Source: Prauserella alba
Lineage (GTDB): Bacteria > Actinomycetota > Actinomycetes > Mycobacteriales > Pseudonocardiaceae
Length of the DNA stretch: 64,000 nucleotides
Reading direction: 5' to 3'
Assembly: GCF_024171735.1 (NCBI RefSeq)
Contig: NZ_JAMTCH010000003.1
Location: 1 to 64,000 of the forward strand
Positions 1 to 64,000 of this stretch are shown here, in pieces (within the stretch, counting starts at the first letter, position 1; each line of letters opens with the position of its first letter). Position numbers and translations under genes: made by a program. Below the pieces are notes generated by a model. That model saw only the letters and a program-made list of their open reading frames with translations. It was not told the origin of the DNA and did no database searches.

Positions 1-131
1 CCTAGATGAGGTCTCCCACCCGTGATGGGTTAAGGCCCCCAAGAGATGATTGGGTTGATAGGCCAGACATGGAAGCGCAGTAATGTGTGTTGGAGTGGAC
101 TGGTACTAATCGGCCGAGGACTTGCCCACGA
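1..131 (+). rRNA. rrl: 23S ribosomal RNA, 3' end (partial)
   Basis: This is the last part of the large-subunit rRNA. The conserved 3' segment with GGTACTAATCGGCCGAGGAC at 103-122 is the usual closing stretch of actinobacterial 23S rRNA. The rest of the gene lies left of the window. The exact mature 3' end is estimated from that motif. A spacer of roughly 90 bases separates it from the 5S gene. Confidence 0.95.
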
Positions 132-223
132 AGATGCTACGCACCCACTCTACGATCCTGAAACACCACACCACCCCACACGCGGGTGTGTGGGGAAGCG
201 ACAGCATGTGTTGTTTCGTAGTG

Positions 224-340
224 TTTCGGTGGTGATAGCGGTAGGGGTACGCCCGGTCCCATTCCGAACCCGGAAGCTAAGCCTGCCAGCGCCGATGGTA
301 CTGCATCCGAAGGGGTGTGGGAGAGTAGGACACCGCCGAA
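224..340 (+). rRNA. rrf: 5S ribosomal RNA
   Basis: The sequence carries the 5S core, including GTCCCATTCCGAACCCGGAA around 256-275, and terminal strands TTTCGGTGGT and the CACCGCCGAA region that pair. Its length of about 117 bases is normal. It is the last gene of the rRNA operon and is followed by a strong hairpin. Confidence 0.95.
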
Positions 341-349
341 CTTAACCAC

Positions 350-427
350 AAAAGAAGGGGCCTGTCGGCTCGAGAACCACCCCGTCCTCGGGGTCACGGT
401 CTCGCCGACAGGCCCCTCTTCTTTTGT
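350..427 (+). terminator. rRNA operon terminator
   Basis: A long inverted repeat places AAAAGAAGGGGCCTGTCGG (350-368) against its near-complement at about 408-427, which contains CCGACAGGCCCC and ends in a T-rich run (CTCTTCTTTTG). It directly follows the 5S gene and is a strong intrinsic terminator. Confidence 0.85.
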
Positions 428-590
428 GCTCTATACACAACACCACACCACACCACGTGCACCGCCGGAGGACGAGATCCCATTCCGTTACCGCTGCGGC
501 TGAGCCGAACACTCGTACGTCGGCCGGGTCGGTTGACGGCTGCGTCCGTTGACGATCCGGTGCGTATTCCGTTGGGCGGAGCCGATGCAT

Positions 591-628
591 TGTGCGGATA
601 AGGCTCGATTGTGTGGATAAGGTTCGGA
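591..628 (+). repeat. 19-bp imperfect tandem repeat upstream of the lipoprotein gene
   Basis: Two abutting copies, TGTGCGGATAAGGCTCGAT (591-609) and TGTGTGGATAAGGTTCGGA (610-628), differ at a few positions. The second contains the DnaA-box 9-mer on the minus strand. The 428-707 interval shows no gene. The repeat could be a regulatory site for the lipoprotein gene, but no regulator is known from the sequence. Confidence 0.5.
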
Positions 629-707
629 TGGGCGAGCCGGTCGAGAAGAACGCGGGGTCGGAAAAGGCCGGTCGATGAGAGAGGTCTGTCCGTGGGAGGA
701 GGAATCG

Positions 708-1253
708 GTGGACAAGATCCGCGCAGTCAGTCTGGCGACCGCAACGCTGGCCTTCACCCTGGGTCTGTCGGGGTGTGGTGGCGCCGGCGAGGACGAAACG
801 CCCACCGGCGGTAACGCGGAAACGACCCAGACGGGCAACAGGTCCCACGGATCACCCTCCGATGCGGAAACCCAGAGTAGGAACACGGCCGATAACCAGA
901 GCGGGAACACGTCGGCGCTGACGATCCAGGCGACGGGCCACGGACCGTTCGGGTTGACCACCTCCGGTCGGCCCGAAGGGACGAGCGAACGGCAGACAGG
1001 AAAACTCATCGTCGGCCCGGGAAGCTGCCTGGCCCTCCAATCCGAAGGCCGGCCGCGGCTGCTGGTGTTCGGCGGCGATGCAGACTTCGTCCTTCGCGGA
1101 GACCGGCCGTCCGTGACCACACCCGCACTGGGCACCACGGCCGCCGGCGAGCACCTCGAGGTCGCGGCGACGTCCGTGGCGAGCGGTGACGTCACGGGAG
1201 TCCCGCGACGATGCACGCACGGCTCGGCCGAGACTGTGCTCGTGATCGGCTGA
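708..1253 (+). CDS. putative lipoprotein of unknown function
   Basis: A 181-residue protein with a lipoprotein signal: a short basic start, a hydrophobic stretch and the lipobox LSGC near residue 25. The mature part opens with a Gly/Asp/Thr-rich linker typical of cell-surface lipoproteins. The remainder resembles small actinobacterial lipoproteins with a compact beta domain, but I do not recognise a specific family. The GTG at 708 is chosen because GGGAGGAGG sits a few bases upstream; an ATG at 675 would add a charged extension that spoils the signal peptide. It is transcribed away from the rRNA operon and toward the amidotransferase gene. Surface location is inferred from the lipobox; the function is unknown. 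Confidence 0.75.
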   Translation: MDKIRAVSLATATLAFTLGLSGCGGAGEDETPTGGNAETTQTGNRSHGSPSDAETQSRNTADNQSGNTSALTIQATGHGPFGLTTSGRPEGTSERQTGKLIVGPGSCLALQSEGRPRLLVFGGDADFVLRGDRPSVTTPALGTTAAGEHLEVAATSVASGDVTGVPRRCTHGSAETVLVIG

Positions 1254-1349
1254 CGGCCCGCCGACTTTCCTCACCGGTGGGAACGGCAGACCACCAGGCC
1301 CAATCGCCGGACGCGTTCACGTGTCCGATCGACCGGTGAAGATCGGGCA

Positions 1350-1355
1350 TAGACT
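1350..1355 (+). promoter_or_regulatory. -10 box of a leaderless promoter (amidotransferase)
   Basis: TAGACT ends six bases before the GTG at 1362, the spacing expected when transcription starts at the start codon itself. No Shine-Dalgarno sequence is present. Confidence 0.55.
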
Positions 1356-1361
1356 GGCCGC

Positions 1362-2114
1362 GTGAGTACGCGGATCTTGGTGGTGCAGCCGGACGGGTCG
1401 GTCCCGGTGGGCGCGCTCGGCGACTGGTTGACCGAAGCGGGCGCGACACTCGATGTGAAGCTGGCCGGCGTCGACGACATCCCCGCGGACGCCGACGAGT
1501 ACGACGGCGTCGTGTGCCTCGGCGGTGGGATGGGTGCGTTCGACGACGAGGCTCACCCGTACCTCGCCGACATTCGGATGCTGCTGAGCAGAACCACCGC
1601 GGCCGGCGTCGCGACACTCGGCGTGTGCCTCGGCGGGCAACTGCTCGCCGCCGCGACAGGCGGCGTGGTGCGCCCCGGGCCGCAGGGCCCGGAGGCCGGG
1701 CCGCAACTCGTGTCGAAGAAGGACGCGGCGTGGAAGGACCCGCTGTTCGCCGAGCTGCCACTGATGCAGGACGTCCTGGAGTTCCACCGGGACGTCATCG
1801 ACACGTTGCCCACGGCGGCGACGTTGCTCGCGTCGACGCCGCTGTACCCGCATCAGGCGTTCCGCATCGGCAGGCGCGCCTACGGGCTGCAGTTCCACAT
1901 CGAAACGACCCGCGACATCGTCGACGCATGGGTGGCTCGATCCCCCGACGTGGCGGCCGCGGCCAAACCCGGTGCGTTCGACGCCGACACGGTGGACCGC
2001 ATGCACGCCGACATCGACGAGACGTGGCGGCCGTTCGCACGCCGCTTCGTCGACCTCGCAGCCGGCAGGCTCCGCGCCGCGGAGGACCCACGGCGCGGAC
2101 TGCCGTTGGCCTGA
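1362..2114 (+). CDS. class I glutamine amidotransferase-like protein (GuaA-type GATase domain)
   Basis: A 250-residue stand-alone class I glutamine amidotransferase. The nucleophile elbow GVCLGGQ puts the catalytic Cys at residue 89, and the FHIET motif gives the His/Glu pair at 179 and 181, so the triad looks complete. Such proteins hydrolyse glutamine or a related gamma-glutamyl amide and usually deliver ammonia to a partner, but no synthetase partner is encoded next door. The start is GTG 1362, placed by a TAGACT box six bases upstream. It precedes glnE in the same direction, which fits a nitrogen-metabolism context, although the true substrate is not evident. It could instead act as a gamma-glutamyl hydrolase. 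Confidence 0.85.
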   Translation: MSTRILVVQPDGSVPVGALGDWLTEAGATLDVKLAGVDDIPADADEYDGVVCLGGGMGAFDDEAHPYLADIRMLLSRTTAAGVATLGVCLGGQLLAAATGGVVRPGPQGPEAGPQLVSKKDAAWKDPLFAELPLMQDVLEFHRDVIDTLPTAATLLASTPLYPHQAFRIGRRAYGLQFHIETTRDIVDAWVARSPDVAAAAKPGAFDADTVDRMHADIDETWRPFARRFVDLAAGRLRAAEDPRRGLPLA

Positions 2115-2159
2115 GGACACCTGGCCCGACTGCACCATCCGTGTCACCGCTGGCCGGAC

Positions 2160-2165
2160 TACGGT
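2160..2165 (+). promoter_or_regulatory. -10 box of glnE promoter
   Basis: TACGGT lies eight bases before the glnE ATG, giving a leaderless or nearly leaderless transcript. A weak AGGAG overlaps the gap. Confidence 0.5.
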
Positions 2166-2173
2166 AGGAGCCG

Positions 2174-5140
2174 ATGGTAGACAGCGTTCGTCCCGCGGCC
2201 TCGACGGCCAGGTTCGGTTTCACCTCGGACCATGCCGCCGCCGAACTGCACGCCGCGGGGTGGTGGACCGACACCGGGCCGGTCTCCGGCGCCGAACCGG
2301 TACTCGCGGCGCTCGCCAACGCCCCCGACCCGGACCTGGCGCTGCGCACCATCGACCGCATCCGCGAGGCCGACCGTGACGGCTGGGCCGACCTCGACAC
2401 GGCGCTGCGCAGCGACCCGGTCATGCGCGGGAAGCTGCTCGCCGTCGTCGGTTCCTCCACGGCGCTGGGCGACTACCTCGTCGGCTCACCGGGCCAGTGG
2501 CGCCGGCTCGCCACCCCGACGGCGGCCGCCGAGTACGCCGCGCAGTTGCAGGCTTCGGTCCGCTCCGACGGCGAGGTCATGACCGGTCCCGCCGCCGAGC
2601 AGGCACTGCGCAGGGCATACCGGGGGCTGGTGCTGGAGATCGCCGGGGCCGACCTCGGTCACCTCGTCGAATCGCAGGTGGAAGCGGCGACGTTCGTGCA
2701 CACGACCCACGCGCTGACGGCCGCCGCCGACGCCGCGTTGCAGGCGGGGCTGACCGTGGCCGCCCGTGAGACGCGGGACGCCGCCGACGCCACGCTCGCC
2801 GTGATCGCCATGGGCAAATGCGGTGGTCATGAACTGAACTACGTCAGCGACGTCGACGTGGTGTTCGTCGGCGACGGCGACCTGCAGGTCGGCACCCGGT
2901 TGGCGACCGCGATGATGCGGATCGTCGGCAAGGCGTGCTTCGAGGTCGACGCGGCACTGCGGCCCGAAGGCAAAGCAGGCGCGCTGGTGCGCACACTCGA
3001 CGGCCACGAGGCGTACTACAAGAAGTGGGCGCGCACGTGGGAGTTCCAGGCGCTGCTCAAGGCCCGCCCCGCCGCGGGCGACGCCGAGCTGGGCCGCAGG
3101 TACGCCGAGCTCGTCGCACCGATGGTGTGGGCCGCCGCGGAGCGCGACAACTTCGTCGCCGACGTGCAGCACATGCGCCGCCGCGTGGAGAAGCACATCC
3201 CCGCCGAGATCGCCGATCGGGAGTTGAAACTCGGCCGGGGCGGCCTGCGTGACGTCGAGTTCGCGGTGCAGCTGCTGCAACTGGTGCACGGTCGGGTCGA
3301 CCACGAGCTGCGGTCGGCCTCCACACTCGACGCGCTCGCCGCACTCGGCACCGGCGGCTACGTCGCGAGAACCGACGCCGAGGAGATGGCCGAGTCGTAC
3401 GAGTTCCTCCGCGTCCTCGAGCACCGCCTGCAGCTGCGCGCGTTGCGCCGCACCCACCTGTACCCGGAACCCGACGACACCGCTGCATTGCGATGGCTGG
3501 CCAGGGCTTCGGGTATCCGTTCGTCGCGGGCGCGGTCCCGCGCCGAACAGCTCGACCACGAGTTCCGCAAGCACGTCGGGCGGATCCGCCGACTGCACGA
3601 GAAGCTGTTCTACCGGCCGTTGCTGGAGGCCGTTGCGCGGGTGCCCAGCGCGGCGCTCCGGTTGACGGCGAAACAGGCGCAGCAGCGCCTCACCGCGCTC
3701 GGGTTCGCCTCCCCGGAAGGCGCGCTGCAGCACATTCGTGCGCTCACCACCGGGGTGAGCAGGCGCGCGGCGATTCAACAGACGTTGCTTCCCGTGTTGC
3801 TGGATCTGTTGGCCGACACCCCGGAACCGGACGGTGGGCTGCTGGCCTACCGGCGCGTGTCCGAGGAGCTGGCCGACACGCCGTGGTACCTGCGCGTACT
3901 GCGGGACGAGGCGGCCGTCGTGGAGAACCTCGCGACGCTGCTGGGCACGTCACGGCTCGTTCCCGACCTGCTGGTGCGGGCGCCCGAGGTGCTGCACATG
4001 CTCGGCGACGCCGAACGTCTCCGCGACCGCCCGCCCACGGAGACGGCGACGTCACTGCGGGCGGCGGCACGCCGGCAGCCGGGGTTGGACGCCGCGGTCG
4101 CGACGGCGCGGTCGCTGCGCAGGCACGAGCTGTTGCGCGTCGCGTGTGCGGACGTGCTCGGACTGCTGGACGTGCCGTCGGTGTGCGATGCGTTGTCGTC
4201 GGTGTGGGCGGCGGTGCTGCAGGCAGCGCTTGAAGCTGCGACCCGGTACCAGCAGGCGCAGGCCGGTGGCGTGCCCGCGCGGATCGCCGTGATCGGCATG
4301 GGCAGGCTCGGCGGCGGCGAACTCGGCTACGGTTCCGACGCCGACGTCCTGTTCGTGTGCGAGCGCGGCGAGAACGCCACCGACGAACAGGCGCTCAAAT
4401 TCGCCACGACCGTCGCCGAGACGGTGCGCAGCATGCTCGGCGCACCGTCCCAGGACCCGGCGCTGGAGGTCGACGCCAACCTTCGCCCCGAGGGACGCAG
4501 CGGACCGCTGGTGCGGACGTTCGAGTCCTATCGGGCGTACTACGAACGCTGGGGCGAGGTGTGGGAGTCGCAGGCGTTGCTGCGGGCGCGGTTCCTCGCC
4601 GGTGACACCGACCTCGGTGACCGGTTCGTCGCCGCGATCGACCCGTTCCGGTACCCGGAGGGCGGGCTCGACGCGGCCAAACTCCGGGAGGTGCGCCGGA
4701 TCAAGGCCCGGGTCGACACGGAGCGTATGCCGCGCGGCGCCGACCCGACGATGCACACGAAACTCGGCCGCGGCGGGCTGGCCGACGTCGAGTGGACCGT
4801 CCAGCTGGCCCAACTGCGGTATGCGCACGACCTTCCGCAGTTGCGGACCACGTCGACGCCTGCGGCGCTCGATGCGATGGCCGAGGCCGGTCTCGCCGCC
4901 CACGAGGACGTCGAGGCGCTGCGCGAGGCGTGGTTGCTGGCCACCAGGGCGCGCAACGCGGCGATGCTGGTCCGGGGCAAGGCCGTCGACCAGTTGCCGA
5001 CCTCGGGTCGTGAGCTGACCGCGGTGGCGAGCCTGTTCGGCTACGGCGTGGATGACGACGCGGGCGAGTTCCTCGACGCGTACCGGAAGACGACCCGACG
5101 GGCGCACGCCGTCGTCGAGCGGCTGTTCTACGAGCAGTGA
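2174..5140 (+). CDS. glnE: bifunctional glutamine synthetase adenylyltransferase/adenylyl-removing enzyme
   Basis: A 988-residue two-lobed nucleotidyltransferase that transfers AMP to, and removes it from, a tyrosine on glutamine synthetase. Both catalytic halves are visible: the first has GKCGGHELNYVSDVDVVFV near residues 215-235 and the second has GRLGGGELGYGSDADVLFV near 710-730. Each has the G-x11-D-x-D signature and is followed by the conserved R-PEG region. The length matches actinobacterial GlnE. Its likely substrate, type I glutamine synthetase with an adenylation tyrosine, is encoded about 8 kb downstream on the other strand, as in mycobacteria where glnE and glnA1 are also close. 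The start ATG 2174 follows a TACGGT box. Cytoplasmic; family assignment is firm. Confidence 0.97.
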   Translation: MVDSVRPAASTARFGFTSDHAAAELHAAGWWTDTGPVSGAEPVLAALANAPDPDLALRTIDRIREADRDGWADLDTALRSDPVMRGKLLAVVGSSTALGDYLVGSPGQWRRLATPTAAAEYAAQLQASVRSDGEVMTGPAAEQALRRAYRGLVLEIAGADLGHLVESQVEAATFVHTTHALTAAADAALQAGLTVAARETRDAADATLAVIAMGKCGGHELNYVSDVDVVFVGDGDLQVGTRLATAMMRIVGKACFEVDAALRPEGKAGALVRTLDGHEAYYKKWARTWEFQALLKARPAAGDAELGRRYAELVAPMVWAAAERDNFVADVQHMRRRVEKHIPAEIADRELKLGRGGLRDVEFAVQLLQLVHGRVDHELRSASTLDALAALGTGGYVARTDAEEMAESYEFLRVLEHRLQLRALRRTHLYPEPDDTAALRWLARASGIRSSRARSRAEQLDHEFRKHVGRIRRLHEKLFYRPLLEAVARVPSAALRLTAKQAQQRLTALGFASPEGALQHIRALTTGVSRRAAIQQTLLPVLLDLLADTPEPDGGLLAYRRVSEELADTPWYLRVLRDEAAVVENLATLLGTSRLVPDLLVRAPEVLHMLGDAERLRDRPPTETATSLRAAARRQPGLDAAVATARSLRRHELLRVACADVLGLLDVPSVCDALSSVWAAVLQAALEAATRYQQAQAGGVPARIAVIGMGRLGGGELGYGSDADVLFVCERGENATDEQALKFATTVAETVRSMLGAPSQDPALEVDANLRPEGRSGPLVRTFESYRAYYERWGEVWESQALLRARFLAGDTDLGDRFVAAIDPFRYPEGGLDAAKLREVRRIKARVDTERMPRGADPTMHTKLGRGGLADVEWTVQLAQLRYAHDLPQLRTTSTPAALDAMAEAGLAAHEDVEALREAWLLATRARNAAMLVRGKAVDQLPTSGRELTAVASLFGYGVDDDAGEFLDAYRKTTRRAHAVVERLFYEQ

Positions 5141-5196
5141 CGGTGGCGTGGTGAGCGGCTGCTCACCTTCGGGGGACCGGTCTCGCCCGCGCCGTT

Positions 5197-5202
5197 TACG
5201 GT
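5197..5202 (+). promoter_or_regulatory. -10 box of leaderless promoter (thioesterase)
   Basis: TACGGT ends seven bases before GTG 5210, which decides that start over the GTG at 5201 lying inside the box region. Confidence 0.55.
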
Positions 5203-5209
5203 GGCACGT

Positions 5210-5641
5210 GTGACTGAGCGTGAACCCTTCTCGATCCAGGCCAAGGTCCGCACGTACGAGCTGGACCCGAACGGCCACCTGAACCATGCCGTGTACCACC
5301 AGTACGGCGAGGTCGCGCGCACCGAGCTCGCGGTCGCCGCGGGTGTCACCGAGGGGCTCATCAAGCAGGGCATCGGCATCGTGATGCTGGAATCGCACAT
5401 CCGGTTCCGCAGGGAACTGCGCTTCGGTGACGAGGCCACCGTGTCGTGCGTGGCCCGGTTCGAGGAGGACAAGAAGGTCTTCTGGATGGACAACGTGATC
5501 ACCAAGCTCGACGGCACGGTCTCCGCAGAGATCGAGTCCACCCTCGGCCTGATGGACCTGGAGAAGCGCAAGCTCGTGCCCGCCCCGATGGAACGCATCC
5601 GCGACGCGGGTGTCGATCTGGACCTGCTGCGCGGCAGCTGA
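5210..5641 (+). CDS. hotdog-fold acyl-CoA thioesterase (4HBT family)
   Basis: A 143-residue single hotdog domain related to 4-hydroxybenzoyl-CoA thioesterase and YbgC. The family motif is clear at residues 19-30 (DPNGHLNHAVYH), with Asp19 as the likely catalytic acid. Such enzymes hydrolyse short or aromatic acyl-CoA esters in the cytoplasm, often as tetramers. The gene stands alone between glnE and a terminator, so its substrate cannot be told from context. GTG 5210 is preferred because of the -10 box seven bases upstream; GTG 5201 would add three residues. Confidence 0.85.
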   Translation: MTEREPFSIQAKVRTYELDPNGHLNHAVYHQYGEVARTELAVAAGVTEGLIKQGIGIVMLESHIRFRRELRFGDEATVSCVARFEEDKKVFWMDNVITKLDGTVSAEIESTLGLMDLEKRKLVPAPMERIRDAGVDLDLLRGS

Positions 5642-5669
5642 ACCCCAACGCCAGTTCCGAGCCTGCCCG

Positions 5670-5702
5670 AGCGCCGACGCGAGCCACGCCCGCGTCGGCG
5701 CT
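5670..5702 (+). terminator. intrinsic terminator between thioesterase and symporter genes
   Basis: A perfect 12-bp stem, AGCGCCGACGCG (5670-5681) with CGCGTCGGCGCT (5691-5702), nine-base loop, followed by TCTCGTG. It sits between convergent genes and may serve both strands. Confidence 0.75.
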
Positions 5703-5766
5703 TCTCGTGTGAGGAAGAGCCCGCCGGCCGCGAACCGGGTCGGTGGCTCGTGGCGTGCTCGGTAAC

Positions 5767-7233
5767 TCAGCGCGTCGGCTCGGCGTCCGCCGCCGCCTCG
5801 TCGGTTGCCTGGGTGGCCAGCCAGGCGTCCCGCACGTCGTCGTCACGGCCGGACGAGGTCACCAGGCTGACCGCGATGGTGAGCAGGAACGATGCCGGCA
5901 GCCCGATCAGCACCTCCGAGGACGTGGGCAGGTCCATCGTGAAGGCGAGGCCGAACAGTACGGCACCGCCGACCATCCCGGCCCCTGCGCCGGCCGCGGT
6001 AGTGCGACGCCACCAGATGCCGAGCACCATCGGGGCGAAGAACGCGGACGCCAGCAGTGCCACCGCGGCGGTGTACAGCACGATCAGGAACTCCGGCGGG
6101 TTGATCGCCAGCAGAATGCACAGGATCCCGATCACCCAGGTCGCGACCTGCGTCACCCGGATGACCTCCTTCTGGCCGGCCTGCGGGCGCAGGATGCCGC
6201 GGTAGAGGTCGTGGCCGATGGCGGAGTTACAGGCCATCAGCAGTCCCGCGGTGGTGGACATGATCGCGGCGAGTACGGCGGCGGCCAGCACACCCTGGCC
6301 GACCGGGCCGAAGACACGGTCGGCCAGGGTGAGGAAGAGGGCATCGGGATCGGTGACGTCCGCGTTCGGCAGCAGCGTCGCGGCCGCAGGCACGAGGACA
6401 ATGGCGACGATGAGCATCATGACGCCGTAAAGCAGCATCGCGGTGTTGAGGGAGACTCGTGCGGACCGGACGTTGCGCGCGGAGTAGACCCGCATGATCA
6501 CGTGCGGCAGCACCGAGATCGCGGTCGCCCAGGTCAGGAAGGCGCCGACATAGGACCAGGTCGAGTGGGCATCGGCGGCGCCGGTGAGTGCCGGGTACGC
6601 CTCCAGGGTGGCGTTCCATGCGGTCGGGAAGTCGCCCATCGCGCTGAACGCGGCGACGCCGAGGCCGACCATGCAGGAGAACAGCAGGATTCCCTGGAAG
6701 ATGTCGTTCCAGGTCACCGACAGGAAGCCGCCGATGGAGACGTAGAGGACGAAGACGAGGCCCGCGACCCACAGCGCGGTCTGGTAGTCCCAGCCGAGCA
6801 GATGGCCCGCGACGATGGCGGAGCCCTTCAGCTGCGAAATGATGTAGGCGCTGCTGGCGACCACGACGAGCACCGGCACCACCACGCGCATCATTGGACT
6901 GTCGAACCGGGAGTTGAAGAAGTCGGGCACGGTGTACTTGCCCAATCTCCTCAGGGGCCGGGCGACCAGCACCGACGCCACCACGAATCCCACCGGGGCG
7001 CCGGCGACCAGGGCGGCGGCAAACGGGAATCCCAGCGCCAGGGCGCTGCCCACGCTCGCCATCACCGAGCCACCACTGGCCAGCGAGGCGATGAACGCCC
7101 ACGAGTTCACGAAGGTGCCCAGGCTGCGGCCGGCGACGAAGAACTCGTCGGTGGAGTGGCGCACCCTGCGGTAGGCGACCATGCCGATCGCGATGAGGAC
7201 GAGGAAGTAGCCGAGGACGATCATCAGGGTCAT
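5767..7233 (-). CDS. sodium:solute symporter family transporter
   Basis: A 488-residue integral membrane protein of the SSS family (PutP/PanF/ActP type) with about thirteen hydrophobic segments beginning at residue 3. Landmarks are the TDEFFVAGRSLG region after the first helix, the unwound-helix region around SLASGGSVMASVG, and SVTWNDIFQG in the middle. It should import a carboxylate, amino acid or vitamin-like solute with sodium. It starts three bases after the stop of a 63-residue membrane protein, so the two are surely co-transcribed. The neighbouring TetR regulator, acyl-CoA ligase and carboxylase suggest an organic acid substrate, which is inference. The C-terminal tail is acidic and cytoplasmic. 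Confidence 0.92.
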   Translation of the reverse strand: MTLMIVLGYFLVLIAIGMVAYRRVRHSTDEFFVAGRSLGTFVNSWAFIASLASGGSVMASVGSALALGFPFAAALVAGAPVGFVVASVLVARPLRRLGKYTVPDFFNSRFDSPMMRVVVPVLVVVASSAYIISQLKGSAIVAGHLLGWDYQTALWVAGLVFVLYVSIGGFLSVTWNDIFQGILLFSCMVGLGVAAFSAMGDFPTAWNATLEAYPALTGAADAHSTWSYVGAFLTWATAISVLPHVIMRVYSARNVRSARVSLNTAMLLYGVMMLIVAIVLVPAAATLLPNADVTDPDALFLTLADRVFGPVGQGVLAAAVLAAIMSTTAGLLMACNSAIGHDLYRGILRPQAGQKEVIRVTQVATWVIGILCILLAINPPEFLIVLYTAAVALLASAFFAPMVLGIWWRRTTAAGAGAGMVGGAVLFGLAFTMDLPTSSEVLIGLPASFLLTIAVSLVTSSGRDDDVRDAWLATQATDEAAADAEPTR

Positions 7234-7236
7234 CGG

Positions 7237-7428
7237 TCAGTCCTCCTTCGACCGCAACGCAAGGATGAGACCGCCGACCGGTGCGGCGACCATGGTGAAC
7301 CAGAGCAGCCAGGCGATCAGGGCGACGCCGGCGATCTCGACGTCGTCGAACAGCGGTGTGAGGGCGACGGCGGCCAGCGCGGTGATGCCGACCAGCAGGC
7401 CGATCTCGCCGCGAGTCGCGGTGGGCAT
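7237..7428 (-). CDS. small two-helix membrane protein, symporter partner
   Basis: A 63-residue protein with two hydrophobic segments (about residues 9-23 and 31-58), ending in a short basic/acidic tail. It is encoded immediately upstream of the symporter with a three-base gap. Several SSS transporters are paired with such mini-proteins (the YhdT/PanF and DUF485 arrangements are known precedents), so a role in assembly or stability of the symporter is likely. I cannot assign it to a named family. ATG 7428 is the first methionine that excludes a poorly composed upstream extension. Confidence 0.7.
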   Translation of the reverse strand: MPTATRGEIGLLVGITALAAVALTPLFDDVEIAGVALIAWLLWFTMVAAPVGGLILALRSKED

Positions 7429-7496
7429 GGCACGGGACACGAGGGCCTCGCTCTCGGGGATACGGGGAACACGGGTGGGTGCGGTGACGCGCCGAC

Positions 7497-8120
7497 TCAG
7501 GCCCGGTCGTCCAGGCCGACCAGACGCAGGAACATGGCGGTCAGGTCGGCAATGGCCTGTTCGCGGAGACCGGGTTCGCTGCGAACCAGTGGTGCGAAGT
7601 TGGCGACCATGCCGCCGCCGGCCCGGGCGATCGCGTCGGGCGAGGCCGCCGGATCGAGGACGCCACGCTCCGTCTGTCGGCGGACGTAGCGCGCGGTGCG
7701 CTCCCGGGAACGGGTGTGGAACTGCTCCCACAGCGCCTCCATCTCCGGGTCCACCAGCGACTGGTGTTCCAGCACGGTGAGGAAGGCGAGGTTGGCGGTG
7801 TAGGCGTCGAGGTAGGCGGCGTTCGTCGCCTCGGCGACGGCCCTGACGTCGTCGGCGTCGATCTCGCCGAGGTCCTGCGCCGCGACCATCCGGTCGCGGA
7901 CCTGCTGGGCGACCACGCCGAACACCTCCTGTTTGGAGGCGAAGTAGACGTAGAAGGTGGCGCGCGAGACGCCGGCATCCTCGGTGATCCGGTCGATGGT
8001 GGTGCGGGCGTACCCGAGGTTCTCGAAGGTCCGTTGTGCGGCGGCGACGAGAGTGGCCCGGGTGGCGCTGTCGGCACGGTCGTACTTCTCTCGGGTTGCC
8101 CATGGCTGCTGTGTGACCAC
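7497..8120 (-). CDS. TetR/AcrR family transcriptional regulator
   Basis: A 207-residue repressor with an N-terminal TetR helix-turn-helix at roughly residues 20-60 (RTTIDRITEDAGVSRATFYVYF) and an all-helical ligand domain. The GTG at 8120 is chosen because the minus strand has TTGACA at 8156-8151, then 17 bases, then TCTTAT, then seven bases to this GTG. An ATG at 8141 would lie upstream of the predicted transcript start, inside the operator. A palindrome at 8135-8156 overlaps this promoter and the divergent carboxylase promoter, so it probably represses itself and the carboxylase/ligase operon, with an acyl-CoA or the transported acid as ligand. The ligand is inferred from the neighbours. 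Confidence 0.88.
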   Translation of the reverse strand: MVTQQPWATREKYDRADSATRATLVAAAQRTFENLGYARTTIDRITEDAGVSRATFYVYFASKQEVFGVVAQQVRDRMVAAQDLGEIDADDVRAVAEATNAAYLDAYTANLAFLTVLEHQSLVDPEMEALWEQFHTRSRERTARYVRRQTERGVLDPAASPDAIARAGGGMVANFAPLVRSEPGLREQAIADLTAMFLRLVGLDDRA

Positions 8121-8134
8121 GGACACAATAAGAG

Positions 8135-8156
8135 TTGACATTGGCGTCAATGTCAA
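8135..8156. promoter_or_regulatory. palindromic TetR operator in divergent promoter
   Basis: TTGACATTG (8135-8143) and CAATGTCAA (8148-8156) form a perfect nine-base inverted repeat with a four-base centre. The outer TTGACA on each strand doubles as a -35 element: minus strand for the tetR gene (-10 TCTTAT), plus strand for the carboxylase (possible -10 TAGGGT at 8160-8165). Binding here would block both promoters. Confidence 0.75.
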
Positions 8157-8220
8157 ACGTAGGGTGTGAGCCAGCTCATGTCCCGAGTGGAGCCGGGTCG
8201 AGCCACCACGACTCGATGCG

Positions 8221-11200
8221 GTGTTCACGACCAGCTCGGAGGTCTTTCCGTTGTCGCCATCGGTGTCCCAGTCGTCGCTCCGGTCGGGGCCCGAGTCGGC
8301 CCCGAGCCCGGTCGTCCTCATCGCCAACCGTGGCGAGATCGCCGTGCGTATCCACCGGGCCGCTCGCGGGCTGGGATACCGCACCGTCGCGGTCCACACC
8401 CCCGGCGATCGGGAAGGACGGGTGGTGTCGCTGGCCGACGCCGCTGTGGCGCTGCCCGACGAGACCGGCTACCTGGACGCCGAGCGGCTGGTCCGGGCCG
8501 CCGTCGAGCAGGACTGCACCCTGCTTCACCCCGGCTACGGATTCCTCAGTGAGAGCGCCGAGCTCGTCCGGCTCTGCGACAAGGCAGGCGTGACCTTCGT
8601 CGGCCCGGGCGCGGAGACGCTGGCGCTGCTGGGTGACAAGGCGCGCGCCCGGGAACTGGCGGTGTCGTTGCAGGTGCCGGTGCTGCCCGCCACCCCGGCA
8701 GGCGTCGGCCCTGCCGACGCTGCGGCGCTCCTGCGACGACTCGGCGAGGACGGCGCGGTGATGGTCAAGGCGGTGGGCGGCGGTGGCGGGCGCGGGATGC
8801 GCATCGTCCGCGATACCGGAGAGCTGGACGACGCCTGGCAGCGGTGTCGCTCGGAGGCCGAGCGCGGCTTCGGCAGCGGGGAACTCTACGCCGAGCAATA
8901 CCTGCCCCGTGCCCGCCATGTCGAGGTGCAGATCATCGGCGACGGCAACGGCGGCATCGCCCACCTGTACGACCGGGACTGCTCGCTGCAACGACGGCAC
9001 CAGAAGGTCGTCGAAACGGCGCCGTGCGTCACCCTCGCCGCCGAACACCGGGAGCCGCTGCTGGCGGCAGCCACGCGGATCGGCGCCGACGTCGGTTTGG
9101 CCGGGCTGGCCACCGTGGAGTTCCTTGTCGACGCCGACCATCCGGAACGGTTCTACTTCCTGGAGGTCAACCCGAGGGTGCAGGTGGAGCACACCGTCAC
9201 CGAGGAGGTGCTCGGCCTCGACCTGGTGTCCGCTCAGCTGCGGATCGCGGCGGGTGCGTCGCTGGCGGCGATCGGGCTGACCCAGGACCGGATCCCGGCT
9301 CCGCGCGGGCTCGCGGTGCAACTGCGGATCAACACGGAGCGGCTGCAGCCGGACGGGACCTCCGTCGCCGCGGCGGGCCGGATCGCGACACTGCAGTTGC
9401 CTGGCGGCCCGGGTGTCCGAGTCGACAGTCACGGCACCGCGGGGATGGAGATCGCCGGCCGCTACGACTCACTGCTGGCGAAGATCGTCAGTCACATCCC
9501 GCGGCCCGACCTCGCCGCCGGCGCCGCGGCTGCTCGGGAGGCGCTGGCCGAGACCGAGGTCGATGGCGTCACCACCAACATCGGCGTGTTGGACCGACTG
9601 TTGGCCCATCCGGCGTTCGCCGCCGGTGAGATCACCACGGGCTTCTTCGACGAGCACGTTTCCGACTTCGTACCGGCCGCGGAGGAGTTCGCGGTGCGGG
9701 CCGGGTCGGGCAGCGTCGTCGCCGAGTTCCCCGGCACGGTGGTCGACGTCCCGGTCACTCCCGGCGACCACGTGCTCGCCGGCACACCGGTGGTGGTGCT
9801 GGAGGCGATGAAGATGGAGCATGTCGTCGCGGCGCCGCTGGACGGCGTGGTCGAGCAAGTGCTGGTCGCCGCTGGTGACGTCGCCGCCGACGGCGGGGAA
9901 CTGGTGCGGCTGCAGCCCGACGAGGAACAGAGCGGGGTGCGGGCCGACGAGGTCGCGATCGACCCCGATCACCTCCGCCCCGACCTGGCGGAGGTGATCG
10001 AGCGGCACCGGATCGGGCTGGACGAGGCGCGCCCCGGGGCGGTCTCCAAGCGGCGGCGCAGCGGGCACCGAACCGCCAGGGAGAACATCGCCGACCTGGT
10101 CGACGAGGACGGCTTCGCCGAGTACGGCGCACTCGCGGTCGCCGCCCAGAGCCGTCGGCGCAGTCAGGAGGACCTGATCACCAACACCCCGGCCGACGGC
10201 ATGGTCACCGGGGTGGCCCGCATCAACGGCGGACGTGCCGCGGTGCTCTCCTACGACTACACGGTGCTCGCCGGTACCCAGGGGATGCGCAACCACCGCA
10301 AGACCGACCGGCTGCTGGAGCTCGCCGAACAGCAGCGGATCCCGGTGGTGCTGTTCGCCGAGGGCGGTGGTGGCCGGCCGGGCGACACCGATCACGGCGG
10401 CGCCGCCGGACTGGACGTTCCCACGTTCGTCACCATGGGGCGGCTCAACGGGATCGTGCCCACGATCGGCATCGCCACCGGCCGCTGTTTCGCGGGCAAC
10501 GCCGCGCTGCTCGGCTGCTGCGACGTCATCATCGCCACCCGCGACGCCACCATCGGCATGGGCGGGCCGGCGATGATCGAGGGCGGCGGACTCGGCGTGT
10601 ACCGCCCCGAGGAGGTCGGCCCGACCGACGTGCAGGCACCCAACGGGGTGATCGACGTGCTGGTCGAGGACGAGGCCGAGGCGGTCGCGGTGGCGCGACG
10701 GTACCTGTCCTACTTCCAAGGCCCGGTCGCGGACTGGGATGCGGCCGATCAGCGGACGCTGCGCCACGTGATCGGGGAGAACCGGGTGCGTGTCTACGAC
10801 GTACGAAGGGTGATCGACCTGGTCGCCGACACCGGCTCGGTGCTGGAGCTGCGCCGCGACTTCGGCAGCGGCATCGTCACCGCACTGATCCGCGTCGAGG
10901 GCCGCCCGATGGGGCTGATCGCCAACAACCCGGCGCACCTGGGCGGTGCGATCGACACCCCGGCAGCCGACAAGGCCGCCCGGTTCCTGCAGTTGTGCGA
11001 GGCGCACGGGTTGCCGGTGCTCTCGCTGTGTGACACCCCCGGCTTCATGGTCGGCCCGGAAGCGGAAAAGACCGCGACGGTGCGCCACTTCAGCCGTCTG
11101 TTCGTCACCGGCGCCAAGTTGACGGTGCCGCTGGTCACGGTACTGCTGCGCAAGGCCTACGGACTGGGCGCGCAGTCGATGGCCGGTGGCAGTTTCAAGG

Positions 11201-11493
11201 TGCCCGCGGCGACGCTGTCCTGGCCCACCGGCGAGCTGGGCGGAATGGGGCTCGAGGGCGCGGTGCGGTTGGGCTACCGGCGGGAACTGGAGGAGATCGA
11301 CGACCCGGCCGAACGGCAGCAGCGCTACGAGGAACTCGTGGCCGAGCAGTACCGGCACGGCAAGGCGATCAACGCGGCGATGGTGTTCGAGATCGACGAC
11401 GTCATCGACCCGGCTGAGACGCGTGCCCGCGTGCTGGCCGCGATACCCGCCGAGGTGCCCACGGCCCGACGCGGCTTCGTGGACACCTGGTGA
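8221..11493 (+). CDS. single-chain biotin-dependent acyl-CoA carboxylase (biotin carboxylase + BCCP + carboxyltransferase)
   Basis: A 1090-residue protein carrying all steps of a biotin carboxylase on one chain. Residues 30-480 are the ATP-grasp biotin carboxylase (VLIANRGEIAVRI start, glycine-rich KAVGGGGGRGM loop, EVNPRVQVEH). About 495-565 is the biotinyl domain with EAMKMEH, biotin lysine K531. About 575-1090 is a crotonase-fold carboxyltransferase with N and C halves. This order and length match the single-chain long-chain acyl-CoA carboxylase described from mycobacteria, so it probably makes an alpha-carboxylated acyl-CoA. Two starts are possible: GTG 8221, and TTG 8251, which has GGAGG eight bases upstream. 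It is followed after 40 bases by an acyl-CoA ligase that could supply its substrate. Chain-length preference is unknown. Confidence 0.93.
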   Translation: MFTTSSEVFPLSPSVSQSSLRSGPESAPSPVVLIANRGEIAVRIHRAARGLGYRTVAVHTPGDREGRVVSLADAAVALPDETGYLDAERLVRAAVEQDCTLLHPGYGFLSESAELVRLCDKAGVTFVGPGAETLALLGDKARARELAVSLQVPVLPATPAGVGPADAAALLRRLGEDGAVMVKAVGGGGGRGMRIVRDTGELDDAWQRCRSEAERGFGSGELYAEQYLPRARHVEVQIIGDGNGGIAHLYDRDCSLQRRHQKVVETAPCVTLAAEHREPLLAAATRIGADVGLAGLATVEFLVDADHPERFYFLEVNPRVQVEHTVTEEVLGLDLVSAQLRIAAGASLAAIGLTQDRIPAPRGLAVQLRINTERLQPDGTSVAAAGRIATLQLPGGPGVRVDSHGTAGMEIAGRYDSLLAKIVSHIPRPDLAAGAAAAREALAETEVDGVTTNIGVLDRLLAHPAFAAGEITTGFFDEHVSDFVPAAEEFAVRAGSGSVVAEFPGTVVDVPVTPGDHVLAGTPVVVLEAMKMEHVVAAPLDGVVEQVLVAAGDVAADGGELVRLQPDEEQSGVRADEVAIDPDHLRPDLAEVIERHRIGLDEARPGAVSKRRRSGHRTARENIADLVDEDGFAEYGALAVAAQSRRRSQEDLITNTPADGMVTGVARINGGRAAVLSYDYTVLAGTQGMRNHRKTDRLLELAEQQRIPVVLFAEGGGGRPGDTDHGGAAGLDVPTFVTMGRLNGIVPTIGIATGRCFAGNAALLGCCDVIIATRDATIGMGGPAMIEGGGLGVYRPEEVGPTDVQAPNGVIDVLVEDEAEAVAVARRYLSYFQGPVADWDAADQRTLRHVIGENRVRVYDVRRVIDLVADTGSVLELRRDFGSGIVTALIRVEGRPMGLIANNPAHLGGAIDTPAADKAARFLQLCEAHGLPVLSLCDTPGFMVGPEAEKTATVRHFSRLFVTGAKLTVPLVTVLLRKAYGLGAQSMAGGSFKVPAATLSWPTGELGGMGLEGAVRLGYRRELEEIDDPAERQQRYEELVAEQYRHGKAINAAMVFEIDDVIDPAETRARVLAAIPAEVPTARRGFVDTW

Positions 11494-11533
11494 CCCGGAC
11501 CATCCCGACACCGCCACCGAGAGGACGACGCCG

Positions 11534-13300
11534 ATGACCGCGGACACCCCTGCGACCGAGACTGCGGCAGCCGCCGCGGAGAACCACAGGACCGAGACCG
11601 CCCGCGCGTTGGAGACCTACCTCGCCGGCTTGCGCCCCCGGCAGGAGCGGCTCCGCCCCGCCGGGACTCCGCAACGGGTGCACTATCCGCTGGGCGAGAT
11701 CACACTGCCCGAGCACGTCGACGAGTGGGCGCGGCGGCGCCCGGAGACCACCGCCATCGCGTTCGAGGGCGCCCGGATCAGCTATGCCGATCTGGCCGAC
11801 CGGGTCGCCAGGATCGCCGGCTGGCTGGAGTCGGTCGGCGTGGTCGCCGGGGACAGGGTTGCGGTGTTCATGCCGAACGCGCCGCAGTTCGTGATCACCA
11901 TGCTGGCCGCGCTGCGACTCGGTGCGGTGCACGTCCCGGTGAACCCGATGTTCCAGGCCACCGAGCTGAGCTACGAACTGGCCGACTCCGGCGCCACCGT
12001 GGTGGTCACCTTCGACGAGCTGTATCCGCGGTTGGCGACTGCGCTGGACGCCGACGGCGTGAACGTGGCGCGCGTGCTGGTGACGGGGCCGCGGGAGCTG
12101 GCACGCGAGGAGAGCCCGCCCACCACGGTCGCGGGTGAAGTCACCCGCTGGGCTGAGGCGGCCACGTGCACCCCGGCGCCGGTTCGCTCCCGGGACGTTG
12201 ACGCGCTCGCGGCGCTCAACTACACCGGCGGCACCACCGGGCTGCCGAAGGGGTGCCAGCACACCCAACGGCACATGATCTACACCGCCGCGTCCTCGGC
12301 CGGGGCTACCCGGGAGAGCGACGAGACCGGATTCGTGGCGGTCTGCTACATCCCGATCTTCTGGATCGCGGGGGAGAACCTCGGCATCCTCAACCCGCTG
12401 GTGCTCGGCGGCACAGTGGCGCTGCTACCACGGTGGAACGCCCGCGCCGTGCTGGATGCCATCGAGACCCACGGTGCCACCACCATGGTCGGCACCGTGG
12501 AGAACTACCTGGAGCTGCTGGACCGGCCCGATCTCGGCGAGCGGGACCTCTCGACACTGCGGGACCCGATGGCGGTCTCGTTCGTACGCAAGATGACGCC
12601 CGAGGTCCGCGCCGCCTGGCAGGCCGCGGTCGGCGACCACTCGGTGCTGCGGGAGGGGGCGTACGGAATGACCGAGACGCACACCATGGACGTCACTCCG
12701 TTCGGTCTGGCAGGTGACGACGCCGATCTGCGCGCGGAACCCGTGTTCTGCGGGCTGCCGGTGCCGGGTACCGACGTCGCCGTGGTCGACTTCACCACCG
12801 GGAGGCCGCTGCCGCCGGGCGAGGCCGGAGAGATCCTGGTGCGCAGCCCGTCGGTGATGACCGGTTACTGGAACAAGCCCGAGGCCACCGCGCGGCAGCT
12901 GGTCGGCGGTTGGCTGCACACCGGCGACAACGGCCGCATCGACGACCGGGGCTGCCTGCACTACCTGGGCCGCGACAAGGACATGATCAAGGTCAACGGG
13001 ATGAGCGTGTTCCCGGCCGAGGTCGAACTGCTGCTGTGTGGCCACCCGGACGTCCGCACGGCAGCGGTCGTCGCTGCCGATCACCCGGACACCGGGCAGA
13101 CACCGGTCGCGTTCGTGAATCCGAACCCCGAGGCAGCCCTCGACCCCGAGGACCTGCGGACGTGGGCGCGGGACCAGATGGCCGGCTACAAGGTCCCTGT
13201 GGTGGAGATTGTCGAGGAGTTTCCGATGACCGCCACCGGCAAGATCAGGAAGGTGGAGCTCGCCGACCGGGCACAGCAGATCGTCGACACCCGTCGCTGA
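11534..13300 (+). CDS. ATP-dependent acyl-CoA synthetase (AMP-binding family)
   Basis: A 588-residue ANL-superfamily ligase. The phosphate-binding loop YTGGTTGLPKG begins at residue 230, the GMTET motif follows at about 380, and the C-terminal hinge and catalytic lysine motif (PMTATGKIRK) lies near residue 570. It should activate a carboxylic acid to its AMP ester and then its CoA thioester. ATG 11534 follows a GAGAGGACGAC purine stretch. It sits 40 bases after the single-chain carboxylase in the same operon, so I infer that the acid taken up by the nearby symporter is activated here and carboxylated by that enzyme. A long alanine-rich N-terminus of about 35 residues precedes the conserved domain. 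Confidence 0.9.
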   Translation: MTADTPATETAAAAAENHRTETARALETYLAGLRPRQERLRPAGTPQRVHYPLGEITLPEHVDEWARRRPETTAIAFEGARISYADLADRVARIAGWLESVGVVAGDRVAVFMPNAPQFVITMLAALRLGAVHVPVNPMFQATELSYELADSGATVVVTFDELYPRLATALDADGVNVARVLVTGPRELAREESPPTTVAGEVTRWAEAATCTPAPVRSRDVDALAALNYTGGTTGLPKGCQHTQRHMIYTAASSAGATRESDETGFVAVCYIPIFWIAGENLGILNPLVLGGTVALLPRWNARAVLDAIETHGATTMVGTVENYLELLDRPDLGERDLSTLRDPMAVSFVRKMTPEVRAAWQAAVGDHSVLREGAYGMTETHTMDVTPFGLAGDDADLRAEPVFCGLPVPGTDVAVVDFTTGRPLPPGEAGEILVRSPSVMTGYWNKPEATARQLVGGWLHTGDNGRIDDRGCLHYLGRDKDMIKVNGMSVFPAEVELLLCGHPDVRTAAVVAADHPDTGQTPVAFVNPNPEAALDPEDLRTWARDQMAGYKVPVVEIVEEFPMTATGKIRKVELADRAQQIVDTRR

Positions 13301-13351
13301 GCGATCAGGCAGGAGGCGCGGCGTGACGCTCGGTACGGCCGCCAACAGCGG

Positions 13352-13406
13352 ACGGCCCGTGGCCGACGGAACGCATCTCACGATGTTTCCGCAGGCCACG
13401 GGCCGT
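13352..13406. terminator. bidirectional terminator between acyl-CoA ligase and glnA
   Basis: ACGGCCCGTGGCC (13352-13364) pairs with GGCCACGGGCCGT (13394-13406), a 13-bp stem around a 29-base loop. It lies between convergent genes. Confidence 0.7.
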
Positions 13407-13443
13407 TTCCGGAGTGATTTCGGAGGTCGGAACCTCGCGACGA

Positions 13444-14868
13444 TCAGCAGTCGTAGTAGAGGGCGAACTCGTACGGGTGCGGACGCAGCCGCAGCGGGTC
13501 GATCTCTTCCTCGCGCTTGTAGGCGATCCACTTCTCGATGACGTCGGGGGTGAACACGCCGCCTTCGAGCAGGTAGTCGTGGTCGGCCTCGAGGTTGGCG
13601 AGCACGGTCTCCAGGTCGGCCGGAACCTGCTTGACGTCCTTGGCATCCTCCGGCGGAAGCTCGTACAGGTCCTTATCGATCGGCTCCGGCGGCTCGATCT
13701 TGTTCTTGATGCCGTCAAGGCCGGCCATCATCATCGCGGCGAACGCCAGGTACGGGTTGCCGGACGAGTCGGGGCAGCGGAACTCGATGCGCTTGGCCTT
13801 GGCGTTGTTGCCCGTGATCGGGATGCGGACGCACGCGGAACGGTTGCGCTGCGAGTACACCAGGCTGACCGGGGCCTCGTAGCCGGGCACGAGCCGGTGG
13901 TACGAGTTCACGGTCGGGTTGGTGAACGCCAGCAGGCTCGGCGCGTGGGCGAGGATGCCGCCGATGTAGTGACGCGCCACGTCCGACAGGCCGGCGTACC
14001 CGGACTCGTCGTAGAACAGCGGCGCCCCGTCCTTCCACAGCGACTGGTGGCAGTGCATGCCCGAGCCGTTGTCACCGTAGAGCGGCTTCGGCATGAACGT
14101 GGCCGTCTTGCCGTTCTCGAACGCCGTGTTCTTCACGATGTACTTGAACAGCTGCAGGTCGTCGGCAGCGTGCAGCATCGTGTTGAACTTGTAGTTGATC
14201 TCGGCCTGGCCCGCGGTGCCGACCTCGTGGTGGGCGCGCTCGAGCTCGAAACCCGAGCCCATCAGGTGCTGGGAGATCTCGTCACGCAGGTCGGCGTAGT
14301 GGTCGACCGGCGGCACGGGGAAGTAGCCGCCCTTGAACTTGGTCTTGTAGCCCTTGTTGCCGCCCTCTTCCTTGCGGCCCGTGTTCCACCAGCCCTCGAC
14401 GGAGTCGATCTCGTGGAACGTGGCGTTCTCCGACGAGTCGAAGCGCACGTCGTCGAAGACGTAGAACTCGGCCTCCGAACCGAAGAACACGGTGTCGGCC
14501 ACACCCGACTCGGAGATGTACTGCTCGGCCTTGCGCGCGATGTTGCGCGGGTCGCGGCTGTAGGGCTCGCGCGTGAACGGGTCGTGCACGAAGAAGTTCA
14601 TCGCCAGCGTCTTGGCCTGCCGGAACGGGTCGATCTTCGCGGTCGCCGGGTCCGGCAGCAGCAGCATGTCCGACTCGTGGATCGACTGGAAACCCCGAAC
14701 CGAGGAGCCGTCGAAGGCGAGTCCCTCTTCGAACGCGTCCGCGTCGAAAGACTTGGCGGGGACGGTGAAGTGCTGCATGATCCCCGGAAGGTCGCAGAAC
14801 CTCACATCGATGAATTGCACGTCCTCGTCAGCAATGAGACGCAGGACATCGTCGGCAGTAGTGGACAC
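13444..14868 (-). CDS. glnA: type I glutamine synthetase
   Basis: A 474-residue ammonia-assimilating enzyme that makes glutamine from glutamate, ammonia and ATP and assembles as a dodecamer. It is the I-beta class: it has the adenylation site KDLYELPPE with Tyr402, the residue that GlnE modifies. The metal and substrate motifs [10 protein letters not shown] and the GSEAEFY region are intact. GlnE is encoded 8 kb away on the opposite strand. A double GlnR-type site 70-107 bases upstream of the start indicates nitrogen-responsive transcription. The start ATG 14868 gives the conserved N-terminus ([19 protein letters not shown]). Confidence 0.98.
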
Positions 14869-14937
14869 CCTCGGTGACTCCTTCTAGGTCGAGCTCGCGT
14901 GAGCATTGCTCTCTTCGGCCCAAGCTAAGAGGGCGTT

Positions 14938-14975
14938 GTTGCCCGACCGTCACCCGTATGTTTCACCGGGGTTAA
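14938..14975 (-). promoter_or_regulatory. double GlnR operator upstream of glnA
   Basis: Read on the minus strand the site is TTAAC-N6-GAAAC-N6-GTGAC-N6-GCAAC, with every spacer exactly six bases. This matches the actinobacterial GlnR pattern gTnAC-n6-GaAAC repeated twice (a-site/b-site pair). Its position fits activation of glnA under nitrogen limitation. Confidence 0.8.
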
Positions 14976-15038
14976 CGGATCGGCGAATATCGGATACTCC
15001 CACGTCAGGGCGCTCGGGGCAGCGCCGAACCGGCGGCA

Positions 15039-15044
15039 TACCCT
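15039..15044 (+). promoter_or_regulatory. -10 box of leaderless promoter (RDD gene)
   Basis: TACCCT ends six bases before GTG 15051; no ribosome binding site is visible. Confidence 0.5.
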
Positions 15045-15050
15045 GTTCGT

Positions 15051-15527
15051 GTGGCTCGATGGACCGGAGAGTGGCTCGCGAATCTGTCCGCGGCGGCCGA
15101 TCAGGACCCGCCGCGGTGGCCCGGCGAGCGGCTCGGCCTGCCCGCCGACGGCGTCGGCGCGGCCGCCGGCTCGAGCCGCCGGTTCCTTGGCCTGATCGCC
15201 GACCTGCTGCTGGCCTCGCTGCTGACCGCGTTGTTCGTCCGGCCCGACGTCGACGACATGGCCGTCATGGAGTCGTTCAACCTGTGGTCACTGGGTACCT
15301 GGGCCTTCATCACGGTCGTGTCCGCGGCATGGTTCAGCTTCACCCCGGGCATGGCGCTCTGCGGCATCCGCATCGGCAGGCTCGACGGCGGCGGCGTTCC
15401 CGGGCTGTGGCGCGCCCTCGTGCGCTGCGGTCTGACGTTCCTCATCGTTCCCGCCGCGGTGCGTAACACCGACGCCCGCGGCTGGCACGACCGCCTCACC
15501 GGCACCGTCGTCGTCCGCATGCGCTGA
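15051..15527 (+). CDS. RDD family membrane protein
   Basis: A 158-residue inner-membrane protein with an RDD domain: an arginine-bearing first helix (FLGLIADLLLASLLTALF), a second helix ending near residue 100, then the conserved GIRIGRLDGG and the final KWxDRLTGTxV-like motif (GWHDRLTGTVVVRMR). RDD proteins are often transporters or membrane-organising partners, but a precise role is not assigned. The equivalent gene sits between glnA1 and the DUF4191 gene in mycobacteria, the same arrangement as here. The start is GTG 15051, defined by the -10 box. Confidence 0.88.
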   Translation: MARWTGEWLANLSAAADQDPPRWPGERLGLPADGVGAAAGSSRRFLGLIADLLLASLLTALFVRPDVDDMAVMESFNLWSLGTWAFITVVSAAWFSFTPGMALCGIRIGRLDGGGVPGLWRALVRCGLTFLIVPAAVRNTDARGWHDRLTGTVVVRMR

Positions 15528-15602
15528 ACCGGTGCGGGCAGCGGCGAACCCGCGAACGCCCCGAACACGCCGGACCTTCCCGCCTGCAGCCGGACCACAC
15601 GA

Positions 15603-15642
15603 AGCGGGGGCCGCCTCCCGTCGTGGGAAGCGGCCCCCCGCT
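15603..15642. terminator. terminator between RDD and DUF4191 genes
   Basis: AGCGGGGGCCGC (15603-15614) pairs with GCGGCCCCCCGCT (15630-15642) apart from one bulged C; inner bases CTCCC/GGGAAG extend the stem. The flanking genes converge. Confidence 0.65.
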
Positions 15643-15668
15643 GCGGGTGAACCGAGTGCGACTGCGGG

Positions 15669-16397
15669 TCAGCGGCGGCGGACGGTCCGCTGGACGTTGC
15701 GCATCTTGGCCCCCTGAGGCATCGGGCCCTTCGGCATCGCGGCACCGCGGTTGCCCAGGGCGGACAGCTTCGTCTCGAGGGCGTCGACCTGCGGTCCCTT
15801 GAGGTTGCGCGGCAGCTTCATGAGGTGGTTCTGGAGCTTCCGCAGCGGAACCTGCCCCTCCTCGTCGCCGATGATCACCTCGTAGATCGGGGTTTCACCG
15901 ACCAGTCGGGCGATACGCTTCTTCTCCTGCGACAGCAGATTCTTCACCCGGTGCGGAGCTCCTTCGGCGACGAGGACCACGCCCGGCCCACCGAGCACCC
16001 GGTGTACGGCGTCGAGTTGCGTGGTCGCCGCCACGGTCTGCGTGACGCGCCACTTGCCGCGCAGGTTGTCCAGCGCCCACGCGCCTGCACCCGGCTGGCC
16101 CTCGGCCTTCGCGAACACGTTCTTCTGCACGCGGCGACCGAACAGGATGATCGCGCCGAGCACACCGAGCAGGATGCCGAGCGGCAGCAGCAGCCACTTG
16201 ATGCCGAGCCACATGCCGAGCAGGAAGACCAACCCAGCGATGACCAGGAAGGTCCCGAGCATCAACGGGATCAGGGCCTTGTCCTCCTTGCGCTGCATAT
16301 GGAACGCCTGGAAGATCTGGCCACGGCGCGCCTTGCCCGCCGCCCGCTTTTCCTTCTTGGCCTGCTTGGCAGCCTCTTTGTCCCGCTTCTCCGCCAT
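15669..16397 (-). CDS. DUF4191 family membrane protein
   Basis: A 242-residue protein with a very basic N-terminus (residues 1-30, many Lys/Arg), two adjacent transmembrane segments at about 42-62 and 66-87, and a cytoplasmic C-terminal region rich in basic residues. It corresponds to the conserved protein encoded near glnA1 and lipA in mycobacteria (DUF4191). Its function is not established. ATG 16397 is preceded seven bases upstream on the minus strand by TATCCT, another leaderless arrangement. It is divergent from uvrD2 with a 66-base gap. Confidence 0.85.
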
Positions 16398-16404
16398 AAG
16401 AGCC

Positions 16405-16410
16405 AGGATA
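16405..16410 (-). promoter_or_regulatory. -10 box of leaderless promoter (DUF4191 gene)
   Basis: TATCCT on the minus strand ends seven bases before ATG 16397. Confidence 0.5.
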
Positions 16411-16463
16411 CGGGCGTCCGGGCTGCCGATGTTCCGTCGGTCCCCTCTGCGAGGATGCGAGGC

Positions 16464-18545
16464 GTGGGAAGTGCGTCGTCGAACCGTCATCCGGAGCTGC
16501 TCGAGGGCCTCGACCCCGAACAACGCGCGGGCGCGTGCGCCCCGCGCGGACCCGTGTGCGTGCTCGCGGGCGCGGGCACCGGCAAGACCCGCACCATCAC
16601 TCACCGGATCGCCTACCTGGTGCGCTCCGGTCATGTCTCCGCAGGTCAGGTGCTCGCCGTCACCTTCACCTCCCGTGCGGCGGGGGAACTGCGCACACGC
16701 CTGCGCGGACTCGGCGTCGAAGCGGCGCAGGCCCGTACGTTCCACGCGGCGGCGCTGCGTCAGCTCCGCTACTTCTGGCCCCGCGTCGTCGGCGAACGCC
16801 AGTGGGACCTCATCGACGGCAACAAGCTCCGCCTCGTCGGCCAGGCGGCCAACCGGCTGGGCCTGCCGACCGAGATCGACGTGATCCGCGACCTCACGAG
16901 CGAGATCGAATGGGCGAAGTCCTCACTCGTCGGCCCCGACGACTACCCGGCCGTGGTCGCCAAGCTGAAGCGGGACACCCCGGAACCGGCCGAGCGGATC
17001 GCCGAGCTGTACCGGGGATACGAGCAGACCAAGAACGAAGCGCAGCTGCTGGACTTCGACGACCTGTTGCTGCACACCACGGCGGCGCTCGAGGAGCACA
17101 GAGCGGTGGCCGACGAGTTCCGTGAGCGGTACCGGTGTTTCGTCGTCGACGAGTACCAGGACGTCACACCCGCACAGCAGCGGCTGCTCGACGCGTGGCT
17201 CGGCGGCAGGGACGACCTGACCGTCGTCGGCGACGCCAACCAGACGATCTACTCGTTCGGGGGCGCCTCGCCGCGCCCGCTGCTGGAGTTCACCCGCCGG
17301 TTCCCCGACGCGACCGTCGTGCGTCTCGAACGGGACTACCGGTCGACGCCGCAGGTGGTGTCGCTGGCCAACCGCGTCATCGGGGCCGCGCGGGGCAGGC
17401 CGGCAGGATCGCGGCTCGAACTCGTCGGACAGCGCCCCGAGGGCCCGGAACCGCGCTTCGCCGAGTACGACGACGAACCCGCCGAGGCCGCCGCGGTCGC
17501 GGCGCGTATCCGTGCGCTGCTCGACGACGGGGTCGCCGCCAGCGAGGTCGCGGTGCTGTACCGCGTGAACGCCCAGTCGGAGGCGTACGAACAGGCGCTG
17601 TCCGAGGCGGGCGTGCCGTATCTGGTGCGCGGCGGCGAGCGGTTCTTTCAGCGGCAGGAGATCCGGCAGGCGATCGCGGCGCTGCGCACCGCGGCGGCCG
17701 ACGAGCCGCGCGGCGAACTCGTCGCGCTGTGCCGCCGGGTGCTCGCGCGCGTCGGGCTGACCGAACAACCGCCCGCAGGGGGCGCGGCGCGGGAACGGTG
17801 GGACGCGTTGCTGGCGCTCGTCGAAGTGGCCGAGGAGCTGGCGACCACGGTCGAGGGGGCGAGCCTCGGCAGGCTCGTCGGGGAACTCGAACAGCGCGCC
17901 TCCGCGCAGCACCCGCCGACGGTGGAAGGCGTCACCCTGGCCTCGTTGCATGCGGCCAAGGGCCTCGAATGGGACGCGGTGTTCCTCGTCGGTCTCGCCG
18001 ACGGCACCGTGCCGATCCAGCGCGCCGACGGTGACGACGAGGCCGTCGAGGAGGAGCGCAGGCTGTTCTACGTCGGCGTCACCCGTGCCCGTGAGCACCT
18101 GTCGCTGAGCTGGGCCCTTTCCCGCCACCCCGACGGCAGGCGCAATCGCCGCCGCAGCCGGTTCCTGTACGGCCTCGTGCCGGAGGACCACCCTGCGGCG
18201 CCCGTCGCGAAATCGGGTCAGCAGACGAAGTTCGCCAACTCGTGCCGCATCTGTGCGCGGCCGCTGATCTCGACGATGGAGGTCAAGCTCGGCCGGTGCA
18301 CCAAGTGCCCCGCCGACGTCGACGAACACCTGCTCGGACGGCTGAAGGACTGGCGGACCGAGCGCGCCCGGGAATTGAACGTGCCCGCGTTCGTGGTGTT
18401 CACCGATTCGACCCTCGTGGCGATCGCCGAGCAGCGGCCCACCGACAGCAAGGCGCTCGTCGGCATCTCCGGCATCGGCGCGTCCAAGCTCCAACAGTTC
18501 GGCGACGACGTGCTCGCCGTGGTGCGTGACGAGGCCGGCGGATAG
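16464..18545 (+). CDS. uvrD2: ATP-dependent DNA helicase UvrD2 (SF1, with tetracysteine and HRDC domains)
   Basis: A 693-residue superfamily 1A helicase. The Walker A motif LAGAGTGKT is near residue 30, the DEYQD Walker B motif near 230, and the helicase core ends around residue 570 with [13 protein letters not shown]. The C-terminal part carries a four-cysteine element (CRIC...CTKC, about residues 592-614) and then an HRDC domain. This layout is that of mycobacterial UvrD2, a 3'-5' helicase in DNA repair. GTG 16464 is favoured over ATG 16455 because GAGGAT lies seven bases upstream. As in mycobacteria, whiB7 follows, though here on the same strand. Confidence 0.95.
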
Positions 18546-18630
18546 CGGGCGAGGCAGACGTCCGGTGCGCCCGTGACGGACGGCGAGCGGCTGGTCACGG
18601 CAGTTTTCCGGGAAGAATGTCGAACTTTTC

Positions 18631-18670
18631 GAAAAATCAGTTGCCCCGTCACGCGTGGTCGCAATAACCT
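18631..18670 (+). promoter_or_regulatory. whiB7 promoter with WhiB7-type AT-rich element
   Basis: GAAAAAT (18631-18637) lies just upstream of -35 TTGCCC (18641-18646); an 18-base spacer leads to -10 TAACCT (18665-18670). An AT-rich block directly before the -35 box is the known hallmark of promoters activated by WhiB7 with sigma A, so autoactivation is expected. Transcription would start near 18677, about 515 bases before the whiB7 ATG. Confidence 0.7.
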
Positions 18671-18739
18671 GCAGTGACCAGGTCGAAAAGCGCGGCCACC
18701 CAGGCGGTGGCCGACCGGATACGAGAGGAGGTGCCCGCA

Positions 18740-19078
18740 ATGGAGTTCACGACAACGATCGACATCGCCGGCATCTCCGGAGACCGGTCGACCCTGCGTT
18801 GTGACGGGCGGTCCGTGCGTCCTCAGCTGCTCTGCGCGTCGGTCGATCGTGACCGCCGGCCTGCCGGCATGTCCCTGGATCCGCGTGACCTCGCTGCGTT
18901 CGACGTGCGTGGGGGCGCCACGTCGCACGCTCCGGCCGGCGGCGCGGCGCTCGCCGCTGCCGACCTCGGCAACCCGGTGCCGCGCCCGGAGCGTCGTCAG
19001 CAGCTTCCGATCCAGATCCAGGACAAGTCCCGGGTTCCGCCCGGCTTTTGCGAGAGGCGTCGTCTAGCGACCGGCTAG
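18740..19078 (+). CDS. upstream ORF in the whiB7 leader (regulatory candidate)
   Basis: A 112-codon ORF beginning at ATG 18740 with a strong GAGGAGGTG ribosome site eight bases upstream. The peptide (starts MEFTTTIDIAGISG) has no recognised domain and becomes Arg/Gln/Pro-rich at the end. It fills most of the leader between the whiB7 promoter and whiB7. Upstream ORFs in whiB7 leaders are known to couple ribosome stalling to antitermination, and this one ends (TAG 19076-19078) inside a small hairpin and 14 bases before a 12-bp terminator-like stem. It is unusually long for such a leader ORF. It may be regulatory, a real small protein, or both. Confidence 0.55.
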   Translation: MEFTTTIDIAGISGDRSTLRCDGRSVRPQLLCASVDRDRRPAGMSLDPRDLAAFDVRGGATSHAPAGGAALAAADLGNPVPRPERRQQLPIQIQDKSRVPPGFCERRRLATG

Positions 19079-19080
19079 GC
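19062..19080 (+). promoter_or_regulatory. hairpin spanning the stop codon of the whiB7 leader ORF
   Basis: GTCTAGC (19062-19068) pairs with GCTAGGC (19074-19080) using one G-U pair, five-base loop. A ribosome finishing or stalling near the end of the leader ORF would melt it, which makes it a plausible part of an attenuation switch. Confidence 0.4.
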
Positions 19081-19091
19081 AGTTGGCTCTC

Positions 19092-19125
19092 GAAGGCCGC
19101 GGAACCCATCGGATCCGCGGCCTTC
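19092..19125 (+). terminator. whiB7 leader attenuator hairpin
   Basis: GAAGGCCGCGGA (19092-19103) and TCCGCGGCCTTC (19114-19125) form a perfect 12-bp stem with a ten-base loop. It lies 66 bases before the whiB7 start codon and after the upstream ORF. The U tract is weak (GTGCTGTTCG follows). Position and strength match the conditional terminator of whiB7 leaders. Confidence 0.65.
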
Positions 19126-19191
19126 GTGCTGTTCGAGGGCTGTGTGGATCCGCCGACTCATCCGCACACACTCGTTACTGAAGGAGCCGCC

Positions 19192-19551
19192 ATGCCAACG
19201 GCCACCGTCTCCGCGTCAGAGGAGACGTTCTCCGCCCTGTTGGCCGGGACGACCGGAGTCGCCGAACTGATCGACTCCGGAGAGTCAACCGATTTCGACC
19301 TTCCCTGTCGGACCGGCGATGCGGACCTGTGGTTCGCCGAGAAGCCGTCCGACCTGGAACGCGCCAAGACATTGTGCGGCGAGTGCCCGGTGCGCTCGGC
19401 CTGCTTGGAAGGTGCACTCGCCCGCGGTGAGCCGTGGGGCGTCTGGGGAGGCGAGATCTTCGAACGCGGTGCCGTCGTGGCCCGCAAGCGGCCGCGAGGC
19501 CGCCCGCGGAAGCACCCGGTGCCCGAATCTCGGGAACGGAGCGCCGCATGA
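19192..19551 (+). CDS. whiB7: WhiB7-type redox-sensing transcriptional activator of antibiotic resistance
   Basis: A 119-residue iron-sulfur regulator. The four cluster cysteines are C39, C62, C65 and C71 (CGECPVRSAC), the WhiB turn GVWGG is at 83-87, and the C-terminus has the AT-hook RGRPRK at 102-107 that distinguishes WhiB7 from other Wbl proteins. WhiB7 binds the primary sigma factor and AT-rich DNA upstream of -35 boxes and turns on intrinsic resistance genes when ribosomes are inhibited. ATG 19192 follows AAGGAG. The promoter has the AT-rich element for self-activation, and the leader carries an ORF and a terminator hairpin. Placement beside uvrD2 agrees with mycobacteria. Confidence 0.96.
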   Translation: MPTATVSASEETFSALLAGTTGVAELIDSGESTDFDLPCRTGDADLWFAEKPSDLERAKTLCGECPVRSACLEGALARGEPWGVWGGEIFERGAVVARKRPRGRPRKHPVPESRERSAA

Positions 19552-19646
19552 CGAACCGACTGCACCGCGAACCAGGCGAGACGCACTCGCTGACGGTGAC
19601 ATCGCGACACCACACATCCACCGAGTCGAACACGGAGACACCTCAC

Positions 19647-19799
19647 ATGTTGCTCCACGAAGAACTGACCAGAGATCGAATACGTGAACTGCGAAAACAG
19701 GCCGAGGGAGGGCGGGCCGAACGTCGGCACCGCGCGGCACGACGTTGGCAGCGAATCGCTCGCTGGGCATCGCGGCGTGCCGAGCACTTCGACCGGTAG
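19647..19799 (+). CDS. small basic conserved actinobacterial protein
   Basis: A 50-residue, strongly basic helical protein (MLLHEELTRDRIRELRKQAE start, then many Arg/Ala). Short proteins of this type are widespread in actinobacteria and uncharacterised. ATG 19647 has GGAGA eight bases upstream. A longer reading begins at ATG 19548, which overlaps the whiB7 stop codon as ATGA and would give 83 residues; the added part is low in conservation-like features. Either way it is likely translated from the whiB7 transcript. Confidence 0.6.
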   Translation: MLLHEELTRDRIRELRKQAEGGRAERRHRAARRWQRIARWASRRAEHFDR

Positions 19800-19866
19800 G
19801 CCGGGCACGGTGGGGTGGCCGCCGGACGCTGGATCCGGTCGTCACCCCACTGCTCACCCGTGTTGA

Positions 19867-20748
19867 ATGGGCGGAATGGCAGCACATACACACGACGACG
19901 TCGACTGGGCGGCACGCCTGTCCGGGATGCGCAGGCTCGACGAACTCGAGAGCGCCGCCACGGCCGAGGTGGCCGGCCGGCTCACCCGGAACCTCGGTGC
20001 CGGAGCGACCGTCGTGGATGTCGGCTCCGGCGCGGGCGGAATGAGCGCGGCGCTCGCTGCCTCACTCCGTGCGCGGGGTGGCGGCACCGTGGTCGCCGTC
20101 GATGCGATCGACGAACTGCTCGCCGCGGCACGTGACACCGCGCGCGAGGCGGGCGGTGACGTGGTGACCGTCGACGGGGTCGTCGCCGACCTCGGAACGG
20201 AACCGCTCGCGCAACTCGTCGAGCCTGCCGACCTGGTGTGGGCGTCGGCCGTGGTGCACCATCTGCCGGACCAACAGGCCGCCGTCGACCGGCTGGCTGC
20301 GGCGCTCCGCCCGGGCGGCCTCCTGGCGATCGCCGAGGGCGGACCCGGTGTGCGCTGCCTGCCGTGGGACCTCGGCGTGGGTCGCCCAGGGCTGGAGCTG
20401 TGCCTGCTCGGCCACCGCGACGCGTGGTTCGAGGACATGCGCACGTCGATGCCGGACGCCGTGGGCATGGGCTACGGCTGGAACGTGGCCGTCTCCCGTG
20501 CGGGGCTCAGCGATGTCACGTCGTTCACATTCCTCGTCGAGCATCCCGCACCGGCAGGGGAGCGGGTGCGGGAATTCGTGCTCGACCACATCGGCGGCCT
20601 CGCCGAGAGAGCAGGCGACCGGATGGACGCCGAGGACCGGGACACCGTGGCCCGGCTGCTGGATCCGGCGGCGGGCGACCACCTCGGCCGCCGCGACGAC
20701 ATCTACCTGCTGAGTGCCCGGACCGTGTACCTCGGGACGAAGCCGTGA
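19867..20748 (+). CDS. class I SAM-dependent methyltransferase
   Basis: A 293-residue Rossmann-fold methyltransferase. Motif I is VVDVGSGAGGMSAAL at about residues 40-54, with an acidic residue after beta-2 (VVAVDAIDELL) and a motif near VWASAVVHHLPDQ around 122-134. The C-terminal third resembles small-molecule or ubiquinone/menaquinone-type methyltransferases, and no nucleic-acid binding part is visible. Its substrate is unknown. Its stop overlaps the start of a 65-residue zinc-ribbon protein by four bases, so the two are translationally coupled. ATG 19867 or ATG 19876 could be the start. Confidence 0.85.
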   Translation: MGGMAAHTHDDVDWAARLSGMRRLDELESAATAEVAGRLTRNLGAGATVVDVGSGAGGMSAALAASLRARGGGTVVAVDAIDELLAAARDTAREAGGDVVTVDGVVADLGTEPLAQLVEPADLVWASAVVHHLPDQQAAVDRLAAALRPGGLLAIAEGGPGVRCLPWDLGVGRPGLELCLLGHRDAWFEDMRTSMPDAVGMGYGWNVAVSRAGLSDVTSFTFLVEHPAPAGERVREFVLDHIGGLAERAGDRMDAEDRDTVARLLDPAAGDHLGRRDDIYLLSARTVYLGTKP

Positions 20749-20942
20749 CCGGCGTGGACGTGCACGGCGAGGCACCCGTGACGTGCGGACTGTGCGGCGA
20801 GCGCGGCCACACCGAGACTGTTGCCGCCGGACTGGGCTGGCTGCGGGAATCCGAAGCGGGCCGGACGCGCTGGCTCTGCCCGCGCTGCGTTCGCGACCAC
20901 GTCCGCGACATCGAGGGAAAGCTGCCCGCCGAGTACTGGTGA
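20745..20942 (+). CDS. small zinc-ribbon protein coupled to the methyltransferase
   Basis: A 65-residue protein with two knuckles, CGLC at about residues 14-17 and CPRC at about 45-48, that should bind one zinc. It starts at GTG 20745, overlapping the methyltransferase stop as GTGA, and ends in a conserved-looking acidic/aromatic tail (KLPAEYW). Similar short proteins occur across actinobacteria without known function. Coupling suggests it acts with the methyltransferase, perhaps as a partner or adaptor. Confidence 0.65.
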   Translation: MTGVDVHGEAPVTCGLCGERGHTETVAAGLGWLRESEAGRTRWLCPRCVRDHVRDIEGKLPAEYW

Positions 20943-20946
20943 CGGC

Positions 20947-21876
20947 TCATGCCGCCGCCACCTTCGCCCTGCACTGGACGGCCGGTCGTGCGCGGTCCGC
21001 GGCTGTACGGAACGCCTTCGCCAACTCGGTGAGCACGCCGCGTCGATCCGTGGTCAGCCGCTCGGGGTCGGTTCGCACGAGCGTCACGCCCGCCGCGGCC
21101 AGTGCCAGATGCCCGAAGCGGGCTTTGCCGGGCGGGTGGAACTGCCAACCCATGCCCACCTCGTCCCACCACGCATCGACGGTGCCGATGTGCCTCCCGC
21201 GCCGGTCGCAGACCGTCACGTCCCACCGCGGTGGCGGCAACGGTCCCTCGCGGAGTACCGCGCGTGCCCACCCGTGCACGTAGGTGTCGCGGTCGCGGCC
21301 GATCGACCGCAGTTCGGACCGCACCACGGCGGAACCACGTTGGCTGCCGGAGTCGAGTTCGGCGCGTAGTTCGGCAGCGGTCGTGAGTCCGTAGTAGATG
21401 GGCAGGGACAGCAGGTCGCGCAACCGGCCGGGATCGGGTTCTCGGCGTGCTGCGTCGAGCGCGGCCCGGGTGGCGGGCGCGTACGGGATGCCATCGACGA
21501 CGACGGGTTCGGGTGGTCGGGACGTCCGTTCCACGAGCGCGAACGTCGGCGAGAGCATGCGACGCCCCTTCGGCACGAGGACGTGCACGGCGGGGGACCT
21601 CGGCAGGGCGATGCCGTGAGCGTCGAGGGCGTCGCCACCGGTGACGACGCCCTCGTCCCCCACGTATCGCGCGAGGGCGCGCACCAGCTGTCTTCGGGTC
21701 GGCTCGCTCGCGCTGAGCAGGACGATCCCGGGCAGTAGGCGTCGCCACGGACCTCCGGGGCGGCACCGGCGCGTGATGGTGCCCTCGGACATGCCGTGCG
21801 CGCGTAGCTCCGCGGTGGTCAGGACGTTGTCATGTGCGGCGGGTGTCAGCTGCGCCGCGTCGGCCAGAGCAGTCAT
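20947..21876 (-). CDS. AbiEi-like antitoxin-domain protein with DUF559-type C-terminal region
   Basis: A 309-residue protein. The N-terminal 60 residues (LTTAELRAHGMSEGTITRRCRPGGPWRRLLPGIVL) match the winged-helix AbiEi-type domain found in type IV antitoxins and many actinobacterial proteins. The middle resembles the same family, and the C-terminal 100 residues look like a very-short-patch/DUF559 nuclease fold (GTVDAWWDEVGMGWQF, then an arginine-bearing strand). No AbiEii nucleotidyltransferase toxin gene is next to it. Such solo proteins are common in actinobacteria and unexplained. It converges with the zinc-ribbon gene, four bases apart. Nuclease activity is inference. Confidence 0.7.
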   Translation of the reverse strand: MTALADAAQLTPAAHDNVLTTAELRAHGMSEGTITRRCRPGGPWRRLLPGIVLLSASEPTRRQLVRALARYVGDEGVVTGGDALDAHGIALPRSPAVHVLVPKGRRMLSPTFALVERTSRPPEPVVVDGIPYAPATRAALDAARREPDPGRLRDLLSLPIYYGLTTAAELRAELDSGSQRGSAVVRSELRSIGRDRDTYVHGWARAVLREGPLPPPRWDVTVCDRRGRHIGTVDAWWDEVGMGWQFHPPGKARFGHLALAAAGVTLVRTDPERLTTDRRGVLTELAKAFRTAADRARPAVQCRAKVAAA

Positions 21877-21925
21877 GCCTCGAGCGTGCCGATCGCGGAG
21901 CCCGGCGGGGAGGGTTCGGCGAAAA

Positions 21926-21934
21926 TGTGGACAA
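21926..21934 (-). promoter_or_regulatory. DnaA-box-like 9-mer
   Basis: The minus strand reads TTGTCCACA, the high-GC actinobacterial DnaA box. It lies in the intergenic region between the AbiEi-like and AarF-like genes. Confidence 0.4.
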
Positions 21935-21977
21935 GTCGGTCCGGCGAACGGAGAATTTCCGCCGCACCGGCGAAAAC

Positions 21978-21986
21978 TGTGGATAA
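21978..21986 (-). promoter_or_regulatory. DnaA box (consensus)
   Basis: The minus strand reads TTATCCACA, the classical DnaA box, 44 bases from the preceding copy and in the same orientation. Confidence 0.45.
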
Positions 21987-22005
21987 CTCGGCTGCCGATG
22001 GTCGG

Positions 22006-23427
22006 TCAGTCGGCGAACCCCGGTTGCCACTGCTGCACGATCGAACGCAACGGCAGTTCCGCATCGAGCTGACACAGGATGCCGATCGCACCGGCCGTCA
22101 CGCGGTGGATCATCAGCCAGTGCGGTGGCAGGTTCAGCGACCGCCCTGTACGGAAGTCCTGGCCGCGCAGATCGCCCATGCGCAGTGCCTGGTCCTGGGC
22201 CCATCGGCGGGAGAAATGGAACCTGTCTTCGGCGAGCGGGGCGACGATGGGATGGAGGTACGCATAGACGTCGTCGGGATCGATCTCGGTGTCGGGCCGC
22301 ACGAACCCCTCGGCTCGCAGCGCGGCGTAGAGCTCCTCGGACCGTCCTTCGAGCGCGAGTCGCATGATCCTGCCCATGGCGGGCGGGGCGCCGTAGGGGA
22401 GGCGGGCGACGGCGCCGAAGTCGATGACGCACACCCGGCCGTCCTCGCGCAGCATGAAGTTGCCCGGGTGAGGGTCGGAATGCAACAGCTGGGCACGGGC
22501 CGGCGACGAGTAGTGGAACTCGGCCAGCAACCGGCCGGCCTCGTCCCGCTGCTCCCGGGTGCCGCTGCGGATGATCTCGGTGTAGGACGTGCCGGTGACC
22601 CATTCGCTGACGACCACTTTGGGAGAGCTCGCCACGACCCGCGGTACGAGGACCTGCTCGTCACCGGCGAAGGCCTTCGAGAAGGCCCGCTGATTGTCGG
22701 CCTCCCTCCGGTAGTCGAGCTCCTCGTCCATCCGGTCCGCCAGCTCGGCCAGCAGCGGCTTGACGTCGGTGCCCGGAACGAGGCTCTGGAACAGGCGGCT
22801 GAAGCGCTGCAGTTGGCGCAGATCGCCGCGCAAGGCGTCGTCGGCACCCGGGTACTGCACCTTGACGGCGACCTCCCTGCCGTCGTGCCAGACGCCGTGG
22901 TGCACCTGGCCGATGCTGGCCGCGGCAGTCGGCTCGTCGTCGAACTCGGCGAACCGCTGCCGCCAGGTCCGCCCCAGCTGTTCGGTCAACACCCGGTGGG
23001 TCTGTTTCGCGGGCATCGGAGGGGCGGCGGCCTGCAGCCGGGTGAGGGCGTCGCGGTACGGTTCGGCCAGCTCGTCCGGCACAGCGGCCTCGAACACGCT
23101 CAGCGCCTGGCCGAACTTCATGGCGCCACCCTTGAGCGTGCCCAGCACCTCGAACAGCTGCTCGGCGGCCTTCGCCGACAGTCCGGCGTTGACCTCGTCG
23201 GCGCTCTGGCCGGTGAGCCTGCGGCCCCAGCCCCCGACCGCACGGCCCGCCATGCCCAGCGGAAGGCTGGCCAGCCTGGCTGTGCGGGCGACGGTCCTGC
23301 GCGGCAACGCGGTGTCCGCGTCGCCGTGGTCCGTGCTCGGCGCGTCACCCACGGCGTCGACGGGCTCCGCCGCGTCCGGCGTAGTGGTCTCGTCGGAGCT
23401 GTCGTGGGCCTCGCGGTGTTCGGTCAC
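22006..23427 (-). CDS. ABC1/AarF/UbiB family atypical kinase
   Basis: A 473-residue ADCK/UbiB-type protein. The KxGQ signature appears as MKFGQALSVFEA around residue 105, the ATP-site region includes VAVKVQYPG, and the catalytic and metal motifs LLHSDPHPGNFML and VCVIDFGAVARLP follow. These atypical kinases act on isoprenoid lipid biosynthesis or membrane lipid homeostasis; in actinobacteria a menaquinone link is possible. The mycobacterial orthologue also lies beside whiB7. GTG 23427 is preferred because CAGAAT sits seven bases upstream and the longer form adds a poorly composed leader. The N-terminal 60 residues are acidic and disordered. Confidence 0.88.
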   Translation of the reverse strand: MTEHREAHDSSDETTTPDAAEPVDAVGDAPSTDHGDADTALPRRTVARTARLASLPLGMAGRAVGGWGRRLTGQSADEVNAGLSAKAAEQLFEVLGTLKGGAMKFGQALSVFEAAVPDELAEPYRDALTRLQAAAPPMPAKQTHRVLTEQLGRTWRQRFAEFDDEPTAAASIGQVHHGVWHDGREVAVKVQYPGADDALRGDLRQLQRFSRLFQSLVPGTDVKPLLAELADRMDEELDYRREADNQRAFSKAFAGDEQVLVPRVVASSPKVVVSEWVTGTSYTEIIRSGTREQRDEAGRLLAEFHYSSPARAQLLHSDPHPGNFMLREDGRVCVIDFGAVARLPYGAPPAMGRIMRLALEGRSEELYAALRAEGFVRPDTEIDPDDVYAYLHPIVAPLAEDRFHFSRRWAQDQALRMGDLRGQDFRTGRSLNLPPHWLMIHRVTAGAIGILCQLDAELPLRSIVQQWQPGFAD

Positions 23428-23554
23428 GTCCGCGATTCTGCCTTGTCGATCAACGCCGTGGGGAACCGTTCGGCGTCCGCGCCCGGACAAGGCAGTTCGC
23501 AGCGCAGGTCAGGCCCAGCTCCCGCTCCGCCGGACGCGGCGGGCCGCGTGACTC

Positions 23555-24727
23555 CTACGGTGCGGCCCCGTCACGGCCCGCGCGGGTCGGCGACGGCGTC
23601 GGGGTGGGCGGCTCCGCCGACGCCGCGCCCCGCTGCCCGGCGGCACGGGCGGAGGCCTGCGTCACGGCCGCGGCTCCGCACGGGCACGACGGATGCGGAG
23701 CCGCATCGGACGTGGTGGTCGTTCCGGCGAACGCGTCGATCTCGATGGCGCCGTTCCAGGTCGGCGGCACCGACTCCTCCGGGTCGAGGATGCGCAGAAT
23801 CTGCCCGCCCGCCAGCCCCGCCGTGGCCGTCACGCTGCACAGGTCCGTACGGGGAAGTCGCCCAGCCAGCTGGCTCGCCACCCGCGGCCACGACGGGTCG
23901 CGTGCCGTGTGCGCGAGGTCTGCGCAGCGCAGGCAGCTGCTCCGGCCCGGGTGGACCAGTGGGCCCACGATGCCGTTGCCGTCCCGGACCCGCACCAGCA
24001 GGTGCGGTTGCCGCTCCACCATCAGCTCGTTCACGATCTCGGGGGCGGGCACGACCGTGTCGGTCAACACGACCAGATCCGGGCGTTGCTTGCCCCGCAC
24101 CTTGCCGGTCTTCGTCGCCGAGTTGGTCCGCTTGACCAGGTTCGTGATGGCCTGCCTGCGCGGGGTGCCGATGTCGCCGTCGACGAAGCCGGTGCCGAGG
24201 TCCTCCGGGCCGACACGCCCGTCGGCGTGGGCGTCGATGTGTCCGACGCCCGCCGTCGCGAGTGTGCGGGCCAGACCCGCGGCGAGCCTGCCGCCGCCCT
24301 GCAGCCGCACCGTGCTCTGCGCCCACCGTGCGGCGGCACTGCGGCGAGGCCGGGAACGCGTCAGGGTCCAGAGCGCGGGTTCGTCGGTGCGTACGGACCG
24401 CGCGTACGCCGGTGAGTCGGACTCTTCGATCAAGCCGCGTTCGGCGAGCCCCTCGAGCACGAGTCGCAGGTCGTCGGCCGCCTTCTCCGCCTCCTCGTCG
24501 GAGGTGCACTGGGAGCGGGCGAGCTGTACGAGCGTGCCCGTGCTGCGGCTCCCGTCGAGGCTCCGCACGAGATCCATCAGCATCGGTGACAGCGTGTCCA
24601 GGACCACCGCGTGTCGGCGCTCCAGGCCGATCTGCAGTTCCCCTTCGCCGCGTTCCAGGACGTCCAGTCCCGGGACGATCCGCGGCCGCTCCGGCAGGGA
24701 GCCGGTTTCGGTGAGTGTTCGAGTCAT
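23555..24727 (-). CDS. ThiF/E1-like adenylyltransferase-family protein
   Basis: A 390-residue protein whose N-terminal half holds a winged-helix-like peptide-binding region and whose C-terminal half is a ThiF-type Rossmann domain (VRLQGGGRLAAGLARTLATAGVGHIDAHADG). Two cysteine clusters, CLRC near residue 285 and CPC near 355, could bind zinc. Relatives are annotated as ThiF-like or leader-peptide-binding proteins of azol(in)e peptide synthesis, but no cyclodehydratase or precursor gene is nearby. The mycobacterial counterpart has the same neighbours. ATG 24727 starts the conserved part. It is divergent from a metalloprotease gene across a 139-base gap with two DnaA boxes. Function unknown. 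Confidence 0.75.
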   Translation of the reverse strand: MTRTLTETGSLPERPRIVPGLDVLERGEGELQIGLERRHAVVLDTLSPMLMDLVRSLDGSRSTGTLVQLARSQCTSDEEAEKAADDLRLVLEGLAERGLIEESDSPAYARSVRTDEPALWTLTRSRPRRSAAARWAQSTVRLQGGGRLAAGLARTLATAGVGHIDAHADGRVGPEDLGTGFVDGDIGTPRRQAITNLVKRTNSATKTGKVRGKQRPDLVVLTDTVVPAPEIVNELMVERQPHLLVRVRDGNGIVGPLVHPGRSSCLRCADLAHTARDPSWPRVASQLAGRLPRTDLCSVTATAGLAGGQILRILDPEESVPPTWNGAIEIDAFAGTTTTSDAAPHPSCPCGAAAVTQASARAAGQRGAASAEPPTPTPSPTRAGRDGAAP

Positions 24728-24776
24728 GTTCACAGGGTGGCGGGATCCGCGGTCGCCGTGGGACACCCGATCGGGG

Positions 24777-24785
24777 TTATCCACA
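24777..24785 (+). promoter_or_regulatory. DnaA box (consensus)
   Basis: TTATCCACA on the plus strand in the divergent promoter region between the ThiF-like and metalloprotease genes. Confidence 0.45.
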
Positions 24786-24797
24786 GGTGAACGCGAA

Positions 24798-24806
24798 TGT
24801 GGACAA
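24798..24806 (-). promoter_or_regulatory. DnaA-box-like 9-mer
   Basis: The minus strand reads TTGTCCACA, 12 bases from the preceding box and facing it. Confidence 0.4.
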
Positions 24807-24854
24807 CTGTGGTGCTGTGATGTTCGAGCCATCCCGAATGTCGGCGGTGCGCTT

Positions 24855-24860
24855 TACCGT
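24855..24860 (+). promoter_or_regulatory. -10 box of leaderless promoter (metalloprotease)
   Basis: TACCGT ends six bases before GTG 24867 and so selects that start codon within a long open frame. Confidence 0.55.
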
Positions 24861-24866
24861 GTACGA

Positions 24867-25700
24867 GTGGCCGATGCACGGGTTCCCTCATTACGGAGTC
24901 AACGCGGGCGGGCGCAGAACACGGCGCAGAACTCACCGTCGCGCGACACCGAGCCGAAAGGCGGACAATCCCGACGTAACCGACGAAAAGACGGAAAGGG
25001 TGTGCAGCAGAGCCGACACCAAACGAGTCCGGACGACCAGCGTGGTCAGGACCGGCAGCCCAGTAGGCGCGGTCAGGGCGGCGAGCGCGGTCGGAGCGGG
25101 CGACGTGACCAGGACGATCAGGACGGCCGGCCGCCGGTGACGGAGGAGAAGGTCGAGGTCAGGCGTAGTGCGCGGCGCCGCCGTACCGTCACGGCTTACC
25201 GGGACGGCGATACGACGGTGGTGCTCATCCCGGCGACGATGACCAAGGCCGAGGAGCGGCACTGGATCGCCGAGATGCAGAAGAAGCTGCGGCGCACCGA
25301 GAACAAGAGGGCCTCGCCGGCACGTGCATCCGACGAGGCGTTGTTGTTGCGGTGCACCGAGCTGTCGGCGCGTTATCTCGACGGCGCGGCCCAGCCCGCG
25401 AGCGTGCGCTGGGTCCCGCCGATGCGTACGCGCTGGGCATCGTGCACGCCGATGAACCGCACGATCCGGGTCAGCGAGCGGCTGCGTGAGGTGCCGTCCT
25501 GGGTGCTCGATTACGTCCTGGTGCACGAGCTCGCCCATCTGCGGGTCGCCGACCACAACGACGAATTCTGGGCGCTGGTGCACCGCTATCCGAAGGCCGA
25601 GCGGGCCATCGGATATCTCGAGGGCCTGTCCGCGGCGGCGCATCTCGGCATCAGCGGAGATGCCGACGACACCGCTCCGGACCCCGACGACGAAGAGTGA
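24867..25700 (+). CDS. SprT/YgjP-like (DUF45, M48-related) zinc metallopeptidase
   Basis: A 277-residue protein. The first 90 residues are a charged, low-complexity Arg/Gln/Asp/Gly-rich segment; the C-terminal half is a metallopeptidase of the YgjP/WLM type. The zinc motif HELAH is at residues 220-224 (VLVHELAHLRVADHNDEFW), with a downstream His in NDEFWALVHRY, and it follows the family landmark RWVPPMRTRWASC. Proteases of this group act on protein-DNA complexes or as stress-related peptidases; the target here is unknown. GTG 24867 is set by the TACCGT box six bases before it. It converges with another putative metalloprotease gene. Confidence 0.82.
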   Translation: MADARVPSLRSQRGRAQNTAQNSPSRDTEPKGGQSRRNRRKDGKGVQQSRHQTSPDDQRGQDRQPSRRGQGGERGRSGRRDQDDQDGRPPVTEEKVEVRRSARRRRTVTAYRDGDTTVVLIPATMTKAEERHWIAEMQKKLRRTENKRASPARASDEALLLRCTELSARYLDGAAQPASVRWVPPMRTRWASCTPMNRTIRVSERLREVPSWVLDYVLVHELAHLRVADHNDEFWALVHRYPKAERAIGYLEGLSAAAHLGISGDADDTAPDPDDEE

Positions 25701-25709
25701 CGAACGCAC

Positions 25710-25759
25710 ACCGCCCGCGCCGGGGGCCTGCGGGGCAGGAACGACCCGGCGCGGGCGGT
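25710..25759. terminator. bidirectional terminator between two putative protease genes
   Basis: ACCGCCCGCGCCGGG (25710-25724) and CCCGGCGCGGGCGGT (25745-25759) make a perfect 15-bp stem with a 20-base loop between convergent genes. Confidence 0.75.
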
Positions 25760-25775
25760 GCGCCGAAGGAGAGGG

Positions 25776-27341
25776 TCAGCCGTTCCCGTCGGAGGAGCGG
25801 CCCGAACCGTTCCCGCCGTCGGAACCGTCCCCGTGGACGTTGTCGCTGCCCGAGCCGCTCCCGTCGGAATCACCGTCGCGCGAACCGGAATCCTCGCCGG
25901 TCGTCCCATCGGTGGCGGAATCCTCGGAACCGCCGTTCTCGACATCCTGGGTACCGGTATCGGCCGATGTGCCGCTGCCGGAGCCGGACGCGGCCGCTTC
26001 GGCCTCCGCGCGCTCGGTCTTCTCCAGCTCGGCGATCGGGTCGACGTCCGCACCGATGACGGTGCCGCCGAGCCGGTCCGCGAAATCGGTCGGCTCGTCG
26101 AGGTCGTCGGCCGTGGGCATGAGGTCGGGGTGCGACCAGAGGTGGTCCCGCTGTTCGGTGCCATGGCGGTCGCCGACCATCTGCCACAGCGTCGCCGCGG
26201 CACGCATCCGCCGGGGCCGGAGTTCCAGCCCGACGAGCGTGGCGAACGTCTGCTCGGCGGGCCCGCCGCTGGCACGCCGCCTGCGCAGCGTTTCGCGCAG
26301 CGCATCCGCACCCGGCAGGCGGTTGCCGACGGCATCGGCGACCACGACGTCGACCCAGCCCTCGACGAGGGCGAGCAGGGTCTCCAGGCGGGTCAGTGCC
26401 GCCTTCTGTTCCGGAGTTGTCTGCGGCTCGAACAGCCCGGACGACATGGCCTGTTCGATGCTCTGCGGATTGGTCGGGTCGATCTGCCCCGCCAGCTGCT
26501 CAAGGCCGGACACGTCCACGGAGATGCCACGGGCGAACTCCTCGACGGTCGCCAGCAGCCGCTGCCGCAGCCACGGCACGTGTGCGAACAACCGCTGGTG
26601 GGCCGCCTCGCGCGCCGCGAGGAACACGAGCACCTCGCTGGCGGGGCGCTCGAGCCCCTCGGTGAACTTCTCGACGTTGGCAGGCAGCAGCGCGGACGTG
26701 GCCTCCGGGCCCAGGGGCAGGCCGACGTCGGAGGATGTCAGTACCTCGGAGCCAAGGTCCGCGAGCGCGTTGCCGAGCTGCGAGCCGAACGCCATGCCGC
26801 CCATCTGGCCGAGCATCGACAGCAGCGGTCCCGCCGCCTGTTTCGCCTCGGCGGGGAGCGCCTCGGTCCAGGCCGACGACACCTGTTCGGCGACCGGGTC
26901 GCACAGCCGCTGCCACGTGGGCAGCGTCTGCTCGAGCCAGTCCTTCGCGGTCCAGGCGACGGTCTGGGTCGCGCCCGCGGGCAGGATCGTGGCCTCGTCG
27001 AGCCACAGCTCGGCCAGGTGGGAGGCATCGCGCACCGCGGTGTCGCCCTGCTGTGCGTCACTGCTCGCCGACGCGAATCCCATCCCGGGCTTCGCGTCCC
27101 CGTCCTCGGAGGTCGACGCGAGGCGCTGCAGCGCGATCTGCTTGGCCAGGTCGTAGTTCACCGGGCCGGACGAGCTGCCTGCCTGGCTGAACATCTGGCC
27201 GAGCTGGCTGAGCATCTGCCCCAGCTGCTGGAACGGGTCGCCACCCTGACCGCCGGAGCCGGACGAGTTGTTGCCAGAGCCGGACGAGCTGTTGTCGGGG
27301 TCGGGCAGACCGAAGCCGAACCCGAAGGGTGGGTTGCTCAT
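25776..27341 (-). CDS. putative zinc-dependent metalloprotease (DUF2342 family)
   Basis: A 521-residue protein related to the actinobacterial DUF2342/TIGR03624 group annotated as zinc-dependent metalloproteases. The motif REAAHQRLF (Glu245, His248) stands where the family metal site is proposed; a canonical HExxH is not present. The N-terminus is Gly/Ser/Asn-rich, and residues after about 430 are an acidic Ser/Gly/Asp tail of some 90 residues that looks disordered. ATG 27341 is seven bases after a minus-strand TACGGT box with GGAGG inside the gap. The gene is divergent from a PDZ protease gene 101 bases away, as in mycobacteria (Rv3195/Rv3194c). Protease activity is not proven by the sequence. 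Confidence 0.8.
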   Translation of the reverse strand: MSNPPFGFGFGLPDPDNSSSGSGNNSSGSGGQGGDPFQQLGQMLSQLGQMFSQAGSSSGPVNYDLAKQIALQRLASTSEDGDAKPGMGFASASSDAQQGDTAVRDASHLAELWLDEATILPAGATQTVAWTAKDWLEQTLPTWQRLCDPVAEQVSSAWTEALPAEAKQAAGPLLSMLGQMGGMAFGSQLGNALADLGSEVLTSSDVGLPLGPEATSALLPANVEKFTEGLERPASEVLVFLAAREAAHQRLFAHVPWLRQRLLATVEEFARGISVDVSGLEQLAGQIDPTNPQSIEQAMSSGLFEPQTTPEQKAALTRLETLLALVEGWVDVVVADAVGNRLPGADALRETLRRRRASGGPAEQTFATLVGLELRPRRMRAAATLWQMVGDRHGTEQRDHLWSHPDLMPTADDLDEPTDFADRLGGTVIGADVDPIAELEKTERAEAEAAASGSGSGTSADTGTQDVENGGSEDSATDGTTGEDSGSRDGDSDGSGSGSDNVHGDGSDGGNGSGRSSDGNG

Positions 27342-27348
27342 GCCCTCC

Positions 27349-27354
27349 ACCGTA
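27349..27354 (-). promoter_or_regulatory. -10 box of DUF2342 gene promoter
   Basis: TACGGT on the minus strand, seven bases before ATG 27341. Confidence 0.5.
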
Positions 27355-27430
27355 CGCGGCCCGAGGGCGCCGCGACCCGCCGATCGGCATGGTGAATCGG
27401 ACCTTCGCTCTGAGCTGACAACGGCCGCCG

Positions 27431-27436
27431 TACGCT
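27431..27436 (+). promoter_or_regulatory. -10 box of leaderless promoter (PDZ protease)
   Basis: TACGCT ends six bases before GTG 27443; an in-frame GTG at 27437 would be too close to the box. Confidence 0.55.
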
Positions 27437-27442
27437 GTGCCC

Positions 27443-28600
27443 GTGAGCGAGTCCGGCGACATGAAATCCGCGTCAGGAGCCACGGGGCGCGACACGGCCG
27501 ACGAGCGCGCGGCGGCATCGCGCGTCGGGGACGACGACTCCGGGACGGAGCGGCGACCGCGTCGGCGTCCCACCCGGCGCACCTGGACCATCGTGTTCAG
27601 CGCCGTTCTCGTGGTCGCGTTCGTGCTGGTCGGGTCGTTCGTCAAGGTGCCGTACGTGGCGCTGGGGCCGGGGCCGACCTACGACACGCTCGGCGACGTC
27701 GACGGCGATCACGTCGTGGCGATCGACGGCGAGCGCAGCTACGACACCGAGGGTCAGCTGCGGATGACGACCGTGTCGCTCAACGACGACGTCACCCTCT
27801 TCGGTGCGCTGGGCCTGTGGATCAGCGGCCGGTACGCCGTCGCTCCGCGGGAGGAGTACTTCCGCCCCGGCCAGACGGACGAGGAGGTGCGCAAGGAGAA
27901 CGTCGCGCAGTTCCGCAGTTCGCAGAGCAACGCCGAGGTCGCGGCGCTGCGCTCGCTGGGATATCCGGTGAAGGTCGTCGCGGACCAGGTCGTGGCCGAC
28001 AGTCCGGCCTCGCGCGTGCTCGAACCCGGCGACCAACTGGTGTCGGTGAACGGCAAGCGCGTCGCCGGACGGCGGGACGTGACGGCCGCACTCGAGAACA
28101 CCCGCCCCGGACAACAGATCGACCTGACCTACCAGCGCGGGGAACAGCAGCCCCGCACGGTGCAGATCGACCTGGCGCGGCACCCGGAAGGCGGACAGCA
28201 GGGCTTCATCGGCGTACAGCCCGCGGACCGGGCGGACGTGCCGTTCACGGTGGACATCTCACTCGAGGACGTGGGCGGTCCTTCGGCGGGGGCGATGTTC
28301 GCGCTGGCGATCGTCGAACGCATGGAGCAGGAGAATCTCGTCGACGGCCGCCATGTGGCCGGCACCGGCGAGATCGATTCGCAGGGCAACGTCGGCGCGA
28401 TCGGCGGGATCTCGTTCAAGGTCGTCGCCGCCAAGGAGGACGGCGCGACGACGTTCCTGGTGCCGGAGCGCAACTGCGCCGAAGCGGTGTCGGCCGCTCC
28501 GGACGGTCTCCAACTCGTCCGGATCGGCACGCTCGACGACGCGATCAGCGCGCTGCGCAACCTCAAGGCAGGCAAACCCGTTCCCACCTGCGAAGGCTGA
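27443..28600 (+). CDS. membrane-anchored PDZ-domain Lon-like (S16) serine protease
   Basis: A 385-residue protein with a cytoplasmic N-terminus, one membrane anchor (about residues 48-70), a PDZ domain (about 165-235, VVADSPASRVLEPGDQLVSVNG) and a C-terminal Lon-type protease domain. The Ser/Lys dyad is probably Ser281 in GGPSAGAMF and Lys326 in GGISFKVVAAK. No AAA+ ATPase part is present, as in the YlbL/SdrC and Rv3194c group, so the protease faces outside and likely cleaves exported or membrane proteins. It opens a same-strand run with the UPF0182 gene further on, with the PPA1309 gene in between on the other strand. Substrates are unknown. Confidence 0.9.
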   Translation: MSESGDMKSASGATGRDTADERAAASRVGDDDSGTERRPRRRPTRRTWTIVFSAVLVVAFVLVGSFVKVPYVALGPGPTYDTLGDVDGDHVVAIDGERSYDTEGQLRMTTVSLNDDVTLFGALGLWISGRYAVAPREEYFRPGQTDEEVRKENVAQFRSSQSNAEVAALRSLGYPVKVVADQVVADSPASRVLEPGDQLVSVNGKRVAGRRDVTAALENTRPGQQIDLTYQRGEQQPRTVQIDLARHPEGGQQGFIGVQPADRADVPFTVDISLEDVGGPSAGAMFALAIVERMEQENLVDGRHVAGTGEIDSQGNVGAIGGISFKVVAAKEDGATTFLVPERNCAEAVSAAPDGLQLVRIGTLDDAISALRNLKAGKPVPTCEG

Positions 28601-28612
28601 TCCCGCCCCGAC

Positions 28613-28637
28613 CGAGCCGACCACCCCGGCCGGCTCG
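28613..28637. terminator. weak hairpin between PDZ protease and PPA1309 genes
   Basis: CGAGCCG (28613-28619) pairs with CGGCTCG (28631-28637), 7 bp with an 11-base loop, between convergent genes. It lacks a T tract. Confidence 0.35.
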
Positions 28638-28668
28638 TGACCGGTGCGGTCCTGTCAGGGGAGAGCGG

Positions 28669-29451
28669 TCAGGGGAGCAGTGTCGCGCGCAGGGCGTCGA
28701 CCAGGTTCGGAGCGAGCTCCGGGTGCTCGACGATCTCCTCGCCCGGTTCGGAGTCGTCCTCGCCCTGCGGGTGGACGCCGCGCAGGCGCATGACGCACGC
28801 GGCGGGGCCGTCGCGAAGCACGGCGGCCACCAGCCTGGCCTCGGTGCGCCGCGGATGACCGGCGGCGGCCTGCTTGAGACGTTCGACGTCGGTGGCCGAG
28901 ACGCCCGTCGAGTCGTCGACGTCGGGCAGCTCGTCCTCGACGTCCGGCGGGAGCACGATGATCTCCTGGGCGAGTGCGCAGCCCCGGACGAGATCCGGCC
29001 AGGCGATCGTGGCGAGCGCCTCGGCGAGGTCGTCGTTCGGCAGTGAGTCCTGGGCGACCGGGGTGAGCTCGGCGTCCGGGTCGAGGGAGTCGGCCAGTTC
29101 GGGCTGCTGGGCGAGCAGCTCGGCGGTGGGGACGAGCGCGAACAGCTGCGGGGGCTGTTGCCATCCGCCCTCGGCGACGAACTCCTCGACCTCGCGCGCG
29201 ATGGCGCCCACCGTCGTCGCGGCCGACGCGGCCTCGGAGTCCACCAGGTCTTCGAGGAACCAGGCGTCGTCGCCGAGGTCGTTGCCGATCCCGGCCGCCT
29301 CCGGGTTCTCCGACTCCGCTGTCCCCGAATCCGCTGTCCCCGAACTCGGGATTTCCGAAGTCTCCGCGGTCCCTGCGGACTCCGAGGAACCCGGTCCGCC
29401 TTCCTCGGCCGAGGGGCCGCGCGCGCCTTCACTGTCGGTCATGGTGACCAT
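28669..29451 (-). CDS. PPA1309 family protein of unknown function
   Basis: A 260-residue acidic cytoplasmic protein. The first 60 residues are a Ser/Gly/Glu-rich disordered stretch with near-repeats of SGTAD/SGTAE. The conserved part (AREVEEFVAEGGWQQPPQLFALVPTAELL onward) matches the actinobacterial PPA1309 family, whose role is not known. In mycobacteria and relatives this family is encoded between the PDZ protease and UPF0182 genes, as here. Starts at GTG/ATG 29451 or ATG 29442 differ by three residues. Confidence 0.75.
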   Translation of the reverse strand: MVTMTDSEGARGPSAEEGGPGSSESAGTAETSEIPSSGTADSGTAESENPEAAGIGNDLGDDAWFLEDLVDSEAASAATTVGAIAREVEEFVAEGGWQQPPQLFALVPTAELLAQQPELADSLDPDAELTPVAQDSLPNDDLAEALATIAWPDLVRGCALAQEIIVLPPDVEDELPDVDDSTGVSATDVERLKQAAAGHPRRTEARLVAAVLRDGPAACVMRLRGVHPQGEDDSEPGEEIVEHPELAPNLVDALRATLLP

Positions 29452-29587
29452 CGTGGCAGCACCTCGCGATCACCCGGTTTAGGGGCATTCCGGGAACTCG
29501 GGCGCTGGTCCGTAGAGTTAGACATACAGGGAGCCCGTCACCCGAGCCCCCTGGACCACGCCAGTTACGACCTCAGGAGTGTGCGCT

Positions 29588-32551
29588 GTGGCCACTCGGC
29601 CCCCCGTCGGCCTCCCCAAGTTGTCCAAGCGGGCCCGGATCCTGCTGACAATCGCGGCCGTCCTCGTCCTGCTCTTGCTGCTCGGTGCGCGGTTCTTGAA
29701 CGCGTACGTCGACTGGCTGTGGTTCGGCGAGGTGGATGCGCGCGGCGTGTTCACCACCGTGTTGCTGACACGGTTGATCTTGTTCGTCGCCACCGGGCTG
29801 CTGGTGGGCGGCGCACTCGCGATCAGCCTGTGGATCGCCTACCGCACGCGACCGGTGTTCGTGCCGGTCAGCGGCGAGGACGACCCGCTGGCGCGGTACC
29901 GCTCGATCATCGCGAGCAGGGTGAAGCTCTTCGGTATCGGCATTCCGGTGCTTGCCGGGCTCGTGGCGGGCGTGTCCGGTCAGAGCAACTGGGAGACCGT
30001 TCAGATGTTCCTGAACGGTGGCGAGTTCGGCCGGAACGATCCGCAGTTCGGCAACGACATCGGGTTCTACGTCTTCGACCTGCCGTTCCTCGGCTGGGTT
30101 CTGGGCTGGCTGTTCGTCGCCACCGTCGTGGCGTTCATCGGCGGGCTGCTCGCGCACTACCTGTTCGGCGGCATCCGCCTCGCGGGCCGGGGCGGTTCGG
30201 TCGCGGCGCCGGCGCGGGTGCACCTGCTGATCCTGGTGGGCCTGTTCGTACTGCTCAAGGCGGTCGAGTACTTCCTCGACCGCTACAACCTGCTGCTGTC
30301 GGACCGCAACGACCTGTTCACCGGTGCCACCTACACCGACCTGAACGCGGTGCTGCCGGCCAAGCTGATCCTGCTGTGCATCTGCGTGTTCTGCGCGATC
30401 GCGTTCTTCGTCGGCGCGTTCCTGCGCAACATCCAGCTGCCGGCGATCGCGCTGGTGCTGTTGCTGCTGTCCGGGCTGATCGTCGGCGTGGCGTGGCCCG
30501 CGATCCTCGAGCAGTTCTCCGTGCGCCCGAACGCCAACGAGCGTGAGGCCCAGTCGATCCAGCGCAACATGGAGGCGACGCGGTACGCCTACGGCATCAA
30601 CGACGTCAAGTACGACAACTACACCGGCCAATCGGACGTCGACGCCAGCAAGATCCGCAACGACAAGGGCACCATCCCGAACATCCGGCTGCTCGACCCG
30701 AACGTGCTGTCCCCGACGTTCACCCAGCGTGTCGGCCGGGAGAACTTCTACGGCTTCCCCGAGAAGCTCGACATCGACCGCTACACCGTCGACGGCGAGG
30801 AGCAGGCCTACCTCGTCGCCGCCAAGGAGATGAACACCGAGGGTCTGGCCGCGAACCAGCAGACCTGGATCAACCGCCACCTCGTCTACACGCACGGCAA
30901 CGGCTTCGTCGCCGCGCCCGCCAACCAGATCGACCGCGCCCTCGAAGGCGCCGACAGCGACGGCGGCTACCCGATCGCGGGCACCAGCGACACGCAGAAC
31001 CCGACGGGTGCGGGCATGCGGGTCAAGCAGCCGCGCATCTACTTCGGCGAGCTCGCCACGGACTACGCCATCGTCGGCGGGCCGGAGGACTCTGCGCCCG
31101 GTGAGTACGACACGGCGCAGGACCGCACCTACCTGTACGACGGCAAGGGCGGCGTGGCGATCGACAACTGGTTCAACCGGGCCGTCTTCGCCATGCAGTA
31201 CGGGGAGCGCAACATCCTGTTCTCCGGAGCCATCGGCGAAGGCTCCAAGATCATGTACAACCGGGACCCGCGCGACCGGGTCGAGAAGATCGCGCCGTGG
31301 CTCACCGCCGACGGCGACCCGTACCCCGCGGTGATCGACGGCCGGGTCAAGTGGGTGGTCGACGGCTACACGACGCTCGACAACTTCCCGTACTCGCAGC
31401 GCACCTCGCTGGGCGAGGCGACCTCCGACTCGTTGTCCGGTGTCGCGCAGCAGCGGGACAGCGAGATCAACTACGTCCGTAACTCGGTGAAGGCCACGGT
31501 CGACGCGTTCGACGGCACCGTGGACCTCTACCAGATGGACAAGCAGGACCCGGTGCTGAAGGCCTGGATGAAGACCTTCCCCGGCGTCGTGAAACCGCAG
31601 TCGCAGATCTCCGACGAACTGCGACAGCACTTCCGGTACCCGGAGGACATCTTCAAGCTCCAGCGCGAGCTGATCACGCAGTACCACGTGGAGAACGCCC
31701 AGGAGTTCTACGCGACCCAGACGTTCTGGAACGTGCCGCAGGACCCGACGACGGAAGGCGGGCTCGACCCGAACTCCGACGCGGCCAAACAGCCCGCGTA
31801 CTACACGTACTCCCAGTCGCCGTGGCAGGACGAGCCGCACTTCCAGCTGACGAGTGCGCTCACCCAGCTGCGACGGCAGTACCTCGCCGCCTGGATGTCG
31901 GTCTCGTCCGACCCCGGCAGTTACGGGAACATCCGCGTGCTGCGGCTGCCGACCTCCGGTGAGCAGCAGATCGAAGGCCCGGTCCAGGTGCAGAACGCGT
32001 TCCAGTCGCACCCGGAGTTCACCCAGGACCGCACCCTGCTGGGCAACCAGAGCGTCGACCTGATCTACGGCAACCTGCTCACCCTGCCGGTCGCGGAAGG
32101 GTTCCTGTACGTCGAACCCATCTACGTCCAGCAGCGCAACTCGCAGAGCTACCCCCAGCTGGCCCGTGTCATCGTGTCGTTCGGCGGCAGGATCGGCTTC
32201 GCCGCCACCCTCAACGAGGCACTCGACGACGTCTTCGGCGAAGGCAGCGGCGACGCCGCCACCGGACCCGATTCGGGTGACACGCCCGGCCAGGGCGACT
32301 CCGGCAACAACGGAGACAACCAGCAGGGCGGCAACCAGGACGGCGGCGACTCCGGCGGCCAGGACGGCGGCAACCAGGACGGCGGCGGTAACAGCGGCGA
32401 GATGAACCAGGCCGTCCAGGACATCCAGGCCGCGCTCGAGAAGCTCCGCACGGCCCAGAACGAGGGCGACTTCCAGAAGCAGGGTCAGGCGCTGTCCGAA
32501 CTGGATGAAGCCACCCGCCGCTACGAGGAGCTCCAGAACTCAGGAGGGTGA
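29588..32551 (+). CDS. UPF0182 family integral membrane protein
   Basis: A 987-residue protein with about seven transmembrane segments in the first 320 residues, followed by a large extracytoplasmic domain and a Gly/Asn/Asp/Gln-rich linker (residues 895-940), closing with a short helical end. It matches UPF0182, a conserved actinobacterial and cyanobacterial family without a settled role; the mycobacterial copy is Rv3193c. GTG 29588 has AGGAG eight bases upstream, better than GTG 29579, which overlaps that site. A TAGAGT box about 75 bases upstream may be its promoter. Conservation beside a surface protease suggests a cell-envelope function. Confidence 0.9.
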   Translation: MATRPPVGLPKLSKRARILLTIAAVLVLLLLLGARFLNAYVDWLWFGEVDARGVFTTVLLTRLILFVATGLLVGGALAISLWIAYRTRPVFVPVSGEDDPLARYRSIIASRVKLFGIGIPVLAGLVAGVSGQSNWETVQMFLNGGEFGRNDPQFGNDIGFYVFDLPFLGWVLGWLFVATVVAFIGGLLAHYLFGGIRLAGRGGSVAAPARVHLLILVGLFVLLKAVEYFLDRYNLLLSDRNDLFTGATYTDLNAVLPAKLILLCICVFCAIAFFVGAFLRNIQLPAIALVLLLLSGLIVGVAWPAILEQFSVRPNANEREAQSIQRNMEATRYAYGINDVKYDNYTGQSDVDASKIRNDKGTIPNIRLLDPNVLSPTFTQRVGRENFYGFPEKLDIDRYTVDGEEQAYLVAAKEMNTEGLAANQQTWINRHLVYTHGNGFVAAPANQIDRALEGADSDGGYPIAGTSDTQNPTGAGMRVKQPRIYFGELATDYAIVGGPEDSAPGEYDTAQDRTYLYDGKGGVAIDNWFNRAVFAMQYGERNILFSGAIGEGSKIMYNRDPRDRVEKIAPWLTADGDPYPAVIDGRVKWVVDGYTTLDNFPYSQRTSLGEATSDSLSGVAQQRDSEINYVRNSVKATVDAFDGTVDLYQMDKQDPVLKAWMKTFPGVVKPQSQISDELRQHFRYPEDIFKLQRELITQYHVENAQEFYATQTFWNVPQDPTTEGGLDPNSDAAKQPAYYTYSQSPWQDEPHFQLTSALTQLRRQYLAAWMSVSSDPGSYGNIRVLRLPTSGEQQIEGPVQVQNAFQSHPEFTQDRTLLGNQSVDLIYGNLLTLPVAEGFLYVEPIYVQQRNSQSYPQLARVIVSFGGRIGFAATLNEALDDVFGEGSGDAATGPDSGDTPGQGDSGNNGDNQQGGNQDGGDSGGQDGGNQDGGGNSGEMNQAVQDIQAALEKLRTAQNEGDFQKQGQALSELDEATRRYEELQNSGG

Positions 32552-33172
32552 TGGGAGTTGAACGGGCCGCGCGATGGACGATTGCCGGTTTGGACTCGGC
32601 GAATGGGCTTTCATCGTGCCGCAGGTATCCCTCGTAGAGGTCGGGACTAGGAAAGGGTGTGGAGTTCTTCGGGCCGACTCCCCAGGGACGCAGTCCTGCC
32701 AGAGTCAATGAGCACGGTCTGTCGCTGGTAATCGCTCTCGCGCACGGGCAAGAGCTGATGCGCCGTCCCTGCTACTGCCACGCTGGCGGCTTTGCGCGCC
32801 CAGGCCGCCAGGTACCTCTGCCCTCGACCTACGTGACCCGGGGCGATTACGCCTACTTGTCTCGTGCGATCCGGGATTATCTGCGCCCGGCGCATTCGCG
32901 CCGTCATTCCGCAACCGCGCGATCAGCAGCGACTCGGGAAGCGAACCGGGTTCGACGTGGGCAGCGACCAAGGCCGTAGAGTCGCCAAGCGCCGGTTCGC
33001 GCGAGCCAAGCAACGGCGTGGTGTTCCGTGCAGCCCTTGTCCTCAACGCGGCCATCAGCTGCGATCAATGTTTATGAGACGTACCTAGCGGAGGCATGGG
33101 AACGTATTTCAACACCTACCTTGCCGTAGTACTCCAACTGGGTGTCAAGGCGGAACTGTATCGATTCACCTC
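32552..33172. other. gene-poor intergenic stretch, possible coding remnants
   Basis: About 620 bases without a convincing gene. Minus-strand frames at 32647-32907 and 32705-33055 and a plus-strand frame at 32659-32979 are open and partly protein-like (for example RGQRYLAAWARKAASVAVAG), but none has a good start, ribosome site or recognisable domain. The base composition drops toward the right, into the AT-rich island. I read it as decayed sequence at the island border. Confidence 0.4.
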
Positions 33173-33201
33173 TTGACTAGTGCAATCATTGACAATGTAC
33201 T
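33173..33201 (+). promoter_or_regulatory. promoter of the DUF4258 gene
   Basis: TTGACT (33173-33178) and TGTACT (33196-33201) are separated by 17 bases, giving a sigma-70-like promoter about 60 bases before the start codon. Another TTGACA at 33189 may give an alternative. The leader is AT-rich. Confidence 0.45.
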
Positions 33202-33269
33202 GTCGATCTATGTCAACCGTTATCGTTGATTTATTCCGCTGATGTGGGGCGGTAAAAATTGGGGGCATT

Positions 33270-33677
33270 ATGATCGAACGTGGGCGTCAGATCTTGTCGG
33301 TCCTTCTAGTTTCCTTTGTTTCTGTGATTTCTTTATTTGCTGGTGCTCTGGCCGCTTCAGCTGTACCAGCAAGTGAGGGTCCGGGGCTTTCGAAGGTGGC
33401 GAATGCATCGCCGTCTAACCTTGTCGGAAACCGAGCGATTGAGCGTCAAGAGTACGAAACATCAGCTTCGGCACCTTGTACTATTGCTGGCTACACTACG
33501 CATGCACGCTTGAGAATGAGTGAGCGAGGAATCAGCGAAGCAGAAGTGCGCACCACGGTTAATATGTGGTGTCGAAGCGCTGATAGGCAGGCCAACGGAA
33601 ACTGGCGATATGAAGGTGATGAGGTTACCGTAATCATGAATACAAGGTCTATTGTCGTTACAGTTTACCATACGTAG
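33270..33677 (+). CDS. secreted DUF4258-like protein (putative toxin)
   Basis: A 135-residue protein with a typical Sec signal peptide: basic start, hydrophobic core (residues 9-27) and an ASA or VPA cleavage region at about 30-35. The mature C-terminal part carries the DUF4258 pattern: THARLRMSERGISEAEV at 77-93 and a closing pair of strands ending VVTVYHT. DUF4258 domains occur in toxin-antitoxin systems and polymorphic toxins. The mature part has exactly two cysteines (70 and 101), suited to a disulfide outside the cell. Codon use is far more AT-rich than its neighbours, indicating transfer. A DUF2283 gene follows on the same strand 199 bases later. Toxin function is inference; the domain call is from memory of the family pattern. 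Confidence 0.7.
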   Translation: MIERGRQILSVLLVSFVSVISLFAGALAASAVPASEGPGLSKVANASPSNLVGNRAIERQEYETSASAPCTIAGYTTHARLRMSERGISEAEVRTTVNMWCRSADRQANGNWRYEGDEVTVIMNTRSIVVTVYHT

Positions 33678-33876
33678 GCTGCCTTGTTGGAAGGGTGGCG
33701 ACTGGGGCTGCACCATCGGCTCGATGCGACTTCCCTAGTTGTCACTCTTCGTAACAAGGCCACTTTGGTCTTGGTTTCCCTTTGGGATTCGTGGCGACAG
33801 TATTTGTCAGTTGTAAGCTAATCCTGGTGTATGATCTGGCATGTTGGTTTAGATTAGTTTGGTAGATGAAGTCACT

Positions 33877-34110
33877 ATGGAATCATTTTGGCCTGTTGTA
33901 GAAGTTGACCAGGAGGCAAATTCGGCCTACATTTCAATGTCCGATCCAGGCTCTCGTGGTAAGAGATCTTTGCCTGTGCGTGACGATTTGGGCGACGTGG
34001 TCGCAGTCCTTGACTTCGATAACGAAGGAGCTCTTGTTGGGGTTGAGCTACTTGATGCTGCACGACAGGTCCCAAACTCTTTGCGCAGCCGTGTAACGTA
34101 CATACAGTGA
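33877..34110 (+). CDS. DUF2283 family protein (putative antitoxin/immunity)
   Basis: A 77-residue cytoplasmic protein that matches DUF2283: an acidic N-terminal strand with the DQEANSAYISMSD pattern, then DDLGDVVAVLDFDNEGALVGVELLDAA, the hallmark of the family. DUF2283 genes are often next to DUF4258 genes, where they are proposed antitoxins. It lacks a signal peptide while its partner has one, which would suit an immunity protein only if the partner is also active inside. ATG 33877 fits the family length; a TTG at 33859 could add six residues. A TATGAT box at 33830-33835 suggests its own promoter. Base composition is AT-rich like the partner. Confidence 0.75.
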   Translation: MESFWPVVEVDQEANSAYISMSDPGSRGKRSLPVRDDLGDVVAVLDFDNEGALVGVELLDAARQVPNSLRSRVTYIQ

Positions 34111-34343
34111 CACCCCAACCGGTTGATTTAATCGAAGCATGTCGACGCTCGGGCGCCGTCAACGCGACCTCCTCGGGGCATTTGCGCGTCAGGCTCCAGG
34201 TCGACAAAGGCCGTTTCTGGCGTAGGGAATTAGATTCTAGTCTCTTTTGCGACGGCTGCGGCTGCGGCTGCGGCGAAATGCTCGACCCTCGGATTGTAAG
34301 CTCGGCCAGCCCCGCGGAAGGGCGCCGTCCGGCGCTGAGTTGA
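34107..34343 (+). CDS. possible short ORF overlapping the DUF2283 gene
   Basis: A 78-codon frame from GTG 34107, overlapping the DUF2283 stop as GTGA. The peptide begins MTPQPVDLIEACRRSGAV and contains an unusual CDGCGCGCGEM stretch from a CTGCGG repeat. The first 40 residues look protein-like, but the last third shifts to high-GC sequence and resembles non-coding DNA. It may be a truncated third gene of the island. I cannot assign a family. Confidence 0.3.
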   Translation: MTPQPVDLIEACRRSGAVNATSSGHLRVRLQVDKGRFWRRELDSSLFCDGCGCGCGEMLDPRIVSSASPAEGRRPALS

Positions 34344-34508
34344 CTTTCTGGCCTATGGTCAGCGGCGGGACATCCGCCAGGAAGCCCTTGGGCCGGCACG
34401 GCCGGGCAACGGTGCGGCATTGGCGGGCGGGACGTTTGAGTGCCCTGTGACCCACGAGGAAGAGGTAGGCTTCCGGGGGCCCATGTTTAGCCGATCTATG
34501 TCGGCATG

Positions 34509-34514
34509 TAAGGT
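34509..34514 (+). promoter_or_regulatory. -10 box of first tRNA-fMet gene
   Basis: TAAGGT lies 14 bases before the mature tRNA start; the corresponding box before the second copy is TAGAGT at 35016-35021. Confidence 0.4.
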
Positions 34515-34528
34515 GGGTGCCACAACGA

Positions 34529-34602
34529 CGCGGGGTGGAGCAGTTCGGTAGCTCGCTGGGCTCATAACCCAGAGGTCGCAGGTTCAAATCCTGTCCCCGC
34601 TA
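34529..34602 (+). tRNA. tRNA-fMet (anticodon CAT), copy 1
   Basis: A 74-base gene without an encoded CCA. The anticodon loop CTCATAA gives CAU. The three G-C pairs below it (GGG/CCC) and the mismatched C1/U72 end mark it as the initiator tRNA, identical in pattern to mycobacterial initiator tRNA. It is followed eight bases later by a long terminator hairpin. Confidence 0.97.
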
Positions 34603-34610
34603 CAGAGATC

Positions 34611-34651
34611 GAGAAACCCCTGCCTACGGAGTGCGTAGGCAGGGGTTTCTC
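34611..34651 (+). terminator. terminator of tRNA-fMet copy 1
   Basis: GAGAAACCCCTGCCTACG (34611-34628) pairs perfectly with 34634-34651, 18 bp with the loop GAGTG, followed by GTTGTTG. A second small hairpin (GTGGGGG/CCCCCAC at 34679-34697) follows. Confidence 0.9.
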
Positions 34652-34657
34652 GTTGTT

Positions 34658-35030
34658 GCTGTCTGTTTCGCTGTTGTTGTGGGGGTGCAGCCCCCACGCC
34701 CCAGCTCGGTGTCCTGTTCGATAGTGCGGCGTTCGACCGTGCGGCGGTTCCCGGGTGGCTGTCGGGGACGTGGAGCAGGGCGTGGGCCGGTTCGGACGCC
34801 CACCGGGCGGCGGGAGCGATTACCGGCCGTGTGACGAAGCCGTGGCCCGAGAACGGGCATCCGGAACGCCGGTCCGGCTGCCGTAACCGCACCGTGGCGC
34901 ACGCGGCCACCAGTGGGTCGAAGGAGGCACGGGGAAGAAATGCCCAGCGCACGCTGCCGACAGCGGGACGTGGCACGCAACCCTACCCCCGTGCGGAGAC
35001 GATCATGGCGACCTGTAGAGTTGTCCTCAC
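34658..35030. other. spacer between the two tRNA-fMet genes
   Basis: About 370 bases holding no convincing gene. Beyond the small hairpin at 34679-34697 I see only high-GC sequence with frames lacking domains. It may be a remnant left by the event that duplicated the tRNA gene. Confidence 0.5.
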
Positions 35031-35037
35031 ACAACGA

Positions 35038-35111
35038 CGCGGGGTGGAGCAGTTCGGTAGCTCGCTGGGCTCATAACCCAGAGGTCGCAGGTTCAAATCC
35101 TGTCCCCGCTA
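35038..35111 (+). tRNA. tRNA-fMet (anticodon CAT), copy 2
   Basis: Identical to copy 1 over all 74 bases and preceded by the same ACAACGA sequence, so the duplication extends beyond the gene. It also lacks an encoded CCA. A TAGAGT box at 35016-35021 is its likely -10 element. Confidence 0.97.
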
Positions 35112-35119
35112 CAGAGATC

Positions 35120-35160
35120 GAGAAACCCCTGTCTACGGAGTGCGTAGGCAGGGGTTTCTC
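35120..35160 (+). terminator. terminator of tRNA-fMet copy 2
   Basis: The same 18-bp hairpin as after copy 1, differing by one C-to-T change in the left arm (CTGTCTACG), which leaves a G-U pair. It confirms that the duplicated unit includes tRNA plus terminator. Confidence 0.88.
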
Positions 35161-35557
35161 GTTGCTTGTCGGTGTTCGCCGGCGATGGGCTCGGCTCGCG
35201 GGTTATCGGTTCCTTCGAAAGGGAACGGAAAGACTGCGCGAAGTCTCGGCGCCGTGCTCGGCAGGCTCACACGAGTGGCCGAATCGGAAAAGGCACGCCC
35301 TGTGCGGCGTTCACCAGCAGATCGATACACAACGCGTTCGAGTCGCTACGCAATGTGCCAGTACGGACGGTGAAGAGTTACGGCCGTGTGGGTGGCGTTT
35401 CCTCGTGGACCGGGTAGAGATAGGAGGAGCACGGGACACCCGGATGCGACGCGGTGTCACCGGATGAACACGATCCGCCATCTCGGGGATCGTGGATTGC
35501 GCCGTACGCCCCGTTTCCCGGCGGGTTTCATCTGGTGCTTGTGGACTGTCAGTAGCT
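35161..35557. other. intergenic stretch without recognisable gene
   Basis: About 400 bases between the second tRNA terminator and the PadR promoter region. Short frames on both strands have no domains or ribosome sites. No repeat or mobile-element end was seen. Confidence 0.5.
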
Positions 35558-35588
35558 CCATTGTGGACCTGTATCAGGGCCACAGTGG
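35558..35588. promoter_or_regulatory. imperfect inverted repeat upstream of the PadR gene
   Basis: CCATTGTGG (35558-35566) and CCACAGTGG (35580-35588) are inverted copies with one mismatch, and TGTGGAC recurs at 35540 and 35563. It is 33 bases before the padR start and could be its autoregulatory operator. Confidence 0.4.
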
Positions 35589-35620
35589 ACAGAAAGCGGC
35601 GGACGTGGCACTGTGGGGGC

Positions 35621-36121
35621 GTGTCCGATTTGAACGCAACAGCCGCAGCACTGCTTGGCCTGCTTCACGACGGCCCCGCGACCGGTGGCGAACTGGTCGC
35701 CGGAGCCGAGGAACGCTTCGGGGCGTTCTTCAGCGTCACGCGTAGCCAGGTCTACCGCGAACTCCCCGCGCTGAACGAAGCCGGTTACGTCCGTCTGGGC
35801 AAGCAGGGCCCGCGCTCCAGTCAGCAGTACGTGATCACCGCGGCGGGCAAGAAGGCCTTCAAGGCCTGGGTCGCCGCCGACTCCGCACCCGACCACCTGC
35901 GGTCGCCGCTCATCCTGCGCCTGGTGCACGCCAGGGTGCTCACGGCCAAACAGCGGCAGAACCTCTTCGACACCGCCAAGGCCGTCTACACCGAGCAGGC
36001 CGACGTCGCCAAGGCCGCGTCCAAGGCCGCAGAGGACCCCGTGACCAAGGCCGTCGCCGACTTCGATCTGGCGCACGCCAAGGCCGCACTCAAGCTCCTC
36101 GACACGGTCGTGGCGAACTGA
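35621..36121 (+). CDS. PadR-like winged-helix transcriptional regulator
   Basis: A 166-residue regulator. The N-terminal 85 residues are a PadR winged helix ([18 protein letters not shown], then [24 protein letters not shown]), and the C-terminal part is an Ala/Lys-rich helical region used for dimerisation. GTG 35621 gives the standard start; an upstream extension to 35492 is badly composed. PadR proteins respond to aromatic acids or drugs, but the ligand here is unknown and no regulated transporter is adjacent. An inverted repeat upstream suggests autoregulation. Confidence 0.85.
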
Positions 36122-36168
36122 TCACCCGGCGTCGCGCGGCCGCCTCAAGCGGCCGCGCGATTCGGGCG

Positions 36169-36174
36169 TAACCT
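36169..36174 (+). promoter_or_regulatory. -10 box of prfB promoter
   Basis: TAACCT lies eight bases before GTG 36183; it also overlaps and so disfavors a TTG start at 36174. Confidence 0.5.
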
Positions 36175-36182
36175 TGTCATTC

Positions 36183-37292
36183 GTGAGTGCTGAGTTCGAA
36201 GACGTCGTCAAGGGCCTCGATGGCAAACTGACGCAGGTCGAGTCCGTGATGGATATCGACGCGCTGCGCCAGGAGGTCGCCTCCCTCGAGGAGGAGGCGG
36301 CCCGCCCGGACCTGTGGGACGACCCCGCGGCCGCGCAGAAGGTGACCAGCCAGCTGTCGTACAAGCAGGCCGACCTGCGACGCGTCGGCGAACTGCGGCA
36401 GCGCCTCGACGACCTCGGTGTGCTCCACGAGCTCGCCCAGGCCGAGGGCGACCCCGCCAGCAAGAGCGAAGCCGAGGCCGAACTCGCGTCGCTCACCGAG
36501 GCGATCGACACGCTCGAAGTGCGCACGCTGCTGTCCGGCGAGTACGACCCGCGCAACGCCGTGGTCAACATCCGTGCCGAGGCAGGTGGCGTCGACGCCG
36601 CCGACTTCGCCGAGATGCTCATGCGCATGTACCTGCGGTGGGCCGAGCGGCACAACTACGCGACCGAGGTCTACGACATCTCCTACGCCGAGGAGGCGGG
36701 CATCAAGTCCGCCACGTTCAAGGTCGGCGCCTCGTACGCCTACGGCACGCTGTCGGTCGAGCAGGGCACTCACCGGCTCGTCCGCATCTCGCCGTTCGAC
36801 AACCAGAGCCGCCGCCAGACGTCGTTCGCCCACGTCGAGGTGCTGCCCGAGGTCGAAGAGGTCGACCACGTCGAGATCGCCGAGAAGGACCTGCGCATCG
36901 ACGTCTACCGCTCGTCCGGCCCCGGCGGGCAGAGCGTGAACACGACCGACTCGGCCGTGCGCATCACGCACCAGCCCACCGGCATCGTCGTGTCCTGCCA
37001 GAACGAGAAGTCGCAGCTGCAGAACAAGGTCGCCGCGATGAAGGTCCTGCAGGCCAAGCTGCTCCAGCGCAAGAAGGAGGAGGAGCAGGCCGAGATGGAC
37101 GCGCTCAAGGACGGCGGCTCCAGCTGGGGCAACCAGATGCGCTCGTACGTGCTGCACCCGTACCAGATGGTCAAGGACCTGCGCACCGAACACGAGTCCG
37201 GCAACCCGACTGCCGTGCTCGAGGGCGAGATCGACGCGTTCCTCGACGCCGGCATCCGGTGGCGTAAGCAACAGGAGACCGACGCCGCCTAG
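36183..37292 (+). CDS. prfB: peptide chain release factor 2
   Basis: A 369-residue RF2 that releases finished peptides at UGA and UAA. The stop-recognition motif SPF is present in [17 protein letters not shown] at about residues 202-218, and the catalytic GGQ is in [16 protein letters not shown] at about 247-252. The reading frame is uninterrupted, so the programmed +1 frameshift that controls RF2 in many bacteria is absent, as usual in actinobacteria. GTG 36183 is chosen from the TAACCT box. It is followed by ftsE, ftsX and smpB, the standard actinobacterial order. Confidence 0.97.
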
Positions 37293-37377
37293 CCTCGACC
37301 AGGGCGCGCCGCGCCCGCGGGCCCGTCCGCTACGGCTCTCGAAGCCCGGGCAACCAGGCCTTAACGGAGTACACGGG

Positions 37378-37383
37378 TAGGAT
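37378..37383 (+). promoter_or_regulatory. -10 box of ftsE promoter
   Basis: TAGGAT lies eight bases before GTG 37392, consistent with a transcript starting at or next to the start codon. Confidence 0.5.
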
Positions 37384-37391
37384 GCCCAATC

Positions 37392-38081
37392 GTGATCCAG
37401 CTCGAATCCGTATCCAAGGCCTACAAGACCTCGACGCGTCCGGCACTGGACGACGTCACGGTCGACGTGGACAAGGGTGAGTTCGTCTTCCTCATCGGCC
37501 CGTCCGGGTCGGGGAAGTCGACGTTCCTGCGCCTGCTGTTGCGTGAGGAAGTGCCCAGCAAGGGCCGGGTGTCGGTGTCGAACTTCGACGTCGCCAAGAT
37601 GCCCCGGCGCAAGGTCCCCCGCTTGCGCCAGACCATCGGTTGCGTCTTCCAGGACTTCCGTCTGCTGAACAACAAGACGGTGTCCGAGAACGTCGCGTTC
37701 GCCCTCGAGGTCATCGGCAAGCCGAAGCACACCATCACCAAGGTCGTTCCCGAGGTGCTGGAGCTGGTCGGCCTCGACGGCAAGGCCGATCGCATGCCGC
37801 ACGAGCTCTCCGGTGGTGAGCAGCAGCGGGTCGCGATGGCGCGGGCGTTCGTCAACCGGCCGCTCGTGCTGCTCGCCGACGAGCCGACGGGCAACCTCGA
37901 CCCCGACACCAGCCAGGACATCATGTTGCTGCTGGAGCGGATCAACCGCACCGGCACAACCGTCCTGATGGCCACGCACGACCACTCGATCGTCGACTCC
38001 ATGCGCCGCCGCGTCGTGGAACTGGACCACGGCAAGGTCATCCGCGATGACCGGCGAGGCGTGTACGGCGTCGGTCGCTGA
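37392..38081 (+). CDS. ftsE: cell division ATP-binding protein FtsE
   Basis: A 229-residue ABC ATPase. Walker A GPSGSGKS is at about residues 36-43, the signature [15 protein letters not shown] at about 138-152 and Walker [13 protein letters not shown] just after, with the H-loop in MATHDH. With FtsX it forms a membrane complex that activates peptidoglycan hydrolases at the septum, through RipC-type enzymes in actinobacteria. GTG 37392 is preceded by TAGGAT. FtsX is encoded 128 bases downstream, a larger gap than the usual overlap. Confidence 0.97.
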
Positions 38082-38209
38082 TCCCCCGCAGCGACCCGTC
38101 CGCCGAGGCGTCTCGGTCCGTTCGCCACGCCGAGTGGATGCCGCCGGTCCGGCCACCGGATACTCCCCGCCCCGTACCCGACCCCCGACCCCAAGGAACC
38201 GTGCCCTAG

Positions 38210-39109
38210 ATGCGCGCCAGCTTCGTCTTCAGCGAGGTCGTCACCGGCTTGCGCCGGAACGTCACGATGACCATCGCCATGATCCTGACCACCGCGATCT
38301 CACTCGGGATGTTCGGCGGTGGTCTGCTGCTCGTCCGCACGATCGACAAGATGCAGGCCAGCTACCTCGACGACGTCGAGGTCACGGTCTACCTCACGCA
38401 GGACATCAGTGCGAACGACCAGAACTGCACGGCCGAGCCCTGCTCGTCGATCCGCACGTCGCTCGAGAACAACCAGGCCGTCGAATCCGTCGTGTTCGAG
38501 GACCGCGACGAGGCCTACGAACGCTTCCAGCGGATCTTCGAGGGCCAGCCCGAGCTGGTCGAGCTCGCCCGCCCCGAATCGCTGCCCGCCTCCCTGCACG
38601 TCAAGCTGTTCGACCCCGAACGCAGCGAAGTGATCGTGCAGGAGTTCAGCAACCAGCCGGGTGTGGCGAACGTCGACGACCAGAACAAGTTCCTCGATCG
38701 CTTCTTCGACCTGCTGAACTCGGGTCGCGACGGCACGTTCATCGTGGCGGCGATCGCGGCGCTGGCCGCGGTGCTGCTGATCGCGAACACCATTCAAGTG
38801 TCGGCGTACACACGGCGCACCGAGGTCGGCATCATGCGGCTCGTCGGCGCCACACGCTGGTACACACAGCTACCGTTCCTGCTGGAAGCGGTGGTCGCAG
38901 GCGTCATCGGCGCGGTCCTCGGCGTCGCCGGCCTGGTCGGTGTCAAGTACATCGCGCTGGACCAGATCTTCGAAGCGACCGGCGGGGCCATTCCGAACAT
39001 CGAGATCATCGACATCCTGTTCCCCGTCGCGCCCGTGCTACTCGGTGTGTCGATCCTGATCTCCGCCATCACCGGTTACGTCACCCTGCGCGCATACGTC
39101 CGCACGTAG
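38210..39109 (+). CDS. ftsX: cell division protein FtsX
   Basis: A 299-residue permease-like protein with a cytoplasmic N-terminus, a first transmembrane helix at about 22-42, a large extracellular loop (about 45-170) and three further helices near 178-200, 222-245 and 262-290. The loop binds peptidoglycan hydrolases and carries two cysteines close together (NCTAEPC), probably a disulfide as in mycobacterial FtsX. Works with FtsE. ATG 38210 has AAGGAACC upstream. Confidence 0.96.
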   Translation: MRASFVFSEVVTGLRRNVTMTIAMILTTAISLGMFGGGLLLVRTIDKMQASYLDDVEVTVYLTQDISANDQNCTAEPCSSIRTSLENNQAVESVVFEDRDEAYERFQRIFEGQPELVELARPESLPASLHVKLFDPERSEVIVQEFSNQPGVANVDDQNKFLDRFFDLLNSGRDGTFIVAAIAALAAVLLIANTIQVSAYTRRTEVGIMRLVGATRWYTQLPFLLEAVVAGVIGAVLGVAGLVGVKYIALDQIFEATGGAIPNIEIIDILFPVAPVLLGVSILISAITGYVTLRAYVRT

Positions 39110-39239
39110 CGAATGTGACAGTCGAGGCCCTTCGCCGGGGTTCCCGTGGCGGCGGTGCCGGCAGGCGGGCGGTCGCAGCGGCGACTCGCCCGGTGGCGGC
39201 CTGCGCAATAGTCGTTGGGAGTCCCCGGTCGAGGGCGGA

Positions 39240-39245
39240 TAGAGT
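39240..39245 (+). promoter_or_regulatory. -10 box of leaderless promoter (smpB)
   Basis: TAGAGT ends six bases before ATG 39252. Confidence 0.5.
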
Positions 39246-39251
39246 CGAGTC

Positions 39252-39752
39252 ATGGTCAAGGAAGTCGGACGCAAGGTGATCGCGTCGAACCGTCGTGCCC
39301 GCCACGACTATTCGATCCTCGACACCTACGAGGCCGGTATCGCCCTTGCCGGCACGGAGGTGAAGAGCCTCCGTGCCGGCAAGGCGTCGCTGAGCGAGGC
39401 GTTCGCAACCGTCGACGACGGCGAGGTCTTCCTGCGCAACGTGCACATTCCGGAGTACGCCCAGGGCACGTGGACCAACCACATGCCGCGGCGCACCCGG
39501 AAACTGCTGCTGCACCGCAGGGAGATCCAGAAGCTGATCGGGAAGACGAAGGAGAGCGGCGTGAGCCTCGTGCCGCTGTCGCTCTACTTCAAGGACGGCA
39601 AGGTCAAGGTCGAGCTCGCGCTCGCGCGAGGCAAGAAGGCGCACGACAAGCGGCAGGACATCGCCAAACGGGACGCACAGCGCGAGATCTCCAAGGCGAT
39701 GGGCCGGGCGATCAAGGGCAAGCACAAGCAACAGCGTGCGGGACGCCGTTGA
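39252..39752 (+). CDS. smpB: tmRNA-binding protein SmpB
   Basis: A 166-residue RNA-binding protein that delivers tmRNA to stalled ribosomes. Family landmarks are the N-terminal [28 protein letters not shown], the GKASLSEAF segment and the basic C-terminal tail that reads the empty mRNA channel ([16 protein letters not shown]). Its partner ssrA is 5.4 kb downstream rather than adjacent. ATG 39252 is leaderless-like. The stop overlaps the next gene's TTG start by three bases. Confidence 0.97.
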
Positions 39753-40645
39753 CCGGCCCCGCAGCCGACGACGACGTCGCAGCCTGGGCTCGGGGGCTCG
39801 GGCTGGACGGTCTCGTCGACATCCACGTCCATTTCCTGCCCGAGCGTGTGCTCGCGAAGGTGTGGGCGTACTTCGACGGCGCGGAGCAGCACTACGGCAT
39901 GCCGTGGCCGGTGCACTACCGGCTGCCGGAAGGCGAGCGGCTCGCGGCGCTGCGGGCGATAGGGGTGCGGACGTTCGCACCGCTGGTGTATCCGCACAAG
40001 CCGGGCATGGCCGAGTGGCTGAACGGCTGGGCCCGCGAGTTCGCCGACCGGGAACCGGACGCTGTGCCGACGGCGACGTTCTTCCCCGAACCCGAGGCGG
40101 CGCGCTACGTCGAGGAGGCGCTGCGCTCGGGGGTGCGGTGCGTCAAGGTCCACGTGCAGGTCGGGGCGTTCGACCCGCGCGACGAGCACCTCGACGCGGT
40201 GTGGGGCATGCTCGCCGACGCCGGAGTTCCCGCCGTGGTGCACTGCGGGCACGGGCCGCTGCGGGGCGAGCACACCGGCCTCGACGTCTTCGCACGCGTG
40301 CTGGAACGGCATCCCGGGCTGGTCGCCGTGCTGGCGCACGCGGGCATGCCCGAGTACGACGCGGCGTTCGAGCTGGTACGACGGTTCCCGCGGGTGCATC
40401 TGGACACGACGATGGTGGGCGTGCCGTTCACGGAGAGTTTCATGCCCGTGCCCGACGACTGGCCCGCCCGGCTGGCCGGTATTGCGGACCGCGTGGTCCT
40501 CGGCACCGATTTCCCGAACATTCCCTACGACTACGCCACGCAGCTGCGTGCGATCGCGCAGTGGGCCGAGTCCGACGACCGGCTGGGGGAGCCGTTCCTC
40601 CGCGCGGTCCTTCACGACACCCCGGCCAAGCTGCTCGACGTGTGA
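39749..40645 (+). CDS. amidohydrolase family protein (metal-dependent hydrolase, ACMSD-like)
   Basis: A 298-residue TIM-barrel amidohydrolase. The metal-binding DIHVHFLP is near residue 21, a His in HCGHGPL comes mid-protein, HAGMPEYD follows and the conserved Asp is in LGTDFPN near 254, a set typical of the amidohydrolase_2 family that includes decarboxylases and lactonases. Substrate unknown. TTG 39749 overlaps the smpB stop (TTGA); no better start exists before the conserved part. Its last 34 bases overlap the end of the convergent acyltransferase gene. Confidence 0.85.
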
Positions 40646-42201
40646 TCCGCCGGCGGCGTCCCCGGAGGGGCCGGCCGGTCGGGGAGCGCGTCCGCCCGGG
40701 AGGGGGACGGCTCGTCGGACGTGGCACGACGGCTCAGCGCGAATGCGCCGACCACGAGCGCAGCCCACAGTTCGGGGCCGTCGCCGAAGCCGCGGGCCGC
40801 GAGGCCGAGCAGACCGGTCGCACCGAGCAGCGCGGCGGTGACGAGCTGTGCCATCGGAGGTGCCGTCGGTGATCGCCCGGATACTGCTGCCGGGGTTGCC
40901 GCTGCTTGGGATGCCGCTGTCCGGGACGTCGGCTTCTGGGTTGTCGGCGCCCGGGTTGTCGGTGCGGCGGTTGTCGCTGCGGGGGAGGTCGCGGTGGGGG
41001 AGGTCGCGGTGGAGGTTCCTGTCTGCCTGGGCTCCGGAGTCCGGGGGAGTGCGGTCTCGAACCTGCCGGCGATCCGCACCAGCACGGTCAGCACTGCGGC
41101 GGACGCGGTGAGCCACGCCGGCAGCATCACGAGCCAGTCGGGCGTGCCGGGTTCCGGCGTCGTGTAGCCGAGGCCCACGACCGTCACACCCGCGACGACG
41201 ATCAGGGCGGGCATGTGCCAGAGGTAGATGCTCATGAAGCGCGGGCCCGCCCAGGACAGTGCCGCGGCGACGGGGCGCCGTGCGGCGAAGCGGGTCAGCT
41301 GCGGGCGTGCGGCCAGCACCAGCCCGACCTGTCCGACGGCGAGGCCGATGAGGGCCACGTTCGGCGGGCTCATGTTCGACACGGGAGCGCCGGGCATGCC
41401 GATCATGCTCGCCGCGTAGGGCCCGAACGCCACGAGCAGTGCCGTCGCCCCGAACCCGGCAGCGGACAGGGCGAGTGAGCGCAGCGGTGACAGTCGCGCG
41501 AGCGGGCCGTCGGCGTAGTGGAAACCCAGTTGAGCCGCCGCCAGCCACACGAACGCCGCGTTGGCGTACCCGGCCAGCGGGACGTCGCCGAACCGTGCGA
41601 TGTCGACGGCGGCCGCGGCGAGCGCCAGTGCGGGCACCACCGCGAACCCGAACCGGTGGTGCGCGGCCGCCATCAGGGGAGTGGCCACGACCGTCAGCAG
41701 GTACACGGCAAGGAACCACAACAGCTGTGCGGCGATCGCCCCCGCGACGGCGACGGGCTGGTCCGGCACGCCGAGGTCGCTCAGCACCGTGGGCACCACG
41801 AGCCACACGGCCAGCAGTGGCAGGACCGGCAGCAGCAGCCTGCGCAGCCGGCCTGCGAGCCACCCTCGGGTCGCAGCTGCCCGACGGGCTCGGGAATGAG
41901 CGTCGGCCCGGCAATGAGCGTCGGCGCGGAACTGCGCGTCGGCCCGGGAATGGGCACGGCGCAGCGAGATGAGGTTCGCGGCGCCCCCTGCGAAGAACAC
42001 GAGTGGCATGACCTGCGACAGCCAGGTCACGACCCACCAGCCGGGTGTCGCAAGGGCGTTGCCGGTGGTGAGCGTGCCGCCGGAGTAGCCGAGCACCGGC
42101 ATCGCCCAGTGCTGCGTGACGACGCCGACGACGGCGAGGGTGCGGATGAGGTCGAGGAAGCGGTCCCTGGTGTGCGGGGCGCCGGAAAGGCTCGTCGTCA
42201 T
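40612..42201 (-). CDS. acyltransferase 3 family membrane protein with in-frame repeats
   Basis: A 529-residue polytopic membrane protein of the acyltransferase-3 group, with the usual opening RDRFLDLIRTLAVVGVVTQHW (catalytic His near residue 31) and about ten helices. It should O-acylate a cell-surface glycan or lipid. Two low-complexity parts stand out: residues 83-107 in the first cytoplasmic loop are a hexapeptide repeat based on RADAHS, and residues about 395-460 are a Thr/Ala/Pro-rich linker before a final membrane segment. ATG 42201 excludes an unlikely leader. It converges with the amidohydrolase gene and overlaps its end. Confidence 0.8.
   Translation of the reverse strand: MTTSLSGAPHTRDRFLDLIRTLAVVGVVTQHWAMPVLGYSGGTLTTGNALATPGWWVVTWLSQVMPLVFFAGGAANLISLRRAHSRADAQFRADAHCRADAHSRARRAAATRGWLAGRLRRLLLPVLPLLAVWLVVPTVLSDLGVPDQPVAVAGAIAAQLLWFLAVYLLTVVATPLMAAAHHRFGFAVVPALALAAAAVDIARFGDVPLAGYANAAFVWLAAAQLGFHYADGPLARLSPLRSLALSAAGFGATALLVAFGPYAASMIGMPGAPVSNMSPPNVALIGLAVGQVGLVLAARPQLTRFAARRPVAAALSWAGPRFMSIYLWHMPALIVVAGVTVVGLGYTTPEPGTPDWLVMLPAWLTASAAVLTVLVRIAGRFETALPRTPEPRQTGTSTATSPTATSPAATTAAPTTRAPTTQKPTSRTAASQAAATPAAVSGRSPTAPPMAQLVTAALLGATGLLGLAARGFGDGPELWAALVVGAFALSRRATSDEPSPSRADALPDRPAPPGTPPADHTSSSLAGVS
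41881..41955 (-). repeat. 18-bp tandem repeat inside the acyltransferase gene
   Basis: About four units of 18 bases, each encoding RADAH-S/C or a variant (RADAQF), in frame. Length changes would keep the frame. No such repeat is part of the family core. Confidence 0.7.
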
Positions 42202-42340
42202 GGCTTTCAGCCTGGTCAGTGAGCCGCTCCGGCACAGCGGTGCGAGCCGCCGTCTTGCGCTACCGGTTTTCGCAGGTCTGTGGTGGGGCCAGCCCCACCG
42301 CGGACCAGACACCGCACAGCACCCGCGCCGGACGGCACCG

Positions 42341-42395
42341 TGCCCCCAGGGGCACTTTGGTTGCATTCAGCGCCACCAAAGTGCCCCTGGGGGCA
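42341..42395. repeat. long palindrome between acyltransferase and response-regulator genes
   Basis: TGCCCCCAGGGGCACTTTGG (42341-42360) is the exact reverse complement of 42376-42395; with one further pair the stem is 21 bp around a 13-base loop. It lies past the stop of the response-regulator gene on the minus strand and could terminate it. The stem looks like a dispersed intergenic palindrome rather than a simple T-tract terminator. Confidence 0.7.
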
Positions 42396-42414
42396 GGCTG
42401 TGCCTCCCTAGTGT

Positions 42415-43056
42415 TCAGCGTTCGAGGTAGGTCAGCACGGCGCGGACGCGGCGGTGCTCCTCGACGCTGCTGTCCAGGCCGAGCTTGGCGAAGATGTTGC
42501 CGATGTGCTTCTCGACCGCGCCGTGCGAGACCACCATGCGCGCGGCGATCGCGGAGTTGGACAGGCCCTGTGCCATCAGTTCGAGCACGTCGCCTTCGCG
42601 GCCGGTCAACGAGTCGAGGGGATTGTTGCGGCCGCGCGCCATGACCTGCGAGATCACCTCGGGGTCGATCGCGGTGCCACCTGCGGCGACGCGGCGTACG
42701 GCTTCGAGGAAGTCGGTGACGTCGGAGACGCGTTCCTTCAGTAGATAGCCGACCCCGCCCGCACCGCCGGACAGCAGTTCGATCGCGTAGGTCTCCTCGA
42801 CGTACTGCGACAGCACGAGCACCGGAAGACCTGGCGTGATCTCCCGTGCCCGCAGCGCGGCCCGCAGGCCCTCGTCGGTGAACGTGGGCGGCATGCGCAC
42901 GTCGACGATCGCCAGGTCGGGTTCGTGTTCGGAGATCGAGGCCAGCAGCTCCTCGCCGGAGCCGACCGCGGCCACCGTCTCGATGTCGTCGTCGGCCAGT
43001 AGCCGCTGCACACCGGCGCGCAGCAGTACGGCGTCCTCGGCGATGACCACGCGCAC
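42415..43056 (-). CDS. NarL/FixJ-family response regulator
   Basis: A 213-residue two-component regulator. The receiver domain has the acidic pair at residues 7-8, phospho-acceptor Asp52 (DLAIVDVRMPP) and the conserved Lys in YLLKERV; the LuxR-type helix-turn-helix is LTGREGDVLELMAQGLSNSAIAARM near 150-175. It is encoded directly after its histidine kinase. GTG 43056 gives the family start VRVVIAEDAVLLRAG with GGGGG upstream; GTG 43083 overlaps the kinase stop and is an alternative. Target genes are not evident. Confidence 0.92.
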   Translation of the reverse strand: MRVVIAEDAVLLRAGVQRLLADDDIETVAAVGSGEELLASISEHEPDLAIVDVRMPPTFTDEGLRAALRAREITPGLPVLVLSQYVEETYAIELLSGGAGGVGYLLKERVSDVTDFLEAVRRVAAGGTAIDPEVISQVMARGRNNPLDSLTGREGDVLELMAQGLSNSAIAARMVVSHGAVEKHIGNIFAKLGLDSSVEEHRRVRAVLTYLER

Positions 43057-43079
43057 GTCCAGACCCCCAGAGAGTTCGT

Positions 43080-44204
43080 TCACCAGCTGCACGGAAGTTC
43101 GGCGCGAACGACCGTCGGGCCACCGGCCGGGCTGACGACCGACACGGTGCCGTCGATGGTGGCGGCGCGGTCGGCGAGCCCGGCGAGCCCGCCGCCGGGG
43201 CGGATCTCCGCACCCCCGCGGCCGTCGTCGGTGACCTCGACGATCACCGTATCGCCGTCGCGGCGGACGTCGACGCGAATGTCGGAGGCGTCGGCGTACT
43301 TGGCCGCATTGGTGAGTGTTTCGCCGACGACGAAGTACGTCGTGCTCTCCACCGCGGCGGGAGGGCGCTGGTCGATGTCGACCGACACCGAGACCGGCAC
43401 CGGCGACTTCGCCGCGAGCGCCGACAACGCCGCGTCGAGTCCGCGGTCGCCGAGTACCGCCGGGTAGATGCCCCGTGCCAGATCGCGCAGTTCGGACACG
43501 GCGAGTTTCGCGTCGGTGTGGGCCTCGGCGAGGAGTCTCTGCAGTTCTGCCGTGTCGGGTTCGGTGCCGCCGACCTTGGCTTTGGCGCGGCCGACCGTCA
43601 TGGCCACCGACACGAGCCGCTGCTGCGCGCCGTCGTGCAGGTCGCGTTCGATGCGCCTGCGTTCGTTCTCCGCGGCATCGACCCCGCGTGCCCGCGACGC
43701 CTGCAACCGCGTCGCCTTCGCTTCGAGCCGTTCCGCCCGCGGCGGGCCGAGGAGCGCGAGGGCGAGTTTGCCGTGCAGCCAGCCCGCGCCGGGGGCGACC
43801 GTCAGCGCCAGCGGCACGATGATCGCCGACACGATGCCGAGCACGAACTCGACGATGGCGAGCGGTGTCGTGATCAGCAGGTAGGCGAGGTCACGCCACG
43901 TCGTGGCGTCCGTCAGCTGCGCGAACCAGTTCCGGACGAGTCCGTCGGCGCGGTTACGGATCGCATCGGCGAGCGGCGTGCGCAGCCATCGGCGCAGTGA
44001 GCGGCGTTCGAAGTCGGCGAAGCGGTGCGTCAGCGTTGTCGCCAGCATCAGCAGCGGAATGCCGACCCAGACGATGGTCGTCGCGATCCCGGCCACCAAC
44101 AGCACCAGGAGCACGGCGAACTCGACGATGCGTACCGGCAGTGTCAGCAACTGGTACGCGATCGTCCGCCATGTGCCCGGCCACGGCTGGTCCTCGTGCA
44201 TCAT
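43080..44204 (-). CDS. sensor histidine kinase (PF13796-type sensor domain, HisKA_3)
   Basis: A 374-residue kinase. The first 165 residues are a four-helix membrane sensor of the actinobacterial Sensor family; a coiled linker leads to the dimerisation motif ERRRIERDLHDGAQQRL with the phospho-accepting His, and the C-terminal ATPase has the N box ETLTNAAKYA and G boxes VTDDGRGG and GGLAGLADR. Start ATG 44204 has GGAGGGG before it; ATG 44231 overlaps the stop of the upstream gene and is possible. Signal unknown; the domain resembles envelope-stress sensors. It pairs with the downstream response regulator. Confidence 0.92.
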   Translation of the reverse strand: MMHEDQPWPGTWRTIAYQLLTLPVRIVEFAVLLVLLVAGIATTIVWVGIPLLMLATTLTHRFADFERRSLRRWLRTPLADAIRNRADGLVRNWFAQLTDATTWRDLAYLLITTPLAIVEFVLGIVSAIIVPLALTVAPGAGWLHGKLALALLGPPRAERLEAKATRLQASRARGVDAAENERRRIERDLHDGAQQRLVSVAMTVGRAKAKVGGTEPDTAELQRLLAEAHTDAKLAVSELRDLARGIYPAVLGDRGLDAALSALAAKSPVPVSVSVDIDQRPPAAVESTTYFVVGETLTNAAKYADASDIRVDVRRDGDTVIVEVTDDGRGGAEIRPGGGLAGLADRAATIDGTVSVVSPAGGPTVVRAELPCSW

Positions 44205-44227
44205 CGGTTCCCCTCCACCCGGCGTGC

Positions 44228-44929
44228 TCATCCTGCCACCGGGGGCGCTGTCGCGGTGTCCGTCGTCGTGGCGGCGCCGCCGCCGGTGACGGAGGCGGAG
44301 CCCTCGGCCTCGCGGATCCGCCGTGCCGTCGGCCCCAGCAGGGTCCGCGCCAGCAGTGCGTGGGCCGCACCGAGCCTGCGCGTGACGAGCACCGACACGC
44401 ACGCCAGCAGCACGCCCAGCGCCATCCACGGCAGCGCCGTCGGCACCGAGTCCACCGTGATCCAGCGCAGGTCGTGCGCCGGGAACGCGTACAGCCCGTC
44501 GGGCAGGAAGCGGTAGTACACCGGCAGCGTGATCATCGCCAGCGACACCGACCAGAACACGACGACCAGCGTGAACTCGATGATGCCCACCGGGAGCAGC
44601 AGGATCAGGTAGACCGCGTCGCGCCACGTCTGCGCGTCGCGGGCGCGGGCCAGCCACCGTTGCCGCACCGGGCCGTGCGGCAACGGGCGGTACGGCCGCG
44701 GCACCGCGGTGGCCAGCATGCCGCGCACGCGCGTCCGTTCGAGGTCGGCCAGGCCGCGGGTGCCCGCGAGCAGCAACATCAGCACGGGGATGCCCACCCA
44801 CACGAGTGCCGTCGGTACGCCCACGCTCGCCGTCGTCACCACGAACACGAATCCGACGATCCCCAGTGGGAGGCTGAGCAGCAGAAACGGCAGCGCACCG
44901 CCCAGCCGGGGAAGCTGCGTCCGCTCCAT
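44228..44929 (-). CDS. stand-alone sensor-domain membrane protein
   Basis: A 233-residue membrane protein with about four to five helices and no kinase domain. It repeats the layout of the neighbouring kinase sensor: the same WRDAVYLILLLPVGIIEF motif (kinase WRDLAYLLITTPLAIVEF), the paired helices before it and the arginine-rich loop (LADLERTRVRGML). It is therefore a paralogue of the sensor domain encoded upstream in the same operon. It might modulate the kinase. It stops within the alternative kinase start (ATGA). Confidence 0.8.
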   Translation of the reverse strand: MERTQLPRLGGALPFLLLSLPLGIVGFVFVVTTASVGVPTALVWVGIPVLMLLLAGTRGLADLERTRVRGMLATAVPRPYRPLPHGPVRQRWLARARDAQTWRDAVYLILLLPVGIIEFTLVVVFWSVSLAMITLPVYYRFLPDGLYAFPAHDLRWITVDSVPTALPWMALGVLLACVSVLVTRRLGAAHALLARTLLGPTARRIREAEGSASVTGGGAATTTDTATAPPVAG

Positions 44930-45094
44930 GGCCGGCCTCTCTTCCTGTCCGCGGTGAGGGGTGTCCTCCTGACGACCTCAGTCTCGCCGGGCAGGAGACG
45001 TGGCCGCCATGCAGCACACGGGCCGAAACCCGGTAGGGACAACCCCACCGCCGGCGCGGCACCGGCCGGGGAATTATCGGCTTGCCACGGGCGT

Positions 45095-45100
45095 TATGCT
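45095..45100 (+). promoter_or_regulatory. -10 box of ssrA promoter
   Basis: TATGCT lies 35 bases before the mature tmRNA 5' end, leaving a short leader for RNase P to remove. Confidence 0.45.
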
Positions 45101-45135
45101 GGGCGGAAGCGAGTGATCCACACTGATCCCGTCAA

Positions 45136-45506
45136 GGGGGTGAACGGTTTCGACTCTGGACGTTGATCCAGCGGGAAGCGTGCCGGTGCAGGCAACGACC
45201 ACCGAAAGCGTCGTCGCAACTAAATATAAGCGCCAAGACTAATAGTCAGCGCGACTTCGCCCTCGCCGCCTGAGCGAGTGCGAGTCTGTCGGCCCGGGTA
45301 AGCCTTCGACCCGGTTTGCCGGCATCAGCTAGAAGGCTCACCTCCGGCCCCGGCCACGGGGACCGGTAGGGAAACCAACAGTGGCTGGGCCCGTCACACC
45401 GGCTAGTTCGCGTGACCGGTGGGGCCGAGTAGAGACACAGCGAACTGCGCACGGAGAAGCCCTGGAGAGGCGGCAGAGGACCCGGGTTCGATTCCCGGCA
45501 CCTCCA
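45136..45506 (+). ncRNA. ssrA: transfer-messenger RNA (tmRNA)
   Basis: A 371-base tmRNA that rescues stalled ribosomes. The terminal stem pairs GGGGGTG (45136-45142) with CACCTCC (45499-45505), followed by the A73 discriminator; CCA is added. The tRNA-like D region TGAACGGTTTCGACTC and the T-arm GGGTTCGATTCCC are present. The tag frame resumes at GCC 45232 after TAAATATAAGC and reads AKTNSQRDFALAA to TGA at 45271, ending in the degron ALAA. A strong terminator follows seven bases after the 3' end. Confidence 0.97.
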
Positions 45507-45512
45507 CTCGCT

Positions 45513-45547
45513 CGAAGGCGCATCCCGCTCCGCGGGATGCGCCTTCG
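45513..45547. terminator. terminator after ssrA
   Basis: CGAAGGCGCATCCCGC (45513-45528) and its exact complement at 45532-45547 form a 16-bp stem with a three-base loop. It also faces the end of the convergent TRAP permease gene. Confidence 0.88.
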
Positions 45548-45558
45548 CTGTGTCACGG

Positions 45559-46854
45559 CTACTCCGTCGAGGACATGGTCTCCGGTAGCCACAGCACGAT
45601 CTCCGGCAACGCGATCAGCAGTGCGGCCACGGCGACGACCGCGAGCACGAACGGCAAGGCACCCCAGAAGACCTCCGCCGCGGGGCGGCGTGCCGTGCGG
45701 GCGACCACGAAGACGTTCAGCCCCAGCGGCGGACTCACGAGCCCGATCTCGGCGAGCAGCACGATCAGCACGCCGAACCAGACGGGGTCGTAGCCGAGTT
45801 CGGTGACCAACGGCAGCACCACGGGAACGGTGAGTGCCAGGATCGCGATCTGGTCGAGGAAGAACCCGAGGACCACGTAGCACAGGAACAGGATGATCAT
45901 GACGACGATCGGCGCGACGTCGAGCGAGGCCACCCAGCTCACCACCGTCGGCGTCACCCGTGTCGAGGTGATGAAGTAGCCGAGGATGTGGGCACCGAGA
46001 ATGATCATCAGGATCATCACACTGGAACTGATGGTCTCGGTGACGGCGTGTTTGATCGTGGCCCAGTTCGCTCGTTTCCTGGCGGCCAGCAGTGCGAAAC
46101 CGCCCACCGCACCCAACGCGGCAGCTTCGGTCGGCGTCGCGACTCCGAAGTAGACGGTTCCGGTGACGAGCGCGAACAGCAGCAGGACCGGGCCCGCCGA
46201 CCGAAGGCTGCGCAGCTTGTCGGCCCAGGCGTGCCGCTGGCCAGCAGGTGCGGACGACGGATTGATCTTGATGAGCACGACCAACGTCGCGACGAGCGCG
46301 AGCGTGACCAGCGCGCCGGGCAGGAAGCCCGCGACGAGAACCTGTCCGACGCTCTCCTCCGCGATGACCGCGTAGAACACCAGGATGATGCTGGGCGGTA
46401 CGAGCGCGGCCAGCGTGCCGACGACGGCGACGAGGCCGGTGGAGATCCTGGGGCTGTAGCCCGAGTCGATCATCTTCGTGGTGGAGGTGTGTGCGAGCGT
46501 CGCCGCGGCGGCGGTGCTCGAGCCGGAGACCGCAGCGAACATCGCCCCCGCGCCGGTCGCCGCGATGCCCGCTCCACCACGGACCCGGCCGACCCACACC
46601 TGCGTGGCGCGGAAGAGGTCGTCCATGACACCGCTGGCCACGACGAACTGTGCCATGAGGATGAACAACGGGATCGGCGACAGCGAGTACGACGACACCG
46701 CGGCGGCGGGCGCCGACTGCAGCACGCCCAGCACGTCGGTGAGTCCGCCGTGGATGAACAGCCCGAACACGCCCGCTATGGCGATGGCGAAGCCGACCGG
46801 AACCCTGATGAGCAGCAGGGCCAGCATCACCACGATCACGATGAGCACGGACAT
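45559..46854 (-). CDS. dctM: TRAP transporter large permease (DctM)
   Basis: A 431-residue protein with about twelve helices forming the translocation channel of a tripartite carboxylate transporter. Characteristic stretches are the GSSTAAAATLAHTSTTKMIDSGY region, LVPPSIILVFYAVIAEESVGQVLVAGFLPG and EIGLVSPPLGLNVFVV. Paired with the small permease and binding protein encoded upstream; its ATG 46854 shares the A of the DctQ stop (TGATG), so translation is coupled. It imports a carboxylic or sulfonic acid with sodium or proton. Cargo is unknown. Confidence 0.93.
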   Translation of the reverse strand: MSVLIVIVVMLALLLIRVPVGFAIAIAGVFGLFIHGGLTDVLGVLQSAPAAAVSSYSLSPIPLFILMAQFVVASGVMDDLFRATQVWVGRVRGGAGIAATGAGAMFAAVSGSSTAAAATLAHTSTTKMIDSGYSPRISTGLVAVVGTLAALVPPSIILVFYAVIAEESVGQVLVAGFLPGALVTLALVATLVVLIKINPSSAPAGQRHAWADKLRSLRSAGPVLLLFALVTGTVYFGVATPTEAAALGAVGGFALLAARKRANWATIKHAVTETISSSVMILMIILGAHILGYFITSTRVTPTVVSWVASLDVAPIVVMIILFLCYVVLGFFLDQIAILALTVPVVLPLVTELGYDPVWFGVLIVLLAEIGLVSPPLGLNVFVVARTARRPAAEVFWGALPFVLAVVAVAALLIALPEIVLWLPETMSSTE

Positions 46855-47429
46855 CAGGCGTTCCCCTCCGTCTCGTCCCCGGCGCCGTGCCGGTGTCCGG
46901 CGAACACGTCCCAGAGCAGCCGCACGGTCAGCAGCGCGGCCCCGATCGGCACGAGCACGTGCCATGTCCACGTCGGAATGCTGAGCTCGGCGCCACCGGG
47001 CGGCGGGATGTCGTGGGCACGCCAGGCGTGGCCGGTCGACAGCATCCCGGCCCAGAGCAACAACACGGAGAACGCGAGCATCAGCACGCGCGCCACCAGC
47101 GTCATCGCGATCCGCACTTTCGCGGGGCACCGCTGGTAGACGGCGTCGATCGTGACGTGCGCACCTGCCCGCACCGTGTAGGCCAGCGCGAGGAAGAAGA
47201 AGCCGGGCAGCAGGTAGTCCTGGATGAAGCTGAAGCTCCAGCCCAGCGGTGCTCCGACGAAGTAGCGCATGCCGGTCTCGAACACCATCAGCAGCGTCAT
47301 CGCGATCAGCACGGAGCCCGCCAGGACGAGCCCTGCGCGTTCGATCGCCGAAACGGCGCGGAGCACGACAGGTGCGCGCCGTGCCGCGCCGGACGGCGAT
47401 CCGGTCCGGGTATCCGTGTCAGTCGTCAT
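46854..47429 (-). CDS. dctQ: TRAP transporter small permease (DctQ)
   Basis: A 191-residue membrane protein with four helices and the conserved motif LGWSFSFIQDYLLPGFFFLALAYTVR in the second/third helices. It supports the large permease in substrate capture. ATG 47429 lies inside the end of the dctP gene, an 11-base overlap. The extended reading at the N-terminus is rejected because it is a shadow of dctP. Confidence 0.9.
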   Translation of the reverse strand: MTTDTDTRTGSPSGAARRAPVVLRAVSAIERAGLVLAGSVLIAMTLLMVFETGMRYFVGAPLGWSFSFIQDYLLPGFFFLALAYTVRAGAHVTIDAVYQRCPAKVRIAMTLVARVLMLAFSVLLLWAGMLSTGHAWRAHDIPPPGGAELSIPTWTWHVLVPIGAALLTVRLLWDVFAGHRHGAGDETEGNA

Positions 47430-48498
47430 GGGTGTCCCGTTCCACTCGGCGGAGCTCGTCCTTGAGTGCGCGCAGCGCGGCCTCGCCCGACCGGTCGATC
47501 TCGGCCATGTCGGCCGCCCATTGCCGGTGGATCGGCGCGGTCGCCTTGTCCCAGGCATCCCGGCCGGAGCCGGAGATGCGATGCAGTTTCACGCCGGCGT
47601 CGCGCATCGTCTGCCTGCCCTCGGCATTGCCCTCCTGCAACGCGGTGCACAGGCTTCGGGTGGCCTGTTGGCCCGCGCGCCGGAGCACGTCGCGCAGATC
47701 CGGCGGTAGCTCGCCCCACACCCTGTCGCTGATGCTGTAGGTCATGGTGAAGCTGCCCAGCCGGGCGCCCACCGTGGCGTGGCTGGTGACCTCCTCGAGG
47801 TGATATGGCTCGGCGCTGACAGGGCCGAGCACGGTCCCGTCGACCGTGCCGCGTGAGATCGCTTCGTACATGTCGGTGGCAGGCATGCCGACCGGTGCTG
47901 CACCGAACCCCTCGACCGCGCGGTCTATCGTGCCGCCCGACGAACGCAGTTGCAGGCCGCGCAGATCGGAGGGAACCCGCACGGTGCGGGAACCGGTGAG
48001 TACCTCGTAGTCGGGGATCATGCCGACCACGAGGGGGCGCAGGCCCTTGGGCTCGAAATCCTCGCGGTAGAGCAGCCCGCCCTCGGACATCAGGTGTGAC
48101 ACCGCTAGCGAACCGGTGCACGAGTCCTCGACGAGTCCGGGCAGGTCGGCGACACCGGAGAGTGGCAGCTCCGCGGGAACGTATGCGGGTGCGACCGAGG
48201 CCAGATCCACGACACCCGACCGGATCAGCGACGGGAGGTCGGCCGCATCGCCCATCTGCTCGGCGGGGAAGTAGTCGAACCGGATCCTGCCGCCGGAGAG
48301 CTCGGACGCCTTGTCCATGAGCACGCTGGCGCCCGCGTCGGCGAACGGATGGCCGTCCGGGTAGGAGTCGGCGACCGTCAGCGTGTAGACGCCGCCCGAC
48401 TCGATGTTCGGGGCCGGCGGGGCACAAGCGCTTGCAAGGACCAGTAGCCCGAGCGATGCCGCCAGTTTCCGGACACACCGGCGAGGTGATTGCCGCAT
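47419..48498 (-). CDS. dctP: TRAP transporter substrate-binding lipoprotein (DctP)
   Basis: A 359-residue exported binding protein. The N-terminus is a lipoprotein signal with lipobox LASAC near residue 25. The DctP fold is visible: SLTVADSYP-like opening (TLTVADSYPDGHPFADAG), GRIRFDYFPAEQMGDAADLPSLIRSGVVDLASVAPAYV and the later arginine that usually binds the substrate carboxylate. It captures an organic acid and feeds the DctQ/DctM permease. First gene of the minus-strand operon dctP-dctQ-dctM. The IclR gene upstream is the likely regulator. Confidence 0.92.
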   Translation of the reverse strand: MRQSPRRCVRKLAASLGLLVLASACAPPAPNIESGGVYTLTVADSYPDGHPFADAGASVLMDKASELSGGRIRFDYFPAEQMGDAADLPSLIRSGVVDLASVAPAYVPAELPLSGVADLPGLVEDSCTGSLAVSHLMSEGGLLYREDFEPKGLRPLVVGMIPDYEVLTGSRTVRVPSDLRGLQLRSSGGTIDRAVEGFGAAPVGMPATDMYEAISRGTVDGTVLGPVSAEPYHLEEVTSHATVGARLGSFTMTYSISDRVWGELPPDLRDVLRRAGQQATRSLCTALQEGNAEGRQTMRDAGVKLHRISGSGRDAWDKATAPIHRQWAADMAEIDRSGEAALRALKDELRRVERDTHDD

Positions 48499-48597
48499 TG
48501 CATCACCGTTTCTAAATACGAATGGCTATGCTGATATGCCACCGTATGGAGTGATGTGGCGCACTGTCAACGGCAATCGATCGGGAATGCAGTCCGA

Positions 48598-49323
48598 TCA
48601 GGACAGGCGTGCGGTCACGGCGCGAGTGGCCTCGACCAGCGCTTCTGCGATCTCCGGCAGGCGCTCCGCAATGCGGGTCGTCGGCCCGGCGACCGCGATC
48701 GCGGCGAGTGTGCGGCCGTGTACGACGACCGGCCTCGCTGTGGCGCTGACGTCGGGCAGTGTTTCGCCGCGGTTGATCGCGACACCCTCGGCGCGAACGC
48801 GTTCGAGCTCCGTGCGCGCCTCGTCGAGCCTTTCCGGATCGTCGATGATCGAGTGCAGGTAGGCGTCGCGTTTGCGTGGCGACCGTGCGGCGAGCAGTAC
48901 CTTGCCCGCGCTTGGCGGAAACAGGGGCCGACGGTGCCGCAACGGCGCCGAATAGCGGATCAGCTGCCGTGATTCGGCGGCGGCGATGTAAACGACCGAG
49001 TCGCCGACGCTGGTGCCGAGCATGGCCGTCTCGTCGAAGGTATCGCGCAGTTCCTCAAGGGTCGGGCGTGCCGCATCGGCGAGATTGGGGCGCTCGGCGG
49101 TGAGCAGGTTGCCCAGTGCGGGCCCGAGCTGGAACCCGCTGTCGTCCTCGACGAGGTAGCCGGTCGAGACCAGGCCCTTCACGAGGCCGAAAACCGACGA
49201 TTTCGGCGCGTCCAACGCCCACGCCAGCGTGCCGAGCCGGATCCCGGGTTGCTCCGCGGCCAGTTCGAGGATGGCAGTCACCCTGCTGACCGTGCGGTGG
49301 GATTTCGCGGCCGATTCGGTCAT
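48598..49323 (-). CDS. IclR family transcriptional regulator
   Basis: A 241-residue regulator with an N-terminal winged helix (RVTAILELAAEQPGIRLGTLAWALDAPKSSVFGLVKGL) and a C-terminal effector-binding domain containing SAGKVLLAARSP and GVAINRGETLPDVSATARPV. IclR proteins sense small organic acids. ATG 49323 follows GGGAG; a longer form to 49362 adds a palindrome-encoded stretch and is rejected. It sits between the TRAP operon (same direction) and a divergent acyl-CoA dehydrogenase operon and likely controls both. Confidence 0.92.
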   Translation of the reverse strand: MTESAAKSHRTVSRVTAILELAAEQPGIRLGTLAWALDAPKSSVFGLVKGLVSTGYLVEDDSGFQLGPALGNLLTAERPNLADAARPTLEELRDTFDETAMLGTSVGDSVVYIAAAESRQLIRYSAPLRHRRPLFPPSAGKVLLAARSPRKRDAYLHSIIDDPERLDEARTELERVRAEGVAINRGETLPDVSATARPVVVHGRTLAAIAVAGPTTRIAERLPEIAEALVEATRAVTARLS

Positions 49324-49337
49324 GTCCACTCCCGTGC

Positions 49338-49353
49338 GTTCGTATGTACGAAC
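49338..49353. promoter_or_regulatory. palindromic operator in the IclR/acyl-CoA dehydrogenase intergenic region
   Basis: GTTCGTATGTACGAAC is a perfect inverted repeat with TG at its centre (GTTCGTA, TACGAAC), just before the iclR start. A partial match, TACGAA, recurs at 48516 upstream of dctP. Confidence 0.65.
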
Positions 49354-49374
49354 GGTACCCATCGAGTTTCGCGG

Positions 49375-49402
49375 TTGACAGCGTGGGGTCGCGCCACATA
49401 TG
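49375..49402 (+). promoter_or_regulatory. promoter of the acyl-CoA dehydrogenase operon
   Basis: TTGACA (49375-49380) with CATATG (49397-49402), 16 bases apart; the start codon is 40 bases further on. The palindrome lies upstream of this promoter. Confidence 0.5.
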
Positions 49403-49442
49403 TTCCGATATCAGAATGATGGGTCTTATATAGGGATGATCC

Positions 49443-50609
49443 GTGCACTTTGAGCTGACTGACGACCAGCGCCGCCTGCGTGAGGCCGCACGCGGCCTCG
49501 CCGCCGCGTTCACCGACGAGTACTGGGCCGAATGCGATGCGAACGGCGAGTTCCCATGGGAGTTCTACCGAGCCTTTGCCGATGGGGGCTGGCTCGGCAT
49601 CGCCATCCCCGAGGCCTACGGCGGCGGCGGGCTCGGCCTGCTGGAGGCGTCGCTGCTGATGGAGGAGATCGCCGCGTCCGGCGCGGGGATGAACGGGTGC
49701 AGCACGATGCACCTGTCCATCTTCGGGCTCAACACGATCGTCAAACACGGCAGCGCACGGCTGCGCGAGGAGATACTGCCGCGCGCCGCCGACGGCAGCC
49801 TGCACGTGTGCTTCGGCGTCACCGAACCCGACGCGGGGACCGACACGACCCGCATCGGCACGTTCGCCCGTCGGGACGGTGACGACTACGTGATCAGCGG
49901 CCGCAAGGTCTGGATCACCAAGGCCGGTCAGTCGCAGAAGATGGTGCTGATCGCCAGGACCACACCGCGCGCTGACGTCGCCAAGCCGACGGACGGCATG
50001 TCACTGTTCCTGATCGACATCGAATCGGACGCCGTCGAGCTGAAGCCGATCCCGAAGCTCGGGCGCAACGCCGTCGCGTCGTACGAGGTCTTCATCGACG
50101 ACCTGCGGGTACCGGCCTCGGCAAGGGTCGGCGAGGAGGGCGAGGGCTTCGCGTACCTGCTCGACGGGTTGAACCCCGAGCGGATCCTGCTGGCCCACGA
50201 GGCACTTGGCATCGGCAGGGCCGCGCTGGCCCGTGCAGTGCGCTACGCGAACGAACGCGTCGTCTTCGACCGCCCCATCGGCCGCAATCAGGGTGTCGCG
50301 TTTCCGCTGGCCGAGGCCGTGACCAGGCTTGACGCGGCCGAGCTGATGGCCCGCAACGCCGCGTGGCGCTACGACAACGGGCTTTCGTGCGGGCGCGAGG
50401 CGAACATGGCGAAGTACTTGTGCGCCGACGCCGGGTTCGCCGCCGCTGACCAGGCGATCCAGACGCACGGCGGCATGGGATATGCGCGGGAGTACCACGT
50501 GGAGCGGTACTTCCGGGAGTCCCGCATCCTCCGGCTGGCGCCGGTCAGCCAGGAGATGGTGCTCAACTACGTGTCCACCAAGGTTCTCGGCCTACCCAAA
50601 TCCTACTGA
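49443..50609 (+). CDS. acyl-CoA dehydrogenase
   Basis: A 388-residue FAD enzyme that forms an alpha,beta double bond in an acyl-CoA. The FAD-binding stretch CFGVTEPDAGTDTTRI is at about residues 122-137, a helical domain follows, and the conserved C-terminal QTHGGMGYAREYHVERYFRESRI is intact. The catalytic Glu position is less obvious from sequence alone. GTG 49443 follows AGGGATG. It is 11 bases before a class III CoA-transferase gene, so the pair should oxidise an acid that is first activated by CoA transfer. Substrate may be that of the nearby TRAP transporter. Confidence 0.92.
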   Translation: MHFELTDDQRRLREAARGLAAAFTDEYWAECDANGEFPWEFYRAFADGGWLGIAIPEAYGGGGLGLLEASLLMEEIAASGAGMNGCSTMHLSIFGLNTIVKHGSARLREEILPRAADGSLHVCFGVTEPDAGTDTTRIGTFARRDGDDYVISGRKVWITKAGQSQKMVLIARTTPRADVAKPTDGMSLFLIDIESDAVELKPIPKLGRNAVASYEVFIDDLRVPASARVGEEGEGFAYLLDGLNPERILLAHEALGIGRAALARAVRYANERVVFDRPIGRNQGVAFPLAEAVTRLDAAELMARNAAWRYDNGLSCGREANMAKYLCADAGFAAADQAIQTHGGMGYAREYHVERYFRESRILRLAPVSQEMVLNYVSTKVLGLPKSY

Positions 50610-50619
50610 GGGGAGATCG

Positions 50620-51762
50620 ATGCCGACCTCCGACGGAGCCCTTGCCGGGATCCGAGTCGTCGACCTGTCGCGGGTGCTTGCCGGGCCGTTGTGCACGCAG
50701 ATGCTGGCCGATCACGGCGCTGAGGTGATCAAGGTGGAGCCGCCTGCCGGCGACGAGACCCGCGGGTGGGGGCCACCGTTCCTGGGTGACGGCACCAGCG
50801 CTTACTTCAACGGGCTCAACCGCAACAAGCGCAACATCGTGCTGGATCTTGCTGCGCCCGAGGGGCAGGCCACTCTCGGGCGGCTGCTCGAGGATGCGGA
50901 CGTACTGGTCGAGAACTTCAAGGCCGGGACGCTCGCCAAGTGGGGCTTCGACGACGACCACCTCCGCCGCGTCTATCCCCGTCTCGTCCACAGCAGGATC
51001 ACCGGGTTCGGGGTGGACGGGCCGCGCGGCTCGGCTCCCGGATACGACGCCATCCTGCAGGCCTACGCGGGGCTCATGAGCATCAACGGCGATTCCGACG
51101 GCCCCGCGCTCCGTGTCGGAGTGCCCATTGTGGACATGGTGACCGGCATGCTGTCGTTCTCGGGGATCATGCTCGCGCTTCACGAGCGGCACCGTTCGGG
51201 TCACGGTCAGCTGGTCGACAACACGTTGCTCGACACCGCGGTGACCCTGCTGCACCCGCACTCCGCAACGTGGCTGGCGAGCGGGCAGGTGCCGGAACGC
51301 ACCGGCTCCGCGCATCCCACGATCGCTCCCTACGACACGTTCGCCACGCGCGACGGGCCGCTGTTCCTCGGGGTCGGCAACGACCGTCAGTTCCGCGACC
51401 TGGTGGACGTACTCGGCAAGCCGGAGCTCGCGGACGATCCCCGGTTCGTCACCAACCCCGATCGCGTGATCAACAGGGCCGAGCTGAGCGCCATCGTCGG
51501 GGCCCTGCTGGCCGAGCACGAGCGCGAAGCCCTCGGCGCGCGACTGCTGGAACGCGGCGTGCCGTCGTCACCGGTGCACGACGTCGGCGAGACCCTCACC
51601 GACCCGCAGGTGCTGCATCGCGACATGGTCGTGTCCGACGGCGACTATCGCGGCATCGGTATCCCGATCAAGCTCACACGCACGCCGGGCAGTGTTCGCA
51701 CACCGCCGAGGCAGCGGGGCGCCGACACAGCCGACGTGCTGCGCGAACTGGACGGCTCGTGA
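50620..51762 (+). CDS. class III CoA-transferase (CaiB/BaiF family)
   Basis: A 380-residue enzyme that moves CoA from one acyl-CoA to a free acid. The fold and motifs match the family: VVDLSRVLAGPLCTQMLADHGAEVIKVEPP at the start, the RNKRNIVLDL segment, VLVENFKAGTL, and the likely catalytic Asp172 in VGVPIVDMVTGML. ATG 50620 has AGGGGAG five bases upstream. It is co-transcribed with the acyl-CoA dehydrogenase and probably activates the acid for that enzyme. Substrate unknown; dicarboxylates are typical for this family. Confidence 0.92.
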   Translation: MPTSDGALAGIRVVDLSRVLAGPLCTQMLADHGAEVIKVEPPAGDETRGWGPPFLGDGTSAYFNGLNRNKRNIVLDLAAPEGQATLGRLLEDADVLVENFKAGTLAKWGFDDDHLRRVYPRLVHSRITGFGVDGPRGSAPGYDAILQAYAGLMSINGDSDGPALRVGVPIVDMVTGMLSFSGIMLALHERHRSGHGQLVDNTLLDTAVTLLHPHSATWLASGQVPERTGSAHPTIAPYDTFATRDGPLFLGVGNDRQFRDLVDVLGKPELADDPRFVTNPDRVINRAELSAIVGALLAEHEREALGARLLERGVPSSPVHDVGETLTDPQVLHRDMVVSDGDYRGIGIPIKLTRTPGSVRTPPRQRGADTADVLRELDGS

Positions 51763-51864
51763 ACACCTGCCCGCTACTTCGGTCTCGCGCGGTGCGAGAT
51801 CGTGGTTCTCGGACCGGCGACTGGGCCGGGGTTCATCGCCGGGTCCGAGGTCCGCAGGCCGGGC

Positions 51865-52575
51865 TCAGCCCGCTGGGCGTGCCTCGGGGCTGCCGGGGCC
51901 GGATCGGAACGTGCGGCGGTAGGCATCCGGAGAGGTGCCGATCCGCCGGTTGAAGTGCCGGCGCAGCGTGGCCGCCGTGCCGAGGCCTACCTGCGCTGCG
52001 ATGTCGTCCACGCTGTCGTGGACTGTTTCCAGCAGTTCCTGCGCACGCCGGATGCGTTGCGTCAGCAGCCGTTGTAATGGACTCGTACCCGTGACAGCGA
52101 GGAACTGGCGGCTGAGCTGGCGTGGGCTCAGACCCGCCTCGCGGGCGAGGTCGGTGACGGTCAACGGTTGGTGCAGGCGCTCGATCGCCCAATCGAGCAG
52201 GCCGTTGAGGCTGTGACCGTTGCCGGAGGACACCGGTGTGGCGATGAACTGCGCCTGTCCACCGTCACGATGGGGCGGTACGACCAGGCGTCTGGCCGCG
52301 CTGTTGGCCGCTGCGGCACCGTAGTCCGTGCGGACCATGTGCAGGCACAGGTCGATCCCGGCCACTTGTCCAGCCGAGGTGAGTACATCGCCGTCGTCGA
52401 CGTAGAGCACGTCGGCGTCGACCGCGATTCCCGGGTACTGCTGCGCGAGTGTCTCGGCGTACGACCAGTGCGTGGTGGCACGTCGCCCGTCGAGCAGTCC
52501 CGCGGCGGCGAGCACGAAAGCACCCGTGCATATCGACGCCACTCGGGCGCCGCGTTCGTGTGCGGTCCGCACGGC
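51865..52575 (-). pseudogene. N-terminally truncated GlxA/AraC-type regulator
   Basis: The frame encodes the second half of a DJ-1/PfpI-like domain (RGARVASICTGAFVLAAAGLLDGRRATTHW) and a complete C-terminal AraC-type helix-turn-helix region (TVTDLAREAGLSPRQLSRQF). GlxA-family regulators are normally near 320 residues, so roughly 110 N-terminal residues are missing. The apparent upstream start is in unrelated sequence: homology ends near 52575, where a different gene fragment on the other strand begins. Expression of the DNA-binding part is possible but loss of the sensing domain makes regulation unlikely. I call it a pseudogene. Confidence 0.7.
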
Positions 52576-52748
52576 GCGCGTATCTGCTGGCCGTCTTCGA
52601 GTTCGCACTGCCACCGGCGGTGCTGCTGTGTGTCACCGCGGTCCTCGCCGGGTTCACGCTGGTCTGGACCGTGCGTGAAGCGGTGCGGAACCCACCGGAC
52701 GACGCCGCGTCGGGCTTGCCGGCCGACGGTGCGCCGAAACGTGTTTGA
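52570..52748 (+). pseudogene. C-terminal fragment of a membrane protein
   Basis: On the plus strand, about 57 codons from around 52575 read as a protein C-terminus: one clear hydrophobic helix (FALPPAVLLCVTAVLAGF), a charged end and a TGA at 52746-52748. Upstream sequence in this frame is antisense to the truncated regulator, so the N-terminal part was lost at the same junction. The parent family cannot be named. Confidence 0.45.
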
Positions 52749-52837
52749 CGCGCGGCTCGCAAGGCTGTCGACCGGCACTTCGCGGTTCTGCGATTTCCCA
52801 CTCTTTCTTCCGACGGACGCTCCGAAACCGCCTCGGG

Positions 52838-53857
52838 TCAGTCCTGACCCGCCAGGCGGGTCAGGGTGTCGGCGACCCCTTCCTCCCGTGCGTCGCGGTG
52901 TCCGGTTCCCGCCCAGAGGTGGATCAGCCCGGTGTCGCGGGCGGTGGCGGCGGCCTTGCGCAGCGGGCCGGTGAGGTGGTGCACGGCGGGATACGCGCAG
53001 GGCGCGATGGGGTCGTACCGGTCGGTGAACTCGTTGCGTAGCGCTCGTGCGGGTCGGCCGGTGAACGCGCGGGTGACGACGGTCGCGTCGAAGTCGGGGT
53101 CGACCAGTGCGGCCTTGTGCGGCGCGGAGGTTCCGCTCTCATGGGTGCGCAGCAGCGCGGTGCCCACGGTGACCGCCTCGGCACCGGCGTCGATCGCGGC
53201 GGCGACGTCGGCGCGCCGGCTGATGCCACCCGCGCCGATCAGCGGAAGGCGGGTGTCGGCGCGAACGTCCCGGAGCAGACGCGGCAACGGAACCTCGGGC
53301 GGCGTCCGCGTCGGGGTGAACGTGCCGGAATGGCCGCCTGCGGCGGAGGACTGGACGACGAGGGCGTCAACCCCGGCCTCCTCGGCGAGCTGTGCCTCGG
53401 GTGCGGAGGTCACCGTCTGCACCACCATGCTGCCGGCCGCGCGCAAGGCGGAGACGACGTCGCCGTGCGGCACGCCGAAGGTCAGCGACACGACCGGAAC
53501 CGGATCCGCGAGCAACAGGTCGATCTTGGCCGCCCAGTGGTCGTCGTCCTCGACCGGAGCGTCCGGAAGGTGTACGCCGTAGCGGTCGGCCGCGGGCAAG
53601 AGCTCGTCGCGATAGGCGCGGTAGTCCTCTTCGGACACGGTAGCCGGATTCGGTACGAAGAGGTTGACGCCGAACGGCACTCCGTCGCCGCGGACGGCGG
53701 TGATCTGCTCGGCCAACGTCGCCGGTGTCTTGTAGCCGCCTGCGAGGAACCCCATCGATCCGGCACGCCCGGCCGCGGTGACCAGCTTCGGCGCGGTTGG
53801 GCCGCCCGCCATGGGGGCGGCGAGGACGGGAAGCCTGATGCCGAGGTCGGTGAGCAC
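52838..53857 (-). CDS. nitronate monooxygenase-family flavoprotein
   Basis: A 339-residue FMN-dependent TIM barrel of the 2-nitropropane dioxygenase/nitronate monooxygenase family. The start LGIRLPVLAAPMAGGPTAPKLV, the glycine-rich phosphate site LPLIGAGGISRRADVAAAIDAGAEAVTVGTALL at about residues 205-238 and the active-site His in SSAAGGHSG are present. It oxidises nitronates or, in some members, related toxic nitro compounds. ATG/GTG 53857 gives the family start. Standing alone beside truncated genes, it may be accessory. Confidence 0.88.
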   Translation of the reverse strand: MLTDLGIRLPVLAAPMAGGPTAPKLVTAAGRAGSMGFLAGGYKTPATLAEQITAVRGDGVPFGVNLFVPNPATVSEEDYRAYRDELLPAADRYGVHLPDAPVEDDDHWAAKIDLLLADPVPVVSLTFGVPHGDVVSALRAAGSMVVQTVTSAPEAQLAEEAGVDALVVQSSAAGGHSGTFTPTRTPPEVPLPRLLRDVRADTRLPLIGAGGISRRADVAAAIDAGAEAVTVGTALLRTHESGTSAPHKAALVDPDFDATVVTRAFTGRPARALRNEFTDRYDPIAPCAYPAVHHLTGPLRKAAATARDTGLIHLWAGTGHRDAREEGVADTLTRLAGQD

Positions 53858-54371
53858 GAAACTGTCCTTTCCGGAACGGCGGCCGCGCGGGCAGGCCGTG
53901 GCGGCCCGGCGGGGGAGCGGACTCGGTGCCGCGGCCGCGGCACCGACGTTAGGTGGCCCTGCCTGCGTTGTGAAATGCGTGTCGAGCCGGCTCTATGTCG
54001 CTCGGGCATAGATGCCGGTGGGGAAGGCTCCGGCCGTGGAGTCCCGGCCGTTCCGGGCAGGTCCGGACCGCGCTTGTGGGCCGGGTCGGCTCGCGAGCGT
54101 CACCGGGAAGGCGGCGAGCGGCACGTCACGGGTGCACGGCGTCGATGGCGTCGAGCAGGTCCCGAACGGGGCCGTTCCAATGCGGGAACTCGGCCGCGAA
54201 TGTTCCAGGCGAACTCGTCGTCGCCGTAGCGTTCCGTCAGCACGCGCGGAGCGGGCCACCACTGCGAACGGGCGATTCTTCGCAAACTTCCCTACGTTCG
54301 ACGGTCCTGTGCGGGGACGGTCGTTGCATAGCCTCTGCATGTACGCGTGACGACGACGATGCGAGGGGTCG
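53858..54371. other. 514-base intergenic interval with one decayed frame
   Basis: Between the nitronate monooxygenase gene and the repeat protein gene. Apart from the minus-strand remnant at 54126-54285 I see no gene. The final part carries the upstream region of the repeat protein gene. Confidence 0.5.
54126..54285 (-). pseudogene. frameshifted remnant of a short conserved gene
   Basis: On the minus strand a protein-like stretch, RSQWWPAPRVLTERYGDDEF, continues only after a frame change near 54200 into EFPHWNGPVRDLLDAIDAVHP and a stop. Together they read as one protein interrupted by a small insertion or deletion. I do not recognise the family. Confidence 0.4.
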
Positions 54372-56423
54372 ATGAGCGGTCGGCACAGGAATCCGGGAAA
54401 GTTCGGGCTGTATGCCGCAGTTCTGGGTAGTAGTGCGGCGGTGCTGAGCGCGGTACTGGCTCAGCCTGAGCCGGTGCACGACCGGCCCGACGACTCGGTG
54501 TCGGCGCTCAGTGGTTCTGGTGGACTGCGCGATTCGGGTGGACCGCACCACGACCCGAACGGCGCAGCCGTCGACGAACACGACGCACACACCTCGCCGG
54601 TCGCGCCACGTGGTCCGGCCGCCGCCGAACGCCCAGCCCGCGATGCCGAACAAGGGCCGCAGGCCGGCTCCGTGGCGAAACCGGAGGCCGACGAGCGTCG
54701 GCGGCACCCGGCGCGTGCGCGATCGGCCGCCGAGTCGACGACCGGATCCGCGGTCGCCCACGCCGAATCTGTGGCTGAACGGGAGAAGACCTCGCTCGCA
54801 CGGGGCGAAACCGTCGCCGCGCAGGGCGGAGCGGCCACGCAGGATGAAGCCGTGGCCGTGCAGGAGGAAACCGTGGCGCAGGCCACCGCCGAGTCTGCCC
54901 CGGGTGCCGGACCGGTGCGGGCCACGGCCACGGCGCGGTCGGAGCACGGCGACGCACTCGACGCCGCAGCGACGTCACCACGCGAGCAGCCGGCCGAAGC
55001 GGCGCCGGAGCCGGCGACCGTCGCGCCGGCGAGTGTCGACGCGGCCGCGCATGTCGCGCAGGCGGCCGACGAGCCTGCCGTCACGACGACCCGCGCGGCG
55101 GGCAGCCCGGAGGTCACCACGAAGGCCGACGGGAGTTCGGCCAGCGTTACGGTGACGGACCGGGACTCCGTCGAGGCTTCCGTCGGGACCGAGGTGGGCG
55201 GTGCCTCGATCGACGCCAGCGGAAAGGTGAATGCCGGTCCGAAGGCATCCGCCTCGGCATCGGCCGGCCCTGACGGGCTCGAGGCGGGCATATCGGTGGA
55301 GAACGGCGTCGCCGGATCCGCCGGTGTCGATGCGGAACACGGTGCGCTGCGCGCCGGTACGGAGGTCGGCGGGTTCGGCGGGGGCCGTGGCCAGTTCTCC
55401 GGCCAGCTCGACCTGGGCGGTGCGCAGCTGGCCATGGGCGGGTTCGTCGGATTCGAAGGGTTCGTGAGCGGTAGCGGCGGAATCAGCGGTGTCGAAGGGA
55501 AAGTGACGGCGACCGGCCAGCTGGGCTACGGCGCCGAGTTCGGAGCGGGCGCCTCGTGGGACGGCGAGACGCTGGACGCCCACACCGAGTTCGGCGCCTC
55601 GGTGGTCACCGGCGGCAAGGTCCGCACGGACGTCTCGGTCGATCCGGCGCAGGTCGCATCCGACCTCGGTGGCCTGGTCAGCTCCGAACACGGTCCGCTC
55701 GGCGGCATCTCGTTCTCCGACACCTCGCTCGGAACCGAGTCGGACGACGCCGTCGACGTCGACGACGACACGGTCGACGCCATCACCGGTGCCACGCCGT
55801 CTCACGACGACACGGTCGACACGGATGCCGAGGACGCGGTGGCCGAGGATACGGGATCGGAGGACGCGGAATCCCAGGACGCCGAGACCGAGGACGCGGA
55901 ATCGGAGAACGCGGGATCGGAGGACGCGGAATCCCAGGACGCCGAGACCGAGGACGCGGAATCGGAGAACGCGGGATCGGAGGACGCGGAGACCGAGAAC
56001 ACCGAAACCGAGGACGCGGAGACCGAGGAGGCCGAGACCGAGGAGGCCGAGACCGAGGAGGCCGAGACCGAGGACGCGAAGAGCGCTGCGCCGGCGGAAT
56101 CCGACAGCACCACCGACGCCGCATCGGAGGACTCCGGGAATGAAACCGATGCCTCCGGGACCGGCGGTTACAGCGACGGTTTCGGCAGTGAGGTCGACGG
56201 CGGCGGGGTCCGTGACAGTTCAGCCAGCCCGGACAACTCCGACGACTCGTCCGACCCGGATTCCGACGACGGCGGTGGCTACGGCGGGGGCTTCGGCAGT
56301 GAGGTCGACGGCGGCGGGGTCGGTGGCGCCGATGCCGACGGCGGCTCGTCGTCCAGCAGTTCGTCCAGTGGCGGCGGTGGCTACGGAGGCGGCGGCTTCG
56401 GTGGCAGCGTCGGTGCTTTCTGA
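54372..56423 (+). CDS. large acidic repeat-containing exported protein, unknown function
   Basis: A 683-residue protein. A basic start and a hydrophobic segment (residues 11-30, LYAAVLGSSAAVLSAVLAQP) form a signal peptide or anchor. Residues 35-240 are Ala/Glu/Pro-rich and disordered-looking. Residues 240-455 are Gly/Ala/Ser-rich with alternating strands (SIDASGKVNAGPKASASAS, GVEGKVTATGQLGYGAEFG), like a beta-solenoid or adhesin-type domain. Residues 470-575 are Asp/Glu repeats, including an exact 60-bp duplication, and the end (595-683) is Gly/Ser-rich with two copies of FGSEVDGGGV. No known family. It could be a surface protein that binds ions or partners. ATG 54372 has GAGGGG upstream. Cell-surface function is inference. 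Confidence 0.75.
   Translation: MSGRHRNPGKFGLYAAVLGSSAAVLSAVLAQPEPVHDRPDDSVSALSGSGGLRDSGGPHHDPNGAAVDEHDAHTSPVAPRGPAAAERPARDAEQGPQAGSVAKPEADERRRHPARARSAAESTTGSAVAHAESVAEREKTSLARGETVAAQGGAATQDEAVAVQEETVAQATAESAPGAGPVRATATARSEHGDALDAAATSPREQPAEAAPEPATVAPASVDAAAHVAQAADEPAVTTTRAAGSPEVTTKADGSSASVTVTDRDSVEASVGTEVGGASIDASGKVNAGPKASASASAGPDGLEAGISVENGVAGSAGVDAEHGALRAGTEVGGFGGGRGQFSGQLDLGGAQLAMGGFVGFEGFVSGSGGISGVEGKVTATGQLGYGAEFGAGASWDGETLDAHTEFGASVVTGGKVRTDVSVDPAQVASDLGGLVSSEHGPLGGISFSDTSLGTESDDAVDVDDDTVDAITGATPSHDDTVDTDAEDAVAEDTGSEDAESQDAETEDAESENAGSEDAESQDAETEDAESENAGSEDAETENTETEDAETEEAETEEAETEEAETEDAKSAAPAESDSTTDAASEDSGNETDASGTGGYSDGFGSEVDGGGVRDSSASPDNSDDSSDPDSDDGGGYGGGFGSEVDGGGVGGADADGGSSSSSSSSGGGGYGGGGFGGSVGAF
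55861..55980 (+). repeat. exact 60-bp tandem duplication in the repeat protein
   Basis: Bases 55861-55920 and 55921-55980 are identical, each encoding a 20-residue Asp/Glu/Ser/Ala block. Shorter 15-base units encoding EAETE follow at about 56020-56070. Identity without any change indicates recent expansion. Confidence 0.95.
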
Positions 56424-56679
56424 GCACCAGGTCGAGGCGGCGGCGCAGCAGGCCGATGAGCGCCACCAGACGGCGGTGGCCGGCGAACACACCGCGATCC
56501 CGTCGAGGGCGCTGCCGGCAGCCGCCCGCTCCTGCGTTCCGGCTTCGTCGGCTCCGCGGAGAGCCGCGCTCTCCAGCTGCTGCCCGGGGCGTGGTCTGTA
56601 CCGCGGCGACGCCGACGGTCACGAGTGTGCCGGTGGCTCTGACGTCGTCGAGTGCGCGGCCACGGCGGCACAGGCGTGC
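56424..56679. other. intergenic interval without recognisable gene
   Basis: About 260 bases. Minus-strand frames are open but carry no domain or good start. Possibly decayed coding sequence. Confidence 0.45.
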
Positions 56680-56685
56680 CATACT
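56680..56685 (+). promoter_or_regulatory. -10 box of leaderless promoter (LURP-one-like gene)
   Basis: CATACT ends six bases before GTG 56692. Confidence 0.4.
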
Positions 56686-56691
56686 CGCCGT

Positions 56692-57288
56692 GTGACTGCA
56701 CCGATGCACCTGCCGACGTTCTTCGTCCGCCAGCGGATCACGATGATGGTCAACCGCTACGAGATCCGTGGCGTCGGCCAGGACGGCGGCGAGGGTGACC
56801 TGATCGCGTTCGCACAGCAGAAGCGGATGAAGCTGCGCGAGGAGATCATCTTCTACACGGACGAGACGCGCACCCGCCAGGTGTTCTCGTTCAAGGCCCG
56901 GCAGCGGCTCGACGTGCACGCCGAACACGACGTGTACGACGAGCACGGGCAGCAACTCGGCGTGTTCAGCAAGGAGTTCGGGAAGAGCCTGCTGCGGTCG
57001 ACGTGGCAGCTGCACGGGCCGGGCTACTCCGCGACGGGCCGGGAACGCAGCAAGTTCATCGCCGTTCTCCGCCGGATCTGGACGATGATCCCGTATCTCG
57101 GCGACGTCTGGGTGCCGTTCCTGTTCCACTTCGACTTCACCGACAACGAGACCGGGCAGCCGGTGATGACCAGTCAGAAGGGCGTCGCGATCCGCGACAA
57201 GTACACGATCACCGTGCCCGATCCACGCGTCGACTTCCGGCTGGCCGCCAGCATGGCCGTCGCACTGGACGCACTCCAGTCACGCTGA
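56692..57288 (+). CDS. LURP-one-related/YxjI family protein
   Basis: A 198-residue protein of the LOR family (tubby-like barrel, related to phospholipid scramblases). The pattern FFVRQRITMMVNRYEI at the start, the KARQRLDVHAEHDVYDEHGQQLGVFSKEF segment and a hydrophobic turn VWVPFLFHFDF late in the protein fit the family. Its bacterial role is not established; membrane association is likely. GTG 56692 is preceded by CATACT. It follows the repeat protein gene on the same strand but with its own promoter. Confidence 0.85.
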   Translation: MTAPMHLPTFFVRQRITMMVNRYEIRGVGQDGGEGDLIAFAQQKRMKLREEIIFYTDETRTRQVFSFKARQRLDVHAEHDVYDEHGQQLGVFSKEFGKSLLRSTWQLHGPGYSATGRERSKFIAVLRRIWTMIPYLGDVWVPFLFHFDFTDNETGQPVMTSQKGVAIRDKYTITVPDPRVDFRLAASMAVALDALQSR

Positions 57289-57309
57289 GGTGCTGCCGTC
57301 ACGCCGAGG

Positions 57310-57999
57310 TCAGTGCGGGTGCTCGCCGAGGAGGCCGCCTGCGATCAGGTTCGCCAGGTCGCGGGCCGTGCGCGCCTGGCTTTCCGCGGTCACCGGCCGG
57401 GGCCTGCCCAGTCGGTGCGCGAGCGGCAGTTGCACCAGGCCGGCGACCGGGCTGATGACGGCGAAGAAGAGCACGTCCAGGGTGACCTTCGGCATGCGCC
57501 CCGCCGCCATGAGCCGTTCCACGGCGGGCACCAGTGGTTCGAGTGTCGGTGCCACGTACCTGTCGTACAGGTAGTCCAGGCGTTCGGACTCGCGGCCGAA
57601 CTCGTCGGCCAGTAGCCGGGCGAGCAGCGGAGCTTCGACCGCGGACTGGTAGAAGTGAACGATCACCGCGCGCACCAGCTCGGCGTCGTCGACGCCGGAG
57701 TCGAGCAGTTCCCGGCGTTCCAGCTGGTCGTCAGCGAGCAACACGTCGACGACGGCTCGCCAGAAGTTCGCCTTGGACCCGTAGCGGTCGTGGATGAAGT
57801 TGTGGCTGACGCCCAGTCTTTTCGCGAGTTCTCGCGCGGTGGTGCGCTCGTAGCCGAGTTCCGCGAACGTCTCCATTCCTCGCCGGAGGATCTCCGTCTC
57901 TTCCGGGACCGGCCGTGCCGATGCCCCGGGCCGTCCCGGGCCCCGTGGCTCGCCCGTGTGCGACTCCGCTGCAGCCATGTGGTCGTTCTCCTCGTGCAT
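57310..57999 (-). CDS. TetR/AcrR family transcriptional regulator
   Basis: A 229-residue repressor. The helix-turn-helix ELAKRLGVSHNFIHDRYGSKANFW is at about residues 58-81 and the C-terminal domain is helical. ATG 57999 has CGGAG upstream; ATG 57978 is a possible alternative start. It is divergent from an SDR gene, and two near-palindromic sites in the shared 136-base region are the likely operators. It probably represses itself and the SDR. Ligand unknown. Confidence 0.9.
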   Translation of the reverse strand: MHEENDHMAAAESHTGEPRGPGRPGASARPVPEETEILRRGMETFAELGYERTTARELAKRLGVSHNFIHDRYGSKANFWRAVVDVLLADDQLERRELLDSGVDDAELVRAVIVHFYQSAVEAPLLARLLADEFGRESERLDYLYDRYVAPTLEPLVPAVERLMAAGRMPKVTLDVLFFAVISPVAGLVQLPLAHRLGRPRPVTAESQARTARDLANLIAGGLLGEHPH

Positions 58000-58066
58000 T
58001 GCGTCTCCGGCCGGGTTTCACATTCGGCCGGGTTTCCCGCGTTCGGTGGGACCGCACGCGCCAACT

Positions 58067-58104
58067 TGACACCTGTCAGATTTTCGCTAATCTGACAGGT
58101 GTCA
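58067..58104. promoter_or_regulatory. double TetR operator between the tetR and SDR genes
   Basis: TGACACCTGTCA (58067-58078) and TGACAGGTGTCA (58093-58104) are each 12-base inverted repeats (TGACA..TGTCA), and the larger 15-base arms (58067-58081 and 58090-58104) are perfect reverse complements. Centres are 26 bases apart. Confidence 0.85.
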
Positions 58105-58135
58105 GTCAAGGATTCCCGGGCTGTGGAGGGCGACG

Positions 58136-59089
58136 ATGGCACGGACCACGCCGGATATCCCGGTTCCGGATCTCACCGGGAAACGTGCGGTGATCACCGG
58201 GGCGAGCGACGGTGTCGGGCTCGGCCTGGCGACCCGGTTCGCCGCAGCGGGGGCGGAGCTCGTCATGCCGGTCCGTAATCCGCGTAAAGGGGAGGCCGCA
58301 GTGGCGCAGATCCGCCGCCGGCATCCCGGGGCCGACGTGTCGCTTCATGAGCTCGATCTGTCGTCATTGGGCTCGGTGGCCGCGCTGGCGGATCGGCTGA
58401 TCGCGGAGGCACGGCCGATCCATTTCCTCGTGAACAACGCGGGCGTGATGACACCGCCGGATCGGCAGACCACAGTGGACGGTTTCGAGTTGCAGTTCGG
58501 CACCAACCATCTCGGGCATTTCGCCCTGGTGGCACGCCTGCTTCCGCTGCTGCGGTCCGGTCGGGCGCGGATCACGTCCCAGATCAGCGTGGCCGCCGAC
58601 CAGCACGCCGTCAACTGGGACGACCTCCAGTGGCTACGGCGGTATCACGGCAACCGGGCCTACAGTCAGTCGAAGATCGCGTTCGGCCTGTTCGGGCTCG
58701 AACTCGACCGGCGCAGCCGCGACGGCGGCTGGGGAATCACGAGCAATCTCTCGCATCCCGGAGTGGCTGCCACGAACCTGCTCGCCGCCCGTGCAGAGGT
58801 CGGCCGTGGCAGGCCGACCCCACGGGCTCGCTTCATTCATGCACTCGCCGCTCGAGGCGTCGTGTTCGGGACGGCGGAAACGGCGTTGCTGCCCGCGTTG
58901 TACGCCGCGACGTCCCCGGACGCCGAGGGCGGGCGTCTCTACGGGCCCAGCGGATTCAACCATTTCTCGGGTCCGCCCGCCGAGCAGAAACTGTACTCGC
59001 GGCTGCGTCATGCCGATCATGCTCGCCGGATCTGGGACGTGTCGGAGGAGCTCACCGGCGTCCGGTTCCCGGCGGTGCACCCGGTGTGA
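58136..59089 (+). CDS. short-chain dehydrogenase/reductase
   Basis: A 317-residue NAD(P)-dependent oxidoreductase. The nucleotide site [18 protein letters not shown] is at about residues 19-36, NNAGV follows at about 99-103, and the catalytic YSQSK at about 178-182 with Ser in SQISVAADQ upstream. The long C-terminus resembles the retinol-dehydrogenase/WW-oxidoreductase-like actinobacterial group. ATG 58136 follows GGAGG. It is probably controlled by the divergent TetR protein through the double operator. Substrate unknown. Confidence 0.92.
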
Positions 59090-59180
59090 GACGCGGCGTC
59101 CACGTGCTTCGGTCGACGGCTCGGGTATCGGTCGGCGCGGGGCCAGGCGGCACGGTTTCAGGTGGCACGCGGGTCAGAGG

Positions 59181-59218
59181 GCAGAGGTTTCAGAGGACAG
59201 AGGTTTCAGAGGACAGAG
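59181..59218. repeat. 16-bp direct repeat at the end of the oxidoreductase gene
   Basis: GCAGAGGTTTCAGAGG (59181-59196) and ACAGAGGTTTCAGAGG (59197-59212), then a partial ACAGAG. The second copy runs into the 3' end of the mannitol-dehydrogenase-family gene and includes its stop codon. Confidence 0.7.
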
Positions 59219-60519
59219 CGGCGCAGGTGGTCGACGTAGTCGTCGACGGTGGTGACCAGTTCACGGTCGTCGGCGAGGGCGGCGTCGACGGCCGACAGGA
59301 CCCGCCGGGCGCCGTCGGCCGCTCGGGCGAGGGTGACGAGTTCGTCGGCGCGCGGATCGACGACGTCCCTGTCCCGCAGGTGGATCAGCCACCCGGCCAA
59401 CGCCGCGATCGCGGGTTCGGGCAACCGCTGCCGTGATCGTTCGGCACGCAGCACCGGGAGGATCCGGGCGGGGATCTTCTGTGAGCCGGCCACGGCGATG
59501 TGCAGCAGGTGGTGCCGGATGCCGCGGGACGAGAATCGCCGCAGCAGCCGTTCCCGATAGTCGGCCAGGTCGCCGGCGGGCAGCGACGCGTGCCGCGCCG
59601 CGGTGTCCCACCACGATTCGATCAGCGATGCCAGCGTGGGATGCCGCACGGCCTCGTCGACGGTGGCGCAGCCCAGCACCGGGCCGGTGTAGGCCAGCAG
59701 GGTGTGCGCACCGTTGAGGAACCAGAGTTTCCGCTGCTCGTACGCGGCGAGGTCGGAGACGAACCGTGCGCCCGCGGCTTCCCAAGCAGGCCTGCCGAGC
59801 GGGAACTCCCCGGCCAGCAGCCACTCGCTGAACGGCTCGGTCACCACGGGGGCGTGGTCGTCGAACCCGGTCAGCCGGGCGGCCGTGGCGACGTCGTCCT
59901 GGGTGGTGGCGGGGGTGATGCGGTCGACGACGGTGTCGACGAACGACACGTGCTCCCCGAGCCAGGAGCGGAAGCCGGGTGGCTCGTCCTGGGCTGCGCG
60001 GGCCAGCGCGCCGCGTAGCACTTCGCCGTTGCCCGGCAGGTTGTCGCAGGGTACGAGCGCGATCGGGGAGCCGCCCGCGCGGTGCCGTTCGCGCAGTCCC
60101 GCCAGCACCCGGTCTATCGCGGTGCCGTCGCCGACGGCGCGATAACCCGCTTCGGTGATCGTCAGTGTCAACAACGCCACCTCCGGCGAGGCCAGGTCGG
60201 CGAGCCACCGCTCGGTGTCGCCGCCGGGGTGGGCGCGGCTGATCGAGTCGACGATCTCGGTCTGCGGCTCGCCGTTGCCACGTACCTGCAGTGTGTACAG
60301 CCCGTCCTGCTCGGTGAGCGTGCGCGGCAGGTCGGCGTTGCGGAAGGTGTACGCCGCGACGCCCCAGTCCGGGTCGGCCATCGTGTACACGGCCTGATGG
60401 GCCCGGTGGAACGCACCGAGTCCGAGGTGGACGGCACGGACCGGGGCAGGCGGGCGTGCACCGGCGGCAGCGCGCGTGAGCCGGGGCAGCGGAGACGGCC
60501 GGGTCGGCGGCGTCGGCAT
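59206..60519 (-). CDS. mannitol dehydrogenase family oxidoreductase (probable fructuronate/tagaturonate reductase)
   Basis: A 437-residue NAD-dependent polyol/uronate dehydrogenase. The N-terminal AVHLGLGAFHRAHQAVYTMAD region binds nucleotide, and the family segments VEIPFNRITP-like (VDTVVDRITPATT) and KLWFLNGAHTLLAYTGPVLG with the catalytic Lys are present. Located downstream of uxaC, with ATG 60519 sharing bases with the uxaC stop (TGATG), it is expected to reduce fructuronate to mannonate or tagaturonate to altronate. In Enterobacteria this role is UxuB or UxaB. Stop codon lies in a short repeat. Substrate choice is inference from context. Confidence 0.88.
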   Translation of the reverse strand: MPTPPTRPSPLPRLTRAAAGARPPAPVRAVHLGLGAFHRAHQAVYTMADPDWGVAAYTFRNADLPRTLTEQDGLYTLQVRGNGEPQTEIVDSISRAHPGGDTERWLADLASPEVALLTLTITEAGYRAVGDGTAIDRVLAGLRERHRAGGSPIALVPCDNLPGNGEVLRGALARAAQDEPPGFRSWLGEHVSFVDTVVDRITPATTQDDVATAARLTGFDDHAPVVTEPFSEWLLAGEFPLGRPAWEAAGARFVSDLAAYEQRKLWFLNGAHTLLAYTGPVLGCATVDEAVRHPTLASLIESWWDTAARHASLPAGDLADYRERLLRRFSSRGIRHHLLHIAVAGSQKIPARILPVLRAERSRQRLPEPAIAALAGWLIHLRDRDVVDPRADELVTLARAADGARRVLSAVDAALADDRELVTTVDDYVDHLRRSVL

Positions 60520-62060
60520 CAGAGTCGGAACGCGGCGCGCGGCTGGCGGTCGTGCAGGTCGTGGATCACCTGTGCGGCATCCTCCTCGCCGAGCAGATGC
60601 TCGGCGACCAGGCCGGACAGGTGGGCCGCGTCGACTCGGCGCGCGGTGTCGTGGCGGGCCGGGATGGAGCAGAACCCGCGAGTGTCGTCGATGAACCCGG
60701 CGTTGCGGTAGAAGCCGGCCGTCTCGGTGACCGCGTCGCGGAACCGGTGCATCGCGCGGGGAGCGTCGAGGAACCACCACGGCGCGCCGAGATACACCGA
60801 CGGGTAGAACCCGGCCAGCGGAGCGAGTTCGCGGGAGAACACGGTCTCGTCGAGGGTGAACACGACCGTCTGGAACCGCGGGTTCGTGCCGAACCGCTCC
60901 AGCATCGGCTGCAACGCCCCGGTGAACTCGGCCTGCAACGGGATGTCGTGGCCGGTGTCGGGGCCGAAGCGGCGCACCGTCTCGGGATGGTGGTTTCGCC
61001 TGACGCCGGTGTGCAGCGCCATCACCATGCCGTCCTCACTGGACATCCGCGCCATCTCGCCGAGCAGCTGCTGTGACAGCAACCGCGCGTCGTCGACGCT
61101 GCCCGTACCGGAACGGACGCGCCGGAACAGCCGCTGCGCCTCGTCGCCGTCGAGGAACGCCGTGCGGGCGTCGGGCGCGCTGTGATCGGTGGCCGTGGCC
61201 CCGTGGGAGCGGAAGTACTCCCGGCGGTTCTCCAGTGCCAGGACGAGCCCGGTGTAATCGCCGGTGTCGATCCCGCTCGCCTCGGCGAGCGCGGCCAACG
61301 CCGCGGGCCAGTCGGGTTTGGTCGCATCGAGGTGGCGGTCCGGGCGGAACGTGGGCACGACGCGGCCGGACCACGACGGATCCTCGGTGAGCGCGCGATG
61401 GTGGGCCAGATCGTCGGCGGGGTCGTCGGTGGTGGCCAGCGCCTCGATGGCGAACGAGTCGTACAGCGCGCGCGGCCGGAACTCGGGCAGGCGGAGCCGC
61501 TCGGTGAGCTCGTCGAAGAGTTCGTCGGCGGTCTCGGCCGAGGGCTGCACCGTCACGCCGAGCACCTCGTGGAGCTGCGCCTCCAGCCACTGCCGCGACG
61601 CCGTGCCGAGGAACAGGTGCCAATGTTGGCAGAAGGCGCGCCACGCCTCGCGCGGTGTGGCGGGCTCGCCGCCGTCGCCGTCGTGCAGGCCCACCTCGTT
61701 CATGGCAACACCGTGGGCGTGCAGCAGGCGCGTCACGTAGTGGTCGGGGGTGACCAGCAGCGACGCCGGGTCGGTGAACGCCTCGTTCTCGGCGAGCAGG
61801 CGAGCCTCGACGTGGCCGTGCGGGCTGATCACCGGCAGGTCGCGCACACTCTCGTAGAGCCGGCGCGCGATGGCGCGCTGCGAGGGCTCCGGCGGCAGCA
61901 GCCGGTCCGGGTGCGGAGCCAGCGGCGCCCGCCCGCCGCGTGAGACGTCGCGTGGCGCGGCCGCCGAGCCCAGGTTCCGCGGCGTGTGGCCGGAACGGGG
62001 TGCGGATGCGGGGTCGGGTGCGGAGTCGGGTGCAGGAGTGTCTGCCGTGCCGCCGTGCAT
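60519..62060 (-). CDS. uxaC: glucuronate isomerase
   Basis: A 513-residue amidohydrolase-fold isomerase converting glucuronate to fructuronate and galacturonate to tagaturonate. The metal-site HGH is in SPHGHVEARLLAEN near residue 79, and the family region ALHTGVRRNHH is around 345, with the closing segment DDTRGFCSIPARHDTARRVD. About 40 N-terminal residues rich in Pro/Ala/Ser are an extension. Operon order uxaC then the oxidoreductase, which carries out the next step. ATG 62060 lies in the promoter region that also carries operator sites for the LacI regulator. Confidence 0.93.
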   Translation of the reverse strand: MHGGTADTPAPDSAPDPASAPRSGHTPRNLGSAAAPRDVSRGGRAPLAPHPDRLLPPEPSQRAIARRLYESVRDLPVISPHGHVEARLLAENEAFTDPASLLVTPDHYVTRLLHAHGVAMNEVGLHDGDGGEPATPREAWRAFCQHWHLFLGTASRQWLEAQLHEVLGVTVQPSAETADELFDELTERLRLPEFRPRALYDSFAIEALATTDDPADDLAHHRALTEDPSWSGRVVPTFRPDRHLDATKPDWPAALAALAEASGIDTGDYTGLVLALENRREYFRSHGATATDHSAPDARTAFLDGDEAQRLFRRVRSGTGSVDDARLLSQQLLGEMARMSSEDGMVMALHTGVRRNHHPETVRRFGPDTGHDIPLQAEFTGALQPMLERFGTNPRFQTVVFTLDETVFSRELAPLAGFYPSVYLGAPWWFLDAPRAMHRFRDAVTETAGFYRNAGFIDDTRGFCSIPARHDTARRVDAAHLSGLVAEHLLGEEDAAQVIHDLHDRQPRAAFRL

Positions 62061-62091
62061 GCGGGCAGCCTCGCCGCACCACGCGGCTTAT

Positions 62092-62114
62092 GCAACTGGT
62101 TGCCGTCAGTTGTC
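62092..62114. promoter_or_regulatory. LacI-type operators upstream of uxaC
   Basis: GCAACTGGTTGC (62092-62103) is a 12-base palindrome with GCAAC/GTTGC arms; TCAGTTGTC (62106-62114) follows as the inverse of GACAACTGA. The related GGCAACTGATTGTCA (63222-63236) lies upstream of the regulator and dehydratase genes. Confidence 0.6.
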
Positions 62115-62182
62115 ATCCCGGGCCCGGCTGCCGCGCGTGGCGACTGCCCGCGCGTGGCGGCGAGCTCTCGCACGGCTGGAGG

Positions 62183-63181
62183 TCACCCGTCGTCGGATGG
62201 TGGGGGAGCCGTGGACCCGCGGGTCACGAGGTGTGCGTCGAACGATGCCGACTCCGGTGTCGTGTGGTGGGCGAGCTGCTCGTGGAGAGCGTCCACGGCG
62301 GACCTGCCGAGACGCTCGGTCGGCCCCGAGATCGTGGTCAGTGCGGGGACGGTCAGGTCGACGCCGAAGATGTCGTCGCATCCGACGAGGCTGAAGTCCG
62401 CGGGCACGCTGACGCCTGCGGCCTGCAGCCGTTGCAGGGTGCCGATCGCGATCAGGTCGTTGTAGGCGATCGCCGCGGTGGTGCGGTGCAGCATGAGGGC
62501 GTCGGCGGCTTCGTGGCCGCCCTGCCGGTTCGGCGGGTGGGGCCCGAGGAACGTCGCGTCGACGCCCAGTGCGGCCGACTCCTCGCGCACGGCCTGCCAG
62601 CGGGCGCCGTTGATCCAGGAGTTGCGCGGACCGGACAGGTACGCGATGCGGCGATGGCCGATGGCCGCGAGGTGGCGGACGGCCTTGCGCATCCCGCCCG
62701 CGGTGTCGACGACGAGGCTGGGGATGCCGTCGATCTCGCGGTTGACGATCGCCAGCGGGCGGTACTGGACGAGCTGGCGGATGACGTCGTCGGAGAGTCG
62801 CGAGGTGGCCAGGATCGCGCCGCTGGTGGTCGCCAGCAGCTGGCGCAGGTTGCTGACCTCGACCCGTGGTGACTCGTCGCTGTCGGTCAGGGCGAGCGTG
62901 TAGTCGCTCGCCAGTGCCTGTGCCTGGGCGGCCTTGATCAACGGCGAGTAGTACGGGTTGGCGATGTCGGTGACGACCAGCGTCATCGTCCGTGCCCGTC
63001 CCGGTGCCTCGGCGCGGGCGAGCGGCCGGGGCACATAGCCGATCTCCTCGGCGGCGGCACGAACCTTCTCGCGGGTGGCGGGGTTGACCCGGCTCGGGTG
63101 GGAGAACGTGCGCGACACCGTCGATGCCGCGACCCCGCACTGCCGGGCCACGTCGTAGATCGTCGGTCTGGAGTCGGCCAC
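62183..63181 (-). CDS. LacI family transcriptional regulator
   Basis: A 332-residue repressor. The helix-turn-helix [34 protein letters not shown] is at about residues 6-40, followed by a periplasmic-binding-protein-like effector domain. GTG 63181 is decided by GAGGAGG seven bases upstream. It lies between uxaC (same strand) and the dehydratase gene (opposite strand), and related operator-like sites occur in both promoter regions. Likely effectors are hexuronates or their intermediates, which is inferred from the cluster. Confidence 0.92.
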
Positions 63182-63221
63182 CCTCGTACCTCCTCGACGG
63201 TCGGGCCCGGCGGCAACAAAT

Positions 63222-63236
63222 GGCAACTGATTGTCA
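63222..63236. promoter_or_regulatory. LacI-type operator between regulator and dehydratase genes
   Basis: GGCAACTGATTGTCA shares the GCAACTG and TTGTC parts of the sites upstream of uxaC. It is about 40 bases before the regulator start and 100 bases before the dehydratase start. Confidence 0.6.
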
Positions 63237-63334
63237 GTCTACGGGGCGGCTCTTACGTTGAACCGATCGCGATCCCGGCGGACCCGCGGCCGTGTGTGCA
63301 CGGCGGCCCCGTCGTTTGCAGTCAAGGAGGACCA

Positions 63335-64000
63335 GTGCTCATCGAGCGCGCAGACGTCATCGTCACCAGCCCCGGGCGCAACTTCGTCACGCTCAGGATC
63401 ACCACGGACGACGGGGTGGTCGGCTACGGCGACGGCACGCTGAACGGCCGGGAACTGGCCGTGGCGAGCTACCTCACCGACCACGTCGTGCCGCTGCTGA
63501 CCGGCCGCGACGCGCACGCCATCGAGGACACCTGGCAGTACCTGTACCGCGGTGCGTACTGGCGGCGCGGCCCCGTGACGATGGCGGCGATCGCCGCCGT
63601 GGACACCGCGCTGTGGGACATCAAGGCCAAGGTGGCGGGCCTGCCGCTGTACCAGCTGCTCGGCGGGGCCAGCCGGGAACGGTGCCTGGTCTACGGGCAC
63701 GCCAGCGGCAAGGACGTTCCCGAGCTGTTCGACTCGATCCGCGCCCACCTCGACGAGGGATTCCGTGCGATCCGCATCCAGACCGGCGTGCCGGGCCTGG
63801 ACTCGGTGTACGGCGTGGCCTCCAGCGCGGCGGCGTCGCTCGGCGGCGGCGACAGCGACGCCCGCTACGACTACGAGCCGGCGCGCCGTTCGGCACTGCC
63901 CGCCGAGGAGACCTGGGACACCCGGGCCTACCTGCGCCACGTGCCGTCGGTGTTCGAGGCGGTCCGCGGCGAGTTCGGCGAGGACATCGCGTTGCTGCAC
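63335..64000 (+). CDS. mannonate/altronate dehydratase of the enolase superfamily (partial, runs off window)
   Basis: The first 222 residues of a ManD/RspA-type dehydratase. The start [21 protein letters not shown], the [34 protein letters not shown] segment (capping domain) and the beginning of the barrel ([17 protein letters not shown]) fit the family; metal ligands lie beyond the end. It would convert mannonate (or altronate) to 2-keto-3-deoxygluconate, the step after UxaC and the oxidoreductase. GTG 63335 follows AAGGAGG. The gene continues past 64000 and no stop is seen. Confidence 0.88.

Follow-up and report, generated by a model that had tools for sequence, protein, structure and literature searches.

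The whiB7 leader of Prauserella alba as a likely ribosome-controlled transcription attenuator, with a proposed Shine-Dalgarno hairpin gate

The whiB7 locus and its leader

The stretch of DNA analyzed here, which we call the window, comprises 64,000 nt of the 5.6-Mb genome of the actinomycete Prauserella alba and contains whiB7 at positions 19192 to 19551 of the forward strand, on which the features of its leader and the upstream gene also lie. The 119-amino-acid product matches the Pfam family Whib (E value, 1.3e-15), and its gene is preceded by a Shine-Dalgarno (SD) sequence, GAAGGAG, at 19180 to 19186. The protein sequence reads RGRPRKHP, which resembles an AT hook, and GVWGGE, motifs that we take to point to WhiB7 identity. 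Its closest named relative is from Prauserella halophila (96%), and a search of 120 related genomes returned whiB7 as the top match every time; there was no NCBIfam equivalog match. A small ORF at 19548 to 19799 overlaps the whiB7 stop codon (ATGA) and ends in RRWQRIARWASRRAEHFDR. Starting from an ATG inside it, at 19648, the product would have about 50 residues, and Pfam and NCBIfam searches with this ORF were without a match.

The upstream neighbor encodes a UvrD-type helicase with an HRDC domain, found by family search at 16500 to 18545, where 16500 is the edge of the searched stretch and 18545 is the end of the ORF, 5' of a WhiB7-type promoter. This promoter (18632 to 18670) consists of AAAAAT (18632 to 18637), a -35 element TTGCCC (18641 to 18646) and, after an 18-nt spacer, a -10 element TAACCT (18665 to 18670), from which transcription would start near 18677. 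A hairpin with the arms GGCCACC/GGTGGCC follows in the minimum free energy fold of the 5' untranslated region (18694 to 18712). The SD core GGAGGTG (18727 to 18733) then lies six bases 5' of the ATG of an upstream ORF (uORF) that runs for 112 codons, from 18740 to a TAG at 19076 to 19078. An earlier note on this DNA had read a WhiB7-like promoter and a strong ribosome site from the letters alone, and both are borne out by the sequence.

An Rfam search gave no match in the leader above the gathering score, and a generic scan called neither a promoter nor a terminator in it, because the -35 and -10 elements depart from the E. coli type and the terminator stem is followed by a T-poor tail (GTGCTGTTC). 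We compared the leader with its counterparts in other genomes. The whiB7 loci came from the 120 related genomes, 80 named genome loci and single stretches; the 198 loci comprised 186 distinct leaders, of which 185 had a candidate uORF. Under a strict uORF rule (an SD of 6 or more bases at 4 to 9 nt, at least 40 codons, and a stop 40 to 330 nt before whiB7), 143 of the 185 leaders passed in a first coding and 145 in a slightly different second coding. Thinning of the 143 left 123 leaders, and the 121 of these with a stem of at least 10 pairs form the set for the 121-leader statistics below. From other orders and families we took 69 further loci (29 automatic and 40 hand-chosen, a subset of the genomes found), of which 6 were skipped because their genomes had already been used; 55 of the remaining 63 passed. 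Four alignments, A1 to A4, cover parts of the leader set, with 25, 34, 38 and 21 leaders, respectively. As a background of ordinary genes we used 62 SD-led ORFs at first, some of them probably spurious, and then a stricter set of 42.

Both the promoter and the uORF exceed chance by a wide margin. The promoter motif (AT-run, TTG and TANNNT) was present in 120 of 121 leaders, including that of the window, whereas base-shuffled sets averaged 0.32; the conserved promoter thus lies upstream of the stem, which speaks against a whiB7 transcript that begins downstream of it. The strict uORF rule, satisfied by 145 of 185 real leaders, let through 4 of 185 after shuffling and 6 of 185 after reverse complementation. 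The frame is intact in all seven same-genus genomes, at 104 to 113 codons. Across the 121 leaders the uORF spans 45 to 122 codons (median, 81), with 8 leaders at 112 or more, so that a uORF of 112 codons, which the earlier note had placed beyond typical leader ORFs, is long but ordinary for whiB7. In the 55 leaders of other families and orders the range is 43 to 172 codons, although the longest may reflect wrong starts. No amino-acid-specific codon run is conserved in the listed uORF peptides; the composition in the window includes 14.3% Arg and 12.5% Ala.

Terminator, anti-terminator and stop-codon hairpin

Between the uORF and whiB7 lies a stem resembling an intrinsic terminator, with 12 perfect pairs (19092 to 19103 with 19114 to 19125) around a loop at 19104 to 19113, as the earlier note had also recognized. 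The folding energy of this region is -34.1 kcal/mol (z -4.28), and none of 200 shuffles was as stable. The stem is conserved: pairing in its 12-pair helix reaches 95.4% in a set of 38 leaders, and seven of the pairs never vary. A hairpin was reported in all 123 leaders; that of L193 is short and far off and was discounted, which leaves a terminator in 122 of 123.

The T tract after this stem is poor in the window and, with the negative generic scan, would fit an account in which Rho or another factor, rather than an intrinsic terminator, ends the leader transcripts. We regard this as very unlikely, given that the GGCCGCGGA terminator 5' arm is invariant in 38 of 38 leaders of alignment A3 and that many relatives have T-rich tails.

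The same 5' arm has a second predicted partner. The last uORF codons contain an anti-terminator 5' arm (GGGUUCCGC, GGCUUU and CGAGAG; 19032 to 19056) that would pair with CUCUCG-AAGGCC-GCGGAACCC at 19087 to 19107, so that the terminator and anti-terminator compete for 19092 to 19103. When 19030 to 19107 was folded with the terminator 3' arm omitted, the anti-terminator reached -47.5 (z -4.16; 0 of 200 shuffles). Across leaders, the best partner of the terminator 5' side is the stretch of roughly the last twelve uORF codons, with a mean peak of -15.9 kcal/mol within a leader's own sequence versus -13.1 kcal/mol with that of other leaders. A swap test of the two arms over the 121 leaders gave a double-centered residual of -3.38 kcal/mol (sd 0.27; 0 of 5000 permutations), compared with -0.23 (693 of 5000) for a control segment. 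Column by column, two-sided changes fill 27 cells of the anti-terminator, compared with 17.3 after shuffling (2 of 500), and the covariation score is 0.137 against 0.116 (1 of 500), while one slid register (-3) gives 31 two-sided cells.

A small hairpin (19062 to 19068 with 19074 to 19080) holds the uORF stop codon within its 3' arm, and the claim that the 112-codon ORF ends inside such a hairpin therefore stands. Taken alone, the window's stop-codon hairpin is not unusually stable (z -0.73); over the 121 leaders, each leader's own arms pair better than swapped ones (-2.96, sd 0.22; 0 of 5000). The spacing between stop codon and stem varies little (median, 23 nt; quartiles, 20 to 26), for uORFs that range from 45 to 122 codons. 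In the window it is 12 to 13 nt, because the uORF stop in this genus lies 3 to 4 codons further downstream than in Amycolatopsis; a ribosome at the stop codon would therefore leave part of the anti-terminator 5' arm uncovered.

Pairing of the uORF Shine-Dalgarno region

At its other end, the uORF is predicted to pair with its own SD region. The SD and the bases after it (GGAGGUGCC; 18727 to 18735) form the 5' arm of a hairpin whose 3' arm (GGCAUCUCC; 18770 to 18778) lies in codons 11 to 13; the start codon is inside the loop, and two extra pairs (18737 and 18738 with 18767 and 18768) extend the helix. In the window the SD region in a wider piece is more stable than all 200 shuffles (z -3.41), and a minimal 74-nt piece with the hairpin is matched by 14 of 200 (z -1.54).

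Across leaders, the SD region pairs with codons about 9 to 14. In the 123 leaders the pairing energy with a leader's own SD has a sharp peak at +27 to +40 (-13.9 own versus -11.5 swapped) and is weakest over the first 25 nt of the uORF; in 42 ordinary genes the profile is flat near -9. In swap tests, a leader's own SD-hairpin arms fit better than arms taken from different leaders, by -2.49 (sd 0.23; 0 of 5000 permutations), and by -3.38 (sd 0.61; 0 of 5000) with one leader from each of 20 groups. The region at +71 to +106 had a small effect (-0.54; 33 of 5000), and the 42 ordinary genes showed no such effect (+0.25, sd 0.43). The spacer between the SD and the start codon is not fixed by ribosome binding, yet it carries the same signal on its own (z -9.5; z -5.2 for 30 leaders, one from each group), against a control at +71 to +94 with z -2.3 over all leaders and 0.3 when each group supplied a single one. 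In the 55 leaders from other orders the pairing recurs slightly further downstream and more broadly, at +33 to +56 (z -6.2; control z -0.5). The predicted arms of the SD hairpin thus change together between clades, also in other actinomycete orders. The best SD-pairing arm lies outside codons 9 to 14 in several leaders (for example, L017, L090, L065 and L108).

Could this pairing be a functionless by-product of GC-rich sequence and a conserved peptide motif? The helix is nearly invariant within clades, and a column-wise test found no excess covariation. Overall SD exposure is also close to that of other genes, at 0.30 in the leaders versus 0.36 in ordinary genes (p 0.045; an earlier and cruder comparison with the 62 SD-led ORFs gave p 0.084). 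Against this stand the swap tests between clades at 0 of 5000, including that of the spacer outside the SD core, the lack of a residual in the 42 ordinary genes and the flat control at +71 to +94 with one leader per group. The probability of pairing per SD base is likewise 0.53 in leaders versus 0.20 in the 42 ordinary genes, and it exceeds 0.5 in 77 of 123 leaders versus 7 of 42. We consider a by-product quite unlikely.

A stronger rival is that the hairpin is used for timing: it would pause RNA polymerase until the first ribosome arrives and so synchronize the race between them, rather than limit initiation. Classical pause hairpins have loops shorter than the roughly 34 nt found here, and this long loop argues against such a role. 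Pausing would, however, conserve the SD pairing just as well, and the hairpin would be complete about 40 to 45 nt past the start codon, when the polymerase is only slightly ahead. In the passages available to us, drug-inducible leaders of B. subtilis are timed by pausing (PMC9226507). We judge this the main rival to a hairpin that restricts ribosome loading, though on balance unlikely.

Two neighboring structures fared differently in the swap tests. An outer extension of the SD hairpin (CGACCGG at 18712 to 18718 with CCGGTCG at 18784 to 18790) is present in the window fold and has a counterpart by eye in Amycolatopsis (GGACAG/CTGTCC); with z 0.1 for one leader per group and -3.0 for the full set, it was rejected as a general feature and appears clade-specific at best. 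The 5' untranslated hairpin at 18694 to 18712, tested at fixed offsets, gave no signal when each group was represented by a single leader (z 0.3; full set z -2.3), and changed pairs are seen by eye in genus members.

The uORF peptide and a model of whiB7 control

The length of the uORF had led the earlier note to suggest that the peptide itself might act. Such a peptide, working in trans as a protein or as a drug-dependent arrest peptide, would depend on its sequence, and several features invite the idea: the ORF is long and has a strong SD, its frame is kept in the seven same-genus genomes, and its ends are conserved. Over 20 close pairs, however, the middle of the uORF has a summed dN/dS of 0.74 versus 0.07 for whiB7, which we used as the yardstick from the same genomes because the Nei-Gojobori method overstates dN/dS in GC-rich DNA. 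The same pairs gave 0.54 for codons 9 to 20, 0.73 for the last 16 codons and 1.87, from few sites, for the first 8. Pfam and NCBIfam searches with the peptide found no family match.

The conserved ends, moreover, coincide with pairing RNA, the 3' end with the anti-terminator arm and the 5' end with the partner of the SD. At a conserved N-terminal PG motif, Pro is encoded by CCT in 20 of 33 cases versus 90 of 747 Pro codons elsewhere, as expected if RNA rather than peptide is conserved there. In L006 and L007, leaders from the genus of the window, a compensatory change from C-G to U-A at 18734:18771 preserves the base pair and replaces Gly with Asp in the peptide. An acting peptide thus seems highly improbable, and on the lack of a family match and the near-neutral change we rejected it. 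The best explanation appears to be that selection maintains a translated frame and that the peptide as such is without function. A second motif, RRxTGMRW-like with GGC/GGT ATG, occurs at uORF codons about 23 to 36 in Amycolatopsis and relatives (L069, L046, L060, L008, L016 and others), outside the RNA arms explained above.

In mycobacteria and other actinomycetes, WhiB7 is a main switch of intrinsic drug resistance. In the published passages available, whiB7 leaders of relatives combine a uORF, an intrinsic terminator and an anti-terminator made from uORF and terminator sequence, and they are induced by translation inhibitors or amino acid shortage (PMC10727445, PMC13393426, PMC4128351, PMC11550727, PMC13236596). 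A 2025 paper, in the part available, states that drug stalling of ribosomes within the whiB7 uORF is untested (PMC12121999). The Prauserella leader belongs to this known whiB7/wblC uORF attenuator of mycobacteria and Streptomyces, with which it shares the far-upstream promoter, the SD-led uORF, the terminator, the anti-terminator and whiB7 downstream. It differs in its own peptide sequence and in a stop codon a few codons further downstream than that of most relatives, 12 to 13 nt before the stem. It differs also in the SD hairpin, which the published passages covered here do not mention; we provisionally regard it as an addition to the known leader.

Ribosome position also selects between terminator and anti-terminator in attenuators of the trp/ilv type (such as ilvB in mycobacteria and corynebacteria), but these sense tRNAs through a regulatory codon run, of which the whiB7 uORF has no conserved example, and leader ORFs of the trpL type are short, so that the whiB7 uORF is several times longer. 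In Firmicutes, translation inhibitors turn on resistance genes through leader ORFs as well, but the ORFs of tlrB and erm are very short and have defined stall codons. The same difference from the window holds for vmlR, as far as the cited passages go (PMC9226507).

The most probable reading, to which we assign a probability of about 0.88, is a ribosome-controlled transcription attenuator of whiB7 that probably includes a gate at the SD hairpin. Comparison of the leaders supports the predicted promoter, uORF, terminator, anti-terminator and SD pairing, and leader-ORF attenuation, as the earlier note had envisaged, matches the published mechanism; conditional termination and induction by drugs are carried over from the literature on relatives. 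Transcription would begin at the WhiB7-type promoter, and a ribosome would load on the uORF during its synthesis. If it follows closely behind the polymerase and reaches the last 14 or so codons and the stop, it would cover or open the anti-terminator arm at 19032 to 19056, the terminator (19092 to 19125) would fold, and transcription would stop before whiB7. If the ribosome is stalled or slowed anywhere in the 112 codons, or is not loaded, that arm would pair with 19087 to 19107 and block the terminator; whiB7 would be made, and WhiB7 would activate its own promoter.

The RNA arms at both ends, the frame and the stop-to-stem distance are conserved, and the peptide and its length are not, which favors a sensor that reads translation speed irrespective of sequence. 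Because any codon can stall, the uORF may serve as a speed test blind to sequence. A slower ribosome would lag behind the polymerase in proportion to ORF length, and a 339-nt ORF should therefore detect smaller slow-downs than one of 150 nt. The SD hairpin would probably confine loading to the pioneer ribosome, shortly after the SD has left the polymerase, and whiB7 would then be switched on by poor initiation as well. That the pairing of the SD with codons about 9 to 14 forms a previously undescribed first gate in actinomycete whiB7 leaders, admitting only the pioneer ribosome and thus measuring both initiation and elongation, is a tentative proposal to which we give somewhat less than even odds. 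If true, this gate would help to account for the response of a single leader to almost all classes of translation inhibitor; the SD hairpin is a specific, testable part of the leader.

Elsewhere in the window, Rfam places a tmRNA gene at 45136 to 45509, and the end of a 23S rRNA together with a 5S rRNA occupies positions 1 to 341.

Follow-up and report, generated by a model that had tools for sequence, protein, structure and literature searches.

The question raised by this locus is what kind of protein is encoded at 54372-56423 of the analyzed stretch of Prauserella alba DNA (64,000 nucleotides, hereafter the window), and to which proteins its central part is related. The product is a very acidic, probably exported protein of a soil bacterium, with 135 Asp and Glu residues against 32 Lys and Arg and no Cys among its 683 amino acids. 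The frame is a real gene because the third-position GC content is 82 % and the dN/dS value against the orthologue of P. halophila (0.53) reveals constraint of the below-1 type. All the parts listed in the original prediction, which was made from the sequence alone, namely a hydrophobic export-type N-terminus, an Ala-rich linker, a Gly/Ser core, acidic repeats and a Gly-rich tail, are present (Table 1).

Table 1. Features of the acidic protein gene and of its surroundings in the window
Feature	Coordinates	Strand	Evidence and remarks
Nitronate monooxygenase-like neighbour, syntenic anchor	52838..53857	-	Function by inspection
Gene for probably exported acidic protein, 683 aa	54372..56423	+	ORF and translation, ATG start; dN/dS 0.53 vs P. 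halophila orthologue
N-terminal signal peptide or anchor (MSGRHRNPGK and 20 hydrophobic residues; VLA possible cleavage site)	54372..54461	+	Sequence; dN 0.05
Ala/Glu/Pro-rich linker	54483..55076	+	Composition; dN 0.48
Beta-type core domain, common to T7SS_signal/WXG100 proteins	55077..55673	+	Profile matches in 107/297 family genomes; period-2 hydropathy; domain tree
Acidic repeat array, 15-bp unit (E-T/S-E-D-A)	55828..56078	+	TRF, about 16.7 copies
Exact 79-bp repeat, copy 1	55852..55930	+	Sequence self-comparison
Exact 79-bp repeat, copy 2, 60-bp offset	55912..55990	+	Sequence self-comparison
Gly/Ser/Asp-rich tail, ends GGFGGSVGAF	56112..56420	+	Kept in P. halophila and in truncated G006 copy
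PAP2 phosphatase gene remnant, convergent	56427..56750	-	tblastn/blastn vs L088; PAP2 by inspection
LURP-one/scramblase-like neighbour, syntenic anchor	56737..57288	+	90-92 % identical in four congeners; function by inspection

The N-terminal sequence, basic and then hydrophobic (MSGRHRNPGKFGLYAAVLGSSAAVLSAVLA), is the best-conserved part of the protein (dN 0.05 against P. halophila). Inspection of this sequence identified the n and h regions of a signal peptide and a VLA site devoid of a clear polar c-region, so that the signal may remain uncleaved and serve as an anchor; a clearer cleavage motif, SPASA, is found in the orthologue from Herbihabitans rhizosphaerae. The linker that follows evolves fast (dN 0.48) and, judging from its composition, is probably disordered. 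At the other end of the protein (GGGGFGGSVGAF), there is no LPXTG sortase signal, hydrophobic stretch or other C-terminal anchor. Searches of Pfam, NCBIfam, PHROG and PDB sequences with the protein yielded no match; in particular, no Pfam match was obtained to a T7SS_signal or WXG100-like N-terminal domain or to the EspA_EspE N-terminal domain, and no Pfam or PDB sequence match to an Ig-like adhesin A domain. RTX calcium-binding repeats, which we also considered, were dropped because they had no Pfam match in the protein.

The core (residues 236-434) shows alternating hydropathy with a period of two residues (z = 6.9 at 180 degrees), whereas the helix period is suppressed (z = -2.0), and the same two-residue period was found in 60 of the 60 homologues tested. 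Because such a period is a mark of beta strands, the proposal of a beta-rich core stands, and the assignment of this region as a beta-type domain is supported by its sequence pattern. Two AlphaFold runs on a three-row alignment placed beta strands at pLDDT 34 and 35, which is too low to count as evidence, and PDB sequence searches seeded with either the single protein or the domain profile returned nothing significant. The domain consensus reads ...LGAeAsAsAs..dGlkagAsAeAG...gAgAFAGAka...DVGGvGAGvtgEaWAGaGAEA...DGKFHvGgsaGaALGvGGKvGFditVDP.

A search with the single protein against 100 relatives produced matches in four genomes besides that of P. alba itself, and these matches included proteins with a T7SS_signal N-terminus (PF21725; E 1e-42 and 4e-40). 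A domain profile built from six rows and run on 297 genomes of the family detected the domain in 107 Pseudonocardiaceae genomes, representing 27 of the 46 genera, and the same profile detected it in 7 of 297 genomes of the class, the genome of P. alba included. When the 109 distinct ORFs containing the domain were scored with a profile for T7SS-like N-termini built in this analysis, 76 were found to have such an N-terminus; most of the others match WXG100, WXG100_2 or EspA_EspE, some of them below the cut-off, and several match none. In all but 4 of the 109 ORFs, the domain ends approximately 70 residues or less from the C-terminus. As judged from these matches, the core is an unnamed but widespread domain that is normally the last module of predicted T7SS-type proteins (T7SS_signal/WXG100), the T7SS route of the relatives being a prediction from Pfam. 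The original assignment to no known family is thus correct with respect to Pfam and NCBIfam but overlooks this domain of predicted T7SS substrates. The P. alba genome itself contains an EccB gene and three T7SS_signal paralogues that carry the same core domain; in the genome scan, T7SS_signal was found at four other places only. A second weak match in this genome (L002) was dismissed because it overlaps other genes in a low-complexity stretch. Additional relatives were sought in viral contigs (by scans) and in phages (by tblastn) and none were found, which gives no support to an origin from a phage or prophage. Our literature search on the T7SS_signal domain, the genus and the structure of EspE recovered no paper describing this domain. 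Among the domain-bearing frames, we also noticed an exported-looking protein of 1023 aa in which 24 Pentapeptide_2 stretches are followed by the beta domain (L046:2350-5418) and a 1038-aa frame of Herbihabitans (G014) with Ntox28 ahead of it (L058:2386-5499).

The four exceptions to the terminal position of the domain are the window protein, its orthologues from P. halophila (L079) and H. rhizosphaerae (L080/L005), and protein L057 of genome G133. Only in these 4 of the 109 ORFs does the protein extend some 200-360 aa past the domain (about 250 residues in the window protein), in each case with charged repeats and a Gly-rich tail, and all four have a Sec-like N-terminus in place of a T7SS/WXG module. 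In L057 (561-4697), a part that by eye resembles an SGNH hydrolase precedes the beta domain, the repeats are of the type DSPRSQAQDDPGYDGPTDSP, and the long Gly-rich tail ends with GGGF. On the evidence of sequence comparison, the domain of the window protein is homologous to that of the T7SS-type proteins, and in the window protein a predicted signal or anchor of hydrophobic residues, followed by an Ala-rich linker, takes the place of the T7SS_signal/WXG100 module. The domain tree unites the window protein and those of P. halophila and Herbihabitans in a single clade (100/99), next to which, on long branches, lies a Herbihabitans paralogue of the T7SS type (92/83); L057 belongs to a different T7SS-type group (99/88), although its branch is very long and the placement unsure. 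The tree count of three Sec-type origins is too high because it includes the window gene twice (duplicate L081); inspection by eye gives two. The simplest reading of the tree is that the T7SS type is the common state and the Sec type arose at least once, perhaps twice; since the tree is unrooted, we infer the direction of this change. A tentative proposal, less likely than not but worth considering, is that within Pseudonocardiaceae a C-terminal domain of T7SS substrates switched to Sec export on two or more occasions and acquired a repeat-rich Gly/Asp tail in every case. If true, two such moves would imply that the domain works outside the cell whatever its route, for example, in surface assembly.

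The acidic repeats have a history of their own. An exact duplication of 60 bp had been reported in the array; the duplication at the DNA level is real but longer, 79 bp at an offset of 60 bp. In 100 codon shuffles that preserved the protein sequence, the longest exact repeat did not exceed 35 bp, which indicates that the identity over 79 bp results from a recent duplication of DNA and is not an effect of amino acid repetition. The predicted variability in length was also observed, as a difference between species: three Prauserella species have 13-14, 22 and 8 units of the exact pattern, each array with its own recent exact duplications. The exact matches occur at offsets of 60 and 15 bp in the window, 120, 90 and 210 bp in P. 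halophila and 15 bp in the truncated copy of congener G006; because these offsets differ, the array expanded independently in each lineage. The sequence comparisons thus show an acidic-repeat region and a Gly/Ser/Asp tail that are added to the domain and have changed in length by lineage-specific repeat duplication. A second tandem repeat, with two copies of a 39-bp unit (32317-32398), is located in the stretch of the window with the lowest GC content (58 %).

The gene is accessory and dispensable: it is intact in 2 of the 7 congeners, with that of the window counted, and is absent, replaced or truncated in the other 5. The P. halophila DSM 44617 (G005) orthologue is a full gene of 701 residues. 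Across the genus, the slot between the nitronate monooxygenase-like and LURP/scramblase-like genes varies. G006 has lost about 1.8 kb, comprising the upstream region, the signal and the core, and retains an open piece of 190 codons (L088:5922-6494), about the 3' third of the gene, with acidic repeats, the Gly-rich tail and the GFGGSVGAF end. The same genome has an intact PAP2-type gene of 357 aa (L088:6630-7703, minus strand), of which only a remnant is found in the window and in P. halophila. By inspection, the slot is occupied in G003 by an MFS transporter and a LysR regulator and in G004 by an MFS-like gene; in G001 and G002, the searches detected no copy of the gene and no LURP anchor. Upstream of the slot, the frame of an AraC-type regulator (51865-52750) encodes 249 aa compared with 323 aa in G006, and what persists of a divergently oriented MFS transporter (intact at L088:3094-4434) is its 3' end, at about 52560-52748; a single deletion seems to have taken the 5' ends of both genes.

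We consider it about an even bet (probability of roughly 0.5) that the gene encodes an accessory protein, exported by Sec in Prauserella, which displays a beta domain of the T7SS-substrate type at or outside the envelope, accompanied by a disordered acidic spacer. The protein would cross the membrane by the Sec route; the beta domain would fold outside and then dock to, or assemble on, the cell surface; and the tail would act as a hydrated, charge-rich, disordered spacer that tolerates changes in length. The route of export, the location and the function are those that we infer from this architecture.

The selection data bear on the first alternative, that of a decaying or recently orphaned gene, in which a domain of the T7SS type came to lie behind a signal by chance and now drifts, and the repeats grow unrestrained. 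Between the window and P. halophila, dN/dS is 0.60 (95 % 0.47-0.76) outside the repeats, that is, in the N-terminal and core part, and 0.64 (95 % 0.44-0.92) in the core alone, compared with 0.20 and 0.24 for the flanking genes; the gene is therefore constrained yet evolves 2-3 times faster than its surroundings. This high ratio, the truncation in G006, the lack of the gene in four congeners and the presence of other gene remnants in a variable slot are what decay would produce. We nevertheless regard decay as unlikely because the frame is intact in two species under the constraint just described, the N-terminus and the last residues are strongly conserved, and a third orthologue exists in another genus. 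Disruption of the frame in relatives had been named in the original prediction as grounds for rejecting it; the frame turned out to be truncated in one congener and constrained in another.

Rapid evolution, together with the export-type N-terminus, the beta core and the length-variable repeats, would also suit a surface adhesin, a role named in the original prediction next to those of ion binder and scaffold; here the core would attach to other cells or to a surface, with the acidic tail as the stalk that determines the reach. Yet the protein has neither an LPXTG motif, sortase or C-terminal anchor nor an adhesin Pfam domain, and the tail forms the free end and does not lie between core and wall, so this role is doubtful to a similar degree; an uncleaved N-terminal anchor with the Ala-rich linker as the stalk would fit. 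Less probable still is a hydration or cation-binding protein of saline habitats, in which the acidic and Gly/Ser/Asp tail would bind divalent ions or salt, leaving the core only the function of an anchor. The excess of acidic residues is in line with this explanation, and the closest named relative, P. halophila, is salt-loving by name; however, H. rhizosphaerae has the same architecture with Pro/Asp repeats of a different sequence, and the protein contains neither a known motif for ion binding nor a Pfam match. A secreted effector of the polymorphic toxin kind, with the beta domain as the delivery part, has in its favor the single relative with Ntox28 but is very improbable given that the window protein has no toxin domain, the domain is the last one in nearly all relatives with no toxin after it, and no immunity-like partner gene is present at the locus.

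The interest of a putatively Sec-exported protein with this core extends beyond the locus. To our knowledge, the role of T7SS substrates outside mycobacteria is largely open, and the domain described here, although uncatalogued, is present in over one third of the sampled genomes of the family, where it ends the predicted T7SS substrates of most carriers. The carriers that seemingly use Sec would allow the role of the domain to be separated from the T7SS route, and the domain to be produced in standard hosts for secretion. The repeat array, for its part, offers a clean example of lineage-specific repeat growth in a protein predicted to be exported.

Among known systems, serine-aspartate (Sdr/MSCRAMM) surface adhesins combine a folded beta module with a low-complexity, acidic spacer that varies in length. 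The window protein has the same combination, a likeness in the way of working only: it differs in having no LPXTG anchor and no match to the adhesin A domain, and its tail is at the free C-terminus. Another comparison is with the EspA/EspE family ESX-1 substrates (PF18879), one member of which, from another family of the order, bears the domain according to the profile, a link that rests on this one distant match (profile E 2e-15, pairwise E 0.04); the window protein, by contrast, has no EspA_EspE domain. EspE is reported to be abundant on the surface of Mycobacterium marinum, from which Genapol extracts it (PMC6107294; PMC9765416). By analogy, the beta domain of the window protein might be located on the cell surface, with the reservation that within this family the domain is known from the one EspA_EspE protein just mentioned. 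The putative T7SS-secreted proteins of Pseudonocardiaceae (PF21725 T7SS_signal, PF06013/PF25547 WXG100) have a C-terminal beta-type domain homologous to the core, which is found on many PF21725 members and lies outside the Pfam definition; unlike them, the window protein lacks the T7SS_signal/WXG100 module, has a Sec-type N-terminus and continues for approximately 250 residues after the domain. The proteins of P. halophila and H. rhizosphaerae share with it the complete order of parts, that is, signal, linker, beta domain, charged repeats and Gly-rich tail, but differ in the unit and number of the repeats, which are Pro/Asp/Asn-based in Herbihabitans and Glu-Thr-based in the window protein.
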